DNA from: Thermosynechococcus sp. CL-1
Lineage (GTDB): Bacteria > Cyanobacteriota > Cyanobacteriia > Thermosynechococcales > Thermosynechococcaceae
Assembly: GCF_008386235.1 (NCBI RefSeq)
Contig: NZ_CP040671.1
Location: 2,544,001 to 2,608,000 of the forward strand
DNA length: 64,000 bases
Direction of reading: 5' to 3'
Shown here: positions 1 through 64,000 of the stretch, piece after piece
Layout: each line of letters opens with the position of its first letter
Numbering within the stretch: position 1 is the first letter of the stretch
Made by a program: the position numbers and the translations under genes
Notes under the pieces: model-generated
Told to the model about the DNA's origin: nothing
The model's input: only the letters and a program-made list of their open reading frames with translations
Databases searched by the model: none

Positions 1-510
1 TTTCGCCGCCCCCACCTCACTGGAAATCCACACCTCCTTGAAAAACGGCGCTAACCCCAAGGCCTCTAGCACCCCATAGAGACGGCTATCAAAATTCGAC
101 ACCACCATCAGAGGAATGCCCTGAGCTTGCCACTCCTTCAACGCAGGCAGGACATCGCTATAAAGCAACCAAGGCTCAGCCGTGGCATAGTAGGCAAAGA
201 CAGGGGCAAAAAAACGATCAAAATCCGCAAACTGATCCAAGACGCCCGCGCGGCGAAATGTCTCTGCCGCAACCCCTTGCCACCACCGCAATTCTGCCTC
301 TGCCCGTTGTGCAGCCTCAAGATCAGGGAAAGCGCAGGGCGGGGCAGCCCTAAAGGCCTTAAAGAAGGCCACATCTAATGCGGCTGAATCAACCTGAACC
401 CCGACTTCAGCAGCAAAGCGACCATAAACGGTACCCACGGATTCCCGTAGGCCAAAGAGGGTGCCGACCGCATCGAGGGTAATGAGTTGGGGCGGATCAA
501 GCGGGGGCAT
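1..510 (-). CDS. HAD-superfamily hydrolase, 3' part cut by window edge
   Basis: The open frame starts at ATG 510 and runs off the left edge, giving about 170 residues. Near residue 13 it reads LDAVGTLF, the HAD motif I (Asp nucleophile). Near residue 135 it reads PLMVVSNFD, motif II (Ser). The helical cap between them fits the REG-2/HDHD3-like subgroup. Motif III, with the Lys and acidic metal ligands, would lie outside the window. By family this should be a small-molecule phosphatase or dehalogenase-like hydrolase; the substrate cannot be told. Its first 14 bases overlap the end of psb29, so the two are probably co-transcribed. Confidence 0.8.
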   Translation of the reverse strand, partial: MPPLDPPQLITLDAVGTLFGLRESVGTVYGRFAAEVGVQVDSAALDVAFFKAFRAAPPCAFPDLEAAQRAEAELRWWQGVAAETFRRAGVLDQFADFDRFFAPVFAYYATAEPWLLYSDVLPALKEWQAQGIPLMVVSNFDSRLYGVLEALGLAPFFKEVWISSEVGAAK

Positions 511-1165
511 CGGAACTGGCATCTACAGCGGGTGGGGGAGAGGCCTGCTGGGCACGGCGCTTGCGTTCTTGCTCCACCAGTTCTTTCATTAGACTACGAG
601 CCTGATTGATTTTATCGAGGTTGCTGCGGTAGAGTTCGAGATCCCGCTTGACTTTCTCGATGGGCAGCTTAATGACGGGAGCCAGTTGATCCAGTGTCTC
701 GTTGAGATTCGTTGTCAGATCCCCCGCCAGCTCCTCAAGGAAGGCATACAGTCCCACCGCATGGAGGCGGCTATATTTGCCCTCGTGGTTGAGGCTGCTG
801 AGGGGGGCACTGGGTTGACCACTGTTGAGTTCATCGAGGATTTGACTCAAGGGGCGGCCTTGGTACTGTTGCCAACTGGCGGCATCCTCCTTAAGCTGTT
901 GCGGGTTCATTTCCTCAGCCCCGCAGAGGGCATGGAAAATACTGGCGCGATCGCCCTCAGGCTGATACCCCTCCATAAACTGGTCAAAGGCGGTCACGAC
1001 CCCAAGGGCAAATAGGGGAGAGTAGCGAAAATCTACATTGACGCGCAGCAGGTGAACTTCAACAAGTAGTTCCTCAATAAAGCGGCGGTAGATCGAGTGA
1101 ATCGGTCGCCTGTGAGCCGCATAAAAAGCGCGTTTGGTATCAGAGACAGTTCGAGGATTTTGCAC
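497..1165 (-). CDS. psb29: Thylakoid formation / PSII biogenesis protein Psb29 (Thf1)
   Basis: The 222-residue product opens with RTVSDTKRAFYAAHRRPI and contains VDFRYSPLFALGVVTAFDQFMEGY, both highly characteristic of Psb29/Thf1. A charged coiled-coil-like tail ends in an Ala/Pro/Ser-rich segment. In cyanobacteria and plants this protein supports photosystem II assembly and repair and interacts with FtsH proteases (family knowledge). The start is GTG 1165, because the conserved block begins only a few residues later. The gene is divergent from the DUF309 gene with 56 bp between them, and overlaps the downstream HAD gene by 14 bp, which suggests an operon. Confidence 0.95.
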   Translation of the reverse strand: MQNPRTVSDTKRAFYAAHRRPIHSIYRRFIEELLVEVHLLRVNVDFRYSPLFALGVVTAFDQFMEGYQPEGDRASIFHALCGAEEMNPQQLKEDAASWQQYQGRPLSQILDELNSGQPSAPLSSLNHEGKYSRLHAVGLYAFLEELAGDLTTNLNETLDQLAPVIKLPIEKVKRDLELYRSNLDKINQARSLMKELVEQERKRRAQQASPPPAVDASSDAPA

Positions 1166-1221
1166 AAGCTCTGCCGATATTCGTTAAAAAATGTCATGAT
1201 TCTTTACTATTATCCCCCATT

Positions 1222-1602
1222 GTGCTCCCCCAATCAAATATGCCGCCTGAGCTTGCCTTAGCCATTGGCCAATTCAACAGAGGTGAATTCTATGCCTGCC
1301 ATGACACCCTCGAAGCCCTCTGGTTAGAGGCCAGTGAACCTGAGCGCACGTTTTACCAAGGTCTGCTACAAATTGCCGTGGCCTGCTATCACCTGAGTCG
1401 GGGCAACCAGCGGGGAGCGATTTTGCTGTTGGGGGAAGGGCGGCGTCGCCTTGAACAGTGTGATCCAGACTTTTGCGGCCTAGATTTGACAGCCTTTTTG
1501 ACGGCAGTGGCGGCGTTACAGGCGCAGCTTCAGACCCCCCTTGACTCAGAGCCAAAAATTCAGTTGCATCTTGCCGTTGCTCAATCCCTCGATCAAGCCT
1601 AG
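1222..1602 (+). CDS. DUF309 domain protein
   Basis: A small helical protein with the DUF309 signature: FNRGEFYACHDTLEALW followed by YQGLLQIAVACYHLSRGN, with conserved His/Glu pairs in the first helix hairpin. The family is widespread in cyanobacteria and plastids and has no firmly assigned biochemical role. The GTG at 1222 gives 126 residues; the ATG at 1240 is an equally plausible start and would give 120. The gene ends 13 bp before the stop of convergent dnaX, leaving almost no room for a terminator. Confidence 0.85.
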   Translation: MLPQSNMPPELALAIGQFNRGEFYACHDTLEALWLEASEPERTFYQGLLQIAVACYHLSRGNQRGAILLLGEGRRRLEQCDPDFCGLDLTAFLTAVAALQAQLQTPLDSEPKIQLHLAVAQSLDQA

Positions 1603-1615
1603 ACCCCGACAGCCC

Positions 1616-3436
1616 TTAAAACTCAAGCTCATCCTCTTCAGACGCTTCAGCAATTGGGGTGTCTGGACTTTCTCCCTCATCGGGTAAGCGAATAACCACC
1701 CCGTTAAAGAATCGTGCCAGTTTTTCGGCAGATTCACGCACAGGATCCGGGTCAGTGGTGAGAGGGGGCGGGGGTGGAGTAGGGGTTGGTTCTATGGGGG
1801 GTGGCGGTAGTTCTTCCCGTGGTTGAGAGGGAATGACGACAGCGGAGTGCGGCGGCTCCTTAGCTTTTGGCGCAGGCGTGGTTTTGTGGGGTAGGGGGGC
1901 AATCTCAAAGGCAACTTTGATGCGGCGGCCTAGAACTTGGGAAAAGGCGGCTTCAATTTTGGCTTGGTTATTCTTCGTCAGATTTAACAGTGTTTGATTA
2001 ACAATGCCGATGTGCACCTCGCGATCGCTCATTTGTCGCAGGTGACCATGTTGCGAGAGCAGAGCATAGGTACTCATTTGCATCTGTTGTAAGAGCTGTA
2101 ATGCTTGGTGCCACACCTCTTCAGGATTCTCGGCTGGTGCTTCAGTGGCTGGCTCTGGTGGAAGCGTTGGTGCAACAGGGTCTTTAATTTTTTGAACCGG
2201 TTTGGCCTGTGACTCAGATTCCTTGGGAGGCGGTTCTGGGGTCTTAGCAGGCGCAGCCAGGGCTTGGGGTTCGGCCTTAGGCGTTGGGACGCTCCTGAGT
2301 TTTGGATCAGCGGTAGGCGTTACTGGCGTTGCAGCAGGCGGTGGAACCGTCTCTGTGATCAGCCCCAGAATACTAATTTCCAGCCAGAGACGGGGTTGAT
2401 TGCTCTGTTTGACTTGACTTTCACAGGTGCGCAGATGTTGTTGGGCGTGCAGAATTTCCTCAACTGACCAGGCCTCAGCAAGGGTAATCAGTGCTTGCCA
2501 TGTTTCCGCTGTCAGGGCTACCAAGTCCTGCCGTTCAGGAGCTGTCTTGGCCAAGAGCAGATCGCGATAGAGGCTGGCCAGATTTTGCAAAATCGTCAGC
2601 GGATCGCGACCCCGTTCCAGTAATTGGCGGGTGTGCTCAAGAACCGCCACCGCATCCCGACGGGCGATCGCCCCCAGCAATTGCCGCAGATCCTGTTCTG
2701 GTACTGCCCCAGCCAGTTGCCATACATGTTCTACCGTGATCCGTTCAGGATATAAGCTCAACTGATCCAGCAAGCTTTCAGCATCCCGCAGTCCCCCTTG
2801 GGACAATTGTGCCACCAGGGTCAAGGCCTGCGGCTCAATGTCAATTTGCTCCTTATCGGCAATGTGCTGAAGGTGGGCAACCATCTCCCCTAGGGGAATC
2901 CGCCGAAAATCAAAGCGCTGACAGCGGGAAATAATTGTTGGCAAAACTCGCTGCGGATCTGTGGTGGCAAGGACAAAGACCACATGGGGCGGCGGCTCCT
3001 CTAGGGTTTTGAGGAGGGCATTGAAGGCCGACACACTGAGCATGTGGCATTCGTCAATCACATAAACTTTGTAGCGACACTGTACTGGGGCAAATTGTGC
3101 CTTCTCAATCAGTTCGCGAATGTTGTCCACCCCGGTGTGGCTGGCAGCATCAATTTCAATCACATCTAAGCTAGTGCCATTGGCCACCTGACGGCAGACC
3201 TCACACTGGCCACAGGGATCGGGGGTAGGCTTGGGAGTCCTCAGGCAGTTGAGGGACTTGGCTAAAATACGGGCACTAGAGGTTTTACCCGTGCCGCGAG
3301 GACCACAAAAAAGATAGGCAGGGGCAATGCGCTCCTTGAGTAGGGCTTGGGTCAGCGTGGTGGCGATCGCCCCTTGACCCACTAGATCTGCAAAGCGTTG
3401 GGGACGATATTTGTGATGCAGGGGTTCGTAGGTCAC
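1616..3436 (-). CDS. dnaX: DNA polymerase III subunit gamma/tau (clamp loader)
   Basis: 606 residues from GTG 3436. The AAA+ clamp-loader ATPase shows Walker A GPRGTGKTS at 45-53, zinc-module cysteines C64, C75, C78 and C81, Walker B VIDECH at 126-131, and sensor LATTDP at 156-161. A long Pro/Ala/Glu-rich linker follows from about 365 to 450, then a tau-type C-terminal region ending in acidic residues. It loads the beta clamp on DNA in the replisome (family knowledge). The ATPase motifs are continuous, so there is no intein here, unlike dnaX of Synechocystis. The annotation rests on motif order and full length. Confidence 0.96.
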   Translation of the reverse strand: MTYEPLHHKYRPQRFADLVGQGAIATTLTQALLKERIAPAYLFCGPRGTGKTSSARILAKSLNCLRTPKPTPDPCGQCEVCRQVANGTSLDVIEIDAASHTGVDNIRELIEKAQFAPVQCRYKVYVIDECHMLSVSAFNALLKTLEEPPPHVVFVLATTDPQRVLPTIISRCQRFDFRRIPLGEMVAHLQHIADKEQIDIEPQALTLVAQLSQGGLRDAESLLDQLSLYPERITVEHVWQLAGAVPEQDLRQLLGAIARRDAVAVLEHTRQLLERGRDPLTILQNLASLYRDLLLAKTAPERQDLVALTAETWQALITLAEAWSVEEILHAQQHLRTCESQVKQSNQPRLWLEISILGLITETVPPPAATPVTPTADPKLRSVPTPKAEPQALAAPAKTPEPPPKESESQAKPVQKIKDPVAPTLPPEPATEAPAENPEEVWHQALQLLQQMQMSTYALLSQHGHLRQMSDREVHIGIVNQTLLNLTKNNQAKIEAAFSQVLGRRIKVAFEIAPLPHKTTPAPKAKEPPHSAVVIPSQPREELPPPPIEPTPTPPPPPLTTDPDPVRESAEKLARFFNGVVIRLPDEGESPDTPIAEASEEDELEF

Positions 3437-3573
3437 TGCTGGGCTGCAATGGATATGCCAGAAGACGCTGGTGGGTAAATGCCGCGCATGTTATTCTAAC
3501 AGGCCAACGATGGCCATAGGCTCGCTGTCGGCGATCGCCCCTCAGTCTCCCCCAATGGAACCAGCCCTAGCCC

Positions 3574-3833
3574 CTAGAACCAGCCTTTTTTACCCGCAAT
3601 GTACGTTCTATAAAACTCTTCATCACTCTTGGTCAGGTAAATAATGCCCTCAATCAGGCCAATGATGCTCATGACAGGGGCAACCAAACCGCAGGTTAAA
3701 AGGCTCACCAACAGCATGATCAAGCCCTCGGTGTTGTAGCCCAGCACAAATTTGTGAATGCCCAAGGCACCCAAGAGAATACCGCAAATGGCGGCTGCAA
3801 TTTTTTCCCTGAAATATCGGAATTCGAGGTCAT
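3574..3833 (-). CDS. TM2-domain membrane protein with apparent frameshift
   Basis: The TM2 core (GALGIHKFVLGYNTEGLIMLL, then LTCGLVAPVMSIIGLIEGIIYL) is readable from about 3795 down to 3574 and predicts two membrane helices. In that frame no ATG, GTG or TTG precedes the first helix. The only good start, ATG 3833 behind a GGGGA stretch, is in another frame. It encodes MTSNSDISGKK up to a run of six A (minus strand; T run 3801-3806). One extra A would join it to IAAAICGILLGALGIHKF and give a normal 86-residue TM2 protein. This could be a decayed gene, slippage at the A run, or a sequencing error. Confidence 0.65.
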
Positions 3834-3967
3834 GGTTTCTTCCCCAATGGTTATTTTTGATACAGCGCGATCGCGCCCTCTTGGCCTACATCCTTCAGGG
3901 TTTCAGGGGGACTGTCAAGGGGCAAGTAGGCAGTTTGTTGATTGACGTTGAAGGTCAGGGTTAGGTT

Positions 3968-4420
3968 TTAAGCAGCAGCGACCCAATCAGCAAGGGGTTC
4001 CCAGCGCACAGTGCGATCGCCCCCCACTTCCACCACCACTTTGAACTTCGGTAGGGTTTGGGTTAACTGTGCCAAGTAGGCAAATTCCTGCCTTGAGAGG
4101 CGCTTGCCATCAATCAGCCAAAGCACCAGTCCCTTGGCATTGGGGGGCAGGTTTTCCAAGTGGTAGGTCACTAGGGGGGGCTGAAAATAAACGCGAATGT
4201 CTTCCTTGCCCGTGTGAGCCGGACGAATCCCGTGCGCTTGGGTCAGGTAGGCTGCCAAATCCCCCAAACCCGGTGCGCTCATGTGCAGGGTGGTATAGCC
4301 CTTGGAACGCAGTCGCCGTTGATAGCGACCCTCAAAGCCCCCCTCCGGCGGAACAAAGAGTGCCAGTGCCCCCGCCGATTCTAAATCTTTGACAAATTGA
4401 TAGCCAGCCAGCAGACCCAT
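3968..4420 (-). CDS. ndhN: NDH-1 complex subunit N
   Basis: A 150-residue protein beginning MGLLAGYQFVKDLESAGALALFVPPEGG, with the RLRSKGY and LVLWLIDGKRLSRQE blocks typical of NdhN. Its length matches the family. NdhN is a peripheral, cyanobacteria/plastid-specific subunit of the NAD(P)H:plastoquinone oxidoreductase involved in respiration, cyclic electron flow and CO2 uptake (family knowledge). The start is ATG 4420. No other ndh gene lies nearby, which is usual because ndh genes are scattered in cyanobacteria. Confidence 0.95.
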   Translation of the reverse strand: MGLLAGYQFVKDLESAGALALFVPPEGGFEGRYQRRLRSKGYTTLHMSAPGLGDLAAYLTQAHGIRPAHTGKEDIRVYFQPPLVTYHLENLPPNAKGLVLWLIDGKRLSRQEFAYLAQLTQTLPKFKVVVEVGGDRTVRWEPLADWVAAA

Positions 4421-4489
4421 AGATCTTTTCTCACAGGTTTCAGCATTCCATCCAGCACTTTATCATGGTCATTCCTACAGCGGGTATGC

Positions 4490-5161
4490 CTAAGTTAATA
4501 GCAGGGCAAATAGCCCACATAAGGCAATACCATCAAAGACACCCGCGCCACCAATACTCAGCACTCCCGCCGACATCCGCTCAATTTCCCGTAGGTGGAG
4601 TAAATCTGCACCAATCAGGGTTCCCAGCACACCTCCAGCAAAGGCAATGGGTGCCGCCGCTACGCCTCCAGAAATCAAAATGGCTGTCATTGCTGCTGTC
4701 AGGGGCGCGACCAAGGCATTCATTTGAATACCAATCCCCGGTACCACCTGAGCAGAGTAGTAACTGACAGCGGCCACAATTGCCGTCACCAAGAGAATCG
4801 CCAAGGGACTGACGCGGGTAAATTGATAGAGGGCTAGCACCGTCGGGATCAAGCCGCCCCCCACATTCAGTGCCACAATCGTCTTTTGCTCAATTTTGCG
4901 CAGGGGAATGCCCCAAAACCGACTTAACCAGAGTGCCTCAAAGTCGGGAACAATGGCCACCGTGGAGACCCGCTCATAGAGGGGGATATTAATCGTGCTG
5001 CCGAGAATCACAAGCAGCAGTAGCACTGAGGCAGCAGTGGGTGAAAAGCCCAACTTGGCAACGGCCACTTGTACAGCATCAAGAGCGATCGCTAGCCAAA
5101 GGAAAGGCAGCGACAGTAACAGTAGCACAAAAAGTAGAGCAGTAACAGGCAGATAAATCAT
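4490..5161 (-). CDS. DUF1614 family multi-pass membrane protein
   Basis: 223 residues, nearly all hydrophobic, with roughly seven predicted membrane segments. Motifs such as LGSTINIPLYE, IVALNVGGGLIPTVLALYQF and LSIGGAGVFDGI match the DUF1614 family, found in cyanobacteria, archaea and other prokaryotes and of unknown function. The GTLIGADLLHL segment near residue 185 carries charged residues between helices. It starts at ATG 5161, 17 bp after the stop of the FHA-kinase, so the two are probably one transcript. Confidence 0.8.
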   Translation of the reverse strand: MIYLPVTALLFVLLLLSLPFLWLAIALDAVQVAVAKLGFSPTAASVLLLLVILGSTINIPLYERVSTVAIVPDFEALWLSRFWGIPLRKIEQKTIVALNVGGGLIPTVLALYQFTRVSPLAILLVTAIVAAVSYYSAQVVPGIGIQMNALVAPLTAAMTAILISGGVAAAPIAFAGGVLGTLIGADLLHLREIERMSAGVLSIGGAGVFDGIALCGLFALLLT

Positions 5162-5178
5162 AGGAATTGGCGATCACG

Positions 5179-6423
5179 TTAAACTTGCGAGGATTCTTGG
5201 GGCAGTGCCGCAAGGGCTTCCTTGAGGGCTTTAGCCAAGGCGATCGCGGAAGGATAGCGATCGGGCAACAGAGGAGCCGTAGCACGGTGCAACACCTGTT
5301 TCAAAGGGTAAGGAATCTCTGGGCGATCCGAAACATCAAGGCGATGAAAGCCATCACGGTGGTGATAGAAACGCATCGGACTATCCCCCAACAGCAGAAA
5401 GGCTAGGGTTGCGCCCACTGCAAACAGATCCGACTGAATGGTGGGTTTGCCCATCATCTGTTCCGGGGCACTGTAGCCCTCCACGGCAATGCGGGTGCCA
5501 CCGGGGGAATGCCCCAGTTCTTTAACCGCCCCAAAGTCAATCAAAACAATTTGATTATCCCGCGATCGCACCAGTAGGTTACTGGGTTTGAGATCCCGGT
5601 GAATCACGGGTGGATCCTGATTGTGCAGATAGTCCAAGACACCGCAGGTTTGAATCATCCACTGCACCGCCTGAGGAATTGGCACCGTGCCATTGCGCAG
5701 TACCCAGCGCTCTAGGTCAATGCCATGAATGAGTTCCATGACCAAATAGCTTTTGCCATCTTCCACGAAAAAGTCATAAAAGCGGGGAATCCCTGCATGG
5801 TCAAGGAGCTGTAAGATGCGAGCTTCCCGTTCAAAGAGTTCCTGTGCCTTTTCATTGTCCTCCATATCAGACCGCAGTTCTTTGAGAACCCGCACCTCTG
5901 GAACCTTGTCAGTCCATCCCCCGGGGGGTTGCGCTTCACAGGCCAAGTAGGTTGTGCCAATGCCACCATGCCCTAAAAGGCGCAGGATGTGATAGTTGCG
6001 TACGGTGCGCTGCACATTGAGGGGTTGACCACAGTGAATGCAAAACAGATTCCCTGGCATATTACCGGCATGGGTACACTCACTGAGGGTGGGCGCACTG
6101 CGGCGAAAGGTTTGCTCATGGAATTCAAGAATTGGGCCTGTGGGTCCTAGCTGAATGAGACTGCCACTGGCAAGTTTGCTCTCGTCAACAAGGCGACCAT
6201 CAACAAACGTCCCGATCGCCCCCAAACTTTTGAGATACCAACGCCCGATATTTTCTGGATCCCGATAGCAAGACAGTTCAGCGTGATAGCGACTAATGAG
6301 AATATCATTGAGAATCACATCATTGTCTGCGGCACGACCAATACGAATAGTCGTTTTAATCGGGAAACGCCATGTTTTGACCGGAGTGCGTTTCCAAGGA
6401 TCTAACAGGTGCAGAATAATCAC
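5179..6423 (-). CDS. FHA-domain serine/threonine protein kinase
   Basis: 414 residues. The N-terminal FHA domain (about 20-100) has the phosphothreonine-binding pattern GR29-30, S44-R45 and H47. A short Cys-containing linker (C116, C128, C131) resembles half of a zinc ribbon. The Hanks-type kinase domain (about 143-410) has the glycine loop at 151-159, Lys181, catalytic loop HRDLKPSN at 275-282, DFG at 296-298 and APE at 319-321. All catalytic residues are present. No membrane segment is seen, so it is probably cytoplasmic. FHA-kinase fusions read phospho-Thr signals (family knowledge); the target is unknown. Confidence 0.9.
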   Translation of the reverse strand: MIILHLLDPWKRTPVKTWRFPIKTTIRIGRAADNDVILNDILISRYHAELSCYRDPENIGRWYLKSLGAIGTFVDGRLVDESKLASGSLIQLGPTGPILEFHEQTFRRSAPTLSECTHAGNMPGNLFCIHCGQPLNVQRTVRNYHILRLLGHGGIGTTYLACEAQPPGGWTDKVPEVRVLKELRSDMEDNEKAQELFEREARILQLLDHAGIPRFYDFFVEDGKSYLVMELIHGIDLERWVLRNGTVPIPQAVQWMIQTCGVLDYLHNQDPPVIHRDLKPSNLLVRSRDNQIVLIDFGAVKELGHSPGGTRIAVEGYSAPEQMMGKPTIQSDLFAVGATLAFLLLGDSPMRFYHHRDGFHRLDVSDRPEIPYPLKQVLHRATAPLLPDRYPSAIALAKALKEALAALPQESSQV

Positions 6424-6626
6424 GGGTGTGGAACTGCCACAGCAAACTCATCGAGATTTAGCCTATTTTCCTACACTTTGCCGATGTCTGCAGTGTTTTG
6501 CAATAAATCATAAACAGCTCAAGATGCCAAGGCTAACTGTTCTAACTGAGCATGCAGCCTTATTTTAGACTGTCTATCTGGCTTGGCAGTGCGCAATTGT
6601 TTATGAAAGAGACTATAGTCTTGGAT

Positions 6627-6655
6627 TTCTCACTACTGCCAAAGCGTAGTACACT
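6627..6655 (+). promoter_or_regulatory. Possible promoter of tRNA-Thr
   Basis: A TTCTCA hexamer at 6627-6632 and TACACT at 6650-6655 are separated by 17 bp, and the tRNA begins 10 bp after the second box. The -35 match is poor, so this is a weak inference from spacing. Confidence 0.35.
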
Positions 6656-6664
6656 AGGGGTAGT

Positions 6665-6737
<73 letters not shown>

Positions 6738-6846
6738 TTGATCCACTTTCACTCATTTCAGCACAATAGGGCTTGTCCCTTAGGCCAAGCGTTGCTGCCG
6801 ACAACAGGTCTATCATGATCAAGGAAACGATCGCGCCACCTCTGCC

Positions 6847-8343
6847 ATGCTTGTCTATTGCACCCGTCCCTACTGTCGTTGTCCCCAAAACGATGTTCCA
6901 GACTTAGACAACCCCAACAAACGGTACAGTCGTGTGGCTGAACGCTTTTGTACGGCCTGTGGGATGCCCTTGATTCTACGGGGACGATACGTTGCAGAGC
7001 GGGTTCTGGGTCAGGGGGGGTTTGGGGCGGCCTATCTAGCGCGGGATTTGGATACCCCCGGTCGGCGCGAATGCGTGATCAAGCAATTTCGCCCCAACGT
7101 CTCCGATCCCCAGAGTCGGCAAAAAGCTCAGGAACTCTTTGAGCGGGAAGGGCAAGTCCTTGAGGAACTGGGACAGCATGCCCAAATTCCCGACTTGCTG
7201 GCATTTTTTGCTGAAGAGGTTCCCAGTGCCAATGGCCAAGGAACAGAGCAGTATTTCTACTTGGTGCAGGAATATATTGACGGCGAAACCCTCGAAGATG
7301 AACTGGCTCAAAAGGGATGCTTTAGTGAGGAAGAGGTGCGGCAGGTGCTGCGGGAACTCCTACCCGTGTTGCAGTACGTCCATGACCACGGCTCGATCCA
7401 CCGTGACATTAAGCTCTCAAATATTATGCGCCAGCACCCCAGCAAGACAAAGTTTCCCGGCCAAGGGCGGCTCTATCTGCTGGATTTTGGTGCGGTGAAG
7501 CAGATTTCCCAAGCGGGGGGACAGCAAGGACACTTTACGGGTATTTATACCCAGTACTATGCGCCACCGGAACAAGCACGGGGGGAACGGGTCTATCCCA
7601 GTTCAGATCTCTATGCCTTAGCAGTGACTTGTATCATATTGCTGACCGGCAAAGATCCCAGTGAGCTATTCGACGCCTATAACAACCGCTGGCATTGGCA
7701 TTCCTATGCCCAAGTCAGTCCACAACTGCAAGCCATTCTAGATCGCATGCTACAACCTGCTCCTAGCGATCGCTACCAATCAGCGGCAGAGGTCTTAGCG
7801 GACTTAAATGCTTACTCTACCCCCGCCCCACCACCGCCCCCACCGCCACAACCAGTAACAGTAGCACCCCCTTCCCCGCCACCCGTAGTGTCACAACCGG
7901 CACCCCCTCCTTCACCTGGACCGGTGACGCCACCGACCAGCACACCACGTCCGAAAGCAAAACCGCCCCGCCAGCCTGCGCCTCCCTTACCGGCATTGAA
8001 AATTCTCATTGGTGCTGGCTTTACGGGCTTTGAAATGACGGCCTTGGGGTTGATGATTTTTAGTTTGATGACCGCTTGGCAGTTGCCTGTTGGTGTGAGT
8101 GCGGGGTTGATTGGTGCTCTATTTGCCTTTTTGGTGTTTTTGCAGTACAAACGCTGGATTGAACACTGGGAGCAGTTGATCATTGCGGTCATTTCAGGGG
8201 CAGTTCTTTTTTTTGTCCCCCTCTTGCAAGCAGGCCTAGGGGGTGTGACAGCGCTGCTCATTTGTGGTTTAGTGGGGTTGGGTTGCATGGTTATGGGCAA
8301 CATTTTTTTGCTGATTTACAATATCTTGGCGCGGTTGCTGTAG
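6847..8343 (+). CDS. Membrane-anchored Ser/Thr protein kinase with N-terminal Cys cluster
   Basis: 498 residues. It begins with a cysteine cluster (C5, C10, C12, C35, C38), a zinc-ribbon-like module also known from cyanobacterial SpkB-type kinases. The kinase domain (about 46-325) has glycine loop GQGGFGAAY at 55-63, Lys79, catalytic loop HRDIKLSN at 185-192 and DFG at 213-215. A proline-rich linker (about 327-385) leads to three or four hydrophobic helices at the C-terminus, which anchor the kinase to a membrane. This order (zinc ribbon, kinase, Pro linker, helices) suggests a cytoplasmic catalytic head on a membrane base. The substrate is unknown. Confidence 0.9.
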   Translation: MLVYCTRPYCRCPQNDVPDLDNPNKRYSRVAERFCTACGMPLILRGRYVAERVLGQGGFGAAYLARDLDTPGRRECVIKQFRPNVSDPQSRQKAQELFEREGQVLEELGQHAQIPDLLAFFAEEVPSANGQGTEQYFYLVQEYIDGETLEDELAQKGCFSEEEVRQVLRELLPVLQYVHDHGSIHRDIKLSNIMRQHPSKTKFPGQGRLYLLDFGAVKQISQAGGQQGHFTGIYTQYYAPPEQARGERVYPSSDLYALAVTCIILLTGKDPSELFDAYNNRWHWHSYAQVSPQLQAILDRMLQPAPSDRYQSAAEVLADLNAYSTPAPPPPPPPQPVTVAPPSPPPVVSQPAPPPSPGPVTPPTSTPRPKAKPPRQPAPPLPALKILIGAGFTGFEMTALGLMIFSLMTAWQLPVGVSAGLIGALFAFLVFLQYKRWIEHWEQLIIAVISGAVLFFVPLLQAGLGGVTALLICGLVGLGCMVMGNIFLLIYNILARLL

Positions 8344-8353
8344 GAGCGGGGCA

Positions 8354-9109
8354 ATGCAGTTAACGTGGTTGGAGAGCAATACTTGGTTGTGGGAGTTAGG
8401 TTATACGCGGATTTTGGTTGATCCGTGGTTTGTCGGGGCACTGACTTTTGGCAACACGCCTTGGCTGTTTCAGGCGGAGCGATCGCGCCCCTGTGCCATG
8501 CCGACTGATGTGGATGTCATTTTGCTTTCCCAAGGGCTACCGGATCACTGCCATGAACCTACCCTCCGCACCTGCGATCGCGCCCTACCGGTCATTGCCT
8601 CCCCCAGTGCCGCCAAAGTTGCCCAAGGCCTTGGCTTTGAAACAGTGATTGCCCTTAGCCCCCACCAAACCTACACGTACCGCGATCTCACAATTCAAGC
8701 CACGAAGGGCGCTAGTATCGGCCCTCGTCAACAGGAAAATGGTTACGTTCTGCGCTGGGGCACTCAAAGTCTCTACTATGAACCCCACGGCTGTCATGAT
8801 TCGTGGCTGCGCACCTACGGCAAGGTGGATGTGGTGATTACGCCGCTGTTGGATGTCTGTTTACCCGTGGTGGGGGCGATTCTCAAGGGGGGCAAAACGG
8901 CATTGGAATTGGGGCAATGGCTTCAGCCCAAGGTGATGATCACCACCGCTGGCAATGGTACCCTCCGTCTTCAGGGATGGCTACCGCGACTGCTCTCGGT
9001 CAAAGGCACCCTTGAGGAACTGCAAGTGTCGTTTCAGCGGCTAGGCCTCAACACTCGTTTGGTGGAACCAGTAGCCTACACTCCCCTTGTTCTTCTGGCT
9101 GAGCTCTAG
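8354..9109 (+). CDS. Metallo-beta-lactamase-fold protein with degenerate metal motif
   Basis: 251 residues with the MBL fold outline: strand ILVDPWF, then VDVILLSQGLPDHCHEPTL where the usual HxHxDH motif lies, then a GYVLRW/LYYEPHGCHD segment. The canonical first two histidines are replaced (SQGLPDH), although D and H remain and an extra HCH follows. I recall the same SQGLxDH variant in plant and cyanobacterial relatives, so it is probably a conserved subfamily. Hydrolase activity is uncertain. It lies 10 bp after the kinase and 2 bp before the PsiE-like gene, suggesting one operon. Confidence 0.8.
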   Translation: MQLTWLESNTWLWELGYTRILVDPWFVGALTFGNTPWLFQAERSRPCAMPTDVDVILLSQGLPDHCHEPTLRTCDRALPVIASPSAAKVAQGLGFETVIALSPHQTYTYRDLTIQATKGASIGPRQQENGYVLRWGTQSLYYEPHGCHDSWLRTYGKVDVVITPLLDVCLPVVGAILKGGKTALELGQWLQPKVMITTAGNGTLRLQGWLPRLLSVKGTLEELQVSFQRLGLNTRLVEPVAYTPLVLLAEL

Positions 9110-9111
9110 GG

Positions 9112-9603
9112 ATGCGACGCTGGCTACGGCCTTTGATTCTCCTTTGGCAAGAGGTAATTCTTCTACTTCAGGACAATCAGCGGTTTTTGCAGTTGCTCAG
9201 TCAGATTGAGGGGATCGCGACTCGGGTGCTGGCGATCGGGATGCTGCTGGTGGTCATCGTCGCCATTATTGATTTGGGGCGGATTCTGACCGTGGAGCTA
9301 TTCTCACCCCCCTTGGGACAGTTTAGCCTTGAACTGGTGAAAATCTTTGGCCTCTTTCTCAATGTGCTTGTGGCTCTGGAGATTCTTGAAAATATCACCG
9401 CCTACCTGAAAACCCACGTCTCGTCGCAAATCGTTGAGCTAGTAATTGTCACGTCTCTAATTGCCATTGCCCGTAAAATTATCATTCTGGATATTGGCCA
9501 ACCGGAAACGGTGGCAAAGCTCTTGGGGCTGGCGATCGCCATCTTGGCCTTGTCTGCCAGTTACTGGATTGTGCGTCGCCTAAACTACCGGCGGCGTCCC
9601 TGA
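9112..9603 (+). CDS. PsiE-family membrane protein
   Basis: 163 residues with four predicted helices (about 38-58, 75-98, 107-127 and 135-155) and a basic tail, RRLNYRRRP. The pattern LVKIFGLFLNVLVALEILENITAYLKTH fits the phosphate-starvation-inducible PsiE family, inner-membrane proteins of unknown mechanism. It begins 2 bp after the MBL-fold gene. Its last 24 bp overlap the end of the convergent tyrA gene. Confidence 0.8.
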   Translation: MRRWLRPLILLWQEVILLLQDNQRFLQLLSQIEGIATRVLAIGMLLVVIVAIIDLGRILTVELFSPPLGQFSLELVKIFGLFLNVLVALEILENITAYLKTHVSSQIVELVIVTSLIAIARKIIILDIGQPETVAKLLGLAIAILALSASYWIVRRLNYRRRP

Positions 9604-10443
9604 GGGATAGACCTGCTCGCGGTAGGCTTGTGCCTGTTCTAGGGTTGTTTGCAGCCGCTCCCAGTCCTCCTGCTCCACTTGGCGAATCAGATCATCAAGG
9701 GTGGCACGGTAGTGAATCAGGCAGTGGCGCAACGCCGCGCGGTTATATTCCGCCATCATCCGTCCCAACTCTGGATTGCCGCCGCCAACACGACTGGTAT
9801 CGCGAAAGCCGGAGCTGGCCAACTGCTGGGCAAGCTTCCGAATCGGCTCATTGGCTTCTTGGGCATTCGCAAGAATCAGTGCTGCACTCACGAGGACAGG
9901 AAGGTGGGAAATCCAAGCAACAGCGCGATCGTGATCCGAGGGGGTGGCATAGAGTAGCTTGGCACCGAGATCATTGACCACACCAGCCACACAGTCAATG
10001 GCCGCACTGTCAGTGTAGAGGGTTGGGGTGAGAACATAGGGGGCATTCTCAAAGAGATGGGCTTGCGCCGCTTCAATGCCGGATTCTGCGGTACCGGCCA
10101 TCGGGTGCCCACCGACATAGCGAGGCCAGAGTTTTTCGAGGGCGGGGACAATTTCTCCTTTGACGGATCCCACGTCTGTCACCACTGTTTCTGGACTGAG
10201 GTAGGGGGTAATGTCCAAGGCGACACTGAGAATGCTGCCAATGGGGGGACAGAGAAACACCAGATCAAGGGCACGCAAAATTTCTGGCTCCGTACTGCCC
10301 CAGTCAATGGCACCCTTGGCGATCGCCCGCTCACAGGTTTCAGGACGCCGACTCAGCCCAACCACATAGTGCCCCTTTGCCCGCAGATCAATGCCCAGTG
10401 AACCACCAATGAGTCCCAGCCCGACGATGCCAATCCGCAGCAT
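9580..10443 (-). CDS. tyrA: Prephenate/arogenate dehydrogenase
   Basis: 287 residues from ATG 10443, chosen because MLRIGIVGLGLIGGSLG is the Rossmann beta-alpha-beta that opens the family; the upstream extension is not conserved-looking. The NAD(P)-binding GLGLIGG is followed by VVTDVGSVKG, the catalytic-region GGHPMAGTAESG, and a helical dimerisation half with SHLPVLVSAAL. It converts arogenate or prephenate to tyrosine or 4-hydroxyphenylpyruvate; cyanobacterial enzymes usually prefer arogenate with NADP (family knowledge). There is no ACT domain. Its 3' end overlaps the convergent PsiE-like gene by 24 bp. Confidence 0.93.
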   Translation of the reverse strand: MLRIGIVGLGLIGGSLGIDLRAKGHYVVGLSRRPETCERAIAKGAIDWGSTEPEILRALDLVFLCPPIGSILSVALDITPYLSPETVVTDVGSVKGEIVPALEKLWPRYVGGHPMAGTAESGIEAAQAHLFENAPYVLTPTLYTDSAAIDCVAGVVNDLGAKLLYATPSDHDRAVAWISHLPVLVSAALILANAQEANEPIRKLAQQLASSGFRDTSRVGGGNPELGRMMAEYNRAALRHCLIHYRATLDDLIRQVEQEDWERLQTTLEQAQAYREQVYPSGTPPVV

Positions 10444-10595
10444 AGTGCCCCTAAACTTGAATACTTTTACGATTGTGACATTGATTCTTGTTCTGAGGGA
10501 CATTCCCCTCCTATGCAGATTTGTGCTTTGGATTCACAGCCAGAGGGGGGGCTTCGATACAATCAGAAATGAATCTGTTGCGCTTTAGGCCACCA

Positions 10596-11723
10596 ATGAT
10601 GAAACGCCTTGCCCATTTGCTTCAGCAGACCCTCAAATGCTGCCTTGGCCTTGCCCTTGTTTGGTGCCTCAGTAGCGGTACACCGGTGTGGGCAGCAGCA
10701 GCTCACCATAGTTTTGTGGCAGCCGCAGTGGAGCGGGTTGGCGATGCGGTTGTTCGCATTGATACCGAACGCACGATTGTGCGCCCAGCGGATCCCCTCT
10801 TGAGTGATCCCTTCTTTCGCCAATTTTTCCCCGGTTTAGCCTTGCCCCCTCAAGAGGATCGGCTGCGGGGTCAGGGGTCGGGGTTCATCATTGATCCCAG
10901 TGGCATTGTTATGACCAACGCCCATGTGGTGAGTCAAGCAGATACGGTAACAGTGCGCCTCAAGGATGGCCGCGTCTTTGAGGGCGAGGTGCGCGGCGTG
11001 GATGAGGTATCTGATCTAGCGATTGTCAAACTCAAAGGGGTCACCGAACCACTACCCACTGCGCCCCTTGGCGATTCCAGTGACGTGAAAGTGGGGGATT
11101 GGGCGATCGCCGTCGGGAATCCCCTTGGCCTTGATAACACCGTCACATTGGGCATTGTCAGTACACTCCACCGTTCCAGCGCCCAAGTGGGTATCCCCGA
11201 TAAGCGCCTTGATTTTATTCAAACGGACGCGGCCATCAACCCCGGCAATTCTGGGGGGCCGTTGCTCAACGAAGAGGGAGAAGTGATTGGCATTAACACT
11301 GCCATTCGTGCCGATGCCATGGGGATTGGCTTTGCGATTCCAATTAATAAGGCCAAAGCGCTGCAAGAACGCCTGATTCGCGGTGAAAAAATTCAACACG
11401 CCTACATTGGCATTCAAATGACCACCTTCACGCCAGCAATGGCCAAGGAAAACAATGCTAACCCCAACTCACCAGTGATTCTGCCAGAGGTCAATGGCGT
11501 TCTTGTCCTGCAAGTGTTGCCCAATACACCGGCGGCAAAAGCCGGTCTGCGCTGGGGGGATGTGATTACAGCCGTGGATGGGGAACCGATTACCAGTGCC
11601 GATCAGTTGCAGGGGATTGTTGATAGTGCTGCTGTGGGGCAAGTTCTCAACCTGACCGTTCAACGGGGCGATCGCAGCCAACGGATTGCGGTGCGGACAG
11701 CGGAGTTGCAGGGAGCGGCTTAG
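10596..11723 (+). CDS. HtrA/Deg-family serine protease
   Basis: 375 residues from ATG 10596. A basic start and a hydrophobic stretch ending near VWAAAA (about residue 36) form a signal peptide, placing the enzyme in the periplasm or lumen. The trypsin-like domain carries the triad H110 (TNAHVV), D140 (SDLAIVK) and S219 ([10 protein letters not shown]). One PDZ domain follows (about 280-370). Cyanobacteria carry three such proteases (HtrA, HhoA, HhoB) for protein quality control; I cannot decide which this is. An ATG at 10569 is an alternative start but would add residues ahead of the signal peptide. The next gene starts 1 bp after the stop. Confidence 0.92.
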
Positions 11724-11724
11724 G

Positions 11725-12987
11725 ATGCCCTTGGGGCTACTGCTGCTGTGGCTCTTTGCCCTTGCCACCCGCTTTTGGGGGCTGACTCGCTTTCCCACAC
11801 TGGTATTTGATGAGGTCTATTTTGCCCGCTTTGGCCGCAACTATCTTGCCGGTGTTCCTTTCTTTGATGCCCATCCGCCTTTGGGAAAATACCTGATTGC
11901 CCTGAGCATTTGGCTGGGGGGCGGCTTTCACCCTTGGGGCTATCGCTGGTTGAATGCCCTGATGGGATCACTGATTCCCGTAGCGGTGGCAGTGTTGGCC
12001 TATCTCCTGACGCGGCGATCGCCCGTGGCGTTGTTGTCGGGACTCTTTGTTGCCCTCGATGGCCTCTTTTTGGTGGAGTCCCGCTATGCTCTCATCAATA
12101 TCTCCCTTGTCCTTTTTGGGGTGGTGGCACAGATTCTCTGGTTGTGGGGGCTGCGCTACCGAGGAAGGGGGCGATCGCTCTGGCTGATGGCCGCAGGTGT
12201 TGCCTTTGGCGCCTGTGGGGCAGTGAAGTGGAGTGGCTTGGGATTCCTGTTGGGGGTAGGGCTTTTCTGGCTTCTCCAGCAGAGGTTACCGCTGCCTGCT
12301 GAATGGAAGACCACTTACCAGTGGTGGCAGATGTGCCTGCTACTCCCCGTTGTCGCCTTTGTGGTTTATACCCTGCTCTGGCTACCCCATCTCCAGTTTC
12401 ATCCCCACCAGAGCCTACTTGACCTCCATCGCCAAATGTTTAACTTTCATCGCAGTGTTGCCAGTACTGCCCATCCCTACTGTTCGCCGTGGTGGTCTTG
12501 GCCGCTCTTGCTGCGCCCCATGAGCTACTTTTTTCAGCGGGTGCAAACCCTGAGTGAACCCGTGCCGGTCATTGGCCCGCCCCTACCACTGGCAGATACG
12601 CAATGGGTTTATGCCGTCTATGCCCTCTTTAATCCCCCCCTGCTGTGGCTGGGCACCTTGGCCACGGTGGCTCTTGTCCCCCTTAGCTTGACCACAACCG
12701 CAGGTCGTTTTGTGCTCTTAAACTATGCTGCCAATCTCTTGCCCTGGGCACTGGTGAGCCGCTGTGTTTTTATCTATCACTACCTCCCCGCTGCCCTCTA
12801 TAGCTTTATGGCCTTGGCCTTGGTCTGGGAAGCCAGCCGCGATTGGGGAGTTTGGGCACGCTGGGCAGGCATTGCCGTCCTAGGGATCGTTGTTGGGGGC
12901 TTCCTCTACTGGCTGCCCCTTGACTTAGGACTACCCCTGACGCCCCAAGACTTTTTTAGGCGGATGTGGTTGCCGTCTTGGATTTAG
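11725..12987 (+). CDS. PMT-family (GT39-like) membrane glycosyltransferase
   Basis: 420 residues from ATG 11725, placed 1 bp after the protease stop. About ten hydrophobic helices are visible. The first luminal loop contains FDEVYFARFGRNYLAG and DAHPPLGKYLI, the Asp-Glu and HPP motifs of protein O-mannosyltransferases and related polyprenyl-phosphate-sugar transferases. By family it moves a sugar from a lipid carrier to a protein or lipid at the outer face of the membrane. Sugar and acceptor are unknown. Tight linkage to the HtrA protease suggests co-expression in the envelope. Confidence 0.85.
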   Translation: MPLGLLLLWLFALATRFWGLTRFPTLVFDEVYFARFGRNYLAGVPFFDAHPPLGKYLIALSIWLGGGFHPWGYRWLNALMGSLIPVAVAVLAYLLTRRSPVALLSGLFVALDGLFLVESRYALINISLVLFGVVAQILWLWGLRYRGRGRSLWLMAAGVAFGACGAVKWSGLGFLLGVGLFWLLQQRLPLPAEWKTTYQWWQMCLLLPVVAFVVYTLLWLPHLQFHPHQSLLDLHRQMFNFHRSVASTAHPYCSPWWSWPLLLRPMSYFFQRVQTLSEPVPVIGPPLPLADTQWVYAVYALFNPPLLWLGTLATVALVPLSLTTTAGRFVLLNYAANLLPWALVSRCVFIYHYLPAALYSFMALALVWEASRDWGVWARWAGIAVLGIVVGGFLYWLPLDLGLPLTPQDFFRRMWLPSWI

Positions 12988-12989
12988 GA

Positions 12990-13352
12990 CTATCCTAGGA
13001 GTTGTTTAACAGTGGCAATGAGTTCTGCAGGATCAAAGGGTTTGGTGATGTAGGCATCCACCCCCTGCTTTTTACCCCAGTGAATATCAAACTCTTCGCT
13101 TTTGGTGGTGCACATGATCACGGGCACACTTTGGCAAGCCGCTTCACCCTTAATCCAGCGGCACAGTTCGTAACCATTCATGCGCGGCATCACCACATCC
13201 AGAATCACCAAATCAGGACATTGAGCCTTGATCTTTTCTTGGGCTTCGATACCATCCTCGGCCTCAACAACGTCATAGTTCTGCTCTTTCATCAGCTGAA
13301 CAATCATTGCCCGCAGGGTGGGGCTGTCATCAACAATCATAATTGTAGCCAT
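12990..13352 (-). CDS. Single-domain response regulator, CheY/PilH type
   Basis: 120 residues, a stand-alone receiver domain. It has the acidic pair DD (residues 8-9), phospho-acceptor Asp in LVILDVVMPRMNGYEL near 52, Thr in IMCTTKSEE, and Lys in YITKPFD. There is no output domain. It resembles PilH/PixH-type regulators of phototaxis and pilus motility (inference). No kinase gene lies beside it. The stop is 2 bp from the stop of the convergent glycosyltransferase gene. Confidence 0.88.
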   Translation of the reverse strand: MATIMIVDDSPTLRAMIVQLMKEQNYDVVEAEDGIEAQEKIKAQCPDLVILDVVMPRMNGYELCRWIKGEAACQSVPVIMCTTKSEEFDIHWGKKQGVDAYITKPFDPAELIATVKQLLG

Positions 13353-13439
13353 ACAGTTTTATATGTGCCGCTGATCGGTAAAGGGTATCGCTCCTATTAT
13401 GCCCATTGAACAGCACTTAGCGACAGAACCGAGAGGGGT

Positions 13440-14300
13440 TTAAGGGGGACCGTTTTGTAAAAGGCTCTGAAAAAGGGCTATCAATTCTTGGCTGCAGTCC
13501 GCCACCGTACGGGGAAAGGGGCGATGCTGTCGCCATGAGGCGGGGAATTGTTGCCACAGGGCAAGGAGGGTGGGTGTTCCAAGTTCAGCAGCAAGGGTCG
13601 GCCACTGCCCAAAGACATGGGAAGCACGATCGCTCACCACTACATGACCATTGGCCAAAATCATGATCCAGTCGGCCCAGCCATAGGCAAAATCAAGATC
13701 ATGGGTGGCAATCATAATCGTGGTTCCCTGCTGGTGAATGTTCTCTAGGGCCTGCTCCAGTTGCTGCCGCTGCTGATAGTCGAGATAGGTGGTGGGTTCA
13801 TCGAGCAGTAATAGCGTCGGTGCTAAGGCCATTACTCCAGCCAGTGCCACCCGCCGTTTTTGCCCCAAACTCAAATGATGCAGGGGGCGATCGGCAAGCT
13901 CCACTAAATCAAAGTCCTCTAGGGTTTGGTACAAACGCGCTTCGATTTCGGCGGTGGGTAGGTCTAAGTTGTACAGCCCATAGGAGATGTCCTCCGCCAC
14001 GGTGGCTGCCACCAGTTGCTGTTCGGGGTCTTGAAAGGCCAAGCCAATGCGTTGACGCCACTGCCGCAGTCGCTCTGGTTGATGGACGAGCCGTTGCCCT
14101 TGCCAGTAAATTTCACCGCGATCGCGCCGATAGAGGGCCGCTGCCAGATAAAAGAGCGTTGATTTGCCTGAGCCATTCAGCCCCAAAAGGGCAACTTTCT
14201 GTCCCGCCTCTAGGGTAAAGGAGCAGTCTTGCAGCACGGGGGTAGTGGTATTGGGATAGCGAAAGCCAACCTGATGAAATTCCAGTAGCGGCACAGACAT
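13440..14300 (-). CDS. cbiO: Cobalt ECF transporter ATPase CbiO
   Basis: 286 residues with a complete ABC ATPase: Walker A LLGLNGSGKST near 37-46, Q-loop AFQDPEQQ (typical of ECF ATPases), signature LSLGQKRRVALA, and Walker B LLLLDEPTTYLD. It powers cobalt uptake together with CbiM, CbiN and CbiQ, encoded immediately upstream on the same strand. It starts 1 bp after the cbiQ stop. An insertion-free core plus a C-terminal extension of about 60 residues matches ECF ATPase length. Confidence 0.93.
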   Translation of the reverse strand: MSVPLLEFHQVGFRYPNTTTPVLQDCSFTLEAGQKVALLGLNGSGKSTLFYLAAALYRRDRGEIYWQGQRLVHQPERLRQWRQRIGLAFQDPEQQLVAATVAEDISYGLYNLDLPTAEIEARLYQTLEDFDLVELADRPLHHLSLGQKRRVALAGVMALAPTLLLLDEPTTYLDYQQRQQLEQALENIHQQGTTIMIATHDLDFAYGWADWIMILANGHVVVSDRASHVFGQWPTLAAELGTPTLLALWQQFPASWRQHRPFPRTVADCSQELIALFQSLLQNGPP

Positions 14301-14301
14301 C

Positions 14302-15090
14302 TCAGGTGATTGCGTTCAGCAGAATGAGGGCACCGCCACCAATGACGATTTCAAGGCCATAGCGTTGCGAATAGGCATAGGACTGGGGGCGCAATACCCG
14401 AAACTGCCCCTGAAAGCCCCGACTGAGCAGGGCAAGGTTCACCTGTTCATAGCGGTACAGAGACTGCCGCAGGAGTTGAGCCGCCAACAGGCTGACACTA
14501 ACGAGCCAGCGCGATCGCCGTTGATAGCCGCCCCGTGCCCGCTGCGCCAATTGCAGCGTGAAAGCGGTTTCTAAGAGGGTGAAGATATAGCGGTACATCA
14601 ACATCAGAATATCAAGGATGAAATGGGGAACCCGCCAGCGTTCGGCCACACTCAACAGGGCTGGAAAGGGGGTCGTCAATAAAATCAATAGTAAACAGGT
14701 GCTGGCAACCATTGTCCGCAGTCCTAGGGTTAAGCCTTGGTGCAATTTCTCGGCACTGATAAAGAACGACCAGCCCATTAGGGAGATGTCACTGAGAACC
14801 ACTTGCCCCGAAGCCCGTAAAGTCTCCGTCGGGATGGTTTGTACCACTAACCCCGGCAAACTCACCAGCCAAAACGCAGCAACTGTGGCTAAGAGGGTGA
14901 AATAAACCCGCCACGGAATGCGAGCATAGCCGAGAATCCAAAAGCTCAGCCACAGCCAAAGCAAACTCTGGACAAGGGGGCGAGCAAAAAACGTCAATAA
15001 CAGGCTGGCGATCGCGAAAATCAGCTTTTGTTCAGGATGCAGATGCCGCAGACCATTGGTATAGGCATAGGTATCGAGGTGATGGTGCAT
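14302..15090 (-). CDS. cbiQ: Cobalt ECF transporter T component CbiQ
   Basis: 262 residues from ATG 15090; the much longer upstream open frame runs through cbiN and is not used. The product begins MHHHLDTYAYTNG and HPEQKLIFA, the usual CbiQ N-terminus, followed by several membrane helices. The two coupling motifs to the ATPase are seen as ARG (LAQRARGGYQ) and SRG (LLSRGFQG). It transmits ATP hydrolysis to the CbiMN core. It lies 7 bp after cbiN and 1 bp before cbiO. Confidence 0.92.
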   Translation of the reverse strand: MHHHLDTYAYTNGLRHLHPEQKLIFAIASLLLTFFARPLVQSLLWLWLSFWILGYARIPWRVYFTLLATVAAFWLVSLPGLVVQTIPTETLRASGQVVLSDISLMGWSFFISAEKLHQGLTLGLRTMVASTCLLLILLTTPFPALLSVAERWRVPHFILDILMLMYRYIFTLLETAFTLQLAQRARGGYQRRSRWLVSVSLLAAQLLRQSLYRYEQVNLALLSRGFQGQFRVLRPQSYAYSQRYGLEIVIGGGALILLNAIT

Positions 15091-15097
15091 TGACTGC

Positions 15098-15403
15098 TCA
15101 GGACTGTTGCGATTTTGAGGCGGCAGCTGCCTTTTGGCGATGGCGTTCGCGGTACTGACCCAAGATAAACCCCATGACCCCTGCACCCAATGCCGCTTGA
15201 AGGGCAAAAAGCAGTGACTCGACTTCGGCGCTGGGGGGTTCAAACAATGGCTCTGCCCAAGGTTCAAAGTCTGGCGCCACCTCGCTAATTAACGCTTCGG
15301 CTTGGGCATCGGCACCTTCAAAGTCACCCTTAACCAGCAGGAGGGGAAGTGTACTTAAAAGAATTGCGCCGCCCAATAGGAACGCCACTGTTTTTTTATT
15401 CAT
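15098..15403 (-). CDS. cbiN: Cobalt transporter accessory protein CbiN
   Basis: 101 residues with two membrane helices (about 7-24 and 66-85) and an acidic extracytoplasmic loop containing FEGADAQAEALI and FEPWAEP, the hallmark of CbiN. CbiN works with CbiM to open or load the cobalt site (family knowledge). The start codon overlaps the end of cbiM by 8 bp, so translational coupling is likely. A basic tail (RERHRQK) lies on the cytoplasmic side. Confidence 0.92.
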   Translation of the reverse strand: MNKKTVAFLLGGAILLSTLPLLLVKGDFEGADAQAEALISEVAPDFEPWAEPLFEPPSAEVESLLFALQAALGAGVMGFILGQYRERHRQKAAAASKSQQS

Positions 15404-16172
15404 TGGATTCCCCTCTAGGCAAGAGTTTTAAGGTTTGCAATTCTGCTGTGCAGTACGTGGTCAACCAGTTCCACACCAACACCGTGAGTAACCCTTCACT
15501 GATCGCTAGGGGAATCTGCGTCACAGCAAAGAGCGCCGCAAACTTGGCAAAAGCCGTCGCCACCCCACCCATACTATCGGGAAAGGCCAATGCCAATTGT
15601 AAAGAAGTCACCGAGTAGGTGGCCAAGTTACTGATCAGAGCAGCACTAAAAATCGCGATCGCTGGCTTAGTCGTGGCACGGGACATCCCCCAATAGGTCA
15701 ACCCAGCCACCCAAGGTCCCACCACCGCCATCGAAAAGCCATTAGCGCCTAGGGTGGTCAGGCCGCCATGGGCAAGGAGCAGGGCTTGAAAGAGCAGCAC
15801 CAATGTTCCCAAGACGGTCATCAGCGGTGGCCGAAAGAGAACGGCTCCCAAGGCAATCCCCATCGGATGGGAAGAGCTACCCGTAACGGAAGGAATCTTC
15901 AACGAAGAGAGGACAAAGGCATAGGCACCGGCTAAGGCAATCAGCAGGGTTGACTCTGGTTGCTGTTGAATCTGTTGTCGCAGTGCCCATAGTCCCCATG
16001 CCAAAAAGGGTAAAAAAACCAGCCACCAGCCCACTGCCCAGCCAAGGGGCAAAAACCCCTCGCTAATGTGCATCGCCAAGGCGGGGTGAGGACTCGCGAC
16101 CACGAGATACGCGCTCAGAAGGGCGATCGCCCCAAGGGAGCCATATCGCTTCGCTTGGCTACGTTTGATCAT
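15396..16172 (-). CDS. cbiM: Cobalt transporter substrate-binding subunit CbiM
   Basis: 258 residues from ATG 16172. A signal peptide ends in ALA, and the mature chain would begin MHISEGFLPL, where the N-terminal Met-His (H35 of the precursor) forms the metal site in this family. Six or seven further hydrophobic helices follow, with the SSHPMGIALGAVLFRPP block. The order cbiM-N-Q-O is the classic cobalt arrangement. I found no convincing cobalamin riboswitch upstream. A GTG or ATG further upstream (to 16214) is possible but would precede the signal peptide. Confidence 0.92.
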   Translation of the reverse strand: MIKRSQAKRYGSLGAIALLSAYLVVASPHPALAMHISEGFLPLGWAVGWWLVFLPFLAWGLWALRQQIQQQPESTLLIALAGAYAFVLSSLKIPSVTGSSSHPMGIALGAVLFRPPLMTVLGTLVLLFQALLLAHGGLTTLGANGFSMAVVGPWVAGLTYWGMSRATTKPAIAIFSAALISNLATYSVTSLQLALAFPDSMGGVATAFAKFAALFAVTQIPLAISEGLLTVLVWNWLTTYCTAELQTLKLLPRGESNE

Positions 16173-16313
16173 TGAGACATTCCTAAACCTAAGTGCGCCT
16201 ATTCTAGTGCGCAACCAGTAACTTGCCTATGCCCAGTGGGGGCTGCAACCGATATTAGAAAGAGCTATGCATGCTCAAAAATTCACGCAGTGCCAAGACT
16301 GTAAGGCTGGAAT

Positions 16314-16343
16314 TTGCATAAATTTTGATGTAGTCGGTATAAC
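16314..16343 (+). promoter_or_regulatory. Candidate sigma70-type promoter of the SepF-like gene
   Basis: TTGCAT at 16314-16319 and TATAAC at 16338-16343 are separated by 18 bp, a good vegetative promoter match. The start codon lies about 66 bp downstream. This is the best promoter in the 237-bp gap between cbiM and this gene. Confidence 0.55.
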
Positions 16344-16409
16344 AGGATGAAGTCTAATGTCATTATTGAATCGTAGGTACTGTTGCTATGTTCCCAGGGG
16401 GGAGTTGTC

Positions 16410-16715
16410 ATGAGTGAACTGACTGCCTTTGGTCATTCCTTGAGTAGTGGCTATGAAGTAGTGGTGATCAAACCGCAGTCCCTCAGTGATACGACCCTGA
16501 TCGTTCAAGCGCTGCGGGCTGACAAGGCAGTGATTCTCAACCTAGAGCACCTCGATGTCACCGAGGCACAGCGCATTTCTGATTTTGCCGCTGGTAGTAC
16601 CTATGCCATCAATGGCCATCAATCGCGCCTTGGGGATGGTGTCTTTCTCTTTACGCCCAACGTGATTAATATCCAAGAATCCACAGCGGCACCGACACCC
16701 GCTGGACTGGCCTAA
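16410..16715 (+). CDS. Small SepF-family protein
   Basis: 101 residues from ATG 16410, chosen because GGAG at 16401-16404 lies 5 bp upstream. The product is essentially one SepF/DUF552 domain: YEVVVIKPQSLSDTTLIVQALRADKAVILNLEHL, then AQRISDFAAGSTYAINGHQSRLGDGVFLFTP. SepF tethers FtsZ to the membrane during division. This copy lacks the N-terminal amphipathic helix and linker of full-length cyanobacterial SepF (Cdv2), so it may be a shorter paralog with a different role. It is followed after 7 bp by a conserved hypothetical gene. Confidence 0.8.
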   Translation: MSELTAFGHSLSSGYEVVVIKPQSLSDTTLIVQALRADKAVILNLEHLDVTEAQRISDFAAGSTYAINGHQSRLGDGVFLFTPNVINIQESTAAPTPAGLA

Positions 16716-16722
16716 GCCGTTC

Positions 16723-17109
16723 ATGAATCCTGAAGATCTGCTCACCGTCAGTGAGTGTCAAGAGATTGATCAACTGCTCTTACCGGCCGCAGATCGCTTT
16801 GCCATTCGAGTAGCGGTGTATGCCCAGCGCTATTTGCGAGCTAAGACTGAGGGAAACCCCCTCGAAGACCTGACGGAAGCCCAAGTCTATGAACTCGTTG
16901 CTGCCGATCCCCAGTTGCAAGCGGAGGAGCAGCGCCAAGGGGGATTCATGACGTGGTACGGCCAAATTCTGATCAGTGCCCTCAAGCAACTGCGGCAAAT
17001 TGCTGCAAGGGAGGGGGTGCCCATTGCCGAGCTAACCGTTCCCCAGATTAGTTGCTGGTTTCAGCAGCAGTGTCAGGCACGCTTGCGATCGTCCCCGCCG
17101 TCACCTTGA
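16723..17109 (+). CDS. Conserved hypothetical protein
   Basis: 128 residues, predicted mostly helical and soluble, with no membrane segment or motif that I can assign. It reads like a cyanobacterial conserved hypothetical: SECQEIDQLLLPAADRF at the start, and a helix containing FMTWYGQILISALKQLRQIA in the middle. It lies 7 bp after the SepF-like gene, so it is probably co-transcribed with it. Its last 62 bp overlap the end of the convergent recF gene, an unusually long coding overlap. No function is proposed. Confidence 0.7.
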   Translation: MNPEDLLTVSECQEIDQLLLPAADRFAIRVAVYAQRYLRAKTEGNPLEDLTEAQVYELVAADPQLQAEEQRQGGFMTWYGQILISALKQLRQIAAREGVPIAELTVPQISCWFQQQCQARLRSSPPSP

Positions 17110-18187
17110 GAATTTGGGCATGCTTGCGCCAGGGGGTGGCAAAGGGGGCAAGGTGGGTGGTGGTAATCAGCGTTTGGTAGCGATCGCCCATCACCTCTAA
17201 TAAAATTCCCTGCCGCTGCAAATCCAATTCGGCGAGGACATCATCCAACAACAAAAGGGGAGTGTCGCCCACCACACTTTCCACAAGAGCCAGTTCCGCC
17301 AGTTTCAGCGCCAATACCAGCGTGCGCTGCTGCCCTTGGGAAGCAAATTGACGGGCACTTTGCTCATTGAGGCAAAAGCCCACATCATCACGGTGCGGTC
17401 CCACCAGACTGGTTTTTTGCAGCAGTTCAATGGCGCGGCGAGCGGCCAAGGCCTCATTAAAGGCAGCCACAATCGCTTCAGAGGTGCCATCCCCAAGGGG
17501 CACATGGCTCTCATAAGTCAAGGTGAGTGTCTCGCGATCGCCACTCAACACGCGATGCCACTCCTGAGCCAAGGGCGCCAAGCGTTCAATGAGGCGCTGT
17601 CGGCGACGGATAATGCGGGTGCCATTGATCACCAATTGCTGATTCCATGCCTGCCAGAGGGCCTCATCCCATCCTTGGCTGCCGGCCTGCTTGAGGAGAG
17701 CATTCCGTTGGCGCAGGGCTTTTTGGTAGGTTTGCAGCAGTTGGCTATAGAGGGGTTCCAATTGCACCAAAATCCGATCCAACCAGTTGCGGCGAATGGC
17801 CGGTGTGCCCCGCACTAGTTCCAAATCCAAGCAGGAAAATTCCACTGCATTGAGTTGCCCCAGAAATTCCGCCGTGCGCTTAACGGTACAGCCATTCACC
17901 CGTAGGACACGGCCTGCGAGCGGTCGCAAACTCACCGCCAGATCAAGGGGGATGCCTTGGCGCTCTAGGGTGGCTTCAATTTGGGCACTCTCTTGTCCCT
18001 GCTGAATAAGGTCGCGATCGCGATGGGTGCGATGGGATTGCAGTGTGGCCAGCCACTCCACAGCCTCTAGCAAATTGGACTTGCCTTGGGCATTGTCCCC
18101 AACGACAATGGTTTTTGGCGCAGCAAACGTCACCGATTGCTCGCTGTAGTTGCGAAAGTGGCGCAGATGGAGTGATTTGAGAAACAC
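17048..18187 (-). CDS. recF: DNA replication/repair protein RecF
   Basis: 379 residues from GTG 18187. The SMC-like ATPase shows the N-terminal LHLRHFRNYSE block, Walker A GDNAQGKSN at 30-38, signature-like FASQGQQRTLVLALKLAE, and Walker B LLLLDDVLAELD. RecF binds gapped DNA and helps RecO and RecR load RecA (family knowledge). The length is normal. The gene lies 10 bp downstream of the DUF427 gene on the same strand and overlaps the convergent hypothetical gene at its 3' end. Confidence 0.95.
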   Translation of the reverse strand: MFLKSLHLRHFRNYSEQSVTFAAPKTIVVGDNAQGKSNLLEAVEWLATLQSHRTHRDRDLIQQGQESAQIEATLERQGIPLDLAVSLRPLAGRVLRVNGCTVKRTAEFLGQLNAVEFSCLDLELVRGTPAIRRNWLDRILVQLEPLYSQLLQTYQKALRQRNALLKQAGSQGWDEALWQAWNQQLVINGTRIIRRRQRLIERLAPLAQEWHRVLSGDRETLTLTYESHVPLGDGTSEAIVAAFNEALAARRAIELLQKTSLVGPHRDDVGFCLNEQSARQFASQGQQRTLVLALKLAELALVESVVGDTPLLLLDDVLAELDLQRQGILLEVMGDRYQTLITTTHLAPFATPWRKHAQILKVTAGTIASVPDTAAETSN

Positions 18188-18197
18188 TTAGCAGCCC

Positions 18198-18686
18198 TTA
18201 CCAGCCCCAAGTCCCCGGTGTCCCCTTAAACGGGCCGACAATGTCCGGAGTAATCCAGCCGCCATAGAAGCCCCCCGGTTGCGGAATCACCACTACACCA
18301 TCCACGGTGCATTCATCCATCAAAGCAGCATAGAAGGCAATGTAGTTGCAGATTGGCGCAAAAGCAGGGGTAGGTTTGGGATAGTACCAAGCTGCATTAT
18401 CCGCTTGGCGATCGCCCACCTTGACGTGGTAGTAGGCGCCTTGTCCTTTCCACTCGCAAAAGGTTTGCCGTGCTGAGGGCACCAGATACTGCGCCTGTAC
18501 ATCCTCTGGCGGAAAGTAATACACTGGGGGATGACTGGTTTCTAATACCCGCTGTCCCCGCTGGGTGTCGGCAATCACCACACCATTAAAGACCACCCGC
18601 AGGTGTTTTGAGGTGGGTTCAACACGGGGCGGACGGGGATAGTCCCAAACCGATTCTTGGCCGGGGGCAGGGGGAATCCGTTGCAT
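18198..18686 (-). CDS. DUF427 domain protein
   Basis: 162 residues. The DUF427 pattern is clear: LRVVFNGVVIADTQRGQRVLETSHPPVYYFP, then FCEWKGQGAYYHVKVG and AAWYYPKPTPAF. These are small beta-rich soluble proteins, common in cyanobacteria and actinobacteria and of unknown function. The Trp/Tyr-rich core and final TWGW are notable. It begins at ATG 18686, 47 bp downstream of the Rre1-type regulator, and is followed by recF after 10 bp. Confidence 0.88.
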   Translation of the reverse strand: MQRIPPAPGQESVWDYPRPPRVEPTSKHLRVVFNGVVIADTQRGQRVLETSHPPVYYFPPEDVQAQYLVPSARQTFCEWKGQGAYYHVKVGDRQADNAAWYYPKPTPAFAPICNYIAFYAALMDECTVDGVVVIPQPGGFYGGWITPDIVGPFKGTPGTWGW

Positions 18687-18733
18687 CGGGTTTCAGTTCC
18701 TCAACACTCTTCCTTGACGGTAACAGCTATGGC

Positions 18734-19387
18734 TCAAGCTTGGGAACTGGTTTGTCGCTCCACCAAGCCCTGTTCAATGGCCAGTCGCACCAGCTCAGCC
18801 CGATTGTGAACCGCTGTTTTTTGAAAGAGGCTACTGACGTGCTTTTCAATCGTTCGGGCGCTCAAGTGCAGGCGATCGCCAATCTGGGCATTGGAGAGTC
18901 CCGCCACGAGTAACCCTAGCACTTCCTTTTCCCGTTGGGTGAGATCAACGCTGAGGGTTCGTGTTTTCGGCGCTGCAAAGGGTTGCTGTCGTTGCTGCCA
19001 TTCGATTTGTACCAGTTGCGCCCGATCCAACAGGTTACGCACCACCGCTGCCAACTCATTGAGGTCAAAAGGCTTGGAGAGATAGACATCGCCCCCGGTG
19101 CGATAGGCACGAATCCGCTCCTCCAGTTCTGTGCGTGCGGTGAGGTAAATTACCGGTAGTAAGCGCAATGAGGGATGCTGGCGCACCTGCCGCACCAACT
19201 CATAGCCATTCATGTTGGGCATGGCAATGTCCGTAATCAGCAGATGGGGCTGATAGCGGTGGATCATTTCGAGAGCCTGGGCACCATCTCCTGCCGTGAG
19301 GCAGCAATACCCTTCAGACTCTAAAAAACGGCTTACTGACAGGCGGATGCCCGGATCATCATCGGCAATAAGCACTGTGAGGGACAT
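18734..19387 (-). CDS. rre1: NarL-type response regulator, Rre1/Ycf29-like
   Basis: 217 residues. The receiver domain (1-120) has acidic residues DDD at 9-11, phospho-acceptor Asp in LLITDIAMPNMNGYEL near 53, Thr in LTARTELEERI, and Lys in YLSKPFD. The LuxR-type DNA-binding domain (about 150-212) contains LTQREKEVLGLLVAGLSNAQIG and the recognition helix SARTIEKHVSSLF. The receiver strongly resembles Rre1/Ycf29, which in cyanobacteria controls stress genes with the Hik2 kinase (family knowledge). The name is given with moderate certainty. It sits 7 bp after the M20 gene. Confidence 0.83.
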   Translation of the reverse strand: MSLTVLIADDDPGIRLSVSRFLESEGYCCLTAGDGAQALEMIHRYQPHLLITDIAMPNMNGYELVRQVRQHPSLRLLPVIYLTARTELEERIRAYRTGGDVYLSKPFDLNELAAVVRNLLDRAQLVQIEWQQRQQPFAAPKTRTLSVDLTQREKEVLGLLVAGLSNAQIGDRLHLSARTIEKHVSSLFQKTAVHNRAELVRLAIEQGLVERQTSSQA

Positions 19388-19394
19388 AGGAAAT

Positions 19395-20603
19395 TTAGGT
19401 CTCCACTAGACCACAGTATTTCTCCACACAGCGGACAAACAGCTCAACCCCAATACTTAAAACAGTTTCGTCAAAGTCAAAGCGGGGATGGTGGTGGGGG
19501 AAATCTAACCCCAGTGTGCCATTGGCCGACCCCAAAAAGAAGTAGCAGCCCGGAACCGCTTGCAGGAAAAACGACATATCCTCAGCCGCCATCGTTTGAC
19601 AGTGGGACGTGACCCCAGCCGGCACCTCAACCACCGATTCAGCAACAGAGCGCACTAATTTCGCCATCTTGGCATCGTTGACGGTGGGGGGATACATCCG
19701 CTCATAGTGAAAGCGATAGGTGGCACCATGACTCTGACAGATACCCGCAATCACCTGTTCAATGCGCTGGGGTAGCCAGTCCCCCAACTCTGGCTTAAAG
19801 TATCGCACTGTTCCCCGAAAGGTCGCGGTATCGGCAATCACGTTCTTGGCGGTGCCCGCATGTACTGCCCCCACGGAGATCACTGCCGTCTCTAGGGGAT
19901 CCACGTTGCGCGAGACGATAGTGTGCAAGGCCGTAATGATCTGGGCAACAACGAGAACCGTATCCACCGTAAATTGGGGTAAAGCGGCGTGTCCCCCCTT
20001 GCCGTGTACTTCACACTCAAAGAATTCCGCTGCCGCCATCAACGGCCCACTACGCACCCCCACCGTACCAACGGGCAGAAAATTCCAGAGGTGCAGGCCA
20101 ATAATGCCATCCACTTTGGGGGCATCGAGAACTCCCGCTTCAATCATGGGTTTAGCCCCACCGGGACCTTCTTCCGCTGGTTGAAAGATGATTTTGACCG
20201 TACCAGCAAAATCGCGGTGCTCAGCAAGGTATTTCGCAGTCCCAAGGGCGATCGCTGTGTGACCATCGTGCCCGCAGGCGTGCATTTTCCCCTCATGGAG
20301 AGAGCGGTAGGGCTTATCGTTTTCCTCCTGCACTGGCAGCGCATCCATATCGGCGCGAATCGCCAGCACTGGCCCCGGTCGCGATCCCGGAATCACGGCC
20401 ACAATTCCCGTTTCCGCAATACCCGTGCGATGCTGAATGCCCCATTGCCGCAGTTTCTCACTGACAAAGGCCGCCGTCAGGTGTTCTTGAAAGCCCAATT
20501 CTGGTCGCTGGTGCAAATAGCGTCGCCACTGCACAAGTTCGGGTTGGAGGGCGGCCACCTCTAGGCGCAGTTGGCAGCTCAATTGGGGAAGATGGAAAGC
20601 CAT
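19395..20603 (-). CDS. M20-family amidohydrolase
   Basis: 402 residues. The dinuclear metallopeptidase motifs are present: WRRYLHQRPELGFQE near 26-40, IRADMDALP, HACGHDGHTA (metal ligands Cys and His), QPAEEGPGGAKPMIEAG (catalytic and ligand Glu), and a final HHPRFDFDE. It is close to hippurate/IAA-amino-acid hydrolases and N-acyl-amino-acid amidohydrolases. No signal peptide is seen. The natural substrate in cyanobacteria is unknown. Confidence 0.9.
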   Translation of the reverse strand: MAFHLPQLSCQLRLEVAALQPELVQWRRYLHQRPELGFQEHLTAAFVSEKLRQWGIQHRTGIAETGIVAVIPGSRPGPVLAIRADMDALPVQEENDKPYRSLHEGKMHACGHDGHTAIALGTAKYLAEHRDFAGTVKIIFQPAEEGPGGAKPMIEAGVLDAPKVDGIIGLHLWNFLPVGTVGVRSGPLMAAAEFFECEVHGKGGHAALPQFTVDTVLVVAQIITALHTIVSRNVDPLETAVISVGAVHAGTAKNVIADTATFRGTVRYFKPELGDWLPQRIEQVIAGICQSHGATYRFHYERMYPPTVNDAKMAKLVRSVAESVVEVPAGVTSHCQTMAAEDMSFFLQAVPGCYFFLGSANGTLGLDFPHHHPRFDFDETVLSIGVELFVRCVEKYCGLVET

Positions 20604-20871
20604 GGGGCAGTCTTTAGATTTTGTTTAGCATTGCCTTTCTCTAGGATAAACGATGCTCTGGGGCAGTGACAGTCAATGTAACTTCAAGAACAGGTGAGGC
20701 GCCACTCGCTTCCACCAGTGGTAGGATTTTTTGGTCAGAACCCCCTGACTTAGGAAACATTTGTTATTATGACAGGTAGCTCCCTAGGGCAAAAGTTAAA
20801 ATAGTTCAGTATTGGATATTACACTTTGCCAATTCTGAATCCTAGGGTCTCTTCAGCCAAACGAGGATGTT

Positions 20872-21093
20872 ATGGTTCAATCCCTTCAATACTCCATCGA
20901 ACTCGTCAAAGATGAAGCACGACGACTGGTGGCCAAAGGTGTGGTGAGTCGGCAGCAGCCCATTTACACCCTCTGCCAGTTTGTGCCCGTTCGGGAGTGG
21001 CCCCTCATTGAGGCAGAGCTAGAGCGCTGTGATTTTATGCTGCGCGATCGCATTGGCGACCTCATTGGCCGTGAGTGCTGGGACAACGACTAA
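20872..21093 (+). CDS. DUF4327 family small protein
   Basis: 73 residues from ATG 20872, with a GAGGA Shine-Dalgarno just upstream. The pattern YSIELVKDEARRLVAKGVVSRQQPIY followed by EWPLIEAELERCDF and a terminal ECWDND fits the cyanobacterial DUF4327 family, of unknown function. It has a 268-bp upstream region of its own and is convergent with the next gene (43 bp apart), so it is probably monocistronic. Confidence 0.85.
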   Translation: MVQSLQYSIELVKDEARRLVAKGVVSRQQPIYTLCQFVPVREWPLIEAELERCDFMLRDRIGDLIGRECWDND

Positions 21094-21136
21094 AGAGCAA
21101 TCATTAAGGGCACCTACTTCCCGTAATGCGCAAATC

Positions 21137-21490
21137 CTAGGGCGTGGGTGCCTGAGAATCCTGCTGTAGGTCTTGGCGAATGGCGCGCAGCGTTTCGAGA
21201 AGCGTTTGAATATCTGCGGCTAAGTCAGCACTCTCGCGAGGAGCAGGCTCAGGGGTCGAAGAGGGTTGCTGCTGTTGGGCGATGAAGGTTTGAATCAGTT
21301 CCCGTGCTTGCGCTTCGGTGAGGCGGCCTTTCTCAGCACAGACGGTGGCCAATTGGCGGGCATCCACCCGCAGTTGCGTCAGGTATTCTTGGCGTTTGGC
21401 CTCATCCTGTAGGGATTCAATGGCAGCAGCAGCCGCTCCAATACCCGTGTAGTAGAGTTGTTGTACAAGATCGAGGGGATTGCGATCCAT
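21137..21490 (-). CDS. Conserved hypothetical, phasin-like helical protein
   Basis: 117 residues. The N-terminal helix LVQQLYYTGIGAAAAAIESLQDE, followed by KRQEYLTQLRVDARQLA and a Gln/Pro/Ser linker, resembles phasin or PHA-granule-associated small proteins, and a second helix closes the C-terminus. The resemblance is loose. Most cyanobacteria of this genus are not known to store PHA, so I do not assign that role. It is 58 bp upstream of the panC-cmk start-distal end and on the same strand. Confidence 0.6.
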   Translation of the reverse strand: MDRNPLDLVQQLYYTGIGAAAAAIESLQDEAKRQEYLTQLRVDARQLATVCAEKGRLTEAQARELIQTFIAQQQQPSSTPEPAPRESADLAADIQTLLETLRAIRQDLQQDSQAPTP

Positions 21491-21548
21491 AGAAATGTGC
21501 TCGGCGTGAACTCTCCTCTGCTACTGTACGGGAAATCTCCCTGCTTCA

Positions 21549-23090
21549 TCAAGGTTGAGGAAAGCGACTGCGGTAGAGATGGACAATTTTACTCACTACC
21601 TCATCGATCCCCAAGTTGTCCGTACAGACTTCTATGGCATCGGCAGCTTTGCGAAAGGGGGCGTAGGTGCGTTGCTGATCCGCTGTGTCGCGAGCGGTAA
21701 TCTGAGCGAGCAATTCCTCATAGGAGAGGTCGCATTGCCCCTGCTGTTGTAATTCCTGCCAGCGGCGCTGGGCACGCTCTTCAGGCGAGGCCGTTAGGAA
21801 AATTTTCAAGCCCGCCTCGGGAAAGACGTGGGTACCAATGTCACGACCTTCAGCAGCAATGCCCCCATTGGCTCCGATCGCCCGCTGTTGTTGTACCATG
21901 AGCCGTCGCACACCCCGCAGGGCGGCAATTTGGGACACTCGCTGCGTCACCTCTAGGGAACGAATCGCTTGGCTGACCTCGCAATCGTTGATCCACACCC
22001 GTGTGGGTTGAGGGGGATCGCTGCTCTCAAGACGCAACTGACAATGGGCGATCGCCTCTACGACCGCTGGCTCATCCCTGAGATCAATGTTATTTGCCAA
22101 GCACCACCAAGTTACCGCTCGATACATGGCACCGGTGTCAAGGTACTGCAACCCTAGGGCTTGGGCTGCTAGTCGCGTCACGGTTGACTTCCCCGCGCCG
22201 GCAGGGCCATCCACGGCCAGAATCGGCAGGCGGCGATCCAATAGGCAATTGTCAATGAGGCGCGTTTGCCCCACCCAACCCGCGATCGCCAATAGCCCCA
22301 CGGTCTCAATGCGTTCCAAGGGCACAAGGGTCTGGGGATGCACCAACTCGGCATAGTCGAGGCGCAACTGGGGAAACTGGCGCAGATGGTGGTGCACCTG
22401 CTCCAAGAGATCGCTGGCAGCAAAGCAACCTTGACGAAAAGCAGCAGTCGCTACCTCTAGGCTCTGACTTAGGGCTAAGGCGGTGGCGCGATCGCCCGCA
22501 CTGAGGTATTGATTACGGGAACTGAGGGCAAGGCCATCGGCATCACGGACAATGGGGCAGCCAATGATCTCCACGTCCAGATTCAAATCCGCCACACAGC
22601 GGCGAATAATTGCTAACTGCTGGGCATCCTTTTGGCCAAAATAGGCGCGATCGGGCTGCACCAAATGCAAGAGCTTCAGCACAATTGTTGCTACCCCGCG
22701 AAAATGGCCGGGGCGCGATCGCCCACAGAGGCGTTCCGTTAACTCCCTTGGTGGCTCAACTACCGTGAGACTCTCCATCCCCGCTGGATACAGTTCAGCC
22801 ACACTGGGCACAAAGAGCAGATCCACCCCTAACTGCTGACAAAGCGCCGTATCCGCCTCAAGGGCACGGGGATAGCGCTCCAAATCCTCTTGGGGACCAA
22901 ACTGAAGCGGGTTGACAAAAATACTGACAACGACCACATCACACTCTTGCCGTGCCCGCTGGATCAAGGCGGCATGCCCCCCATGCAGTGCCCCCATTGT
23001 CGGTACAAAACCAAGGGTGGTTGCGGGAGATAATGTGCCAAGGGCAGCCTGTAAACCCGCCGTGGTGGTCAAACGGTAAAACTTACCCAT
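21549..23090 (-). CDS. panC-cmk: Bifunctional pantoate-beta-alanine ligase / cytidylate kinase
   Basis: 513 residues forming two enzymes in one chain. PanC (about 1-285) shows the HxGH-type ATP site in PTMGALHGGH at 30-39, IFVNPLQFGP, and YFGQKDAQQ at 150-158; it joins pantoate and beta-alanine. Cytidylate kinase (about 288-505) shows P-loop DGPAGAGKS at 294-302, LDTGAMYRAVTWW, and EGRDIGTHVFP; it phosphorylates CMP and dCMP. This fusion is a known cyanobacterial arrangement. panB, the preceding pathway step, is separate at about 43 kb. Confidence 0.96.
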   Translation of the reverse strand: MGKFYRLTTTAGLQAALGTLSPATTLGFVPTMGALHGGHAALIQRARQECDVVVVSIFVNPLQFGPQEDLERYPRALEADTALCQQLGVDLLFVPSVAELYPAGMESLTVVEPPRELTERLCGRSRPGHFRGVATIVLKLLHLVQPDRAYFGQKDAQQLAIIRRCVADLNLDVEIIGCPIVRDADGLALSSRNQYLSAGDRATALALSQSLEVATAAFRQGCFAASDLLEQVHHHLRQFPQLRLDYAELVHPQTLVPLERIETVGLLAIAGWVGQTRLIDNCLLDRRLPILAVDGPAGAGKSTVTRLAAQALGLQYLDTGAMYRAVTWWCLANNIDLRDEPAVVEAIAHCQLRLESSDPPQPTRVWINDCEVSQAIRSLEVTQRVSQIAALRGVRRLMVQQQRAIGANGGIAAEGRDIGTHVFPEAGLKIFLTASPEERAQRRWQELQQQGQCDLSYEELLAQITARDTADQQRTYAPFRKAADAIEVCTDNLGIDEVVSKIVHLYRSRFPQP

Positions 23091-23439
23091 AGAGTGCTTC
23101 GGGGGCGATCAGTGCAGTTTTGATACAATCTGTCATATTACAGCCCTTTTCACACCGAGAGAAGACACGCCAGCTTCTGAAAGCCACGATCACAGAGGCG
23201 GGTTTGGTGGATCCCAATGTTAGAAAAGGGCTGTCCAATGCCCGTGCCCGCTTTTTCTAACCAAAGTTTGTACATTTGTTGCAAGGGCTTTAATCTTGGG
23301 GGCAGGTTTTCTAAAATTCAGGTACCTTCGTTTCTCTGTACTTGCCAACCCTGTCACGCAACCTCCGTTTTACTCCCCCTGAGCCAAAAGCTTATTTTTT
23401 AACTGGAACTGTTCAGCATACGCCGCGAGGATAGCCCCT
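23091..23439. other. 349-bp intergenic region with a long-span inverted repeat
   Basis: No convincing gene is present. The region separates divergent panC-cmk and a small membrane-protein gene. It holds a perfect 12-bp inverted repeat (23140-23151 and 23223-23234) with a 71-bp loop. Downstream, GCCCGTGCCCGC followed by TTTTT at about 23242-23258 could end a short RNA pairing back to GCGGG near 23200. The last 40 bp carry a GAGGA Shine-Dalgarno before ATG 23440. Confidence 0.5.
23140..23234. repeat. Perfect 12-bp inverted repeat
   Basis: ACAGCCCTTTTC at 23140-23151 and its exact complement GAAAAGGGCTGT at 23223-23234 frame a 71-bp interior. Related TACAGCCCTT blocks occur at 29653 and 32627, so the arm may be one copy of a dispersed sequence. 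Confidence 0.7.
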
Positions 23440-23760
23440 ATGGCCAATGAACTACAAAACGGCTTACAAAAATACCGTTTCGTCTGCACCCTCACCTTCG
23501 GGGATATTTATGGCCAAGTCATTGTTTGGCTGATTGTGATCTTTATTGGTTTGGCCGCATCCCTTACCCTCTACAACAATCCCGTGCAGGCGTTTCTGGT
23601 CGGGGGGCTAATTTTGGTCTTAACCTTGCCCTTTTTGCTCTTTGCCTTTGTCACGACACTGCTCAACCATATTGAAATGCGACCTGTGACAGTCACAGAG
23701 AAGAAAAAGCGCAAAGATGCCGCCGTGGCCTCAACCACTGAAGTGGCTCCAGCGAATTAA
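23440..23760 (+). CDS. Small two-helix membrane protein upstream of flotillin
   Basis: 106 residues. Two hydrophobic segments (about 27-45 and 49-75) are joined by a short loop, with a basic C-terminal tail containing KKKRK. I do not recognise a named family; it looks like a cyanobacterial conserved hypothetical. The start at ATG 23440 is supported by GAGGA 8 bp upstream. It is followed 71 bp later by the flotillin gene on the same strand, suggesting a membrane-organising partner (inference from position only). Confidence 0.7.
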   Translation: MANELQNGLQKYRFVCTLTFGDIYGQVIVWLIVIFIGLAASLTLYNNPVQAFLVGGLILVLTLPFLLFAFVTTLLNHIEMRPVTVTEKKKRKDAAVASTTEVAPAN

Positions 23761-23831
23761 AGAACCCTTAAAAATAGCGGGCGATCGCCCCCAAAATGCC
23801 ACACTGAAATTAACGCTGAGGGGGCAGTTCT

Positions 23832-25667
23832 ATGCTTTACTGGCTGACATTTTTGCAGGCATTACCGACACCAGAATTGCCAGCACCCCCCCGCACCCAA
23901 ACCAAAGCCACGGTACTGGCCGAGTCTCCCCCCATTGTCATGGGTAATCTGGGTGGGCTGCTCTTTTTTCCCGGTGTGATTGCCGGCATTGTGATTTTGC
24001 TGCTCCTGAGCATTTGGGCTTACACGCGCGTCTATGTCATTACCCCCAACAACGAAGCCTTTGTGCGCACGGGGGGGATTTTTGTTAAGAAAAAAACAGT
24101 CATTCTCAATGGTGGCTGCATTGCCCTGCCGGGGTTCCATGAGTTGACACGGGTACCGCTGCGGGAAATCTCCATTGACGTAGAGCGAACGGGCAAATTG
24201 GCGGTGCGCACCCAAGATTATCTGCGGGCTGATATGCGGGTCACCTTTTATGTCTGCATCAATGCCACCGAAGAGGATGTCCTCACTGCCGCCGCTCGCC
24301 TTTCGCAAAATAACCGCATTACCCCCGAAGACATCAAGAATGCCCTTGAAAAACGGGCGGACGATGCCATTCGCGCAGCCGCAAAACACAAGTCCTTGGC
24401 TGAAATTGACTCCGACAAACTGGGGTTTGCCCAAGAGGTACTCAACCTGATGCAGCAGGATCTGCAAAAAGTTGGACTCACCCTCAACAACATTGCCATC
24501 TCAGAAGTCCAAGAGAGCGACACCTACGACGAAAACAACTTTTTTGATGCTCAGGGGGTGCGGCTGCGCACAGAAACGATTCAACGCTCGATTCAGCAAA
24601 AGCGGGAAGTCGAACTCTCAACCCGGGTAGCGATCGAACAAAAGGAACTGGATGCCCAAAAACGCTCCCTGCAAATTGAAGAGGAAAAAGAAGCGGCACT
24701 GTTGAGCCAACGCCTGAAGGTGGAAGCCCTAAAGGCGCAGCGGGAGCGGGAAATTGAGGAGGCCAAAGCAGCAGAGGCAGCCGCGATTCAGCGGGCAAAG
24801 TTGCTCCAAGCCCAAGCGGTTGAGGAAGAAGAAATCCGCAAAAGACTCGCCATCCAACAGAAGGAAATTGAGGCCAGCATTGAACTGGAGGAAAAAAATA
24901 AACTCCTCAAGGTAACGCAAGCCCAGCAACAGCAGGAGGCAGAAATCGCCGAGATCAGTCGCCAGCAGCAGGTGGAGGCCAATCGTTTGCAAGCGCAGGT
25001 GGCCATTGCGGAGTCCGAGCGTCAAGCGCGTCTTGCCCAAGAGGATGTGGCGATTGCCGTTGCCACCAAGAAAAAAGAAAGTCTGATTGCCGAAGCCGAG
25101 CGGGCACGGGCAGAATCTGCGGTCACCACCGCCATCGAAGTGGAAAAAGCCAATCGCCAGAAAAACCTAGCGATTATTGCCGCAGAGCGGGAAGCGGCTG
25201 AAAAACGGGTGCTAGAGCAAAACGTTGTGGAAATTGATGCCTTTCGGCGGCGGCGGCAAGCGGAAATTGCCCAACAGGCAGCGGAACTGGAGGCGGCAGC
25301 GATTCGCACTCTTGCGGCGGCCAACCGTGATAAAGCCCTTGCTGAAGCTGAAGGGATGGAGGCCATGCTCGCGGCCAAAAATGTGATTAGCAACGCTAAC
25401 TTGACAGCTCAAGTGATTACAGCCCTCTGGCCAGAACTGGCACCGCAACTGCCACAAGTTCTCCAAGCCCTTGCCCCGCAACCGGGGGTGATTGGCGATG
25501 CCAAAATTTATACCTTTGCCAACGGGGGCACCCCTGCTGATCTCAATAAACTGCTCCTAGCCACTAGCGGGCTAGCCCTGATCAATGCCCTTTTTGAGGA
25601 GGGGAAACTGGGGCAGTTGTTAGCACAAATTAAATCCCTACTCCAGGAAAATACATCTCATTCCTAA
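23832..25667 (+). CDS. Flotillin-like SPFH/band-7 protein
   Basis: 611 residues. A membrane helix lies at about 45-65. The SPFH domain (about 70-245) contains NEAFVRTGG and the LREISIDVERTGKLAVRTQDYL stretch. A very long Glu/Ala/Lys/Arg/Gln-rich coiled coil (about 250-530) with many EAxR/AEAE repeats follows, then a C-terminal oligomerisation segment, ALAPQPGVIGDAKIYTFANGG. This is the flotillin/FloT architecture. Bacterial flotillins scaffold membrane microdomains (family knowledge). A GAGGGGG tract precedes the start ATG 23832. Confidence 0.92.
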   Translation: MLYWLTFLQALPTPELPAPPRTQTKATVLAESPPIVMGNLGGLLFFPGVIAGIVILLLLSIWAYTRVYVITPNNEAFVRTGGIFVKKKTVILNGGCIALPGFHELTRVPLREISIDVERTGKLAVRTQDYLRADMRVTFYVCINATEEDVLTAAARLSQNNRITPEDIKNALEKRADDAIRAAAKHKSLAEIDSDKLGFAQEVLNLMQQDLQKVGLTLNNIAISEVQESDTYDENNFFDAQGVRLRTETIQRSIQQKREVELSTRVAIEQKELDAQKRSLQIEEEKEAALLSQRLKVEALKAQREREIEEAKAAEAAAIQRAKLLQAQAVEEEEIRKRLAIQQKEIEASIELEEKNKLLKVTQAQQQQEAEIAEISRQQQVEANRLQAQVAIAESERQARLAQEDVAIAVATKKKESLIAEAERARAESAVTTAIEVEKANRQKNLAIIAAEREAAEKRVLEQNVVEIDAFRRRRQAEIAQQAAELEAAAIRTLAAANRDKALAEAEGMEAMLAAKNVISNANLTAQVITALWPELAPQLPQVLQALAPQPGVIGDAKIYTFANGGTPADLNKLLLATSGLALINALFEEGKLGQLLAQIKSLLQENTSHS

Positions 25668-26022
25668 GACGCGACTGCATACCCCTAGCCGCGAGAATGG
25701 ATAACTCTTCAGTAGGGCTGAGGCGTGAACTAAAGATTTATTAACTCCGTCTGTATTTTCAAAATTCATAGAGACTTTTCAATGGGGCAAATATAAAAAA
25801 AAGATTAAGAACCGCCAAAGGTCGGTGTTAGTATTCCGATGAACAGATTTAGAAATGTTAAGATTCTTAATATATGTAACGTATCTCCGAAAACGCTGTT
25901 AAAGCACCGTTGGCTTGGCCGCGATCTTTAGCAGGGGCGATCGCCCATCCTATAGAGAAAACGATATTCCTAGGCCTTGGACGAATCACTGCTGTCAACC
26001 TTGAGAACGAGCGATAGGGACT
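25668..26022. promoter_or_regulatory. 355-bp AT-rich regulatory region before the sigma factor gene
   Basis: No gene is seen. The region is markedly richer in A+T than its neighbours. It holds a small hairpin around 25812-25830 (ACCGCC with GGTCGGT), the dyad TTAAGATTCTTAA at 25858-25870 next to a TATATG box, and one HIP1 site near 25937. This is an unusually long leader for such a compact genome, which suggests several promoters or regulator sites for the group 2 sigma factor. Confidence 0.5.
25858..25870. promoter_or_regulatory. Candidate operator dyad TTAAGA-T-TCTTAA
   Basis: Perfect 6-bp arms around one central base, immediately before a TATATG element and about 150 bp upstream of the sigma factor start. 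It is an inference from symmetry and position only. Confidence 0.4.
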
Positions 26023-26970
26023 ATGGATACCTCAAAAGATTTAGTGCGCACTTACCTACGGGAGATTGGCCGTGTGCCATTGCTCACCCACGAACAGGAA
26101 GTGATCTACGGCAAACAGGTGCAGCAGCTTGCCGCTATGAACGAGATTCGCGAAAAGCTCGCAGCAGAACTCAACCGTGAACCCACCCGTGCTGAATGGG
26201 CCGCCGCCGCCAACATGAGTGAAGCAGAATTAGAGACAATTATCGAAAATGGTGAGCGCGCCAAACGGAAAATGGTGGAGGCCAACCTGCGGCTGGTGGT
26301 TTCGGTTGCCAAAAAGTACATCAAGCGCAATGTGGATTTGCTTGATCTAATCCAAGAGGGCACAATCGGGATGCAGCGGGGGGTAGAAAAATTTGACCCC
26401 ACCAAGGGGTATCGTTTCTCCACCTATGCCTACTGGTGGATCCGCCAAGCCATTACACGGGCGATCGCTGAAAAGGGGCGCACGATCCGTCTGCCCATCC
26501 ACATTACCGAAAAGCTGAACAAAATCAAAAAAGCCCAGCGACAACTGTCCCAACGCCTTGGTCGCGCTGCCACGATTAATGAACTGGCGGCAGAACTGGA
26601 ATTAACCCCTGCCCAAGTGCGGGAATATCTTGAACGGGCGCGACAGCCCCTCTCCCTTGATGTCCGTGTCGGCGATAATCAGGATACGGAGTTGGGGGAA
26701 TTGCTCGAGGATCCTTCCATTTCACCGGAGGAGTTTGCCGCTCAATCCTCGTTGCGCAGTGACCTTGAACGGCTGATGGCAGATCTGACCCCGCAGCAAC
26801 GCCATGTGCTCTCCCTACGCTTTGGCCTAGAGAATGGCCAGCCCCTCACCCTTGCCAAAGTGGGCGAACTGCTCAACATCAGTCGCGAGCGGGTACGGCA
26901 AATTGAGCGGGAAGCCCTCAGCAAACTCCGCAAACGCCGCGGCGATATTCACGAGTACCTTGCCAGCTAG
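26023..26970 (+). CDS. Group 2 sigma-70 factor (SigB/SigD type)
   Basis: 315 residues. Region 1.2 ([21 protein letters not shown]) starts at residue 5. Regions 2.1-2.4 include [28 protein letters not shown] and [15 protein letters not shown]. Region 3 carries [16 protein letters not shown], and region 4.2 ends in the helix-turn-helix [18 protein letters not shown]. There is no long region 1.1, so it is not the principal SigA. Cyanobacterial group 2 sigmas direct stress, dark and light responses. I judge it SigB/SigD-like from regions 1.2 and 3. cobO follows after 3 bp. Confidence 0.93.
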
Positions 26971-26973
26971 CCC

Positions 26974-27576
26974 ATGCTCACTGACGAACAGCACCGCCAA
27001 AAAATGCAGCAGCGCAAAGCCGTGCAGGCCCAACGCCTCGCGGAGCGCACCCGTGAAAAAGGTCTCATTATTGTCCATACGGGCAACGGCAAGGGCAAAA
27101 CCACGGCGGCACTTGGCATGGTGCTGCGTTCCTTGGGGCATGGCTATCGAGTGGCAATTATTCAATTTATCAAGGGGGCGTGGGAGCCAGCGGAAAAAGC
27201 GGTTCTTAGCCATTGGTCAGACCAACTGGCCTTCCATGCGATGGGGGAGGGCTTTACATGGGAAACCCAAGACCGCCAGCGGGATATCGCCTGCGCCCAA
27301 GCCGCTTGGGAACTTGCCCTCAGCTACATCACCAACCCCGAGTACCGCTTGGTACTGCTCGATGAAATTAATGTCGCCCTCCAGCTGGACTACTTAAACG
27401 TGGCACAGGTGCTCGAGGGACTTGCCCGCAAGCCAGAAATGACCCATGTGATTCTCACCGGACGCGGTGCTCCCCCAGCCCTGATTGACGCCGCAGATCT
27501 GGTGACGGAAATGACCCTTGTCAAGCATCCCTTTCGCGAACAGGGCGTTAAAGCCCAGCCGGGGATTGAATTCTAA
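26974..27576 (+). CDS. cobO: Corrinoid adenosyltransferase (CobO/BtuR)
   Basis: 200 residues. P-loop HTGNGKGKTTAALG at 35-48, VAIIQFIKGAW and LVLLDEINVAL identify the CobA/CobO/BtuR family, which transfers adenosyl from ATP to Co(I) corrinoids in B12 synthesis or salvage (family knowledge). It starts 3 bp after the sigma factor stop, so both are probably on one transcript. That is an odd pairing, and may link cobalamin activation to stress signalling. Its stop codon overlaps the convergent PhzF gene by 4 bp. Confidence 0.93.
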   Translation: MLTDEQHRQKMQQRKAVQAQRLAERTREKGLIIVHTGNGKGKTTAALGMVLRSLGHGYRVAIIQFIKGAWEPAEKAVLSHWSDQLAFHAMGEGFTWETQDRQRDIACAQAAWELALSYITNPEYRLVLLDEINVALQLDYLNVAQVLEGLARKPEMTHVILTGRGAPPALIDAADLVTEMTLVKHPFREQGVKAQPGIEF

Positions 27577-28364
27577 AGCAGGAGTTCCCCAGCGAAAATC
27601 GTAACCGCCTGACCCAATAGCCGCAGGCGATCGCCCCCTTGGGGTTGCATTTTAATCACGCCGCCCCGAGCGGAGGCTTGATAGGCAATGAGTTCCTCTT
27701 GACCGAGCTGGGGTTGCCAGTAGGAATAGAGGCTACAGTGGGCAGAGCCAGTGACGGGATCCTCTGGGATGCCCAATTGGGGGGCAAAAAAGCGAGAGAT
27801 GATGTCATATTTCTCGCCACGGGCGGTCACAATCAATCCCCGGCAGGACAGGCGGGCAATCTGGTCAAAATCAGGTTTCAACTGTGCTACCGCATCGGCA
27901 TCGGCCAGTTCCACCAGCAGATCGCTCCCCGCTTGCCCCATAAACACCGGCGTTGTCCCGAGCGCTGCAATGATTGAGGCTTGCACCTGCTGATCCGCAA
28001 GGGGCATTACGGGCTGCCGCGGAAAATCAAGGGCGATCCAATCCCCAAGGCGCTGGGCACGCAGGAGACCGCTGCGGGTGTGAAATTCTAGATCCCCCAC
28101 CACCCCCTGATGCTGCCAGAGGACATGGGCCGTTGCGAGGGTGGCATGACCACAGAGATCCACTTCTGCCACAGGGGTAAACCAGCGCAGGTGAAAGCCA
28201 CTGGCCAGCGGTACGACAAAAGCCGTTTCCGAAAGATTCATTTCGCGGGCGATCGCCCCCAAGGTTGCATCCTCAAAAAACGTCCCTAGGACACATACGG
28301 CCGCCGGGTTACCCCGAAAGGGTTCTTGGGTAAAGGCATCAACTTGGTACAGTGGTAGCGGCAT
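27573..28364 (-). CDS. PhzF-family isomerase-like protein
   Basis: 263 residues from ATG 28364, because LYQVDAFTQEPFRGNPAAVCVL is the conserved family opening; the open frame further upstream overlaps ndk. The catalytic-region Glu lies in MNLSETAFV, and DLCGHATLATAHVL and DPVTGSAHCSLYSYW mark the two pseudo-symmetric halves. PhzF enzymes are diaminopimelate-epimerase-fold isomerases. The substrate outside phenazine producers is unknown. It is divergent from ndk with 55 bp between starts. Confidence 0.88.
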   Translation of the reverse strand: MPLPLYQVDAFTQEPFRGNPAAVCVLGTFFEDATLGAIAREMNLSETAFVVPLASGFHLRWFTPVAEVDLCGHATLATAHVLWQHQGVVGDLEFHTRSGLLRAQRLGDWIALDFPRQPVMPLADQQVQASIIAALGTTPVFMGQAGSDLLVELADADAVAQLKPDFDQIARLSCRGLIVTARGEKYDIISRFFAPQLGIPEDPVTGSAHCSLYSYWQPQLGQEELIAYQASARGGVIKMQPQGGDRLRLLGQAVTIFAGELLL

Positions 28365-28419
28365 CCGACCCCCGAAAACCGTAAAATCAATCCTGTAGAT
28401 CGAGCAGAGGACATACTGC

Positions 28420-28872
28420 GTGGAACGGACATTTCTAGCCATTAAGCCCGATGGCGTGCAGCGTGGGCTAGTGGGGACGATTATCCAACGATTTGAACAA
28501 AAAGGCTACACACTGGTCGGCCTCAAACTGATGCGGGTCAGCCGCGAATTGGCAGAGCAGCACTACGGCGAACACAAAGATAAGCCCTTCTTTGCGGGGC
28601 TAGTGAATTTCATTACCTCTGGACCGGTGGTGGCCATGGTCTGGGAAGGCCGGGGGGTGATTGCCAATGCCCGCAAACTGATTGGTGCCACTAATCCCCT
28701 CAATGCTGAACCGGGAACGCTACGGGGCGATTTTGCTGTAGATGTGGGACGGAATGTAATTCACGGCTCCGACAGTCCCGAAAATGCCGAGCGGGAAATC
28801 AATCTCTGGTTCCAAACGCAGGAACTGGTGCCCTGGGAGCCGGCCTTCACCTCTTGGGTGTATGAGATGTAG
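28420..28872 (+). CDS. ndk: Nucleoside diphosphate kinase
   Basis: 150 residues from GTG 28420. The product begins [19 protein letters not shown], contains [16 protein letters not shown], and has the active-site histidine H115 in [16 protein letters not shown]. It transfers the terminal phosphate between NTPs and NDPs through phospho-His115. Length is normal. Its final 26 bp overlap the convergent TerC-family gene. Confidence 0.97.
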
Positions 28873-29608
28873 GCTCATGGGCTGATTTGGGAAGGGTTGG
28901 GGGGGTGTCTGACTCCTCCACCTCCCGCTTGGAAAAGCCCCACGTAAAGCAAAGGGCAATCAGGCTAATCATTACCCAGTCCGAGGGTACCAGTTGGGGA
29001 TTAATCACGCGAATGAGCAGCCGCAGACCCACCAGCGTCACTGTGAAATAGCCCGCATCCTCAAGCCGAGGAAATTCTTTCAGCCAGCGGATAAATAGCT
29101 CCGCCATAAAGCGCAGCATAATCACGCCAATCGTGCCGCCGAGTAATACCAGCCAACGCTCATCCGACAGGGCGATCGCCGTTGTCACGCTATCGAGGGA
29201 AAAGGCTAAATCCGCTAAGGCCAGTAGGGGGACTGCCTGCCAAAAAGAACGAATCACCCGCTCGTGTTCATGTTCTGGCTCGGTCGTAAAGAAAAAGTAC
29301 TTTGCCGATAACCACAGCAGATAGAGTGCCCCCGCCAACTCAAACTGCCAGAACCGCAAGACCCAAGTCGCTGTGAAAATCAGGCCAATGCGAAAAACGT
29401 AAGAAATGGCCAGTCCTAGATTGAGTGCCCGCCGCTGCTCATCTAAGTCTTCGATGCCTCGTACCAAGGCCGCTAGGGCGATCGCATTGTCCGCTGAGAG
29501 AACCGCTTCCAGTGCCAATAACACCACAAGTAACAACAGGGTATCCAGTCCCCAGTTGGGCGAGAGTTCCAATAGTTCATCAATCATCGGGTGAGGGAAG
29601 TTCTCCAT
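28847..29608 (-). CDS. TerC-family integral membrane protein
   Basis: 253 residues with about seven membrane helices. Two conserved acidic motifs are seen: [13 protein letters not shown] near 34-46 and [14 protein letters not shown] near 132-145. These define TerC proteins, linked to metal (manganese) export, and in plants to thylakoid membrane protein insertion (family knowledge). Ser/Thr/Pro-rich tail residues follow the last helix. ATG 29587 (MIDELLELS) is an alternative start. The 3' end overlaps ndk. Confidence 0.87.
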
Positions 29609-29650
29609 CTCCAGATTTTTGGCTGCTTATATTTATCGTCGCACAGGAGC

Positions 29651-29682
29651 GGTACAGCCCTTTTCCCAAAGATGGAACACCC
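29651..29682 (+). repeat. Dispersed 32-bp motif, copy A
   Basis: This block matches 32625-32656 at 27 of 32 positions, beginning GGTACAGCCCTT and ending GATGGAAnACCC. It lies 43 bp upstream of the minus-strand TerC-family start. Confidence 0.6.
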
Positions 29683-29938
29683 TCAAACCCAGACGTAGGC
29701 GCAACCAAAAATGCCAGTGACCTGACCGTTGGGCTGACGGTAGGCCTTACCCACATCCAGTCAGCGGACAAGCGATTTCCCTTTGGTTCTGGCGTGCATA
29801 GTCCTGCATCCTGTCGCATTTTCACCGTTAACCTATCACGAGGACTAAAATCTTGGGGAGCCAAGGGGGTGAAAATTCTTGGATTGCTCGCCTTACCAAG
29901 GTGGCGATGATTGAGCAAAAGGCAGTCTTCGCTAGGGC

Positions 29939-29953
29939 ACAATTCAGAATTGT
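29939..29953. promoter_or_regulatory. Candidate operator dyad upstream of FkbM gene
   Basis: ACAATTC and GAATTGT form perfect 7-bp arms around a single A, ending 29 bp before the start codon at 29983. The position would suit a repressor site over the promoter or leader. Inference only. Confidence 0.4.
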
Positions 29954-29982
29954 CGTTGATGTCGTAGAAGTTTTACTTTGCT

Positions 29983-30972
29983 ATGGGACTCGTTAACAAT
30001 ACGCTAAAAGCGGCAGGCAAGCTCGATCCAATTTCTTTAACGCTGTGCATCGTTGGCTCTCGCAAAATCTATCATGAGGATGATTATGCCCAATCTCCAT
30101 GGCATATCTTTGCCCCCAATCTCAGAATTTATGGTTTTGATGCGGATGCCGACGCCTGTGATGAGGCCAATACCGCCTTAGCAGCCCAAGGAATCACTTG
30201 GTTTGAGCGTCACTATCCGCTGACGCTGGGCAAAGAGGTGGGAGAATCAACCCTTTACATTACCAACGCCATTCATTGCAGTTCTTTATATCCACCAAAT
30301 TTGAGCTACACATCGCGATTTCAAGGATTTAATCCTAGCCTGAATGTGGCGGCAAGTGTTCAGGTGGAAACAACTACCCTTGACGCATTTGCCCAAGCTG
30401 AAGGACTAGAGAGCATAGATGTCCTGCAAGTGGATGTCCAAGGGGCAGATCTGGATGTGTTGCAAGGCGGTGAGCAGCTTCTGGCAGCAAGTACTTTAGC
30501 AATCATGGTTGAAGTTGAGTTTTCGGAGGTTTACAGGGGGCAGCCCCTCTTTGGGGATATTGATGCATATTTGCGCGCTCAAGGTTTTGTGCTCTTTGAC
30601 CTACTCACCAATGATGGTTGGTGCCGATTACCGCGCTACGTTTCCCCATTTTGCTCCCAACGGCGAGGGGGTCAACTGCTATGGGCCGATGCAATTTACC
30701 TGCGGGATTTGCTCAATGAGAATCAACAGCAGCAAAATCGGCACCTACAGAGCCCTAGCCACTTGCTAAGACTGGCGGCAATTGCTGATGCACTGGACTT
30801 TCCCGATTATGCGCTGGAAGTTTTAACGCAACTCACGCTTCGCTATGGCGAAATCCCTCAGTGGAACTGCCGCAAAGAAATTTTCGCTATTTTGGAACAG
30901 GTTCAGCCCCTGCTCAGCACAGATATTGCCAAGCTGCCAATAGTAAAGCTGCTGTCTGAGCCAACAACCTAG
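29983..30972 (+). CDS. FkbM-family methyltransferase
   Basis: 329 residues. The FkbM hallmarks are IYGFDADADACDEAN (SAM-site acidic strand), VETTTLDAFAQAEGL and DVLQVDVQGADLDVLQGGEQLL. The usual glycine-rich motif I is not obvious: LCIVGSRK stands in its place. The last 90 residues are an extra helical region. FkbM enzymes O-methylate sugars or natural products, often in surface polysaccharides. The gene lacks HIP1 sites and looks lower in G+C than its neighbours, hinting at acquisition by transfer. It ends on a CTAG shared with the next gene's stop. Confidence 0.8.
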   Translation: MGLVNNTLKAAGKLDPISLTLCIVGSRKIYHEDDYAQSPWHIFAPNLRIYGFDADADACDEANTALAAQGITWFERHYPLTLGKEVGESTLYITNAIHCSSLYPPNLSYTSRFQGFNPSLNVAASVQVETTTLDAFAQAEGLESIDVLQVDVQGADLDVLQGGEQLLAASTLAIMVEVEFSEVYRGQPLFGDIDAYLRAQGFVLFDLLTNDGWCRLPRYVSPFCSQRRGGQLLWADAIYLRDLLNENQQQQNRHLQSPSHLLRLAAIADALDFPDYALEVLTQLTLRYGEIPQWNCRKEIFAILEQVQPLLSTDIAKLPIVKLLSEPTT

Positions 30973-31856
30973 CCTTGGGGCAAAAGGCGGCGGCTAAACT
31001 GCTGAATTTCCTCGCGAATCCCTCGCGGCAATTGGCTTTGTTTGGCTAGGGCTTGCTGGAAATATTGCTGTGCCTGCGATCGGTTGCCACTGGCGGCCAA
31101 AATTTGTGCTTTCAGATAAAGGAGTTCTGGATTGTTGGGGGCAAGTGCCAAGGCTTGATCAACCGCGTTTAAGGCCTGCGGCCATTGCTTGCGATCGCGA
31201 TAGGCCAAGGCCAAGCCTCGATAACTCAAGTAATTGGGAGCGGCGTAGGTTTGCAGGGTTTGAATGGCCCGATCCATGCTGACAAAGCCCACATTACTGG
31301 CAATGCCCCACTCCATAAAGCCACGAACAAGATTCAATTCCGGATCGCGAGGATTGACAGCTTCGGCTCGCCCCACATGATCGAGAACCCGCTGTACCCG
31401 CAACAGAGCGGCGGGGGCACCAGCCACAGGCCCCGATCCGGCATCGGAAATTTCATAGCCGGCCATCAGGAAATGCCCCACGGCTTGATAGAGATTTCCC
31501 CGCAGGGGATCGCGGCTCGTGAGGGCTTGGGCAGCGCGCAGGGTCTCCTCGGCATAGCGTTTGTACCCTGCCCAGTCTTCATTAAGATAGGCAATGGCAG
31601 CAGCCAACGTCAGCGTTAGGGGTTCTTGGCGATCGCGCTCCAAGGCCGCCGGCAGTAACTCTTTACCTTTGACATAGTTACCATCGCGAAAGAGGGCAAC
31701 AAAGACGGCTTCCGTTTGATCGGAAATGGGTCGTGCTTGAGCGCCCGTACGGAAAGGATCCCCAGCAAGGGCAGCGGTACTCAGTACCCAAGGGGCGATC
31801 GCTCCACTAAGATAGAGAGCAAAGCGTTGCCACAGGCGCAGTTGACGTGTTTGCAC
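30969..31856 (-). CDS. Exported TPR-repeat protein, Sll0314-like
   Basis: 295 residues from GTG 31856, chosen because a strong GGAGGT (minus strand, 31864-31869) lies 7 bp upstream; ATG 31880 would put the Shine-Dalgarno inside the gene. A signal peptide (basic start, hydrophobic to about STAALA) precedes DPFRTG. Tetratricopeptide-like helices follow, clearest in WPQALNAVDQALALAPNNPELLYLKAQILAASGN. The Sll0314/Alr1548 family is cyanobacterial and probably periplasmic, with no known partner. Confidence 0.8.
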   Translation of the reverse strand: MQTRQLRLWQRFALYLSGAIAPWVLSTAALAGDPFRTGAQARPISDQTEAVFVALFRDGNYVKGKELLPAALERDRQEPLTLTLAAAIAYLNEDWAGYKRYAEETLRAAQALTSRDPLRGNLYQAVGHFLMAGYEISDAGSGPVAGAPAALLRVQRVLDHVGRAEAVNPRDPELNLVRGFMEWGIASNVGFVSMDRAIQTLQTYAAPNYLSYRGLALAYRDRKQWPQALNAVDQALALAPNNPELLYLKAQILAASGNRSQAQQYFQQALAKQSQLPRGIREEIQQFSRRLLPQG

Positions 31857-31863
31857 GGTCGTT

Positions 31864-31873
31864 ACCTCCGGAG
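31864..31873. promoter_or_regulatory. Palindromic Shine-Dalgarno serving two divergent genes
   Basis: ACCTCCGGAG contains the perfect palindrome CTCCGGAG. On the plus strand GGAG (31870-31873) lies 8 bp before TTG 31882. On the minus strand GGAGGT (31869-31864) lies 7 bp before GTG 31856. The same ten base pairs thus provide the ribosome site of both divergent genes. Confidence 0.65.
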
Positions 31874-31881
31874 TCTGCATC

Positions 31882-32547
31882 TTGTTTGCGGTTCACCATC
31901 TCAGCTACCACCCCGCCGCCACCCCTCAGCCCATTTTGCGGGACATTAATTTAGACTTGGGTATGGCTGAACTGGGATTAATTATCGGACCCAGTGGATC
32001 CGGCAAAACCACCCTACTAGAGATTTTAGCGGGCTTGGCCACCCCCAGTCGGGGAATCATTCGATGGCAGGATCAGGTTCTCACACCCGATCATTTACAA
32101 CAGTTGGCCGGATTGGTCTTTCAGTTCCCAGATCGCTACTTCTGTGGCAGTACCATTCTCGAAGAGCTGCGCTTTGGCCACCCAGAAATTCCCTACGAAA
32201 ACTTTTACCGTGCCCTTGCCGATGTGGGTCTCGATCACTTGCCTTTGCACACCCGCCCCGAATCCTTGAGTGGTGGTCAGCAGCGTCGCCTCGCGCTTGC
32301 TGTGCAACTGGTGCGCCAACCCTACCTGCTCTTGCTCGATGAACCCACAGCGGGTCTGGATTGGTCAATGCGCCGCCAATTGGTACAGGTGCTGCGCCGC
32401 CTCAAGGAACACTGGAGCTTGCTGGTGGTGACCCACGAAGCAACGGAACTACAGGAGATTAGCGATCGCACGTGGCGATTGGAAAACGGTTGTCTAGTGC
32501 CACTGACTTCCCATCAGTCAAGTCCTGTAATAAGTTTTAATACTTAG
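31882..32547 (+). CDS. ECF-type ABC transporter ATPase (ABCI11/NAP14-like)
   Basis: 221 residues from TTG 31882, supported by GGAG 8 bp upstream. All ABC ATPase motifs are present: Walker A GPSGSGKTT at 36-44, Q-loop LVFQFPDRYFCG, signature LSGGQQRRLALA, and Walker B LLLLDEPTAGLD. The Q-loop and short length fit the cyanobacterial/plastid group related to plant ABCI11 (NAP14), thought to join an EcfT-like protein. No permease is adjacent, but an orphan EcfT gene lies at 47220. Transport substrate unknown. Confidence 0.87.
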   Translation: MFAVHHLSYHPAATPQPILRDINLDLGMAELGLIIGPSGSGKTTLLEILAGLATPSRGIIRWQDQVLTPDHLQQLAGLVFQFPDRYFCGSTILEELRFGHPEIPYENFYRALADVGLDHLPLHTRPESLSGGQQRRLALAVQLVRQPYLLLLDEPTAGLDWSMRRQLVQVLRRLKEHWSLLVVTHEATELQEISDRTWRLENGCLVPLTSHQSSPVISFNT

Positions 32548-32772
32548 GTAGCAAAACTTTGCAATTTGTTACCACAGGGGCGCAAAGTCGCTCCACAGCT
32601 TGATTTTCTGCTACAACCACAAGAGGTACAGCCCTTCTTGCAAGGATGGAAGACCCACAGCACTGTAAAGCCAGTGCGGGATAGTACCTCCTCAATGTCC
32701 TCCATCGTTTTAGCAAAGGGGCGTATATCCCACTTGGGGTTTGGTCTCGATCGTTACAAGGAGTTTGAACGC
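32548..32772 (+). other. 225-bp leader region of chlH
   Basis: The frame of chlH stays open through this stretch, but the protein sequence it would encode is not part of the ChlH family. It carries copy B of the dispersed 32-bp motif (32625-32656) and ends with AAGGAG at 32758-32763, 9 bp before the start. I see no clear promoter pair. Confidence 0.5.
32625..32656 (+). repeat. Dispersed 32-bp motif, copy B
   Basis: This block matches 29651-29682 at 27 of 32 positions. It lies 116 bp upstream of the chlH start codon, between the ATPase gene and chlH. Confidence 0.6.
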
Positions 32773-35700
32773 ATGTTCACCCACGTCAAGTCCACGATTC
32801 GGCATATCGCGCCAGCGGCGTTAAATGGGCGATCGCTGTTGCGAGTGGTGTATGTGGTACTTGAAGCCCAATACCAGAGCGCGCTGTCGGCAGCGGTTCG
32901 CAGCATTAACGATACCCATCCACAGGTGGCCATTGAAATCAGTGGCTATCTCCTTGAGGAACTGCGCAATCCCGAAAACTATGCCGCCTTCTGTGAGGAC
33001 GTGGCGCGGGCGAATGTGTTTATCGCCTCCCTGATTTTCATTGAGGACTTAGCGGATAAGGTGGTCGAGGCGGTTCAGCCCTATCGCGATCGCCTCGATG
33101 TAGCGGTTGTCTTCCCCTCGCTGCCGCAGGTGATGCGCCTCAACAAAATGGGCAGCTTTTCCTTGGCTCAGATTGGCCAATCCAAGAGCGTCATTGCCAA
33201 CTTCATGAAAAAGCGCAAGGAGAAGTCAGGTGCCGGCTTCCAAGACGCCATGCTCAAACTCCTGCGAACCCTGCCCCAAGTCCTGAAGTACCTCCCCATT
33301 GACAAAGCCCAGGATGCCCGCAACTTCATGCTCAGCTTCCAGTACTGGCTGGGGGGATCGCCAGAGAACCTAGAAAACTTCCTCCTCATGCTGGCCGATC
33401 GCTACGTCTTCAAAGGTCAGCCAAACAGCAACCTCAGCTACCAAGAACCGGTTACCTACCCCGACACCGGTATTTGGCACCCCCTTGCACCGCAAATGTT
33501 TGAGGATCTCAAGGAGTACCTCAACTGGTTCAACAGTCGCCGCGATATTGGCACTGATCTTAAGGATCCCCTTGTGCCCACCATTGGCCTGCTGTTGCAG
33601 CGTACCCACCTTGTCACAGGTGATGACGCCCACTATGTCGCCATTGTGCAAGAGTTTGAATCCCAAGGGGCGCGGGTGATTCCCGTCTTCTCTGGTGGGC
33701 TGGACTTTTCGACCCCGCTAGAAAAATTCTTCTACGATCCTGTCAACCCTGAAAAACCCATTGTTGATACCGTTGTCTCTCTCACGGGATTCGCCCTTGT
33801 GGGGGGGCCTGCCAAGCAGGATCATCCCAAAGCTGTGGCGGCACTGAAAAAACTCAACCGTCCCTACATGGTGGCACTGCCCTTGGTGTTTCAAACCACT
33901 GAGGAATGGGAAGACAGTGATCTGGGGCTGCACCCGATTCAAGTGGCGCTGCAAATTGCTCTACCGGAACTGGATGGTGCCATTGAGCCAATTATTCTTT
34001 CCGGTCGCGATGGCCTGACCGGTAAGGCGATCGCCCTCCAAGACCGCGTGGAAATGATCGTGCAGCGGGCACTGAAGTGGGCCAATCTGCGCCGCAAACC
34101 CAAGGTGCAAAAGAAAGTCGCCATCACCATCTTTAGCTTCCCGCCCGACAAAGGCAATGTTGGCACCGCCGCCTACTTGGATGTCTTTGGCTCCATCTAC
34201 AAAGTCATGGAAGCCCTGAAAAACAACGGCTATGACGTGCAGGACATGCCCGAGAGCGCCGAAGCCCTGATGCAGGAAATTCTCCACGATGCCCGTGCCC
34301 AAGTGGGTAGTCCCGAACTCAACATTGCCTACCGCATGAGCGTACCGGAATACGAGCGCCTCACCCCCTACGCCAAGCGCCTTGAAGAAAACTGGGGCAA
34401 ACCGCCAGGGCACCTGAACAGTGACGGCCAAAACCTGCTCATCTACGGCAAAACCTACGGCAACGTCTTTATTGGTGTGCAGCCCACCTTTGGCTACGAA
34501 GGGGATCCAATGCGGCTGCTCTTTTCTCGCTCTGCCAGTCCTCACCACGGCTTTGCTGCCTATTACACCTTCCTCAACCACATTTGGCAAGCGGATGCGG
34601 TGCTCCATTTTGGCACCCACGGCTCCTTGGAGTTTATGCCGGGTAAACAGATGGGCATGTCTGGGGATTGCTACCCCGATAATCTCATTGGCTGTATTCC
34701 CAACCTCTACTACTACGCCGCCAATAACCCCTCCGAAGCCACCATTGCCAAGCGCCGCAGCTACGCCAACACCATTAGCTACCTCACCCCACCGGCGGAA
34801 AATGCCGGTCTCTACAAAGGGCTGCGGGAACTCAGCGATCTCATTGGTTCCTACCAAACCCTGAAAGATAGCGGTCGGGGGGTTCAGATTGTCAACACGA
34901 TCATGGACAAGTGCCGCATGGTAAATCTCGATCAGGATGTGGCTCTCCCCGATAAGGACGCGGCAGAACTCAGTGCCGAAGAGCGCGATACCCTCGTGGG
35001 CAAGGTCTATATCAAACTAATGGAGATTGAAAGCCGCCTCCTGCCCTGTGGCCTGCACGTAATTGGCAAACCACCGACAACGGAAGAAGCAGTGGCTACC
35101 TTGGTCAATATTGCCAGCTTGGATCGCTCTGAGGACGGCATTAAGAGCTTGCCCAGGCTGATTGCCGAGAGTCTAGGGCGGGACATTGACGAAATTTATC
35201 AAAATAGCGATCGCGGGATACTTGCAGATGTTGAACTGCTGCGCCAGATTAACGAGGCGACCCGTGCTGCCGTCAGTGCCCTCGTCCAAGCCCAAGCCGA
35301 TGCCGAGGGTCGTGTGTCGCGGGTCTCGAAGCTGAACTTCTTTAACATGGGGCGCAAAGAGCCGTGGATTGAATCCCTCCATGGTGCAGGCTATACCCAA
35401 GTGGATGCCGCTGCCCTCAAGCCCCTGATGGAATACCTCGAATTCTGTTTACAGCAGATTGTGGCCGACAATGAACTGGGGGCACTGCTGCAAGCCCTTG
35501 AAGGCGAGTACATTCTCCCCGGCCCCGGTGGCGATCCAATTCGCAATCCTGAGGTCTTGCCGACGGGCAAAAATATCCACGCCTTGGATCCCCAAGCCAT
35601 TCCCACTGCCGCTGCTGTGCAGTCTGCCAAAGTTGTGGTCGATCGCCTTCTAGCGCGGCAAAAAGCGGAAAACAACAACCAATGGCCAGAAACCATCGCC

Positions 35701-36753
35701 ATGGTGCTCTGGGGCACAGATAATATCAAAACCTATGGCGAGTCCCTTGCTCAAGTGCTCTGGCTAGTGGGTGCCCGTCCTTTACCCGATTCCTTGGGAC
35801 GGGTCAACAAAGTGGAACTCATCCCCCTAGAAGAGCTGGGGCGGCCACGCATTGATGTTGTCGTCAACTGTTCTGGGGTCTTCCGCGATCTCTTTATCAA
35901 CCAGATGGCGCTCATTGACCGTGCCATCAAGATGGCTGCCGAAGCCGATGAACCCCTTGAGCTAAACTTTATCCGCAAGCACGCACTGCAACAGGCTTCA
36001 GAATTGGGGATTGACCTGCGCCAAGCGGCCACACGGGTCTTCACCAATGCCTCCGGTTCCTACGCGGCGAATGTCAACCTAGCGGTGGAAAATAGCTCTT
36101 GGGAGCAGGAGTCGGAACTGCAGGATATGTATCTCTCCCGTAAGTCCTTTGCCTTTTCGGCGGATTCTCCGGGGACGATGCAGCAGGCGCGGGAACTCTT
36201 TGAAACTGCCCTCAAAACGGTGGATGTGACATTCCAAAACCTCGATTCCTCAGAAATTAGCCTCACCGATGTCAGCCACTACTTTGACTCAGATCCGACC
36301 AAGCTGGTGGGGGCACTGCGCGGCGATGGCAAACAACCCAAGGCCTATATTGCCGATACCACCACAGCCAATGCCCAAGTGCGGACGCTCTCGGAAACCG
36401 TTCGCCTCGACAGCCGAACCAAGCTCCTGAATCCCAAGTGGTATGAAGGGATGCTCTCCCACGGCTACGAAGGGGTGCGCGAGATCTCGAAGCGACTAGT
36501 CAACACAATGGGCTGGTCGGCCACCGCAGGAGCTGTGGATAACTGGGTTTATGAGGAGGCGAATGCCACGTTTATTCTCGATGAGCAGATGCGGCAGCGG
36601 CTTCTGAATACCAACCCCCACTCCTTCCGCAAAATGGTGAGCACCTTCCTCGAACTTCACGGACGCGGCTACTGGCAGACCAGTGAAGCCAATCTGGAAC
36701 TGCTGCGGCAACTCTATCAAGAGGTCGAGGACAAGATTGAGGGCGTTGAGTAA
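32773..36753 (+). CDS. chlH: Magnesium chelatase subunit H
   Basis: 1326 residues from ATG 32773, where [38 protein letters not shown] gives the canonical ChlH N-terminus; AAGGAG at 32758-32763 supports it. Further family blocks include [62 protein letters not shown] (metal/porphyrin region His and Glu) and [18 protein letters not shown]. ChlH binds protoporphyrin IX and, with ChlI and ChlD, inserts Mg2+ as the first committed step of chlorophyll synthesis. A strong terminator follows at 36770. Confidence 0.97.
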
Positions 36754-36769
36754 ACAACGTTAATCGCCT

Positions 36770-36795
36770 GGGGGGAAGCTCTTCCCCCTTTTTAT
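36770..36795 (+). terminator. Rho-independent terminator after chlH
   Basis: GGGGGAA (36771-36777) and TTCCCCC pair around a GCTC loop, followed directly by TTTTTATTT. It begins 17 bp after the chlH stop and is the clearest intrinsic terminator in the window. Confidence 0.9.
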
Positions 36796-36877
36796 TTGGA
36801 CGCCGATGTGATCGGAACCCACCCTGCTCCTTAAGCGTCAGACCCCGCAGTACGTTTTTTCTGTGGAGGAGTTGACG

Positions 36878-37204
36878 ATGTTGAAGACACTTCAAGTCGT
36901 TGGCCTATCGTCCTTGACTGGTTTGGCGGTTCTTTCCTTTGTGGATACCGCCGCGGCTCAACTGAATGTCAACGTGAATCTTGGTGGTTCCCGTCAGCCG
37001 GTGTATGTGGTGCCCAGTCCCTCTAGCCAACCCGTCTATGTGGTGCCTACCCCTCAAACACAACCCGTGTATGTGGTACAGCCAAGAGTGGTTAGTGTTC
37101 CGCCAGCCTCCCCGCGATCGCGCCATCACCGCAAAAAGCCCCATCGCAATCAACCGCAGTATGTGATTCCCGCGAATCCGAGTGGGGTGCTGATCACGTT
37201 TTAA
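36878..37204 (+). CDS. Small exported protein with PVYVVP repeats
   Basis: 108 residues from ATG 36878, supported by GGAGGA 7 bp upstream. A signal peptide (hydrophobic to TAAAQL) is followed by QLNVNVNLGG and three copies of QPVYVVP/QPVYVVQ spaced 11-12 residues apart. A basic His/Arg/Lys stretch (SRHHRKKPHRNQ) and a fourth partial copy, QPQYVIP, come next. I know no named family. The repeats suggest an extended envelope-exposed protein. It lies alone between a terminator and the sulfate transporter genes. Confidence 0.75.
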   Translation: MLKTLQVVGLSSLTGLAVLSFVDTAAAQLNVNVNLGGSRQPVYVVPSPSSQPVYVVPTPQTQPVYVVQPRVVSVPPASPRSRHHRKKPHRNQPQYVIPANPSGVLITF

Positions 37205-37250
37205 GAACTCCAGTCAGAATCGCCACCCCTTCTGCTAAGATGGATTACAC

Positions 37251-37268
37251 ATCGGTATTCCGACCGAT
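37251..37268. promoter_or_regulatory. Candidate operator dyad upstream of sbpA
   Basis: ATCGGT and ACCGAT are exact inverted arms with a 6-bp spacer, ending 21 bp before the sbpA start. An AT-rich TTATTGTAGAT box follows directly. The position suits a sulfur-responsive regulator, but the regulator is not identifiable from the site alone. Confidence 0.45.
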
Positions 37269-37289
37269 TTATTGTAGATTGATGGCAGA

Positions 37290-38336
37290 ATGGTCAATTG
37301 GCGGCGTTTTAGGGTTTGGTTGAGCTTGTTCTTACTAGCGGTAGGTCTCAGTGGTCTCACCGCTGCTTGTCAATTTCAGGCCACTCTGCCCGATGGTCGC
37401 CCTGCTCAGGTGAATCTAACGCTTTCTTCGTTCTCGGTCACTAAAAAAGCGCACGAGGCTATTATGCCCCTGTTTGCTGCTCAATGGGAACAGGAACATC
37501 AACAAAAAGTGCGCTTCCGAACGAGTTATGGTCCCTCGGGCAGTCAGTCACGGGCGGTGATTGATGGCCTAGAAGCCGATATCGTCCACTTGTCCCTTGG
37601 TTTAGATGTCGATCGCATTGCCAAAGCAGGGTTAATTCGCCCCGATTGGGCTAGCCAAGCCCCCCACAACAGCATTGTCACCACTTCTGTCGGTGCCCTG
37701 ATTACCCGTGACGGCAACCCGAAAAATCTGCAAACCTGGCAGGATCTCACCCGTGAGGGGGTGACATTTGTGACTGCCGATCCCAAAACCTCTGGCGCGG
37801 CTCGCTGGAACTTCCTTGCGCTGTGGGGATCGGTCACGGAAACAGGGGGAACGTTTGATCAGGCGCGGCAGTTTGTGACTGAAGCCTTTCGCCATGTGGC
37901 CGCTCTCCCCCGCGATAGTCGTGAAGCCACTGATGCCTTTTTGAAACAGGGACAGGGGGATGCCCTGATCAACTATGAAAATGAAGTGATCTTGGCTCGC
38001 CAAAAGGGCAAGACCCTTTCCTATATCCTTCCTCCTGTGAATATCCTGATTGAAAACCCGATCGCCCTTGTGGATCAATACGTGGATAAACATGGCACAC
38101 GGGAGGTAGCACAGGCCTATATTGACTTTCTCTATACTCCCCAAGCTCAGGAGATCTTTGCCCAATATGGTTTTCGACCCGTGGATGCCACCGTCCTTGC
38201 CGCCCATCAGCAGACGTTTCCACCCGTGCCCACCCTCTTTACCGTGGCAGATTTAGGGGGCTGGGAGAAGGTGCAAGCCCAATTTTTCGCTAATGGTGCC
38301 CTGTTTGATCAAATTCAGCAGGAGAATCAAGCCTGA
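37290..38336 (+). CDS. sbpA: Sulfate-binding lipoprotein of ABC transporter
   Basis: 348 residues. A signal peptide ends in the lipobox LTAAC, with C27 as the lipidated residue. The mature part has LTLSSFSVTKKAHEAIMPLF, RTSYGPSGSQSRAV and VTFVTADPKTSGAARWNFLALWG, typical of SbpA/CysP sulfate- or thiosulfate-binding proteins. It delivers sulfate to the CysT/CysW channel encoded next; the stop and the cysT start share one base (TGATG). A dyad lies just upstream. Confidence 0.94.
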   Translation: MVNWRRFRVWLSLFLLAVGLSGLTAACQFQATLPDGRPAQVNLTLSSFSVTKKAHEAIMPLFAAQWEQEHQQKVRFRTSYGPSGSQSRAVIDGLEADIVHLSLGLDVDRIAKAGLIRPDWASQAPHNSIVTTSVGALITRDGNPKNLQTWQDLTREGVTFVTADPKTSGAARWNFLALWGSVTETGGTFDQARQFVTEAFRHVAALPRDSREATDAFLKQGQGDALINYENEVILARQKGKTLSYILPPVNILIENPIALVDQYVDKHGTREVAQAYIDFLYTPQAQEIFAQYGFRPVDATVLAAHQQTFPPVPTLFTVADLGGWEKVQAQFFANGALFDQIQQENQA

Positions 38337-39187
38337 TGACCGCTACCCACCCCATTTCGCCGTCACTCTCTCCTCAGAAACAGCGCTGGCAGTTTCCTTG
38401 GGTTTGGAGAATCACGGTCTTTTACTTACTCGTGATGCTGGCTGTACCCATTGCTGCCCTCTTGAGCCGTGCCAGTAGTGCTGGGCCACTGCATTTTTGG
38501 CAGGTGGCAACGCGACCGATCGCCCTGTCGGCCTATGAAGTCACGTTTGTGACTGCCCTCATCGCAGCGCTGATCAATGGCGTCTTTGGTACCCTGATTG
38601 CTTGGGTGCTGGTGCGCTATTCCTTTCCGGGGAAGCGCTTCTTTGATGCTGTCGTGGATCTACCTTTTGCATTGCCGACGGCGGTGGCGGGTCTCACCCT
38701 CGCAACGGTCTATAGCGAAAATGGCTGGATTGGTAGCTTACTAGCGCCCTTCGGAATCAGAATTGCCTTCAGCCGCTGGGGGGTGGCGGTGGCGATGCTC
38801 TTTATTTCCTTACCCTTCGTGATTCGCACGGTGCAGCCCGTCCTCACCGAAATGGAAAAGGATGTGGAGGAGGCAGCATGGTCGCTGGGTGCTACCCATG
38901 GGCAGACCTTTTGGCGAGTGATTTTGCCACCTTTGATGCCCGCTATTCTCACAGGCGTTGCCCTAGGCTTCTCACGGGCAGTGGGGGAATTTGGCTCAAT
39001 TGTGATTATTTCCTCCAACACTCCTTTTCGGGACTTGATTGCCTCAGTGCTGGTGTTTCAGAGCTTAGAGCAGTATGACTATGAGGCAGCAACCATTATT
39101 GGCACGGTGATGCTCTTGGTGTCCCTAGCGATTTTATTTCTGATTAATCTGCTGCAAGCGTGGGGGCGGCGCTATGCGGAGCGTTAA
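38336..39187 (+). CDS. cysT: Sulfate ABC transporter permease CysT
   Basis: 283 residues with six predicted membrane helices and the cytoplasmic EAA coupling loop (DVEEAAWSLGATHGQTFWRVILPP) seen in CysT/CysU. LPFALPTAVAGLTLATVYSENGW is a strong subfamily mark. It pairs with CysW to form the sulfate channel. It overlaps sbpA by one base and cysW by 14 bp, indicating translational coupling. Confidence 0.94.
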   Translation: MTATHPISPSLSPQKQRWQFPWVWRITVFYLLVMLAVPIAALLSRASSAGPLHFWQVATRPIALSAYEVTFVTALIAALINGVFGTLIAWVLVRYSFPGKRFFDAVVDLPFALPTAVAGLTLATVYSENGWIGSLLAPFGIRIAFSRWGVAVAMLFISLPFVIRTVQPVLTEMEKDVEEAAWSLGATHGQTFWRVILPPLMPAILTGVALGFSRAVGEFGSIVIISSNTPFRDLIASVLVFQSLEQYDYEAATIIGTVMLLVSLAILFLINLLQAWGRRYAER

Positions 39188-40013
39188 ACCCTCGCCCACC
39201 CAAGAAAAGCCGTGGCTACATGCCCTTTTGATTGTCATTGCCATCGCCTACTTAGCCCTTGTGCTTTTGCTGCCGGCGGCCAATGTCCTTTTCCAAGCCT
39301 TTCACAAGGGAGTCATGCCCTTTCTGGAAAATTTGCTGGCGCCAGATTTTCTGCATGCGGTGTGGCTGACGTTTGCCCTTGCCTTGGTGGTGGTGCCCTT
39401 AAACACGATCTTTGGCCTCTGTGCCGCTTGGGCGATCGCCCGCCATCGCTTTGCGGGGCGCACCCTTTTACTTAGCATTATTGACTTACCTTTTTCCATC
39501 TCCCCCGTTGTTGCCGGACTAATGCTGGTACTGGTCTATGGCCGCAATGGCTGGTTCGGGGGCTGGCTGCAAGCTTTAGATATTCGCGTTATTTTCTCTT
39601 TTCCGGGGATGGTGCTGGCAACAGCCTTTGTGAGTTTGCCCTTTGTGGCACGAGAAGTCATCCCTGTCCTGGAAGAAATCGGCACCGAGCAGGAGGAAGC
39701 CGCAAAAACCCTAGGCGCCAATGAGTGGCAAACCTTTTGGCGAGTCACCCTGCCCAATATCCGCTGGGGGCTGCTCTATGGGGTCCTGTTGACCAATGCG
39801 CGAGCGATGGGGGAGTTTGGTGCTGTGGCAGTTGTCTCTGGCAATGTGGCGGGCTTGACGCAAACCCTGCCTCTCTTTGTTGAAGACGCCTACAAAAACT
39901 ACAACACGGAGTCGGCCTACGCAGCAGCGGTGATCCTTGGTTTGCTAGCGCTTGTGACGCTCGTGGTTAAGGAAATTTTGGAGCGGAAAACAGGGATCAA
40001 GCCCAATCCCTAG
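39174..40013 (+). CDS. cysW: Sulfate ABC transporter permease CysW
   Basis: 279 residues with six helices, LPFSISPVVAGLMLVLVYGRNGWFG, and the EAA loop EQEEAAKTLGANEWQTFWRVTLPN, matching CysW. It forms the second half of the sulfate channel. The gene for the ATPase CysA does not follow, since the next gene is convergent hom, so CysA must be encoded elsewhere. The stop overlaps the hom stop in a shared CTAG. Confidence 0.94.
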   Translation: MRSVKPSPTQEKPWLHALLIVIAIAYLALVLLLPAANVLFQAFHKGVMPFLENLLAPDFLHAVWLTFALALVVVPLNTIFGLCAAWAIARHRFAGRTLLLSIIDLPFSISPVVAGLMLVLVYGRNGWFGGWLQALDIRVIFSFPGMVLATAFVSLPFVAREVIPVLEEIGTEQEEAAKTLGANEWQTFWRVTLPNIRWGLLYGVLLTNARAMGEFGAVAVVSGNVAGLTQTLPLFVEDAYKNYNTESAYAAAVILGLLALVTLVVKEILERKTGIKPNP

Positions 40014-41296
40014 GAGGTGCCGAGGACGCGCAAAATCGAGGGCACGGCTTCAATATCGGTCATTTGGGCAATCTCGGCCATGGCTTGGCGGAACTCTCCT
40101 TCGCGCACATGGTGGGTGACAATTACAATTTCTGCCAGATCGTTGTGACTACCAATTTGAACCAAGGACTCCAGACTAACGTTATGGTTACCAAAGCAGG
40201 TGCCGAGTTTTCCTAGTACCCCCGGATGATCTTGGGCATGGACACGGGCATAGAAACGACTATCCACCTCTGCCATCGGTAGCAGCGGCATAAACTGATC
40301 ATGCTGGCAGGTGAGCAAGGGATGGCTGGCACGTCCTTGGGGCAGAAGGGCGGCAATGTTGATTAAATCCGCCACGACAGCACTGGCGGTTGCCCCTGCA
40401 CCCGCACCGGGGCCATAGAACATCACCTGTCCCAACGGCTCTGCCTCGAGAAGAATGGCATTAAAGACGCCATTGACGCCGGCCAAAGGATGTTCAAGGG
40501 GCACAAGCGTCGGATGCACGCGCACCTCTAGGGGCTGGCCACTGAGCTGGCGGGCGATCGCCAGCAGTTTAATGCGAAATCCTAGCTTTTCGGCATAGAC
40601 AATATCGGCTGCGGTGATGCCACTAATGCCCTCGCAATACACTTCCTCGCGGCGAATCCGTCCGCCAAAGGCAAGGCTGGCAAGAATGGCAATTTTATCC
40701 GCTGCATCCCATCCCTCAATGTCAGCACTGGGATCCGCCTCGGCATACCCTAGGCGTTGGGCGTCGGCAAGAATAGGGGCAAAATCCCCTTGCTCCTGCT
40801 GCATGCGGGTCAGGATGTAGTTGGTGGTGCCATTGAGAATGCCGCTGACACTGTGGATACGATTGGCACCTAGGCTCTGTTTCAGGGCTTGAATGACGGG
40901 AATCCCACCAGCCACGGCCGCTTCGAGCATCACATAGACCCCTTGGGCATTGGCGGCATCAAAAATTTCAGCACCATGACGGGCAATCACGGCCTTATTG
41001 GCGGTGACAATGTGCTTGCCGTGGGCAATAGCCTTGAGGATGAGCGATCGCGCCGGTTCAATGCCGCCGAGGACTTCCACCACAATATCAATGGCTGGGT
41101 TGGTGACAATACTTTCTAAATCTGTTGTCAACAGTTGCGGATCAAGGGCAATGGCGCGGGGTTTATGGATATCCCGTACCCCCACTTGGGCGATCGCCAG
41201 TTCCTTGATCAGCGGATGGCGCCCCGCTGGATCCGCCAAAATTTGTGCCACACCACCACCAACAGTGCCCAACCCCAGTAAACCAATGTGATACAT
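40010..41296 (-). CDS. hom: Homoserine dehydrogenase
   Basis: 428 residues. The N-terminal Rossmann motif GLLGLGTVGGGV is followed by VTANKAVIARHG, SVSGILNGTTNYILTRM, and YAEADPSADIEGWDAADKIAIL with the catalytic-region Asp/Lys. A C-terminal ACT domain (about 350-425: RVHAQDHPGVLGKLGTCFGNHNVSLESLVQ) gives allosteric control, usually by threonine. It reduces aspartate semialdehyde to homoserine for Thr and Met synthesis. Its stop overlaps cysW by 4 bp. Confidence 0.96.
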   Translation of the reverse strand: MYHIGLLGLGTVGGGVAQILADPAGRHPLIKELAIAQVGVRDIHKPRAIALDPQLLTTDLESIVTNPAIDIVVEVLGGIEPARSLILKAIAHGKHIVTANKAVIARHGAEIFDAANAQGVYVMLEAAVAGGIPVIQALKQSLGANRIHSVSGILNGTTNYILTRMQQEQGDFAPILADAQRLGYAEADPSADIEGWDAADKIAILASLAFGGRIRREEVYCEGISGITAADIVYAEKLGFRIKLLAIARQLSGQPLEVRVHPTLVPLEHPLAGVNGVFNAILLEAEPLGQVMFYGPGAGAGATASAVVADLINIAALLPQGRASHPLLTCQHDQFMPLLPMAEVDSRFYARVHAQDHPGVLGKLGTCFGNHNVSLESLVQIGSHNDLAEIVIVTHHVREGEFRQAMAEIAQMTDIEAVPSILRVLGTS

Positions 41297-41341
41297 CAGA
41301 CCCGTCCTATTGCACTGTTCCTATTATCAGTCGCGCTCGTC

Positions 41342-42883
41342 CTAGTCACACACATGGCGAACGTAGGGTTCCTCCTCAGGCAAAAAGGATTCAAAACTGG
41401 CCATTTGGGCAGCAATGAGATCGGGCGTGGCCTCGGCAATATCCCCTTGGCGATCGCTCAAGCGACGGCGCAATTCCTCAGGCGGTGCATTACAGAAGTG
41501 AATCTCCAAGGGCACCTGCAATTTCTCAGCTAAAGCAATCACGGGTTGGCGCAGCGCCACGCGATCGTACTTGGCATCCAAAATCACCGTTTGTCCTTGA
41601 CGCAGCAACAATTCTGCATAGGCCAAGAGTTGATCATAGGTTTTTTGGGTCATGGCCTCAGAATAGAGATCGACCTGCGGGAAATCACTGCTGCGGCGGT
41701 CAAGGGGTAAACCCGCCAAGTGCTTACGCACGGCATCGGAGCGGATTTGAATGGCTTGCTCGGCTTGGGCGAGACCCCGTCCCCGTGTACTTTTGCCTGC
41801 CCCAGAGAGACCGCACATGACATAGAGCTTGGCTTGACGTGGTTGGGTGTAGCGATAGGCCGCCTCATAGTAGGCCGCAGCCGTGGCTTGAATCTGTGCC
41901 TTTTCGGCCTCGCTAATGGCGGGATCATTGAGGGCCAAGGCGTTCACATTGCCGCGAATATAGGCTCTGATGCAGAGGTAAAGGGGCAACAGCACTGCCC
42001 CAGCGTAGTCCCCACTCCACTCTAAGTAGGTGTTGAGGAAAAGATTGGCCAAGTCGCCGCGCCCCCGAAACTCCAGATCCATCAGCAAAAAAGCGGCGTC
42101 GTAAATGACATCAATGTTGCGAAATTCTTCGTTGAACTCAATACAGTCGAAAATTTGCACCCTGCCGTTGTACAGACAGATATTGTTCAGGTGCAGGTCG
42201 CCATGGCACTCGCGGATTTTGCCCCCGGCTTGCCGCTGCACCAACCACTCCTGATGCCGCGTCAAAAAGTCATCGGTAAAGGCTTGAATTGCCGCGTACT
42301 GCTCTGGGGATTGACAGCGACCGACAAACTGAGCTGCCAAGGCATGGCAATTGTTAATCACTTGGGCGATCGCCCGCGGGGAGCCAAATTCACTAATGTG
42401 GGGACTGGTGGCAGCCGTGCGGTGAAAGTGAGCCAGTTCTTTACCGAGGGATTCAATTAGGTGGGGGGTGACTTGGTTGGCGGCAAAGAGGTGCGAAAAC
42501 AGTTGCGACTGATCAAATTGCCGCATTTGCACAGCATAGTCAATCACCTCAGCTCCCGCAGGTAAGTCTTGGGGATCCGCCACAAAATAGCGATCGCCCA
42601 CCGCCACAATGGGCACCACCGCCAAGTAGAGATCTGACGCCAAACGGCGATTCAGCCGTAACTCTTCCCGACAGTAAAATAGCCGCTTTTCTAGGGTTGT
42701 AAAGTTCAAAAAGCCAAAATCCGCCGGCTTTTTCACCTTATAGGCATAGTCCCCCGTCAGAAATACGTAGGAAATATGCGTTTGCAGCAATTGAATGGGA
42801 GAGGTCACTGCATGGGGGTACGCAGCAGGGGTTAATAGGGCTTCGACAAAGGCAGGCAAAGACATGCGTATTGTGGCTAACAT
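41342..42883 (-). CDS. Fused aminoglycoside-phosphotransferase-like / P-loop kinase-like protein
   Basis: 513 residues in two parts. The N-terminal two thirds is APH-like, with a catalytic-loop equivalent ECHGDLHLNNICL and a metal-binding IFDCIEFNEEFRNIDVIYD. The C-terminal third (from about 350) is a zeta-toxin/AAA-like P-loop domain with MCGLSGAGKSTRG. Such fusions are annotated as bifunctional phosphotransferase/ATP-binding proteins; their substrates are unknown and antibiotic resistance is not implied. ATG 42865 is an alternative start. The gene lies 45 bp downstream of nothing on its strand, so it is likely transcribed alone. Confidence 0.85.
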   Translation of the reverse strand: MLATIRMSLPAFVEALLTPAAYPHAVTSPIQLLQTHISYVFLTGDYAYKVKKPADFGFLNFTTLEKRLFYCREELRLNRRLASDLYLAVVPIVAVGDRYFVADPQDLPAGAEVIDYAVQMRQFDQSQLFSHLFAANQVTPHLIESLGKELAHFHRTAATSPHISEFGSPRAIAQVINNCHALAAQFVGRCQSPEQYAAIQAFTDDFLTRHQEWLVQRQAGGKIRECHGDLHLNNICLYNGRVQIFDCIEFNEEFRNIDVIYDAAFLLMDLEFRGRGDLANLFLNTYLEWSGDYAGAVLLPLYLCIRAYIRGNVNALALNDPAISEAEKAQIQATAAAYYEAAYRYTQPRQAKLYVMCGLSGAGKSTRGRGLAQAEQAIQIRSDAVRKHLAGLPLDRRSSDFPQVDLYSEAMTQKTYDQLLAYAELLLRQGQTVILDAKYDRVALRQPVIALAEKLQVPLEIHFCNAPPEELRRRLSDRQGDIAEATPDLIAAQMASFESFLPEEEPYVRHVCD

Positions 42884-42981
42884 CGCGCCCCAATCATATC
42901 ACTAGACTCTATGCCTGTGGCTAAATTGACGTTTTGAGCGTTCCTTTAGAGGATGGGGATACGAAGCTCGTGGATTTGACT

Positions 42982-43767
42982 ATGGTGCGTCGCCCCGTCA
43001 CATTACCCCAACTCCAGCAAAAAAAACAGCAGGGAGAGCCAATTACCATGCTCACGGCTTGGGATTATCTGTGGGCGCGGCTATTGGATGCGGCGGGGGT
43101 GGATGTGATCCTTGTCGGGGATTCCCTTGGTATGGTTGCCCTTGGCTATCAAACCACGTTGCCGGTGACCCTTGATCAGATGATTCACCATGCGCAGGCG
43201 GTGCGGCGGGGCGTCAGCCACAGTTTCCTCGTGTGTGACCTACCCTTTTTGAGCTACCACGAAAGCCCAGAGCAGGCCCTGCGATCGGCGGGGCGTTTAG
43301 TCAAAGAAGCAGATGTACAGGCAGTGAAAATGGAAGGTGCTTCACCCGTGGTGCAGGCAGCAACGCGGCGCTTAGTGGAGGCCGGCATCCCGGTGCTGGG
43401 TCATGTGGGTCTGTTGCCGCAGCGGGTGCATCAGTTGGGGGGATGGCGACAACAGGGGAAGACGCCACAGGGGGCAGAAGCAATTCTCGCAGATGCCCTT
43501 GCTCTGGCCGAAGCAGGTGCCTTTGGCATCATTTTGGAGCATATTCCTGCGGATTTGGCACAGCAGATTACCGCCAAGCTGAAAATTCCCACGATTGGAA
43601 TTGGCGCAGGCCCCTACTGTGATGGTCAGGTGTTGGTGACGGCAGATGTTTTGGGCTTGAGTCCACAGGTGCCCCCCTTTGCTAAGGTGTATGCCGACTT
43701 GGGCACTCAGGCGATCGCTGCCCTTAAGAGCTACTGCCAAGCTGTAAAATCGCGGCAATTTCCCTAA
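42982..43767 (+). CDS. panB: 3-methyl-2-oxobutanoate hydroxymethyltransferase
   Basis: 261 residues from ATG 42982; GTG 42970 or TTG 42934 would add 4 or 16 residues and cannot be excluded. The conserved core begins [23 protein letters not shown]. Metal-ligand Asp lies in [10 protein letters not shown], substrate residues in HAQAVRRG and QAVKMEGA, and GHVGLLPQ and [12 protein letters not shown] complete the TIM barrel. It makes ketopantoate, the first committed pantothenate step. panC is about 20 kb away. Its stop is 1 bp from the end of the convergent DnaJ gene. Confidence 0.94.
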
Positions 43768-43768
43768 C

Positions 43769-44710
43769 TTAGAGCGGCCAATGGGCACGGGGGTTAAAGG
43801 TGCGCAGCGATCGCAACTTTTCGTAGAGTTCTTTTTCTTGGGCACTCAGGGATTTGGGGGGCACAATTTGTACCTTAGCAAGGAGATCGCCAGCAATGCC
43901 GCTACTACTGCGCCACCCTTTGCCCCGTAACCGCAGTGATTGCCCCGATCGCGTGCCCGCAGGCACATTCAAAACCACAGTCCCCGAGGGCGTCGGCACC
44001 GTGACTTGAGCACCCAAGGCAGCTTCATCCGGCGTGATCGGCAAATCAATCACCAATTGATCCTCTTCAAAGCGGAAGAGGGGATGAGGCGCCACCTGTA
44101 CCGTGAGATATAAATCCCCTCGCTGTTGGGTGTAGGGGTTATATTGACCTTTGCCCCGCAGCCGCAACTTTGTCCCTGGCTTAACACCAGCGGGAATCGT
44201 CACAGTCACCTGTTCATTACCAATGGCGAATGATTTCTGGCAGCCCTGAAAGGCCTCTTGGAAGCTAATTTGCACTTCCGCATCAACATCGCTGCCGCCA
44301 AATGCCGATGAATCAAAGCCAGCGCTGCTCCAAGTGCGGGTACGCCCTGTGGTCGTGCCGGTGGCAAATCGCCCCAGCAACTCGTTGATAAAGTCTTCAA
44401 AGCTGCCAAACTGACTAAAGTCAGCGCCAAAGTCACCAATATTGACATTAAAGCCACCAGCACCCGCCGCACTGGCCTGTTGCCAATACTGACCAAATTG
44501 ATCGTATTTGCGTCGTTTTTCCGGATCCGAGAGCACTTCGTGGGCTTCGTTAATTTCCTTGAAACGAGCTTCTGCCTCTTTGTCCCCTGGGTTTAAGTCG
44601 GGGTGATACTTGCGCGCGAGGCGGCGAAAGGCTTGCCGAATTTCGGCATCCGTGGCATTTTTGCTGACCCCGAGGATTTGGTAGTAATCTTTGAAGTCGG
44701 TACGCGCCAT
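43769..44710 (-). CDS. DnaJ/CbpA-type co-chaperone without zinc finger
   Basis: 313 residues. The J domain (about 7-72) has HPD at 36-38 and KRRKYDQFG. A Gly/Ser/Phe linker follows, then the two DnaJ C-terminal beta domains (EVQISFQEAFQGCQKSF, VTIPAGVKPGTKLRLRGKG and VLNVPAGTRSGQSLRLRGKGW). The cysteine-rich zinc module of type I DnaJ is absent, so it is a type II/CbpA-like protein. It stimulates DnaK ATPase and presents clients. It is divergent from hisC across 114 bp. Confidence 0.93.
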   Translation of the reverse strand: MARTDFKDYYQILGVSKNATDAEIRQAFRRLARKYHPDLNPGDKEAEARFKEINEAHEVLSDPEKRRKYDQFGQYWQQASAAGAGGFNVNIGDFGADFSQFGSFEDFINELLGRFATGTTTGRTRTWSSAGFDSSAFGGSDVDAEVQISFQEAFQGCQKSFAIGNEQVTVTIPAGVKPGTKLRLRGKGQYNPYTQQRGDLYLTVQVAPHPLFRFEEDQLVIDLPITPDEAALGAQVTVPTPSGTVVLNVPAGTRSGQSLRLRGKGWRSSSGIAGDLLAKVQIVPPKSLSAQEKELYEKLRSLRTFNPRAHWPL

Positions 44711-44824
44711 AGGAACATTCGCCTCTACGTAATCAAAAGATGAAGATTGAGTGTCAGGGCTGGCAGCAAATTAGGGCAAAAAGCTCAGTGTTATTATAGT
44801 TGAATCCCTTTATACCGTCTTGGC

Positions 44825-45925
44825 ATGGCGACGTTTCTTCGTCCAGAACTGAGCAACCTCCGCGCCTACTCCACCCCCACGAGCGACTCCCTACCCCTAG
44901 AACTGGATTACCTCGATACCAATGAGTTTCCGTGGGATTTGCCCACTGCCCTTAAGGAGGCGTTAGCTCAACAGTATGTCAGCACCCTCGCCAGTCATCG
45001 CTATCCCGACAGTCACCATTGGCCGCTGCGGCAGGCGATCGCCCGCTATGTCAATGAACACAGTTCAACTGAAATCTCCCCACACCAAATTGCGGTGGGC
45101 AACGGCTCCGATGAGCTAATTCGCTCGATTTTACTGGCCACTGCGATCGGGGGCTACGGTTCTATCCTAGTGGCAGAACCGACATTTTCCATATACGGGA
45201 TCCTCGCCCAAACCCTAGGGATTCCCGTCCAGCGATCGCCCCGCGATCCTGACACCTTTGCCGTGCAAATTGCTGAAGCCAATACCCTCATTGCCCAAGC
45301 GGCTCCCCCCGTGCGCGTTCTCTTTATGCTGCAACCCAACTCCCCAACAGGGAACCCCCTAACCGCAGCGGAGGTGGACTGGCTACGGCAGCTTCCTGAG
45401 GACATTTTAGTGGTGATTGATGAGGCCTATTTTGAATTTTCGGGCAAGACACTGGTGGGGGACTTGGCAGCGCATCCCAACTGGTTGATTCTGCGCACCT
45501 TTTCCAAGGCCTTTCGACTCGCCGCCCATCGGGTGGGCTACGCCATTGGCAATCCAGAGGTGATTGCGGTTTTAGAAAAGGTTCGTCTGCCCTATAACCT
45601 GCCTACGTTTTCTCAAGTGGCGGCGCAGGTTGCCCTTGACCATCGTCAGACGTTGCTGGCAGAAATTCCCACGGTACTGGCAGAGCGGGAGCGCCTTTAT
45701 GAACGGCTGCAGGCGTGCCCCCAACTGCGGGTATGGCCGAGTGTGGCCAATTTCCTCTTTTTCCGCTTGCAGGAACCGCAATACACCCAGCCCCTGTGTG
45801 ATGCCTTGCGGCGTCAGGGTACCCTTGTGCGGGCGATCGCTGGCGGAATTCGGGTCACCATTGGCACACCAGCGGAGATGGAGCGCTTTTGGCAACGGCT
45901 GCAAGCTTTTTTGCACCAGCTTTAG
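44825..45925 (+). CDS. hisC: Histidinol-phosphate aminotransferase
   Basis: 366 residues of the class I/II PLP aminotransferase fold: GNGSDELIRSILLA, PNSPTGNPL, VIDEAYFEF, and LRTFSKAFRLAAHRVGYAIG with the PLP-binding Lys in TFSKAF. The overall layout fits HisC, which makes histidinol phosphate. In cyanobacteria some paralogs act on aromatic amino acids, so substrate is inferred. The stop codon directly abuts that of the convergent pentapeptide gene. Confidence 0.9.
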   Translation: MATFLRPELSNLRAYSTPTSDSLPLELDYLDTNEFPWDLPTALKEALAQQYVSTLASHRYPDSHHWPLRQAIARYVNEHSSTEISPHQIAVGNGSDELIRSILLATAIGGYGSILVAEPTFSIYGILAQTLGIPVQRSPRDPDTFAVQIAEANTLIAQAAPPVRVLFMLQPNSPTGNPLTAAEVDWLRQLPEDILVVIDEAYFEFSGKTLVGDLAAHPNWLILRTFSKAFRLAAHRVGYAIGNPEVIAVLEKVRLPYNLPTFSQVAAQVALDHRQTLLAEIPTVLAERERLYERLQACPQLRVWPSVANFLFFRLQEPQYTQPLCDALRRQGTLVRAIAGGIRVTIGTPAEMERFWQRLQAFLHQL

Positions 45926-46342
45926 CTAATCGGACCAGCGGCCATTGGGCAGGACTGTTCCCCGCAGGGTTGCCGTGGCTAAAGACGTGTGGGTCAGTGT
46001 GGCACCCCGCAGGTTGGCGCGACTCAGGTTGGCTTGGCGCAATTGCACAGCCGTCAGTTCAGCATTGATCAGCTTAACTTCAATCAGCTTGGCATTGGTC
46101 AAATCCACGTTGGTCAGTGTGGCATTGCTTAAATCCGAGCCACTGAGATCTGCCCCCGCCAAATTCACATCTTCTAGGGTGACACCGCGCAAATCCAGTC
46201 GCCGAAAGTCACGCCGCCCTTTGGCATAGTCTGCCAGCATTTGATCAGCTCTATTTTGATTAATCATGGCTGGGGCGTAGCGACTGAGAAAACCGTGTTT
46301 ATCAAAGGCGTCTGAAGGTCGCCCCGAAGAAGCAGACATCAC
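45926..46342 (-). CDS. Pentapeptide-repeat protein
   Basis: 138 residues. From about residue 45 the chain follows the A(D/N)LxX pentapeptide pattern for some 16 turns (for example NLAGADLSGSDLSNATLTNVDL), predicting a right-handed quadrilateral beta helix. There is no signal peptide. ATG 46267 (MINQNRADQML) is a good alternative start, since the first 25 residues look unstructured. Function is unknown; such proteins are abundant in cyanobacteria. Confidence 0.85.
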   Translation of the reverse strand: MMSASSGRPSDAFDKHGFLSRYAPAMINQNRADQMLADYAKGRRDFRRLDLRGVTLEDVNLAGADLSGSDLSNATLTNVDLTNAKLIEVKLINAELTAVQLRQANLSRANLRGATLTHTSLATATLRGTVLPNGRWSD

Positions 46343-46443
46343 TAGAGTAGGATTAGAATTTTGATGATTTTACTATAGCTTAAGCCTAGGGCAGCGACCG
46401 TTTTTGGAACTCGTGGCCAAAGGGTCTAAGGAAAGTGGCATAC

Positions 46444-46452
46444 TGCTATAGA
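46444..46452 (+). promoter_or_regulatory. Extended -10 promoter of the Vipp1/PspA gene
   Basis: TGC followed by TATAGA forms an extended -10 element at 46444-46452, 26 bp before the start codon. A GGGAG Shine-Dalgarno at 46466-46470 lies 8 bp before GTG 46479. Confidence 0.5.
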
Positions 46453-46478
46453 TAAGGAACCAATAGGGAGATAACGCT

Positions 46479-47210
46479 GTGGGACTGTTTGATCGCGTCA
46501 GCCGTGTGGTTCGCAGTTGGCTCAATGCGCTGGTGGGTGCTGCTGAAGATCCCGAAAAAATCCTTGAGCAGACCATGATTGAAATGCAGGACAATCTGGT
46601 GACCCTGCGGCAAGCCGTCGCCCAAGCGATCGCCTCCCAAAAGCGGTTAGAGCAACAGTTCAACCAACATCAACAGCAGGCGGCTGAGTGGGAGCGCCGT
46701 GCCAAAATTGCCCTGCAACATGGGGATGAGCAACTAGCGCTTGAGGCCTTGAGTCGCAAAAAAACAGCACTGAATGCAGCCATGGCTCTCAAAGGGCAAC
46801 TGGAGCAGTCTGTGACCCAAGTGGAAGCCCTCAAAAAACAAATGCAGCAGCTTGAAAGCAAGATTGCGGAAGCGAAAACCCGCAAAGAAATGCTGGTGGC
46901 ACGGGCACGGGCAGCCAAGGCCTCAGAGCAACTGCAACAAACCTTTAGCAGCCTCAACACCAATGCCCCCATGGCCGCCTTTGAGCGCATGGAGGAACGG
47001 GTTCAGGAAATGGAGGCTCGCTCCCAAGCCGTGGCTGAACTCAATAGCGATACCCTCGAAGCCAAGTTTGCCGCCCTCGAAGCCGGCAGTGTGGATGACG
47101 ATTTGGCACGGCTGAAGGCAGAATTGGCCAACCCGCAACTGTCACCCAGCAGCACCCCTGCCTACGATCCAGAGTTGGAAGCCCTGCGGCGGGAACTGGA
47201 GAGAAGTTAA
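46479..47210 (+). CDS. PspA/IM30 (Vipp1-like) membrane-remodelling protein
   Basis: 243 residues from GTG 46479, supported by GGGAG. It begins GLFDRVSRVVRSWLNALVGAAEDPEKILEQTM, the amphipathic helix 0 and helix 1 of the PspA/IM30 ESCRT-III family. Long charged coiled-coil helices follow, then a short linker and a C-terminal helix ELEALRRELER that resembles the Vipp1 extension. Vipp1 shapes and protects thylakoid membranes (family knowledge). I cannot tell Vipp1 from a PspA paralog with certainty. ecfT and pabB follow on the same strand. Confidence 0.9.
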   Translation: MGLFDRVSRVVRSWLNALVGAAEDPEKILEQTMIEMQDNLVTLRQAVAQAIASQKRLEQQFNQHQQQAAEWERRAKIALQHGDEQLALEALSRKKTALNAAMALKGQLEQSVTQVEALKKQMQQLESKIAEAKTRKEMLVARARAAKASEQLQQTFSSLNTNAPMAAFERMEERVQEMEARSQAVAELNSDTLEAKFAALEAGSVDDDLARLKAELANPQLSPSSTPAYDPELEALRRELERS

Positions 47211-47219
47211 TTATTTTCC

Positions 47220-48122
47220 ATGGATTTGTTGCGATCGCTCCCTTTGGGGCTATACCTTGAACAACCTGTGACTTGGCTGCATCGCCTTGATCCACGGGTC
47301 AAGCTGGCATGGTTGATGACGTTTCTGTTGGCACCTATTTTGGCGGATGTCACTTGGCGGTTGGGGCTAGTGGTTAGTTTAATTTTCCTGACCCTCCTAG
47401 GGGGAATTCCCGCACGGGTGTGGCGGCGGCAACTGCTGTGGCTCCTCTTGGTGGGGAGTTTAATTCTAGTCATCACGGCTTTGATGCCGGATGGGATGGC
47501 GGTCACCTATCAACCCCGCCGCCCTTTGGCAGCCACCGCTCCGCCCACGAGTTACAGTTATATCCTGTGGCAGTTTCATACCCAAGTGGGTCAGTTTCCG
47601 ATTCATCTGCAAGTCTCCCAGCGATCGCTGGATTTGGGGTTACGCCTGAGTACCCTCCTGTTTACGCTCCTTTACAGTACGCATCTGTTTTTGCTCACCA
47701 CTGCCCCTGAGGAAGTCACCGCTGGCTTGGAAAATCTGATGCAGCCCCTGAAACGCTTTAAGCTGCCGGTGGCCGAAATTGCCCTGACCTTGACGCTGTC
47801 GCTGCGGTTTATTCCCTTGGTCTTAGAAGAGGTGCAAAACCTGAGCCGCTCAGTGCGGACGCGTGCCATCAATTGGCGACTGGTGGGCATTAAGGGCAGC
47901 ATCAAGTTGTGGCTCACCTTAGCAGTACGGCTGTTGGACAATTTACTCCTGCGGGCAGAACAGGTGGCCTGTGCGATGCAGGTGCGGGGCTTTCAAGAAC
48001 CGGGAACCTACGATAATCCCTGGCACCATCTGCGACTGCAGCGGCGAGATTGGTTGGCTCTGGGGGGCATGGGGTTATTTTGGTTGGTTCGTTTGGGTTG
48101 GTTGGGGGTGACACACCATTGA
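47220..48122 (+). CDS. Orphan ECF transporter T component (EcfT/CbiQ family)
   Basis: 300 residues from ATG 47220. YLEQPVTWLHRLDPRVKLAW is the typical EcfT N-terminal motif. Several membrane helices follow, then the coupling region with TRA (SVRTRAINWR) and VRG (CAMQVRGFQ) motifs that contact the ATPases. No ATPase or S component is adjacent. By similarity it could pair with the ATPase at 31882, as plant ABCI12 is proposed to do with ABCI11. It follows the vipp1-like gene by 9 bp and overlaps the pabB start by one base. Confidence 0.87.
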   Translation: MDLLRSLPLGLYLEQPVTWLHRLDPRVKLAWLMTFLLAPILADVTWRLGLVVSLIFLTLLGGIPARVWRRQLLWLLLVGSLILVITALMPDGMAVTYQPRRPLAATAPPTSYSYILWQFHTQVGQFPIHLQVSQRSLDLGLRLSTLLFTLLYSTHLFLLTTAPEEVTAGLENLMQPLKRFKLPVAEIALTLTLSLRFIPLVLEEVQNLSRSVRTRAINWRLVGIKGSIKLWLTLAVRLLDNLLLRAEQVACAMQVRGFQEPGTYDNPWHHLRLQRRDWLALGGMGLFWLVRLGWLGVTHH

Positions 48123-49495
48123 TGTTCCCCTGTCAGCCGTGGCTATGGTGCTGTTTGCCGCTGCGGCGTCGCACGGGTCGCGCCGTTTTTCAGCAGTTAT
48201 TTTTGGCGGAGCCGATTGCCGTCCTCCTCGAAAGTCCAGCCCAAGCCCCCACCTCCCAAGCGCGCTACTCCATTTGTGCGGGTTCCCCCCGCGGCGATCG
48301 CCAGTGGCCACTCTCCTTGGGTCAAGTCCTGCCGACGCTACAAAGCTTTCCCCAATGTGAAGCGGTTCCTGAAGCGGTGCGCCATCTGCCCTTTACTGGT
48401 GGCTGGTTGGGATGGCTGGGGTATGAGTTGGCGTGGGAAATTGAAGCCCTCCCCCCTCTAAAACCTGATCCTCTCCCTTTTCCAGTGGCCTTTTGGTATG
48501 AACCCGCAGCCTTTGCTGTCTTGGATCATCAGGAAGATCTGCTCTACTTGGCGGCTTCGACCCCTAGCCAACTGGCAGCGCTGCAAGAAGCGCTTGCGGA
48601 AACACCCCCTGAGCCATCTCTCTGGGTGCCCGATCGCCCCGGCAGCATTGAACTAGCCGCTGGCTGGCAACCCGATACCTACCAAGCAGCGGTGCAGCAG
48701 ATTCTCCGCCATATTCGTGCTGGCGATATTTTTCAAGCCAATCTGTCGGCCCGCTTTTGCCATTACGGGCGCGTTGATCCTTGGCAACAATACCTGCGGC
48801 TGCAGCAGATTAACCCCTCTCCCTTTGCCAGTTTTTGGCAGACCCCTTGGGGCTACATTGTCAGTTGCTCACCGGAACGCTTGGTGCAAGTGCAGGGAGA
48901 TAGGGTGCAAACCCGACCCATTGCTGGTACCCGTCCGCGCGGCCAAACCCCAGCGGGCGATCGCGCCCAGGCCGAGGAACTTCTCAGCAATACCAAGGAA
49001 CAGGCAGAACACATGATGCTCGTGGATTTAGAGCGCAATGACTTGGGGCGAGTGTGCCAGTGGGGCAGTGTGGTGGTGGATGAACTCCTAACGCTGGAGT
49101 ACTACAGCCATGTGATTCACTTGGTGAGCAATGTTCGCGGCACGTTGCAGCCGGGGCTGTCTCCTGTGGATGTGATCCGTGCCCTCTTTCCCGGCGGCAC
49201 GATTACTGGCTGTCCCAAGGTGCGCTGCATGGCGATTTTGGCGGCTCTGGAACCCTTTCCCCGCAATTTGTTCTACGGTTCCTGTGGCTACTGGGATCAG
49301 CGGGGGCATTTGGACTTGAATATCCTCATCCGTACCTTGTTGGTGGCAGGCGATCGCCAGACGACCTGGGGACAGGTGGGCGCCGGTATTGTGGCCGACA
49401 GTGATCCACAGCGGGAATGGCAAGAATCCCTGAGCAAAGCCCAAGCCCTGCTCCTTGCCCTCGGAACACCTATGCCCATCAGCCCCCGTTCCTAG
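48122..49495 (+). CDS. Chorismate-using synthase component I (PabB/TrpE family)
   Basis: 457 residues from ATG 48122; the TGATG overlap with ecfT sets the start. The chorismate-binding domain has HIRAGDIFQANLSARF, SPERLVQVQGDRVQTRPIAGTRPRG, ELLSNTKEQAEHMMLVDLERNDLGRV, FPGGTITGCPKVRCM, and GYWDQRGHLDLNILIRT. The layout fits PabB (4-amino-4-deoxychorismate synthase I, folate pathway). However, PIAGT carries Ala where E. coli PabB has the catalytic Lys of PIKGT, so an anthranilate synthase role is not excluded. Confidence 0.82.
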   Translation: MFPCQPWLWCCLPLRRRTGRAVFQQLFLAEPIAVLLESPAQAPTSQARYSICAGSPRGDRQWPLSLGQVLPTLQSFPQCEAVPEAVRHLPFTGGWLGWLGYELAWEIEALPPLKPDPLPFPVAFWYEPAAFAVLDHQEDLLYLAASTPSQLAALQEALAETPPEPSLWVPDRPGSIELAAGWQPDTYQAAVQQILRHIRAGDIFQANLSARFCHYGRVDPWQQYLRLQQINPSPFASFWQTPWGYIVSCSPERLVQVQGDRVQTRPIAGTRPRGQTPAGDRAQAEELLSNTKEQAEHMMLVDLERNDLGRVCQWGSVVVDELLTLEYYSHVIHLVSNVRGTLQPGLSPVDVIRALFPGGTITGCPKVRCMAILAALEPFPRNLFYGSCGYWDQRGHLDLNILIRTLLVAGDRQTTWGQVGAGIVADSDPQREWQESLSKAQALLLALGTPMPISPRS

Positions 49496-49968
49496 GCTCC
49501 CTCCATCAGAGCGTGCCATTCAATTACCACAGCCGCAGGCACAGCAATCTCAATCCCCTGCTCCTCTAGGGGCGGACGCAGTACCAAAGGTTCACTCTTG
49601 GGCAATTGCGAGGCGAGGGGCAACAGGTCAAACTGTCCCACATTGGCAACGGAGTCTGCCTTGGGAAAGTCATCTACGGCTGTGAGGGTTTGACCGCTCG
49701 ATGTGATCAGCACCAAGGGATCGGGATGGCGAAAGTGGTACTGCTCGGGAAACCCCACCAAGCGTAATTGCAACTGGTCACGACGGGAAAAGAGAATCAC
49801 CTGCCACGTGAAGCCACGATTATCGCGCAACTGATGCCGCGACTGCACCACCACTTGATTGGGAGCCTCTTCAATGGTGCGCATCATGGCAGGGCTACTG
49901 GGGGACACCGCTAGCCACAGGGGAATGACGAGCAGGATCACAAGTAACAAACGCTGCCAACGTTTCAT
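49492..49968 (-). CDS. DUF3122 family exported protein
   Basis: 158 residues. A signal peptide (KRWQRLLLVILLVIPLWLAV, then SPSSPAM) precedes a beta-rich domain with NQVVVQSRHQLRDNRGFTWQVILF and LRLVGFPEQYHFRHPDPLVL, the DUF3122 pattern of cyanobacteria. Function is unknown. It lies 12 bp after the Tll0287-like heme protein gene on the same strand, and probably belongs to one transcript with it and the SQR-like gene. The stop overlaps pabB by 4 bp. Confidence 0.85.
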   Translation of the reverse strand: MKRWQRLLLVILLVIPLWLAVSPSSPAMMRTIEEAPNQVVVQSRHQLRDNRGFTWQVILFSRRDQLQLRLVGFPEQYHFRHPDPLVLITSSGQTLTAVDDFPKADSVANVGQFDLLPLASQLPKSEPLVLRPPLEEQGIEIAVPAAVVIEWHALMEGA

Positions 49969-49980
49969 TGAAGTTCCTCC

Positions 49981-50556
49981 CTAGGGTGAGGTTTGGAGTG
50001 CCTGTTGAATTTGCGGAATCGTCACAGCGTACATGCCCCGCAGATCACCAACACGGAAGCCATAGGCGCGATCGCTGGGATATTTTTCTTGAATAAAGGC
50101 AGGCCGCCGATTTTTCGCCCCATGACAGGCAAGGCAACTGGCTTGGACATCAATGCGACGGAAGTAGTGCACCCCTTCAGCATCCGTTTGCCAAAAGGCT
50201 TGGAGTTGACGATTGTTATCAAAGCGATTGAGGGCTTGCACTTCCAGCGCTGTGCGCGGGGCATGGTTGGGGTTGCGGTACTTGAGGGCTACCTGACGCA
50301 GTTGCCAGCCATTGGCAGCAGCAATTTCCTTCGCTTTCTTGCCCACGGGGGCACAAACAGCCTTAAAGGTGTCAAGGGTGGGTTCCGTGGGACTTCCTTC
50401 TAAAGTAGAGGCAAGGCCAATGCGCATTTGATCCAACTGTTCAATGGCGGTTACGGCTTTCCCCAGTTCATCGGGATTCACACTGGCCAATGTGGCTGAG
50501 GAACTGTTGAGCCATAGACAAACCATCAACAGACCCATGAGAAAGAGGCGCGCCAT
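49981..50556 (-). CDS. Tll0287-type c-heme protein (DUF3365)
   Basis: 191 residues with a signal peptide (about 1-24). The single heme-binding motif is CLACH at 141-145, and C68 in FKAVCAP is available as a second axial ligand. This matches Tll0287 of T. elongatus as I recall it, a periplasmic c-type heme protein with Cys/His ligation and a PAS-like fold (DUF3365), of unknown role. The unusual thiolate ligand suggests sensing or redox signalling rather than simple electron transfer. It lies between the SQR-like and DUF3122 genes. Confidence 0.9.
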   Translation of the reverse strand: MARLFLMGLLMVCLWLNSSSATLASVNPDELGKAVTAIEQLDQMRIGLASTLEGSPTEPTLDTFKAVCAPVGKKAKEIAAANGWQLRQVALKYRNPNHAPRTALEVQALNRFDNNRQLQAFWQTDAEGVHYFRRIDVQASCLACHGAKNRRPAFIQEKYPSDRAYGFRVGDLRGMYAVTIPQIQQALQTSP

Positions 50557-50594
50557 AAAAATTACTCCTTGTCAGTGTTGTTAACGGTTGCATA

Positions 50595-51893
50595 TCAAAC
50601 TTTTGCGAACGGTTGCTGCTCGGAAACTAGGGGGGGTTGAAGGGGACGCACAAGGGAGAGGCCAAAGAAGAGCCGCAGTCCCCACTGTTCAAACCAAGGA
50701 ACACTTAGCCCCCATCGCATTTTCAGCAGGAAGTAGCGTTCAAAGGCGGCCTTGACCCAACTCACCCACAATCCTTGAATGGCGTAGGCCAAGCGGCGCT
50801 TCTGCCCGAGGGTCTCAGGAATCACAGGAGCGGCAATATAGGCAATACCCGTGTCGCCAAAGTCGGCAAAACAGAGGGCATCCAGTGTCGGCACCACAGG
50901 GTCAGCGGCTAATTCCCCAAGGGCAACAGCAATATTGTGGCTGGCGGCGATCGCCATCTCCTCGGTCATTTGACCCGTCTTGGGCAAGCCCATAGGCACA
51001 GGGGTGACTTCTATCGGCGGCAGGTGAACACTAATACCGACCCCATAGATTTCAGGATAGTCGGGGTGCTGAAGGGTGGGCAGCAGGGGCAAAAATCCCT
51101 TTTCATTGCCAAGACCCGAGGCACGCACAAAGGCTGGCCCGCGAAAAGGTGGCAAAATCATGCTGTAGCCAAAGGGGATTACCCGTCCATCCCGCAACAA
51201 AATCCGATGCGGCTCAATGGCCGTGATCTCGGCATTCGTGATGGTTTCAATGCCCCGCTGTGCAATCAGGTCTAGGGTGAGTTGATCACTGTTGGCCAAG
51301 CCGCCAATCCCCAGATGGCCAATGTAGGGTTCAGGAGTAATGAATGTAATCTTGACGCGATCGCGCAACCGATGACGCCGCAGGGCATACTCCGCCAAAA
51401 ACAGAAATTCATAGGCAGGCCCAAAGCAACTGGCTCCCGGCGCCGCACCCACAACTAAATCCTTGGGGTCTTTGAGGAATGCTTGCCATGCTCGATGGGC
51501 GGCAACTGCGTGGGCGGGGGTACACACGGAATAACTGTGAACGCCAAGGCCGGGAATCAAATCGAGGGCGAGTTCTGCCCCTGTGGCAATCACTAAATAG
51601 TCGTAGTCAAGGGTTTGCTCAGGCAAATAGACTTTCTTAGCTTTAGGGTCAATCTGCTGAACTTTGCCTTGCACCCATTGCAACCCATGGCGACGGCTCA
51701 CGATCCCTAGGGGCACTTGCAGGCGTTCGAGGGAATGGTGTCCAAGGGCAACTGCCACTAGTCCCGGAATAAATGTAAAGCGATTCACATCGGAGACCAA
51801 GACCACTTGATGGCGATCGCCCAAACGGTGCCTTAATTCGTAGGCTGTGGACAACCCGCCGATGCCTGCCCCAAGGACAACCACCCGTGCCAT
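50595..51893 (-). CDS. Sulfide:quinone oxidoreductase-like flavoprotein
   Basis: 432 residues. FAD-binding VVVLGAGIGGLSTAYEL begins at residue 4, and a second dinucleotide region and YDYLVIATGAEL follow. Three cysteines (C124 in SVCTPAH, C156 in GASCFGPAYEF, C341 in ALCFADFGDTG) fall near the three catalytic positions of SQR. A C-terminal amphipathic region (KAAFERYFLLKMRWG) could seat it on the membrane. It should oxidise sulfide or another thiol donor and reduce quinone. It lacks the family context of an adjacent regulator gene but has a dyad at its promoter. Confidence 0.83.
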   Translation of the reverse strand: MARVVVLGAGIGGLSTAYELRHRLGDRHQVVLVSDVNRFTFIPGLVAVALGHHSLERLQVPLGIVSRRHGLQWVQGKVQQIDPKAKKVYLPEQTLDYDYLVIATGAELALDLIPGLGVHSYSVCTPAHAVAAHRAWQAFLKDPKDLVVGAAPGASCFGPAYEFLFLAEYALRRHRLRDRVKITFITPEPYIGHLGIGGLANSDQLTLDLIAQRGIETITNAEITAIEPHRILLRDGRVIPFGYSMILPPFRGPAFVRASGLGNEKGFLPLLPTLQHPDYPEIYGVGISVHLPPIEVTPVPMGLPKTGQMTEEMAIAASHNIAVALGELAADPVVPTLDALCFADFGDTGIAYIAAPVIPETLGQKRRLAYAIQGLWVSWVKAAFERYFLLKMRWGLSVPWFEQWGLRLFFGLSLVRPLQPPLVSEQQPFAKV

Positions 51894-51923
51894 AACCGTA
51901 TCCTCTGTAAATTTATCTAATTA

Positions 51924-51936
51924 ACTATATGATAGT
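51924..51936. promoter_or_regulatory. Candidate operator dyad between SQR-like gene and ssb
   Basis: ACTAT and ATAGT are exact inverted 5-bp arms around ATG, 31-43 bp upstream of the SQR-like start codon, in an AT-rich stretch where its -10 box is expected. ArsR-type sulfide regulators bind AT-rich dyads in comparable places; this is inference. Confidence 0.4.
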
Positions 51937-52071
51937 ATAAGAAGATACAATTGGCTACAGCCGTCTGTGCTAGGGAGAACCCCAGAGTCGCGCTGTATTG
52001 ATCCTGTGGCCTTGTCGCGGCAGCCGTTGGGACTATACTGGAAAGAACACGACCTGTTGGAAGCCGATCGG

Positions 52072-52509
52072 ATGAACAGTTGCGTCCTCTTTGCAGAAGT
52101 GATTCAAGCGCCAGAACTGCGCTACACCCAAGAAAATCAGATGGCGGTGGCCACAATGGTGGTGCAGTTTGCTAGCCTGCGCAGTGAAGAGCCACCCATG
52201 AGTTTGCGAACAGTGGCTTGGGGCAATTTGGGGCAAAAAATGCAGGCAGAATGCAAAGTGGGCGATCGCCTGATCCTCGAAGGCCGGCTAAAAATGGACA
52301 CCATTGACCGCCCCGAAGGTTTCAAAGAAAAACGTGCCGAGTTGGTAGTGAGCCGCTTCTACACCGTTGACGGCAACATTGTGGATCATCCCGCCCAGCC
52401 CGCAGCAACCCCAATGGCCACACCCGCAGCCACGGCACCTATGACACCGAAAGTGGCGCCCCCACCCCCCGAACCCGAAGATATTAACCTAGATGAGGTG
52501 CCCTTCTAG
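52072..52509 (+). CDS. ssb: Single-stranded DNA-binding protein
   Basis: 145 residues from ATG 52072, the first Met of the OB fold. The OB domain (about 1-105) shows MNSCVLFAEVIQAPELRYT, VAWGNLGQKMQAECKVGDRLILEGRL and ELVVSRFY. A Pro/Ala/Thr linker leads to the acidic tail DINLDEVPF, which resembles the protein-docking tip of bacterial SSB (DDDIPF). It protects single-stranded DNA and recruits repair proteins. The gene is divergent from the SQR-like gene. Confidence 0.9.
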   Translation: MNSCVLFAEVIQAPELRYTQENQMAVATMVVQFASLRSEEPPMSLRTVAWGNLGQKMQAECKVGDRLILEGRLKMDTIDRPEGFKEKRAELVVSRFYTVDGNIVDHPAQPAATPMATPAATAPMTPKVAPPPPEPEDINLDEVPF

Positions 52510-52679
52510 GGATTGACGCTGATTCGGCTAGCGTTTAGCACGAACACATCATCTCACCCACGTCAGTTTGGGATGAGGAGAACTAGAGAGCCATGGGAGG
52601 CTTCTTAGTTTGATGGGCAGAGGTCACAAATGAGATTCACGCAGCAATTCACAGGGCAAGGATTCCCTTCGCATCCCTG

Positions 52680-52737
52680 TCCGTAGTCAGCCCAACTCAG
52701 ACCCACCCCTAATCCCTCCCTAGAGGGGGAGTTTTGG
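52680..52737 (+). terminator. Possible terminator hairpin downstream of ssb
   Basis: CCCTC and GAGGG (within CCCTCCCTAGAGGGGGAGTTTT, about 52714-52735) form a short stem with a CCTA loop followed by TTTT. A second weaker inverted pair, ACAGGG and CCCTGT, lies at about 52654-52682. A similar G/C-rich hairpin ends the window, so this may be a repeated element rather than a true terminator. Confidence 0.4.
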
Positions 52738-52753
52738 GAGCGTTGTCCTTAAT

Positions 52754-53059
52754 CTAGGTTGCGATCGCCTCAAGGACTGCCTCAACATTGTGGCGCACCT
52801 CTTCATCTCGAAACCGCAAGAATCGAACCCCTAAGGCTTCAAGCCTTTGCTGACGGTAGCAGTCTTGCTCTTGAGCTTCTTCGCTATCGTGGGATGAGCC
52901 ATCAACTTCGATCGCTAGCTTCAGCTTTTTGCAGTAGAAGTCAACAACGTATTCATCGATAGGACGTTGGCGATCGAAATCATAGCTATTCATCTGCTTG
53001 CCCTTGAGATGCTGCCAGAGAATCACCTCCGATCGCGTCATTCTTTTTCGTATAGCCAT
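52754..53059 (-). CDS. DUF559 endonuclease-like protein, 5' end altered by IS
   Basis: 101 residues of the DUF559/Vsr-like PD-(D/E)XK fold: RKRMTRSEVILWQHLKGKQ, DEYVVDFYCKKLKLAIEVDGSSHD (catalytic Asp and ExD/ExK-like), and RQQRLEALGVRFLRF. The ATG at 53059 lies inside the left terminal repeat of the IS630-type element, so the present start was created or replaced by that insertion. The first few family residues (xELRKNMTxAE) are just retained as IRKRMTRSE. Internal ATG 53041 is another possible start. It may be transcriptionally dead. Confidence 0.75.
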   Translation of the reverse strand: MAIRKRMTRSEVILWQHLKGKQMNSYDFDRQRPIDEYVVDFYCKKLKLAIEVDGSSHDSEEAQEQDCYRQQRLEALGVRFLRFRDEEVRHNVEAVLEAIAT

Positions 53060-53816
53060 TTCGAAAGGAGATGAGATATTTTCAAGAGGGATAGGCTATA
53101 CTCAAAGCGTCATGAATGTTACTCAAGAATATGAGCTATAGCTTGGACTGACGAGAGCGGGTTGTCTCCTACATCAAGCAAGGTGGCAAAATCAGTGAAG
53201 CGACTCAAATCTTTCAGGTGAGCCGCGCCACCATCCATCGCTGGCTAAAGCGAGACGACTTAGCCCCCACGGTTGTCCCCCGTCGTCCTTGGAAGCTGGA
53301 TTGGGCGGCCTTAGCAGCGGATGTTGCTGCCCATCCCGATGACCGTTTAATCGACCGTGCCCAGCGATCGAGTGGAGTCTGAGTATGGGTGGTCAGCGCG
53401 AGGCCAACGAATTGATGGAGAGCGAGCGGGGAAGCGTCAGAAAAGAGAGAGTTGAGTCGCAGGATGGTATAGACACCAGAAAGACTTCATCGCCCCAATG
53501 TTGTTTTCAGGATATTTGAATGCGTTAGGGTTTGTGAGTTGGCTGAGTCAATACTGTTTGCCGACGTTAAAGAGACCGTCGTTGTTGATGATGGATAATG
53601 CACCGATTCATCCGAAAGGGGCGATTCAGGCAGTGGTCAAAGCGGCGGGTGACGAGGTGTTTTTTTACCGAAATACTCTCTTGATTTGAATGTGATTGAG
53701 CACGACTTTAGTGCGCTGAAGCGAGCGCGGATGTATGCAGGGTTAAACTGTTCTATGGATGAAGTGATTCGCAAGTATTGTGCTAGATGATATCTCATTC
53801 TCTATTGGAATAGCTA
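53053..53816 (+). mobile_element. Decayed IS630-family insertion sequence
   Basis: Imperfect terminal inverted repeats of about 31 bp (about 25 of 33 positions match when the flanking TA is included) run from 53053 inward and from 53816 inward. Both ends are flanked by TA (53051-53052 and 53817-53818), the IS630 target duplication. The element is 764 bp, shorter than an intact copy (about 1.1 kb), because the middle of the transposase is deleted. It separates the ssb region from the pix operon. Confidence 0.82.
53131..53790 (+). pseudogene. IS630-family transposase remnant
   Basis: Reading from ATG 53131 gives MSYSLD, then an in-frame TGA, then RERVVSYIKQGGKISEATQIFQVSRATIHRWLKR, the N-terminal helix-turn-helix. 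Homology stops near 53370 and resumes with EYGWSARGQRIDG. After a frame change it continues as LMMDNAPIHPKGAI (second catalytic Asp) and LNVIEHDFSALKRARMYAGLN (catalytic Glu), ending at TGA 53790. The first catalytic Asp block is deleted. The premature stop, deletion and frameshifts make it inactive. Confidence 0.85.
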
Positions 53817-53879
53817 TAAAAGTCGGTTTCATACAGGGTACTCATGGCTGGTGCGCCTCCATCTAGAAATGCAGGCAGG

Positions 53880-54377
53880 TTATCGCGTTTTTAGGGTGTG
53901 CAGAACCTGCTCAATATCAACGATAAAGATCGGGGGTAGCTCCTGATCTTCTTGACTACTGACCATGAGGGAACTGACGCTGTGAATACTCCCCCAGTGG
54001 AGATAGTTGCTGGGAATGGGATGAATGGCATCCCGTGGAATGCGCTCAATCACGGGGGGTTCTGTGAGGGGCAGGCCAAGCCATTCCCCTTCTAAGCGAG
54101 GCTGGAGAATGAGCAAAAATTTCAGCTTCTGGGTTTCTGAGGTTGAGAGGGGATCATCAAAGAGACAGCAGCCAATATCAATGACTAGAATTTCGTGATT
54201 CTCATAGGTGACAAGGCCAATCCCCCGCTGGTGGGGGTCGCCATGAATGGGAGGTAAAGGAATGACCCGATAGGCCTGTGCCATGGGCACGGCAAACTGC
54301 TCTTGACGCACGATAAAGGTCAGGAACTGCTCTAAAACAACGGGTTGGCTTTGGCGGCGACGGCGGCTTTTAAGCAT
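53880..54377 (-). CDS. CheW-like protein, last gene of the pix operon
   Basis: 165 residues with a CheW-like fold: EQFLTFIVRQEQFAVPMAQAYRVIPLPPI, RGIGLVTYENHEILVIDIG, and LLILQPRLEGEWLGLPLTEPP. It begins with a very basic MLKSRRRRQSQP and ends in an extra helix. It overlaps the end of pixL by 8 bp, so it is co-translated with it. It is distinct from PixI, the CheW of this operon, and could be a second coupling protein or an adaptor for another receptor. Confidence 0.8.
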   Translation of the reverse strand: MLKSRRRRQSQPVVLEQFLTFIVRQEQFAVPMAQAYRVIPLPPIHGDPHQRGIGLVTYENHEILVIDIGCCLFDDPLSTSETQKLKFLLILQPRLEGEWLGLPLTEPPVIERIPRDAIHPIPSNYLHWGSIHSVSSLMVSSQEDQELPPIFIVDIEQVLHTLKTR

Positions 54378-57147
54378 GGCGGATCAACTGATCAAGGGTG
54401 GCCAAGAGGTCACTTTCGCGGAAGGGTTTGCTAAAGTAGGCGGCTGCCCCTAGGCGTTCTGCAAGCTGGCGATGTTTTTGACCCGTGCGGGAGGTCAGCA
54501 TCATGACGGGGGTGTTTTGGCACTGGGGAATGCGGCGAATTTGAGTGAGGACGCCAAATCCATCGAGGCGGGGCATTTCAATGTCGCAGATAACAGCGTT
54601 GACGTGTAGCCCCCCTTGGAGTTTATCAATGGCTTCCTGACCATCTTTGGCCTGCTCAACCCGATAGCCGGCTTTTTCGAGGGTACTGGCGAGAAAACGC
54701 CGCACGTTCACTGAATCATCAACCACAAGGACGGTGTCTTGGCTAGGGGCAACGGGGCTAGCCACAGGGGCATGAGAACTCTCTTGTTCTGACCAATCAA
54801 AGAGGGCAAGGGGATCGAGTAGGGGGACAATGCGGCCATTCCCTAAAATTGTGCAGCCACTAAAGCCTTGGGGGAGGGCTAATTCGCCTTCGACTTGGCG
54901 AATGGTGACTTCCTGCTCGCTCCAATAGCGATCGCCCCGCAGGGCAAGGGCACTGTCCCCTTGACTGATAATCATCAGGGTTGGCTCGTTAATTGTGGGT
55001 GCGCCCTCCATTTCCACAGGACGATAGGGGCGCTGAAAGTGGAAAATCTGGGTGAGGTCAATTAAAGGAATGAGATAGCCTTCCCAGTCAATTAGGGTTG
55101 AGCCAAGGGTTTCGATGGGCGGGTAGCGATCGGCCAGCACCATTTCCTCGATTTCTTCGGTGGGTACCGCCAAGAGCATGCCAGCGGCCTCCACCAAGAG
55201 CACCCGTACCACTGAGAGGGTGTAGGGAATTGTAATTATAAATCGTGTGCCTTGGCCGGGGGTACTGTGGATCTGGATGTCCCCACGAATTTGCCGCAGA
55301 TTGGTGCGCACTACATCCATGCCAACACCACGCCCGGAGAGGCTGGTCACCTGTGAGGCCGTTGAAAAGCCCGGCTCAAAAATCAGTTGCCAAAGGTCGC
55401 GATCGCTCGCGGTTTCCAACCAGTCCCGGGCTAAGCCCAATCGCCGTGCCGTTTGCCGAATTTTCTCTGGATTTAGGCCTCGGCCATCATCCGCCACAGT
55501 AATGACGGTTTGGTTGCCGCGATAGGCCGCCTTTAGGGTAATGGTTCCCGCTGCGGGCTTACCAAGGGCTTGGCGTTCCTCTGCGGGTTCTATTCCGTGA
55601 TCAAAGGCATTGCGGACAAGGTGCAAGAGGGGATCCGCCAACACACTCAACACCGTGCGGTCAATGAGAACGTGGCTGCCCTCAATCTCTAAGTTGACAT
55701 TTTTACCATGCTCGCGACTCAATTCGCGGATTAGGCGAGGATAGCGGTTGGCCAGATCCGCAAAGGGGCGCATCCGCACTTGGGTAAACCGAGCTTGAAG
55801 TTGCTTGGCGGTGCGGTTGAGATCACGGCCAGTGCGTTCAGTGTCCTCTAGGCTCAATTCCAAATCGCTGGTGATTTCCTGTACTTGGACAATGGTTTCC
55901 ATCACCTCTTGGGAGAGCAGATGCACATCGGTATAGCGATCGAACTCGAGAACATCGAAGCCATGCTGATTTTGGGGATTAAAGTGATGGGGGGCACTGA
56001 CACGGTCATACTCTGCGCGCAGACGAAAGTTGGCACGCTCAAGGGCACGCACTTTTTGCTTGAGACCCACTAGCAGATCATGGAGGCGCTCCCGTTGTAA
56101 ATCCAGACCATTACACTCAATGAGCAATTCCCCCATCAGATCACTCAGTTGATCCAACTGATGCCCCGGCACCCGCACGGTCATTTCCTTGGGTTCTTGG
56201 GGCTGGGGAGTTACTGGGGTGGTCTCAGCCTCTGGCGCAGGGGAAGGGGCTGCTGTAGGGGTGGGTGGGGGGGACAATAAATCACCCAAGGAGAAGGCCC
56301 CCACTTCAGCACTGGCAAAGTCCTCGACCCCTAATTCTTGATTGAGGTTGGCCAGCGATAAATCAATAATGGTTTGATCCTCGTCATCGGTTTCCGGGAT
56401 TTCCAAGCGGGTGGGCAGAGCCTCCAGTTGACCAGTAATCACGAGGGCTTGACAGCGGCGCCATTGCTGCACAATGTGGGCACCCGCTTCGCTGACATCA
56501 CAGTTGGGTTGCTCCAGATAGGCACTGACGGAGGCACAAAACTCAGCAAATTGAGGCAGTTCGAGCATTTGTCCGAGGCCTTCCAGTTCTTGGGCGGCGA
56601 TCGCCAGCTCCTCCTTGAGGCAGGGTTGGCCGGAGGTTTGCAGAACAGTTTCCAAGCGTTGTAGGCAGGCTTCCACCTCGGTTTCAAAGAGCACCACCCG
56701 CATCTGCTGGCCATCATCACCACTGAGGAGCGCCAGATCATCCTCCGCCGTGGGATCTCCCAGCCGTCCCTGCAACTCATCCAAAATTGGCTCGACTTGG
56801 GTGCGCCACCAGCCCTCATTGGGTTCAACTCCTTGGCGATGGAGGGTAATGACTGCTTGCAGTTGATCCACTGCTTTGAGCAGGAGGTGTTGCACTTCAA
56901 CATCGTCGCAGGGGCGCGATTTCAAGACCTTGAAGAAATCCTCAAGGCGATGCGCCAGTTCACTGAGGGACATAAAGCCCATCATCGCTGCCCCCCCTTT
57001 AATGGAGTGAGCTGCCCGCAGTACAGCATCAATCACCCCCGGCTGGTGGGAGAGTTCCAGTATCCCTGCTTCAATGGTTTGCAGGTAGTCCTGAGCCTCC
57101 TCGAGGAACTGGAGACGAATCGTTTCCTCAACGCCGGGTTCGGGCAT
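54370..57147 (-). CDS. pixL: CheA-type hybrid histidine kinase PixL
   Basis: 925 residues. The N-terminal Hpt domain has phospho-acceptor H47 in RAAHSIKGG. A variable linker, the dimerisation helices, and a HATPase domain (N-box HLVRNAFDHGIEP, G1 VADDGRGLNPEKI, G2 SGRGVGMDVV) follow. A CheW-like domain (VRVLLVEAAGMLLAVPTEEIEEM) and a C-terminal receiver (VVDDSVNVRRFLAST, ICDIEMPRLDGF, FSKPF) complete the CheA-REC order known for PixL/TaxAY1. It phosphorylates PixG and PixH in phototaxis. It starts 2 bp after the pixJ stop. Confidence 0.93.
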   Translation of the reverse strand: MPEPGVEETIRLQFLEEAQDYLQTIEAGILELSHQPGVIDAVLRAAHSIKGGAAMMGFMSLSELAHRLEDFFKVLKSRPCDDVEVQHLLLKAVDQLQAVITLHRQGVEPNEGWWRTQVEPILDELQGRLGDPTAEDDLALLSGDDGQQMRVVLFETEVEACLQRLETVLQTSGQPCLKEELAIAAQELEGLGQMLELPQFAEFCASVSAYLEQPNCDVSEAGAHIVQQWRRCQALVITGQLEALPTRLEIPETDDEDQTIIDLSLANLNQELGVEDFASAEVGAFSLGDLLSPPPTPTAAPSPAPEAETTPVTPQPQEPKEMTVRVPGHQLDQLSDLMGELLIECNGLDLQRERLHDLLVGLKQKVRALERANFRLRAEYDRVSAPHHFNPQNQHGFDVLEFDRYTDVHLLSQEVMETIVQVQEITSDLELSLEDTERTGRDLNRTAKQLQARFTQVRMRPFADLANRYPRLIRELSREHGKNVNLEIEGSHVLIDRTVLSVLADPLLHLVRNAFDHGIEPAEERQALGKPAAGTITLKAAYRGNQTVITVADDGRGLNPEKIRQTARRLGLARDWLETASDRDLWQLIFEPGFSTASQVTSLSGRGVGMDVVRTNLRQIRGDIQIHSTPGQGTRFIITIPYTLSVVRVLLVEAAGMLLAVPTEEIEEMVLADRYPPIETLGSTLIDWEGYLIPLIDLTQIFHFQRPYRPVEMEGAPTINEPTLMIISQGDSALALRGDRYWSEQEVTIRQVEGELALPQGFSGCTILGNGRIVPLLDPLALFDWSEQESSHAPVASPVAPSQDTVLVVDDSVNVRRFLASTLEKAGYRVEQAKDGQEAIDKLQGGLHVNAVICDIEMPRLDGFGVLTQIRRIPQCQNTPVMMLTSRTGQKHRQLAERLGAAAYFSKPFRESDLLATLDQLIRHA

Positions 57148-57149
57148 GG

Positions 57150-59972
57150 TTATCCCTCAGCAGTCACCTTAAAGATGTTGACGGAGTTTTGGAGTTCCTG
57201 AGCAATGTCCACGGTGGCTTGCAAAGACTCAGAAATCTGCTTGGACGTAGCAGACATCCCCTCAGAGACCTTGGCAAAGTCTTTCATGAGGGTATTGACG
57301 GTGTTGGAGGTGCGGGCTTGGGAGACAGTAGCTTGGGAAATGGACTGCACCAGTTCGTCAATGTGCTGCGACACCTGCACAATTTCTTGGAGATTTTGCT
57401 TGGCCACCTCCACAAGGCGGGTGCCTTCGACCACCTGAGCCGTACCCGTTTCCATGGCACTCACCACCTCGTGGGTTTCCATCTGAATCGTTTCTACGAT
57501 TTGCTCAATTTCGCGGGTGGCCGCTGCCGATCGCGCCGCTAGTTCACCCACCTCTTCGGCAACCACAGCAAAGCCGCGGCCTTCTTCACCGGCACGGGCA
57601 GCCTCAATACTGGCATTGATGGCCAAGAGGTTGGTTTGTAGAGCAATCTGGTTAATCAGCGAAATCACCTTGGAAATCTGTTGCGAGGATTCGCCCAAGC
57701 GTTTCACCTTTTTGGCGGTTTCGGCCACGGTTTCCCGCAGGTGGAGAATGCTATCAACGGTGGCATCCATGGTTTCACCACCGGTCACGGCTCGCTCTGA
57801 AGCTTTGCGAGCCACTTCTGCCGCTTCGTTGGCGCTGTTGGCCACGGATTCAATGGAGGTGGACATCGCCTCAACCGCTTCCAGCATCCGCTTCACCTTC
57901 TTGGCTTGCCGCAGCGATTCTTCTGCTAACTCTGTCATGGCTGTCTCATCCGCCAAGAGGGCGGTGTTCACTTTTTCCGTAGTGGCTTTCACTTGGACAA
58001 CCACGTCCCGCAGACTCTCAATGAGGGAGTTGAAGATGTCGGCAACGGTACCAATTTCATCGGCGGTGATGTCGGCCCGTACCGTCAGATCCCCTTGGGA
58101 GGCCGCCTCGACTTCGGTGAGCAGGTTAATCAACTGCATTTGAATGCGTTCCGTACGCTGCTGTTGCTCTTGGGCAAGGCGTTCTGCTTCTTTTTGGGCA
58201 GCGGTGGTCTGCTCAAGGAATTTGCTGCGCTCAAGCACCAGTCCGGCTTGGTTGGCCAACTGGAGGAAAGCATCAATTTCGGGCTGCTGCCACTGACGCG
58301 GCTCACTGCACTGGTGGGCAATTAAAAGCGCGACCAGTTTTTTCTCCACCAACACGGGAACGACTAAGTTGGCTCGCACCTTCAGGGGAGCAAGTTGTTT
58401 GAGGTGGCACTCCGTCAGACCAGCATTGAGAATGTCTGCTGTGGCTTGCACGCGCCCTTTGGTGTAGGCATCAACCCAATTTTGACGGAAGCAGGGATCG
58501 TCAATCACCTGTTCGAGGGCTTGGGGCCAGCCGACGGCTACAGACTCGGCAACGACTTTGCCGACATAGTTCTCGTCAAATTCATAGAAGATCACGCGAT
58601 CGCACCCCAAAAGATGGCGCCCCTCATTGACCAGATTATCGAGAATTTGCTGGCGATCGCTCTGCTGGGTCAAACGAAAGACACTATCACGTAACTGTTG
58701 GGCGCGTTGGGCAGCCAGTCGAGCTTCTATCAGGGATTGTTCCAACTGTTCTGCCATCTGGTTAATCGTGCGGCTGAGGGTTGCCAGTTCATCATCCCCC
58801 TCCACCGGCAGACGGGTTTGGAGATCCCCTTCACCAATTTTCGTCACCGCCTTGGTGGCTCGCAGCAGGGGTTGAATCCCGCGATCGCTGAGGTAGATGG
58901 CGATCGCCCCCGCCACAATTGCCGTCACCACCACCCCCGAAAGGAGTGTCCATGTCAGGTTTCGTAGGGGTTTAAGGGCATAGTCTTGGTCGGTGCCGAG
59001 GACAATGGAGGCAAAGGGTTGGGAAACAGTAGTGTAGCTGAGAATTTGGGACTCGCCATCAGAGCGGCGCCGTTCTGTCAGCGTACTTGCTGAGGTATTG
59101 TCCCTAGACTGAGCCAGTTTGGGAAAGACTTCCTCTAGGGGTTTACCCTGCAATGCTGGAATAGAGGCAGCAAAGATCGTTCCCCCCGGCTCTACGAGGT
59201 AAAAACTCTGCTGCTGAGTGCGATCATAGGTTTTCAGAAATTGCTGAATACTGCTTTTGGGTACCCGCAACCGCAGCACCGCTATAATTTGCTGGTTTTG
59301 AGGATTAATCAGCGGTACCGCTAAAAACATCCCCAAGGGGCGTTCTGGCAGTGACAGCGTTGGCTCAACGGTTAAAACCGCGCCCCGCGTTTGGATCGCG
59401 AGCTTAAAGTACTCTTGATTTTGGAGAATATTGTTGGCGAGACGATTTCCCGCTGAGGATTGAGCAATAACCGTTCCTTGGCCATTGTTGGCAATGATCG
59501 CGGCGCTGTCGTAGGCCACGTAAGCATCAAGGAACTGATCGAGAACGGCTTGCAGTTGGGCGCGATCGCGCTGCTGAATTTCACTGCTATAACGATTATT
59601 CAAAACCGAAGCCAAGACGCGCGCATCCCCTCGGCGATCGCGCAGATAGTTATCAAATTGGAGCGCAGCGCTACTGGCTTCCTGCTGCTGGAGCTGCAAG
59701 ACCTGCTCCATCAGTTGTTGACGCGCCACTTCATTTGCCGCCAAGCCCACACCAATCATCGGCAGTGTTGCAAGGGCAACGGCACTGGTAATCAGTTTCG
59801 GACGTAAGCCCCAAAATTTGCGGGGTGGGGGGGGTGGGAATGCAGGTTGCTCAGGGGATTTGCCGTTGGTTGTGGCTTTTTTCTCCTCTAGGGGAGGGAG
59901 TTGGTAGTTCAATACCGACGGTGGCAAAGGAGGAATATCAAGGGAGGGTTTGGCAGTGGTCATTGTTGGCAC
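57150..59972 (-). CDS. pixJ: Blue/green cyanobacteriochrome phototaxis receptor PixJ
   Basis: 940 residues from GTG 59972. A Pro-rich cytoplasmic start leads to helix about 58-78, a periplasmic dCache-like domain to about 335, and helix about 340-362. HAMP (about 362-415) follows. The GAF domain (about 440-590) has the DXCF motif DDPCF with C494 and the canonical chromophore cysteine C522 in ECHLKQL, as in TePixJ. A methyl-accepting signalling coiled coil (about 640-935) ends with the hairpin containing [28 protein letters not shown]. It senses blue/green light through a double-linked phycoviolobilin and signals to PixL (family knowledge). Confidence 0.95.
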
Positions 59973-59996
59973 ATCCTAACAGCATTAACAGCAGTG

Positions 59997-60539
59997 CTAT
60001 CCGACATCAACAGCAAGAACACTTGAGCAAGACCTTTCGGCGATCGCTGCCCCATCAAGGATAAAGAACAACTCCTCTCCTAAGCGACAACAGCCTTTGA
60101 GGTAGGGAACCAGCGCCGCGCTCACTGTACCCACAGGCGATTGAATGGCTCCCTCGGGAAGACGGACGATCCCCCGTACCTCCTTGAGCGCCAATCCTAG
60201 GTATCCCTTGGGGGTGTGCAGCAACGCGATCGTCAACACCGAAATATCCGCATCCAGTGGCTCCAAGTTGAGCAAGTGGGCTAAATCCAGTACCCAAACA
60301 ATGCGGTTCCGAAAGTTCAGCAGTCCCATCACCACGGCGGCCATATTGGGAATCACCGTGAGCTGTTGCGGTGGGATCACCAACACCTGCTGAATCTCAG
60401 TCATCGGCAGCAATGCCGTGAATTGGTCGTGGATAACCAAACGCAAATAGGGCGCCCCTTGGGGGCGATCGCGTAGCGTACCCTTTGGGGAATCGCCCCG
60501 CCCTTCACCATGATTCAACCAAGGTGCTGCCCCAAGCAT
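59997..60539 (-). CDS. pixI: CheW-like coupling protein PixI
   Basis: 180 residues. CheW-like beta strands include YLRLVIHDQFTALLPMTEIQQVLVIP, MGLLNFRNRIVWVLDLAHLL, and LALKEVRGIVRL. The family usually couples the receptor PixJ to the kinase PixL. It begins at ATG 60539, 2 bp after the pixH stop, and is followed 24 bp later by pixJ. The first 28 residues are outside the CheW fold. Confidence 0.88.
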   Translation of the reverse strand: MLGAAPWLNHGEGRGDSPKGTLRDRPQGAPYLRLVIHDQFTALLPMTEIQQVLVIPPQQLTVIPNMAAVVMGLLNFRNRIVWVLDLAHLLNLEPLDADISVLTIALLHTPKGYLGLALKEVRGIVRLPEGAIQSPVGTVSAALVPYLKGCCRLGEELFFILDGAAIAERSCSSVLAVDVG

Positions 60540-60541
60540 CG

Positions 60542-60904
60542 CTACACCACCACCGACTTCAGTGCCCGCAGTAGATCCTCACGGCTGAAGGGCTTCGTGA
60601 CATAGGCATCTGCCCCCTGCTTCATTGCCCAAAGGCGGTCTAGCTCTTGGTTTTTCGACGTGCAGACAACAATGGGGAGCTTTTCGGTTTCCGGATTTTT
60701 CTTGAGACTGCGGCAGAGTTCAAAGCCGCTCATCCCTGGCATCACCACATCCGTCACCACCACATCGGGCTTGTACTGCGTGACTTTTTCTAGAGCCTCC
60801 TTGGCATCGGTGGCCGCAATGACGGTATAGCCAGAGTCCTTAAGAAACGAGGTAATCAGTGCCATTTCCGAGGGGGTATCTTCCACCACTAAAACCGTCG
60901 TCAT
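60542..60904 (-). CDS. pixH: CheY-type response regulator PixH
   Basis: 120 residues from ATG 60904. Single receiver domain: acidic pair in VVEDTPSE, phospho-acceptor Asp in VVVTDVVMPGMSGFEL, Thr in VVCTSKNQE, Lys in YVTKPFS. No output domain is present. In Synechocystis the PixH equivalent influences pilus-driven phototaxis. An upstream GTG-type start at 60916 would add four residues. Confidence 0.9.
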   Translation of the reverse strand: MTTVLVVEDTPSEMALITSFLKDSGYTVIAATDAKEALEKVTQYKPDVVVTDVVMPGMSGFELCRSLKKNPETEKLPIVVCTSKNQELDRLWAMKQGADAYVTKPFSREDLLRALKSVVV

Positions 60905-60970
60905 GTCATCTCCCAAATGTCAATTCAAATAATCGATTACTGTCAATATACTGCCCACAGGTTGCCTGTA

Positions 60971-62206
60971 CTACGTCAAGTACTGAAACACCATTTTGAG
61001 AAGTTCCGCCTGAGTAAAGGGCTTGGTCATATAGTCCGTCGCTCCCACGAGGCGGGCTTTGGCGCGGTCAATGAGACCCGTGTTACCCGTCACCATAATG
61101 ATCGGCACTGACTTAAAGCGTTCATGGTTGCGAATGACTTTACAAAACTTATAACCATCAATGTTGGGCATCCCCACGTCCAGCAGGATCAGATCTGGAT
61201 TGAGGCGCATCACCTCCATCAGGGCTTTTACAGAATCATTGAGGGCAATGACTTCAAAGGCATCATCCGCCAAAAACCGCTTAATTTCATTGAGCATGGT
61301 CGGACTATCGTCAATGCAAATAATCCGATAGGTACGGTTTGGCACTTTTGACGTAAAAAAGCCACTACCCAAATCGCCACTCTCCTCTGTAACGGTAGGC
61401 GTGGTTTCCTGCCACAAACTGGCATCAAAACTGGGCAGCAAATCAAAGGGGTGTTGCGGCTCACGAACGACTACGGCTCCTTTATCAATCAAGGGTAAGA
61501 GGCTACGCACCAAGGCAATTTCATTTTGGTTCATGAGCACGGCCAAGTGGCGAAAGCTAAACCCTCGCAACATCGACCCCAAGCGTTGCTGCTGCTCTGG
61601 GGTTAAATTGACTTGCGCACCACTAAAGAAGTAGGGGCGCTGAAAAGGCGAGACAATTTTGTGGCCAAGGCTGAGCCACTGCTGAATTCGGGATTTGCAC
61701 TGCTGAATCAGTCGGGTGGCGTCAAAGCGGCTGACAATTGGCACTTCAACATAGGGCACAAGTTGATGGTGACCGCTCTTGAGATATAAAAACGACTCTA
61801 GGACTTCAACGATTAGCCCCTCGACTAGGCGGCTGAAGTGCTCTGGGGTAATGATGTCTTGAGTAAGCAACCAGCGCAGACTCTCATATTCATAGATCGG
61901 GGTGGGGGTGTTGGCCTGTTCCCATTGCTGTCGGACTTGGGCACGTAACTCGCGATCGAGGGCAGGAACACTTTGGCTGAGTTGCCGCAAATGGCGCTCA
62001 AAGCGATCGCCCGGTTCAATCGTGTGGGTAGCATAGACAATACTTCCCTGATCAAAGTAGAGAAACCACTGCTGCCCTTGAACGCTCACCCTGAAGCAAC
62101 CTGTGCCTCCTGAAGTGCTGAGTTGCTGGAGTAATCGTTCTGGCTGAAGCGTTTCTGTAAACTGTGGTGTTCCCCCGCCACTAAAACCGCGATCTGATGT
62201 CATCAT
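60971..62206 (-). CDS. pixG: PatA-type response regulator PixG
   Basis: 411 residues from ATG 62206; GGAGG (minus strand, 62218-62214) lies 7 bp upstream and decides the start. The N-terminal two thirds is a PATAN domain (TGCFRVSVQGQQWFLYFDQGSIVYATH and EYESLRWLLTQDIITPEHFSRL). The C-terminal receiver has IICIDDSPTML, LILLDVGMPNIDGYKF with the phospho-Asp, and YMTKPFT. PixG-type proteins act on pilus motor function in phototaxis, by interaction rather than DNA binding. It heads the operon pixG-H-I-J-L. Confidence 0.92.
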   Translation of the reverse strand: MMTSDRGFSGGGTPQFTETLQPERLLQQLSTSGGTGCFRVSVQGQQWFLYFDQGSIVYATHTIEPGDRFERHLRQLSQSVPALDRELRAQVRQQWEQANTPTPIYEYESLRWLLTQDIITPEHFSRLVEGLIVEVLESFLYLKSGHHQLVPYVEVPIVSRFDATRLIQQCKSRIQQWLSLGHKIVSPFQRPYFFSGAQVNLTPEQQQRLGSMLRGFSFRHLAVLMNQNEIALVRSLLPLIDKGAVVVREPQHPFDLLPSFDASLWQETTPTVTEESGDLGSGFFTSKVPNRTYRIICIDDSPTMLNEIKRFLADDAFEVIALNDSVKALMEVMRLNPDLILLDVGMPNIDGYKFCKVIRNHERFKSVPIIMVTGNTGLIDRAKARLVGATDYMTKPFTQAELLKMVFQYLT

Positions 62207-62304
62207 ATTTAGCCTCCGAGCTGCTACCCCCACCGAAGTTTCGTCCTACTCCGGCAGCAACCAGCGATATTTGACAATAAAACCAATTGAGATATGGAGC
62301 TATC

Positions 62305-62327
62305 CTTAAGTAAGAGGTGTGCTTAAG
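62305..62327. promoter_or_regulatory. Paired CTTAAG palindromes upstream of pixG
   Basis: Two copies of the palindrome CTTAAG lie at 62305-62310 and 62322-62327, 17 bp apart, in the 268-bp gap between pixG and the divergent nuclease-like gene. They might be paired regulator sites. The evidence is only their identity and spacing. Confidence 0.25.
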
Positions 62328-62474
62328 AATACCGATGTGTTGATTATATTAAGCAGTGTTGGGGAAAAGATGAAAGAAAACTTCAGAAAAGTTAATGACT
62401 TTTACAAAGGATAGTAAAGCAGACCCGTTGTCTCAAAAATAATGATGCCTCTCCTCTCTGAACCATAATTATCT

Positions 62475-63197
62475 ATGACCTCTGCACTTGAAGAAAAGCT
62501 ACGGACGGCATTCTCACCAGAACAAGCGCACCTACTGGCGGAAGTGATCCGTGAGGCCTATGACGACTTGGTGAAGGCCAAAGACTTTAACGAACTAAAG
62601 GCGATTGTCGCGGATCTGGCGCAAGCCCAGAAGCGCACGGAAGAACGGGTGGATCAACTGACTCTCACTGTTGCAGAACTCGCTCAAGCGCAGAAGCGGA
62701 CGGAAGAACGGGTAGAAGAACTGGCGGCAGCTCAGAAACGAACAGAGGAACGAGTGGATCAACTGGCGGCAGCCCAAGAGCGCACCGAGAGAGCGGTCAA
62801 ACAACTCGCACGCCAAGTCGGCGGCCTTAGTGAAGCCTTGGGTGGGTCGCTGGAAGACCTCGCCCTTGAGGTGGTGCCAGAGATTCTGGAATATCGCTGG
62901 GGCATGGAAATTGAGTTCTGTGACCGCGACACCCTCCCCCTGCGCAATGGGGAGTATGAATTTGATTTAGTGATTCGGGGTCAGGTGGCAGGGCGACCAG
63001 TATTGGTCCTCGGGGAAGTGAAAAGCAACTTCACCGAATCAGAGGTGGAGCGATTTTTGAATCTTGTCGCTCAGGTGGAAGCGCCCGAGGAGATTCGCCC
63101 CCTCTTTTTTGGCTATCGCGTTGAGCGTGCAGCTAAAGCGTTGATTCGCGATCGCGACGCGGTAATGGTCACCACACGCGGCAAGTACTTTCCCTAG
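62475..63197 (+). CDS. Coiled-coil / PD-(D/E)XK nuclease-like protein, copy 1
   Basis: 240 residues. The first 40 residues are helical ([23 protein letters not shown]). A heptad-based coiled coil (about 45-118) is made of units such as [21 protein letters not shown] of 21 or 14 residues. The C-terminal domain (about 125-240) has EFDLVIRG and VLGEVKSN, an Asp plus ExK pair as in PD-(D/E)XK nucleases (DUF3782-like). The active residues look complete but no activity is established. A near-identical second copy follows after 29 bp. Confidence 0.78.
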   Translation: MTSALEEKLRTAFSPEQAHLLAEVIREAYDDLVKAKDFNELKAIVADLAQAQKRTEERVDQLTLTVAELAQAQKRTEERVEELAAAQKRTEERVDQLAAAQERTERAVKQLARQVGGLSEALGGSLEDLALEVVPEILEYRWGMEIEFCDRDTLPLRNGEYEFDLVIRGQVAGRPVLVLGEVKSNFTESEVERFLNLVAQVEAPEEIRPLFFGYRVERAAKALIRDRDAVMVTTRGKYFP

Positions 63198-63226
63198 AAT
63201 GGGAATATGGCTAATCAGCACTAGCA

Positions 63227-63970
63227 ATGACCTCTGCACTCGAAGAAAAACTACGGACAGCGTTCTCGCCAGAACAGGCGCACCTACTGGCGGAAGTGAT
63301 CCGTGAGGCCTATGACGACTTGGTGAAGGCCAAAGACTTTAACGAACTAAAGGCGATTGTCGCGGATCTGGCGCAAGCCCAGAAGCGGACGGAAGAACGG
63401 GTCGATCAACTGACTGTCACTGTTGCAGAACTGGCCGAAGCCCAGAAGCGCACCGAAGAACGGGTGGATCAACTGACTGTCACTGTTGCAGAACTCGCTG
63501 AAGCACAAAAGCGCACCGAAGAACGAGTAGATCAACTGGCGGCAGCCCAAGAGCGCACCGAGAGAGCAGTGAAACAACTTGCACGCCAAGTCGGCGGCCT
63601 TAGTGAAGCCTTGGGTGGGTCGCTGGAAGACCTTGCCCTTGAGGTGGTGCCCGAGATTCTGGAATATCGCTGGGGCATGGAAATTGAGTTCTGTGACCGC
63701 GACACCCTCCCCCTGGGCAATGGGGAGTATGAATTTGATTTAGTGATTCGGGGTCAGGTGGCAGGGCGACCAGTATTGGTCCTCGGGGAAGTGAAAAGCA
63801 ACATCACCGAATCAGAGGTGGAGCGATTTTTAAATCTTGTCGCTCAGGTGGAAGCGCCTGAGGAGATTCGCCCCCTCTTCTTTGGCTATCGCGTTGAGCG
63901 TGCAGCTAAAGCGTTGATTCGCGATCGCGACGCGGTAATGGTCACCACCCGCGGTAAATACTTCCCGTAA
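63227..63970 (+). CDS. Coiled-coil / PD-(D/E)XK nuclease-like protein, copy 2
   Basis: 247 residues, a tandem paralog of the preceding gene. The nuclease-like domain differs at two positions only (Leu-Pro-Leu-Arg becomes LPLG; KSNF becomes KSNI). The coiled coil differs by one heptad: it has units of 21, 21, 14 and 14 residues instead of 21, 14, 14 and 14. The number of heptads explains the exact 7-residue length difference. The pair looks like a recent duplication with unit slippage. Confidence 0.78.
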
Positions 63971-63971
63971 A

Positions 63972-64000
63972 AAAATCCCCCTCCACAGGGGAGAGGGATC
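63972..64000 (+). terminator. Hairpin after the nuclease-like pair, cut by window edge
   Basis: ATCCCCCTCC pairs imperfectly with GGGGAGAGGGAT around a short ACA loop directly after the stop codon, and could end the transcript. Any following T run is beyond the window. Confidence 0.4.

Follow-up and report, generated by a model that had tools for sequence, protein, structure and literature searches.

A sulfide:quinone reductase, a Tll0287-like heme protein and a DUF3122 protein encoded in one gene run of Thermosynechococcus sp. CL-1

Described counterparts and layout of the run

Plasmid pSYSM of Synechocystis sp. PCC 6803 carries, in this order, genes for a sulfide:quinone reductase (SQR), an ArsR-type protein, a DUF3365 heme protein and a DUF3122 protein. 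This part of the plasmid very probably corresponds to the suoS-suoR sulfide/arsenite locus, which also has the divergent suoC-suoT genes. The available part of a review describes suoS as a type I SQR and suoR as its ArsR-like repressor; that part names suoS, suoR, suoC and suoT and leaves the DUF3365 and DUF3122 genes unnamed. In Picosynechococcus (Synechococcus) PCC 7002, one type I SQR is reported to oxidise sulfide, according to the available part of the source (PMC7042703). For Tll0287 of T. vestitus (elongatus) BP-1, which has a crystal structure (PDB 5b82) with a rare His/Cys heme ligation, we found no pathway in the literature as far as it is searchable, which fits an earlier sequence-only reading of the present locus in which this type of heme protein had no known role. 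A 2026 preprint (PMC12889525) gives the 5b82 heme ligation as Cys/His, treats sCache_heme as part of the Cache superfamily, a group of sensor domains, and describes a stand-alone homologue that bound neither NO nor O2 strongly and was assigned redox-type roles. The preprint proposes no more than a general redox role for the stand-alone class, and its main text does not contain the word sulfide.

The window analysed here is a stretch of 64,000 nucleotides from Thermosynechococcus sp. CL-1 (NZ_CP040671.1, positions 2,544,001 to 2,608,000). The sequence-only reading had singled out three same-strand genes separated by gaps of 38 and 12 bp, and the ORFs confirm this arrangement, with all three on the minus strand and a non-member gene on either side.

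48050..49495, plus strand: gene for an anthranilate/aminodeoxychorismate synthase (ORF and domain models), convergent, bounding the run and not a member of it
49492..49968, minus strand: DUF3122 (PF11320) gene, ORF of 158 residues
49981..50556, minus strand: gene for a stand-alone c-type heme protein, Tll0287-like (PF11845, sCache_heme), ORF of 191 residues
50595..51893, minus strand: SQR gene, type I-like, ORF of 432 residues (Pfam, PDB matches and cysteine columns)
51894..52071, minus strand: intergenic region from sqr to the divergent SSB-like gene (genus alignment)
51924..51936, no strand: dyad ACTAT-ATG-ATAGT (sequence inspection and alignment)
52072..52509, plus strand: SSB-like gene (ORF and Pfam), divergent, bounding the run and not a member of it

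The synthase gene overlaps the end of the DUF3122 gene by 4 bp. Order and strand of the run, SQR then DUF3365 then DUF3122, are those of the pSYSM locus, and the pSYSM proteins are 62% (SQR), 51% (heme protein) and 37% (DUF3122) identical to those of the window. The two loci differ in their surroundings. In pSYSM an ArsR gene lies between the SQR and DUF3365 genes, whereas no ArsR-type gene was found among the SSB, SQR, heme and DUF3122 genes of the window, and the divergent DUF302 and chrA genes of pSYSM have no equivalent beside the run.

Upstream of sqr an AT-rich stretch is conserved in seven aligned genus members. The dyad that had been noted at the promoter is present and overlaps a promoter-like match at its second hexamer, but such matches occur at a chance count (two found against 1.8 in shuffles). 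Perfect dyads of the same shape number 49 in the window, and this one is perfect in only 2 of the 7 aligned members. A role as operator was rejected on its chance-level frequency and poor retention in relatives.

The three encoded proteins

The SQR belongs to the FAD disulfide-reductase family (Pfam Pyr_redox_2, and DAO), and the PDB entries closest to it carry the name sulfide-quinone reductase (E 2.7e-92 and 2e-89). It has exactly three cysteines, at positions 124, 156 and 341, and cysteine occupies these columns in 101, 103 and 103 of 103 related SQRs, which bears out the predicted Cys trio. We take C124, C156 and C341 to be the catalytic redox cysteines. The best NCBIfam match is a type III seleno model at 103.8 bits against a cut-off of 525, and a second cyanobacterial SQR of the set likewise falls below the cut-offs; no model in the library seems to fit such SQRs. 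A plasmid-borne SQR of PCC 7002, 56% identical to that of the window, is presumably the sulfide-oxidising type I enzyme reported from that strain.

The heme protein has a single Pfam match, to the Tll0287-like family PF11845 (6.6e-32, above the cut-off), a hydrophobic N-terminus, a CLACH (CXXCH) motif at 141-145 and C68, as had been read from the sequence, and it has no signalling domain. Tll0287 itself is 88% identical (23 of 191 positions differ in the 5b82 alignment) and shares both CXXCH and C68; 5b82 was the only PDB match at E<=0.001. The axial cysteine of the 5b82 heme would be C68, since this is the sole other conserved cysteine. Among 39 window-type homologues, 38 have it and the remaining one is cut short; by alignment it is absent from all 40 control homologues and all 29 other-class proteins, two sets that overlap. 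The C68-type proteins were chosen by a profile built from relatives of the window protein, which could favour C68, and the controls are a hand-picked subset of PF11845 places with at most one per genome. Of 34 cyanobacterial C68-type proteins, 31-34 keep each of R94, K92, K148 and R173, which none of the 29 of the other class has. Five short PF11845 ORFs missed by the profile (L204, L207-L210) all lack C68 and have none of the tested families within 5 kb; they were left out of the neighbour counts and of the 291-genome linkage count. Judged from sequence, the putative axial cysteine distinguishes two classes of a single heme-domain family.

The DUF3122 protein matches PF11320 at 3.6e-41 (140.8 bits against a cut-off of 25), contains no cysteine, and has a hydrophobic N-terminal helix followed by a predicted beta-rich domain; it is probably exported. 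A structural model predicted from seven sequences (mean pLDDT 83.5) gave no Foldseek match at E<=0.001, and the sequence gave none in the PDB up to E 1. VIA-align placed Bartonella IalB first (Z 8.0, rmsd 3.7, 123 aligned), followed by rows at Z 7.0, 6.0, CrdA at 5.9 and heme-binding NEAT domains at about 5.6. These Z values lie in a range that the tool calls common, and assignment of function from fold was dropped. Linked copies do not form a clade of their own; they are scattered among unlinked copies in a tree with many weak forks.

Linkage across genomes

The three genes are linked in a set order, and the axial-type cysteine co-segregates with sulfur genes. Within Thermosynechococcus, 7 of 11 genomes have the run uninterrupted, and one of these encodes a heme protein identical to that of 5b82. 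Among 291 cyanobacterial genomes, SQR occurs in 29 (one, G183, by a 162-residue match only), the C68-type heme gene in 29 and both in 19 (Fisher 9.5e-16, uncorrected for relatedness). The two genes lie within 2.5 kb of each other in 11 of these 19, spread over six families, against about 0.04 expected; a by-family count gives P 2.4e-13 and is the one value among the Fisher and Poisson figures that takes account of relatedness. The linkage proposed earlier is conserved, at a level far beyond chance. It is no hot-spring speciality, as it extends to Synechocystis and other cyanobacteria.

Outside the genus, at relaxed thresholds and with SQR-found loci excluded, DUF3122 occurs no more than 5 kb from 10 of 27 C68-type genes and SQR no more than 5 kb from 9 of 27, against 0 of 40 for controls. 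None of the tested sulfur genes was found within 5 kb in any of the 40 control loci, and in the loci covered here it is only the C68 class that has sulfur genes nearby; the neighbour profiles (ArsR, rhodanese and others) were built from genes near C68-type and SQR loci and may undercount distant members in controls. In some genomes C68-type genes adjoin rhodanese, persulfide-dioxygenase-like, YgaP-like, PetC or D1 genes. The association of SQR with the heme gene, DUF3122 or both recurs over many families, and linkage labels change at least seven times on the heme-protein tree and at minimum 11 times on the DUF3122 tree; a test on independent pairs for both linkage traits had too few pairs to be informative. 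Of 59 non-cyanobacterial SQR loci, 3 also have a heme-gene match next to SQR, among them Gammaproteobacteria-type contigs.

Other loci argue against an operon reading. Of the 19 genomes with both SQR and the C68-type gene, 8 have the two apart, none of 12 tested families occurs within 5 kb in 7 of 34 C68-type loci, and 14 of 34 have no SQR, rhodanese, persulfide-dioxygenase-like, YgaP-like or sulfate-permease gene in that range. Two genus members lack SQR, one keeping the heme and DUF3122 genes (G008) and the other an intact heme gene (G004); the heme protein is therefore useful without SQR. Three genomes from a single family, with the heme-DUF3122 pair behind psbA and not SQR, and the frequency of DUF3122 without SQR point the same way.

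Probable role in sulfide oxidation and competing explanations

A sulfide-oxidation context for the run, as the sequence-only reading proposed, is well supported by linkage in many families and by the pSYSM version adjoining the very probable suoS/suoR. We consider it probable that the three genes form a reduced operon for sulfide oxidation, in which the heme protein is a redox partner across the membrane and DUF3122 an accessory. Going by its family, SQR would oxidise sulfide at the membrane, pass electrons to plastoquinone and make sulfane sulfur. The heme protein, to judge from its linkage, its N-terminus and the class of its heme, would be exported and His/Cys-ligated and may then handle the sulfur product or its electrons, with no role as a signalling receptor, and the DUF3122 protein would assist in the same compartment. 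The role we favour for the heme protein is that of an SQR partner outside the cytoplasm, acting in redox or sulfur handling.

Alternatively, the heme and DUF3122 proteins may act at low oxygen in photosynthetic electron transport or in maintaining the photosystems, with proximity to SQR reflecting shared sulfidic, micro-oxic induction rather than action on sulfur. Of 34 C68-type genes, 7 have a D1 (psbA) gene and 7 a Rieske PetC gene within 5 kb (4 of 27 and 3 of 27 without SQR-found loci at relaxed thresholds). The available parts of two publications (PMC5061849; PMC11304991) describe sqr as close to psbA and petC2, and in three genomes of one family the heme-DUF3122 pair lies directly downstream of psbA and not of SQR, as at L187 and L190 (genomes G068 and G093), away from SQR. 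DUF3122 is also widespread, in 115 of 291 genomes against 29 for SQR, including SQR-less genomes of 1.6-1.9 Mb. We nevertheless regard this explanation as unlikely, because three loci (L180, L194 and L201, the last on a contig of 3.4 kb) have rhodanese or persulfide-dioxygenase-like neighbours with both SQR and D1 absent within 5 kb, and because SQR-adjacent matches occur in Gammaproteobacteria-type contigs, which should lack a D1 photosystem.

The sequence-only reading had also suggested sulfide or polysulfide sensing, with the heme protein controlling SQR. Membership of a superfamily of sensor domains is consistent with this, and in the genus, where no ArsR gene adjoins the run, another regulator could be needed. 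The heme protein, however, is a 191-residue protein with a single Pfam match and no HAMP, kinase, MCP or cyclase-type fusion, and no kinase gene lies in the run. Signalling-type homologues lack C68: eight of ten scanned controls carry HAMP, kinase or cyclase domains (the other two, L251 and L257, PF11845 alone), and no control lies near these sulfur genes. An ArsR gene within 1 kb in 17 of 45 cyanobacterial SQR loci indicates that those have another regulator, three weak ArsR-family matches (at most 37%) exist elsewhere in the genome, and the stand-alone homologue of the preprint behaves as a redox protein. Sensing is accordingly unsupported, and we think it improbable. Chance neighbours conserved by shared ancestry alone, in line with an equally conserved surrounding order (SSB, TrpE-like, CbiQ) within the genus, are scarcely credible given the observed excess in six families, the linkage in Synechocystis and in Gammaproteobacteria-type contigs, and its repeated gain or loss on both trees.

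For the proposed sulfide-oxidation operon, a more specific chemistry may tentatively be proposed. It is possible, if some way short of probable, that the Tll0287 proteins of the C68 type are heme-thiolate enzymes outside the cytoplasm that use the axial cysteine for sulfur chemistry, such as oxidation or conjugation of thiosulfate, sulfite or polysulfide derived from the SQR product, with DUF3122 as carrier or scaffold. They would then be an independent Cache-fold counterpart of the TsdA/SoxA thiosulfate dehydrogenases, whose type-4 heme-thiolate centres belong to another family and fold; the window protein has one CXXCH and no second heme motif, and, matching only PF11845 in Pfam and only 5b82 in the PDB, it shows no sequence relationship to the catalytic domain of SoxA. 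A heme acting on sulfur compounds in these proteins would represent a second, unrelated fold for heme-thiolate sulfur chemistry.

The recurrent co-location of these genes in unrelated cyanobacteria ties an orphan heme protein to sulfur chemistry, and unlike the general redox role of the preprint it gives Tll0287-type proteins a sulfur context. Tractable test cases exist in the genetically tractable Synechocystis 6803 and in the thermophile that is the source of the crystal structure. Tll0287 and the uncharacterised DUF3122 family are thereby placed in cyanobacterial sulfide metabolism.

The sqr-heme-DUF3122 run in Thermosynechococcus

The genome around the window is a single contig of 2.65 Mb. 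The sequence-only reading had described three same-strand genes separated by gaps of 38 and then 12 bp, an arrangement borne out by the ORF coordinates:

50595-51893, minus strand, sulfide:quinone reductase (SQR) gene; best PDB matches are SQRs
49981-50556, minus strand, Tll0287-like heme gene (PF11845)
49492-49968, minus strand, DUF3122 gene (PF11320)

On one side of the run an SSB-like gene diverges from it, and on the other a TrpE/PabB-like gene converges with it. The SQR matches 3hyv (E 2.7e-92) and 3sz0 (E 2e-89), both SQRs, and is 86% identical to that of Thermosynechococcus sp. M46_R2017_013, the nearest named record. Its only three cysteines, which the same reading had singled out as a trio, indeed occupy near-invariant columns (Cys in 101, 103 and 103 of 103 relatives). 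The heme protein has the structure of Tll0287 from T. vestitus BP-1 (5b82) as its sole PDB match, and the DUF3122 protein contains no cysteine. Both have a hydrophobic N-terminal stretch and are probably exported.

All three genes are contiguous in 7 of 11 Thermosynechococcus genomes, including G010, where the heme protein is identical to 5b82 over 191 residues. Within this 11-genome comparison, G008 carries the heme gene and DUF3122 without SQR. Two genomes hold decayed copies: in G009 (L228/L120) partial SQR and DUF3122 matches lie between the same flanking genes with the heme gene absent, and in G004 (L229) the heme gene is intact, DUF3122 is broken into pieces and SQR was not found. In G001 neither the heme protein nor DUF3122 has a match, and the SQR query gave no more than a weak flavoprotein match (E 1.2e-5). 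All 11 genomes encode a persulfide-dioxygenase-like protein that shares 69–72% identity with a cyanobacterial one and, from family and context, is a putative persulfide dioxygenase.

Linkage across cyanobacteria and beyond

Among 291 cyanobacterial genomes (SQR threshold E ≤ 1e-60), PF11845 occurs in 76, SQR in 29 and DUF3122 in 115. PF11845 genes encoding the axial-type cysteine C68 number 30, in 29 genomes. SQR and a C68-type heme gene co-occur in 19 genomes (Fisher 9.5e-16, relatedness ignored), and in 11 of these 19 they lie within 2.5 kb of each other against a chance expectation of about 0.04. Conserved linkage, named beforehand as a check, was thus found, and spans six families (f1, f9, f12, f18, f20, f23) with 10 of the 11 close pairs on the same strand. 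The heme gene also lies 20 bp 3' of SQR in Leptolyngbya cf. ectocarpi (L026) and 45 bp in a Spirulinaceae MAG (L040); these come from outside the 291 genomes and were kept out of the unbiased count because both were found through the SQR search.

Gene order is SQR-heme-DUF3122 at L184, L188 and L189, and SQR-ArsR-heme-DUF3122 at L196, while DUF3122 adjoins SQR alone (e.g. L215, L220, L221) or the heme gene alone (e.g. L187, L203). The SQR-linked label requires at least 7 changes on the heme-protein tree and the DUF3122-linked label at least 8; on the DUF3122 tree, where linked copies are interspersed with unlinked ones, the minimum is 11 changes. These counts suggest, on trees weakly supported in places, that the linkage was assembled or lost repeatedly rather than inherited as one block.

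In Pseudanabaena-type genomes and a plasmid (L192, L035, L036, L274), a block of locus-dependent composition around and between the heme gene and SQR includes rhodanese, DUF4079, YgaP-like/DUF2892, PetC, D1 and NifX-like members. In SQR operons, DUF3122 or ArsR is often followed by a member of a family of ~130–160 aa (9 loci), and several of these operons terminate in HlyD- and AcrB-type genes. The L037 member, the sole one scanned, has no Pfam or NCBIfam match. Example members are:

L035, 10213-10662
L030, 6542-6937
L037, 13709-14116

Outside cyanobacteria, a PF11845-type match adjoins SQR in 3 of 59 SQR loci and lies within 5 kb in two more (L085, L088). The adjoining cases are on Gammaproteobacteria-type contigs:

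L061, 8001-9847, SQR beside a Tll0287-like match
L063, 8001-10048, SQR beside a Tll0287-like match
L064, 3-1766, SQR beside a Tll0287-like match

At L061 a possible start of the heme gene overlaps the SQR end, and the cysteine is kept at the C68 column.

C68 and genomic context

A profile of window relatives picked out 39 proteins, of which 38 have C68; the other is truncated at a contig end. The 29 best-scoring PF11845 proteins (247–617 aa) all lack C68. CXXCH is found in all 68 proteins of the two sets. Forty control PF11845 proteins (294–793 aa), hand-picked from the 291-genome set at no more than one per genome, have no Cys at the C68 column or within three columns of it; CXXCH occurs in 40/40, and 8 of 10 scanned contain HAMP, kinase or cyclase domains. 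Neighbours within 5 kb were compared between the 40 control loci and 27 C68-type loci that the 291 genomes contain outside Thermosynechococcus. Strict SQR was found at 9/27 against 0/40 (p 1.1e-4), DUF3122 at 10/27 against 0/40 (p 3.4e-5), and any rhodanese, persulfide-dioxygenase-like, YgaP-like or sulfate-permease gene likewise at 10/27 against 0/40 (p 3.4e-5), relatedness being ignored throughout. None of the tested families was found near five further short PF11845 proteins without C68, a small set which suggests that context tracks the cysteine rather than the stand-alone architecture. Counting against this tie, none of 12 tested families lies near 7 of 34 C68-type loci, and none of five sulfur families near 14 of 34.

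A second short PF11845 class (L204, L207, L208, L209) has CXXCH and a lipoprotein-like Cys after a hydrophobic N-terminus, and lacks C68 and tested sulfur neighbours. On a 3.4-kb contig without SQR, from another class of the phylum, a C68-type heme gene sits beside a persulfide-dioxygenase-like gene (L201, 957-2607).

The suo locus and a putative role for the heme protein

Our comparison establishes the linkage, gene order and residue class; operons of this kind, in which SQR is joined by ArsR and accessories, are already known. A limited literature search, which did not extend to Nagy et al. 2014, turned up no link of the Tll0287 heme family or DUF3122 to SQR, and no paper on DUF3122. The word sulfide is absent from the main text of a heme-family paper (PMC12889525). 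On Synechocystis 6803 pSYSM, SQR (SGL_RS00160), ArsR (RS18475), DUF3365 (RS00155) and DUF3122 (RS00150) share one strand, with DUF302 and chrA genes running divergently. Identity to the window proteins is 62% for SQR, 51% for the heme protein and 37% for DUF3122, and the DUF3365 protein likewise has Cys at the C68 column and CLACH. Passages of a review place suoS (type I SQR) and suoR (ArsR-like repressor) in one large-plasmid cluster, with suoC-suoT divergent, SuoR controlling all and SuoC of no known function (PMC4307280). From plasmid, order and family, SGL_RS00160 is very probably suoS and RS18475 suoR; by position, suoC would correspond to DUF302 rather than to the heme gene. The suo genes were reportedly strongly induced by sulfide and arsenite in the work of Nagy et al. 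in 2014.

The heme and DUF3122 proteins might instead serve photosynthetic electron transport or photosystem maintenance under low oxygen, a reading kept alive by the proximity of SQR to psbA and petC2 described in passages of two papers (PMC5061849, PMC11304991). At L187, L190 and L191 (G068, G093, G219), psbA (D1) lies 136–453 bp upstream of a heme-DUF3122 pair, on the same strand and away from SQR, which may connect the pair to a photosystem.

Passages on a stand-alone homologue describe stable Cys/His ligation, weak NO binding and slow autoxidation, and assign redox roles (PMC12889525). In TsdA, according to parts of two papers, the reaction's sulfur adduct forms on a Cys that ligates a c-heme, and a mimic of the substrate releases this Cys from the heme and raises the heme potential by ~200 mV (PMC4423706, PMC9562282). 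In the lumen or periplasm, the heme protein, itself probably exported, is likely to handle electrons or sulfur supplied by SQR. Motomura et al. in 2017 reportedly found a low midpoint potential for Tll0287. By analogy with TsdA only, such a potential would fit a heme that needs to lose its ligand to accept electrons, as proposed for that enzyme.
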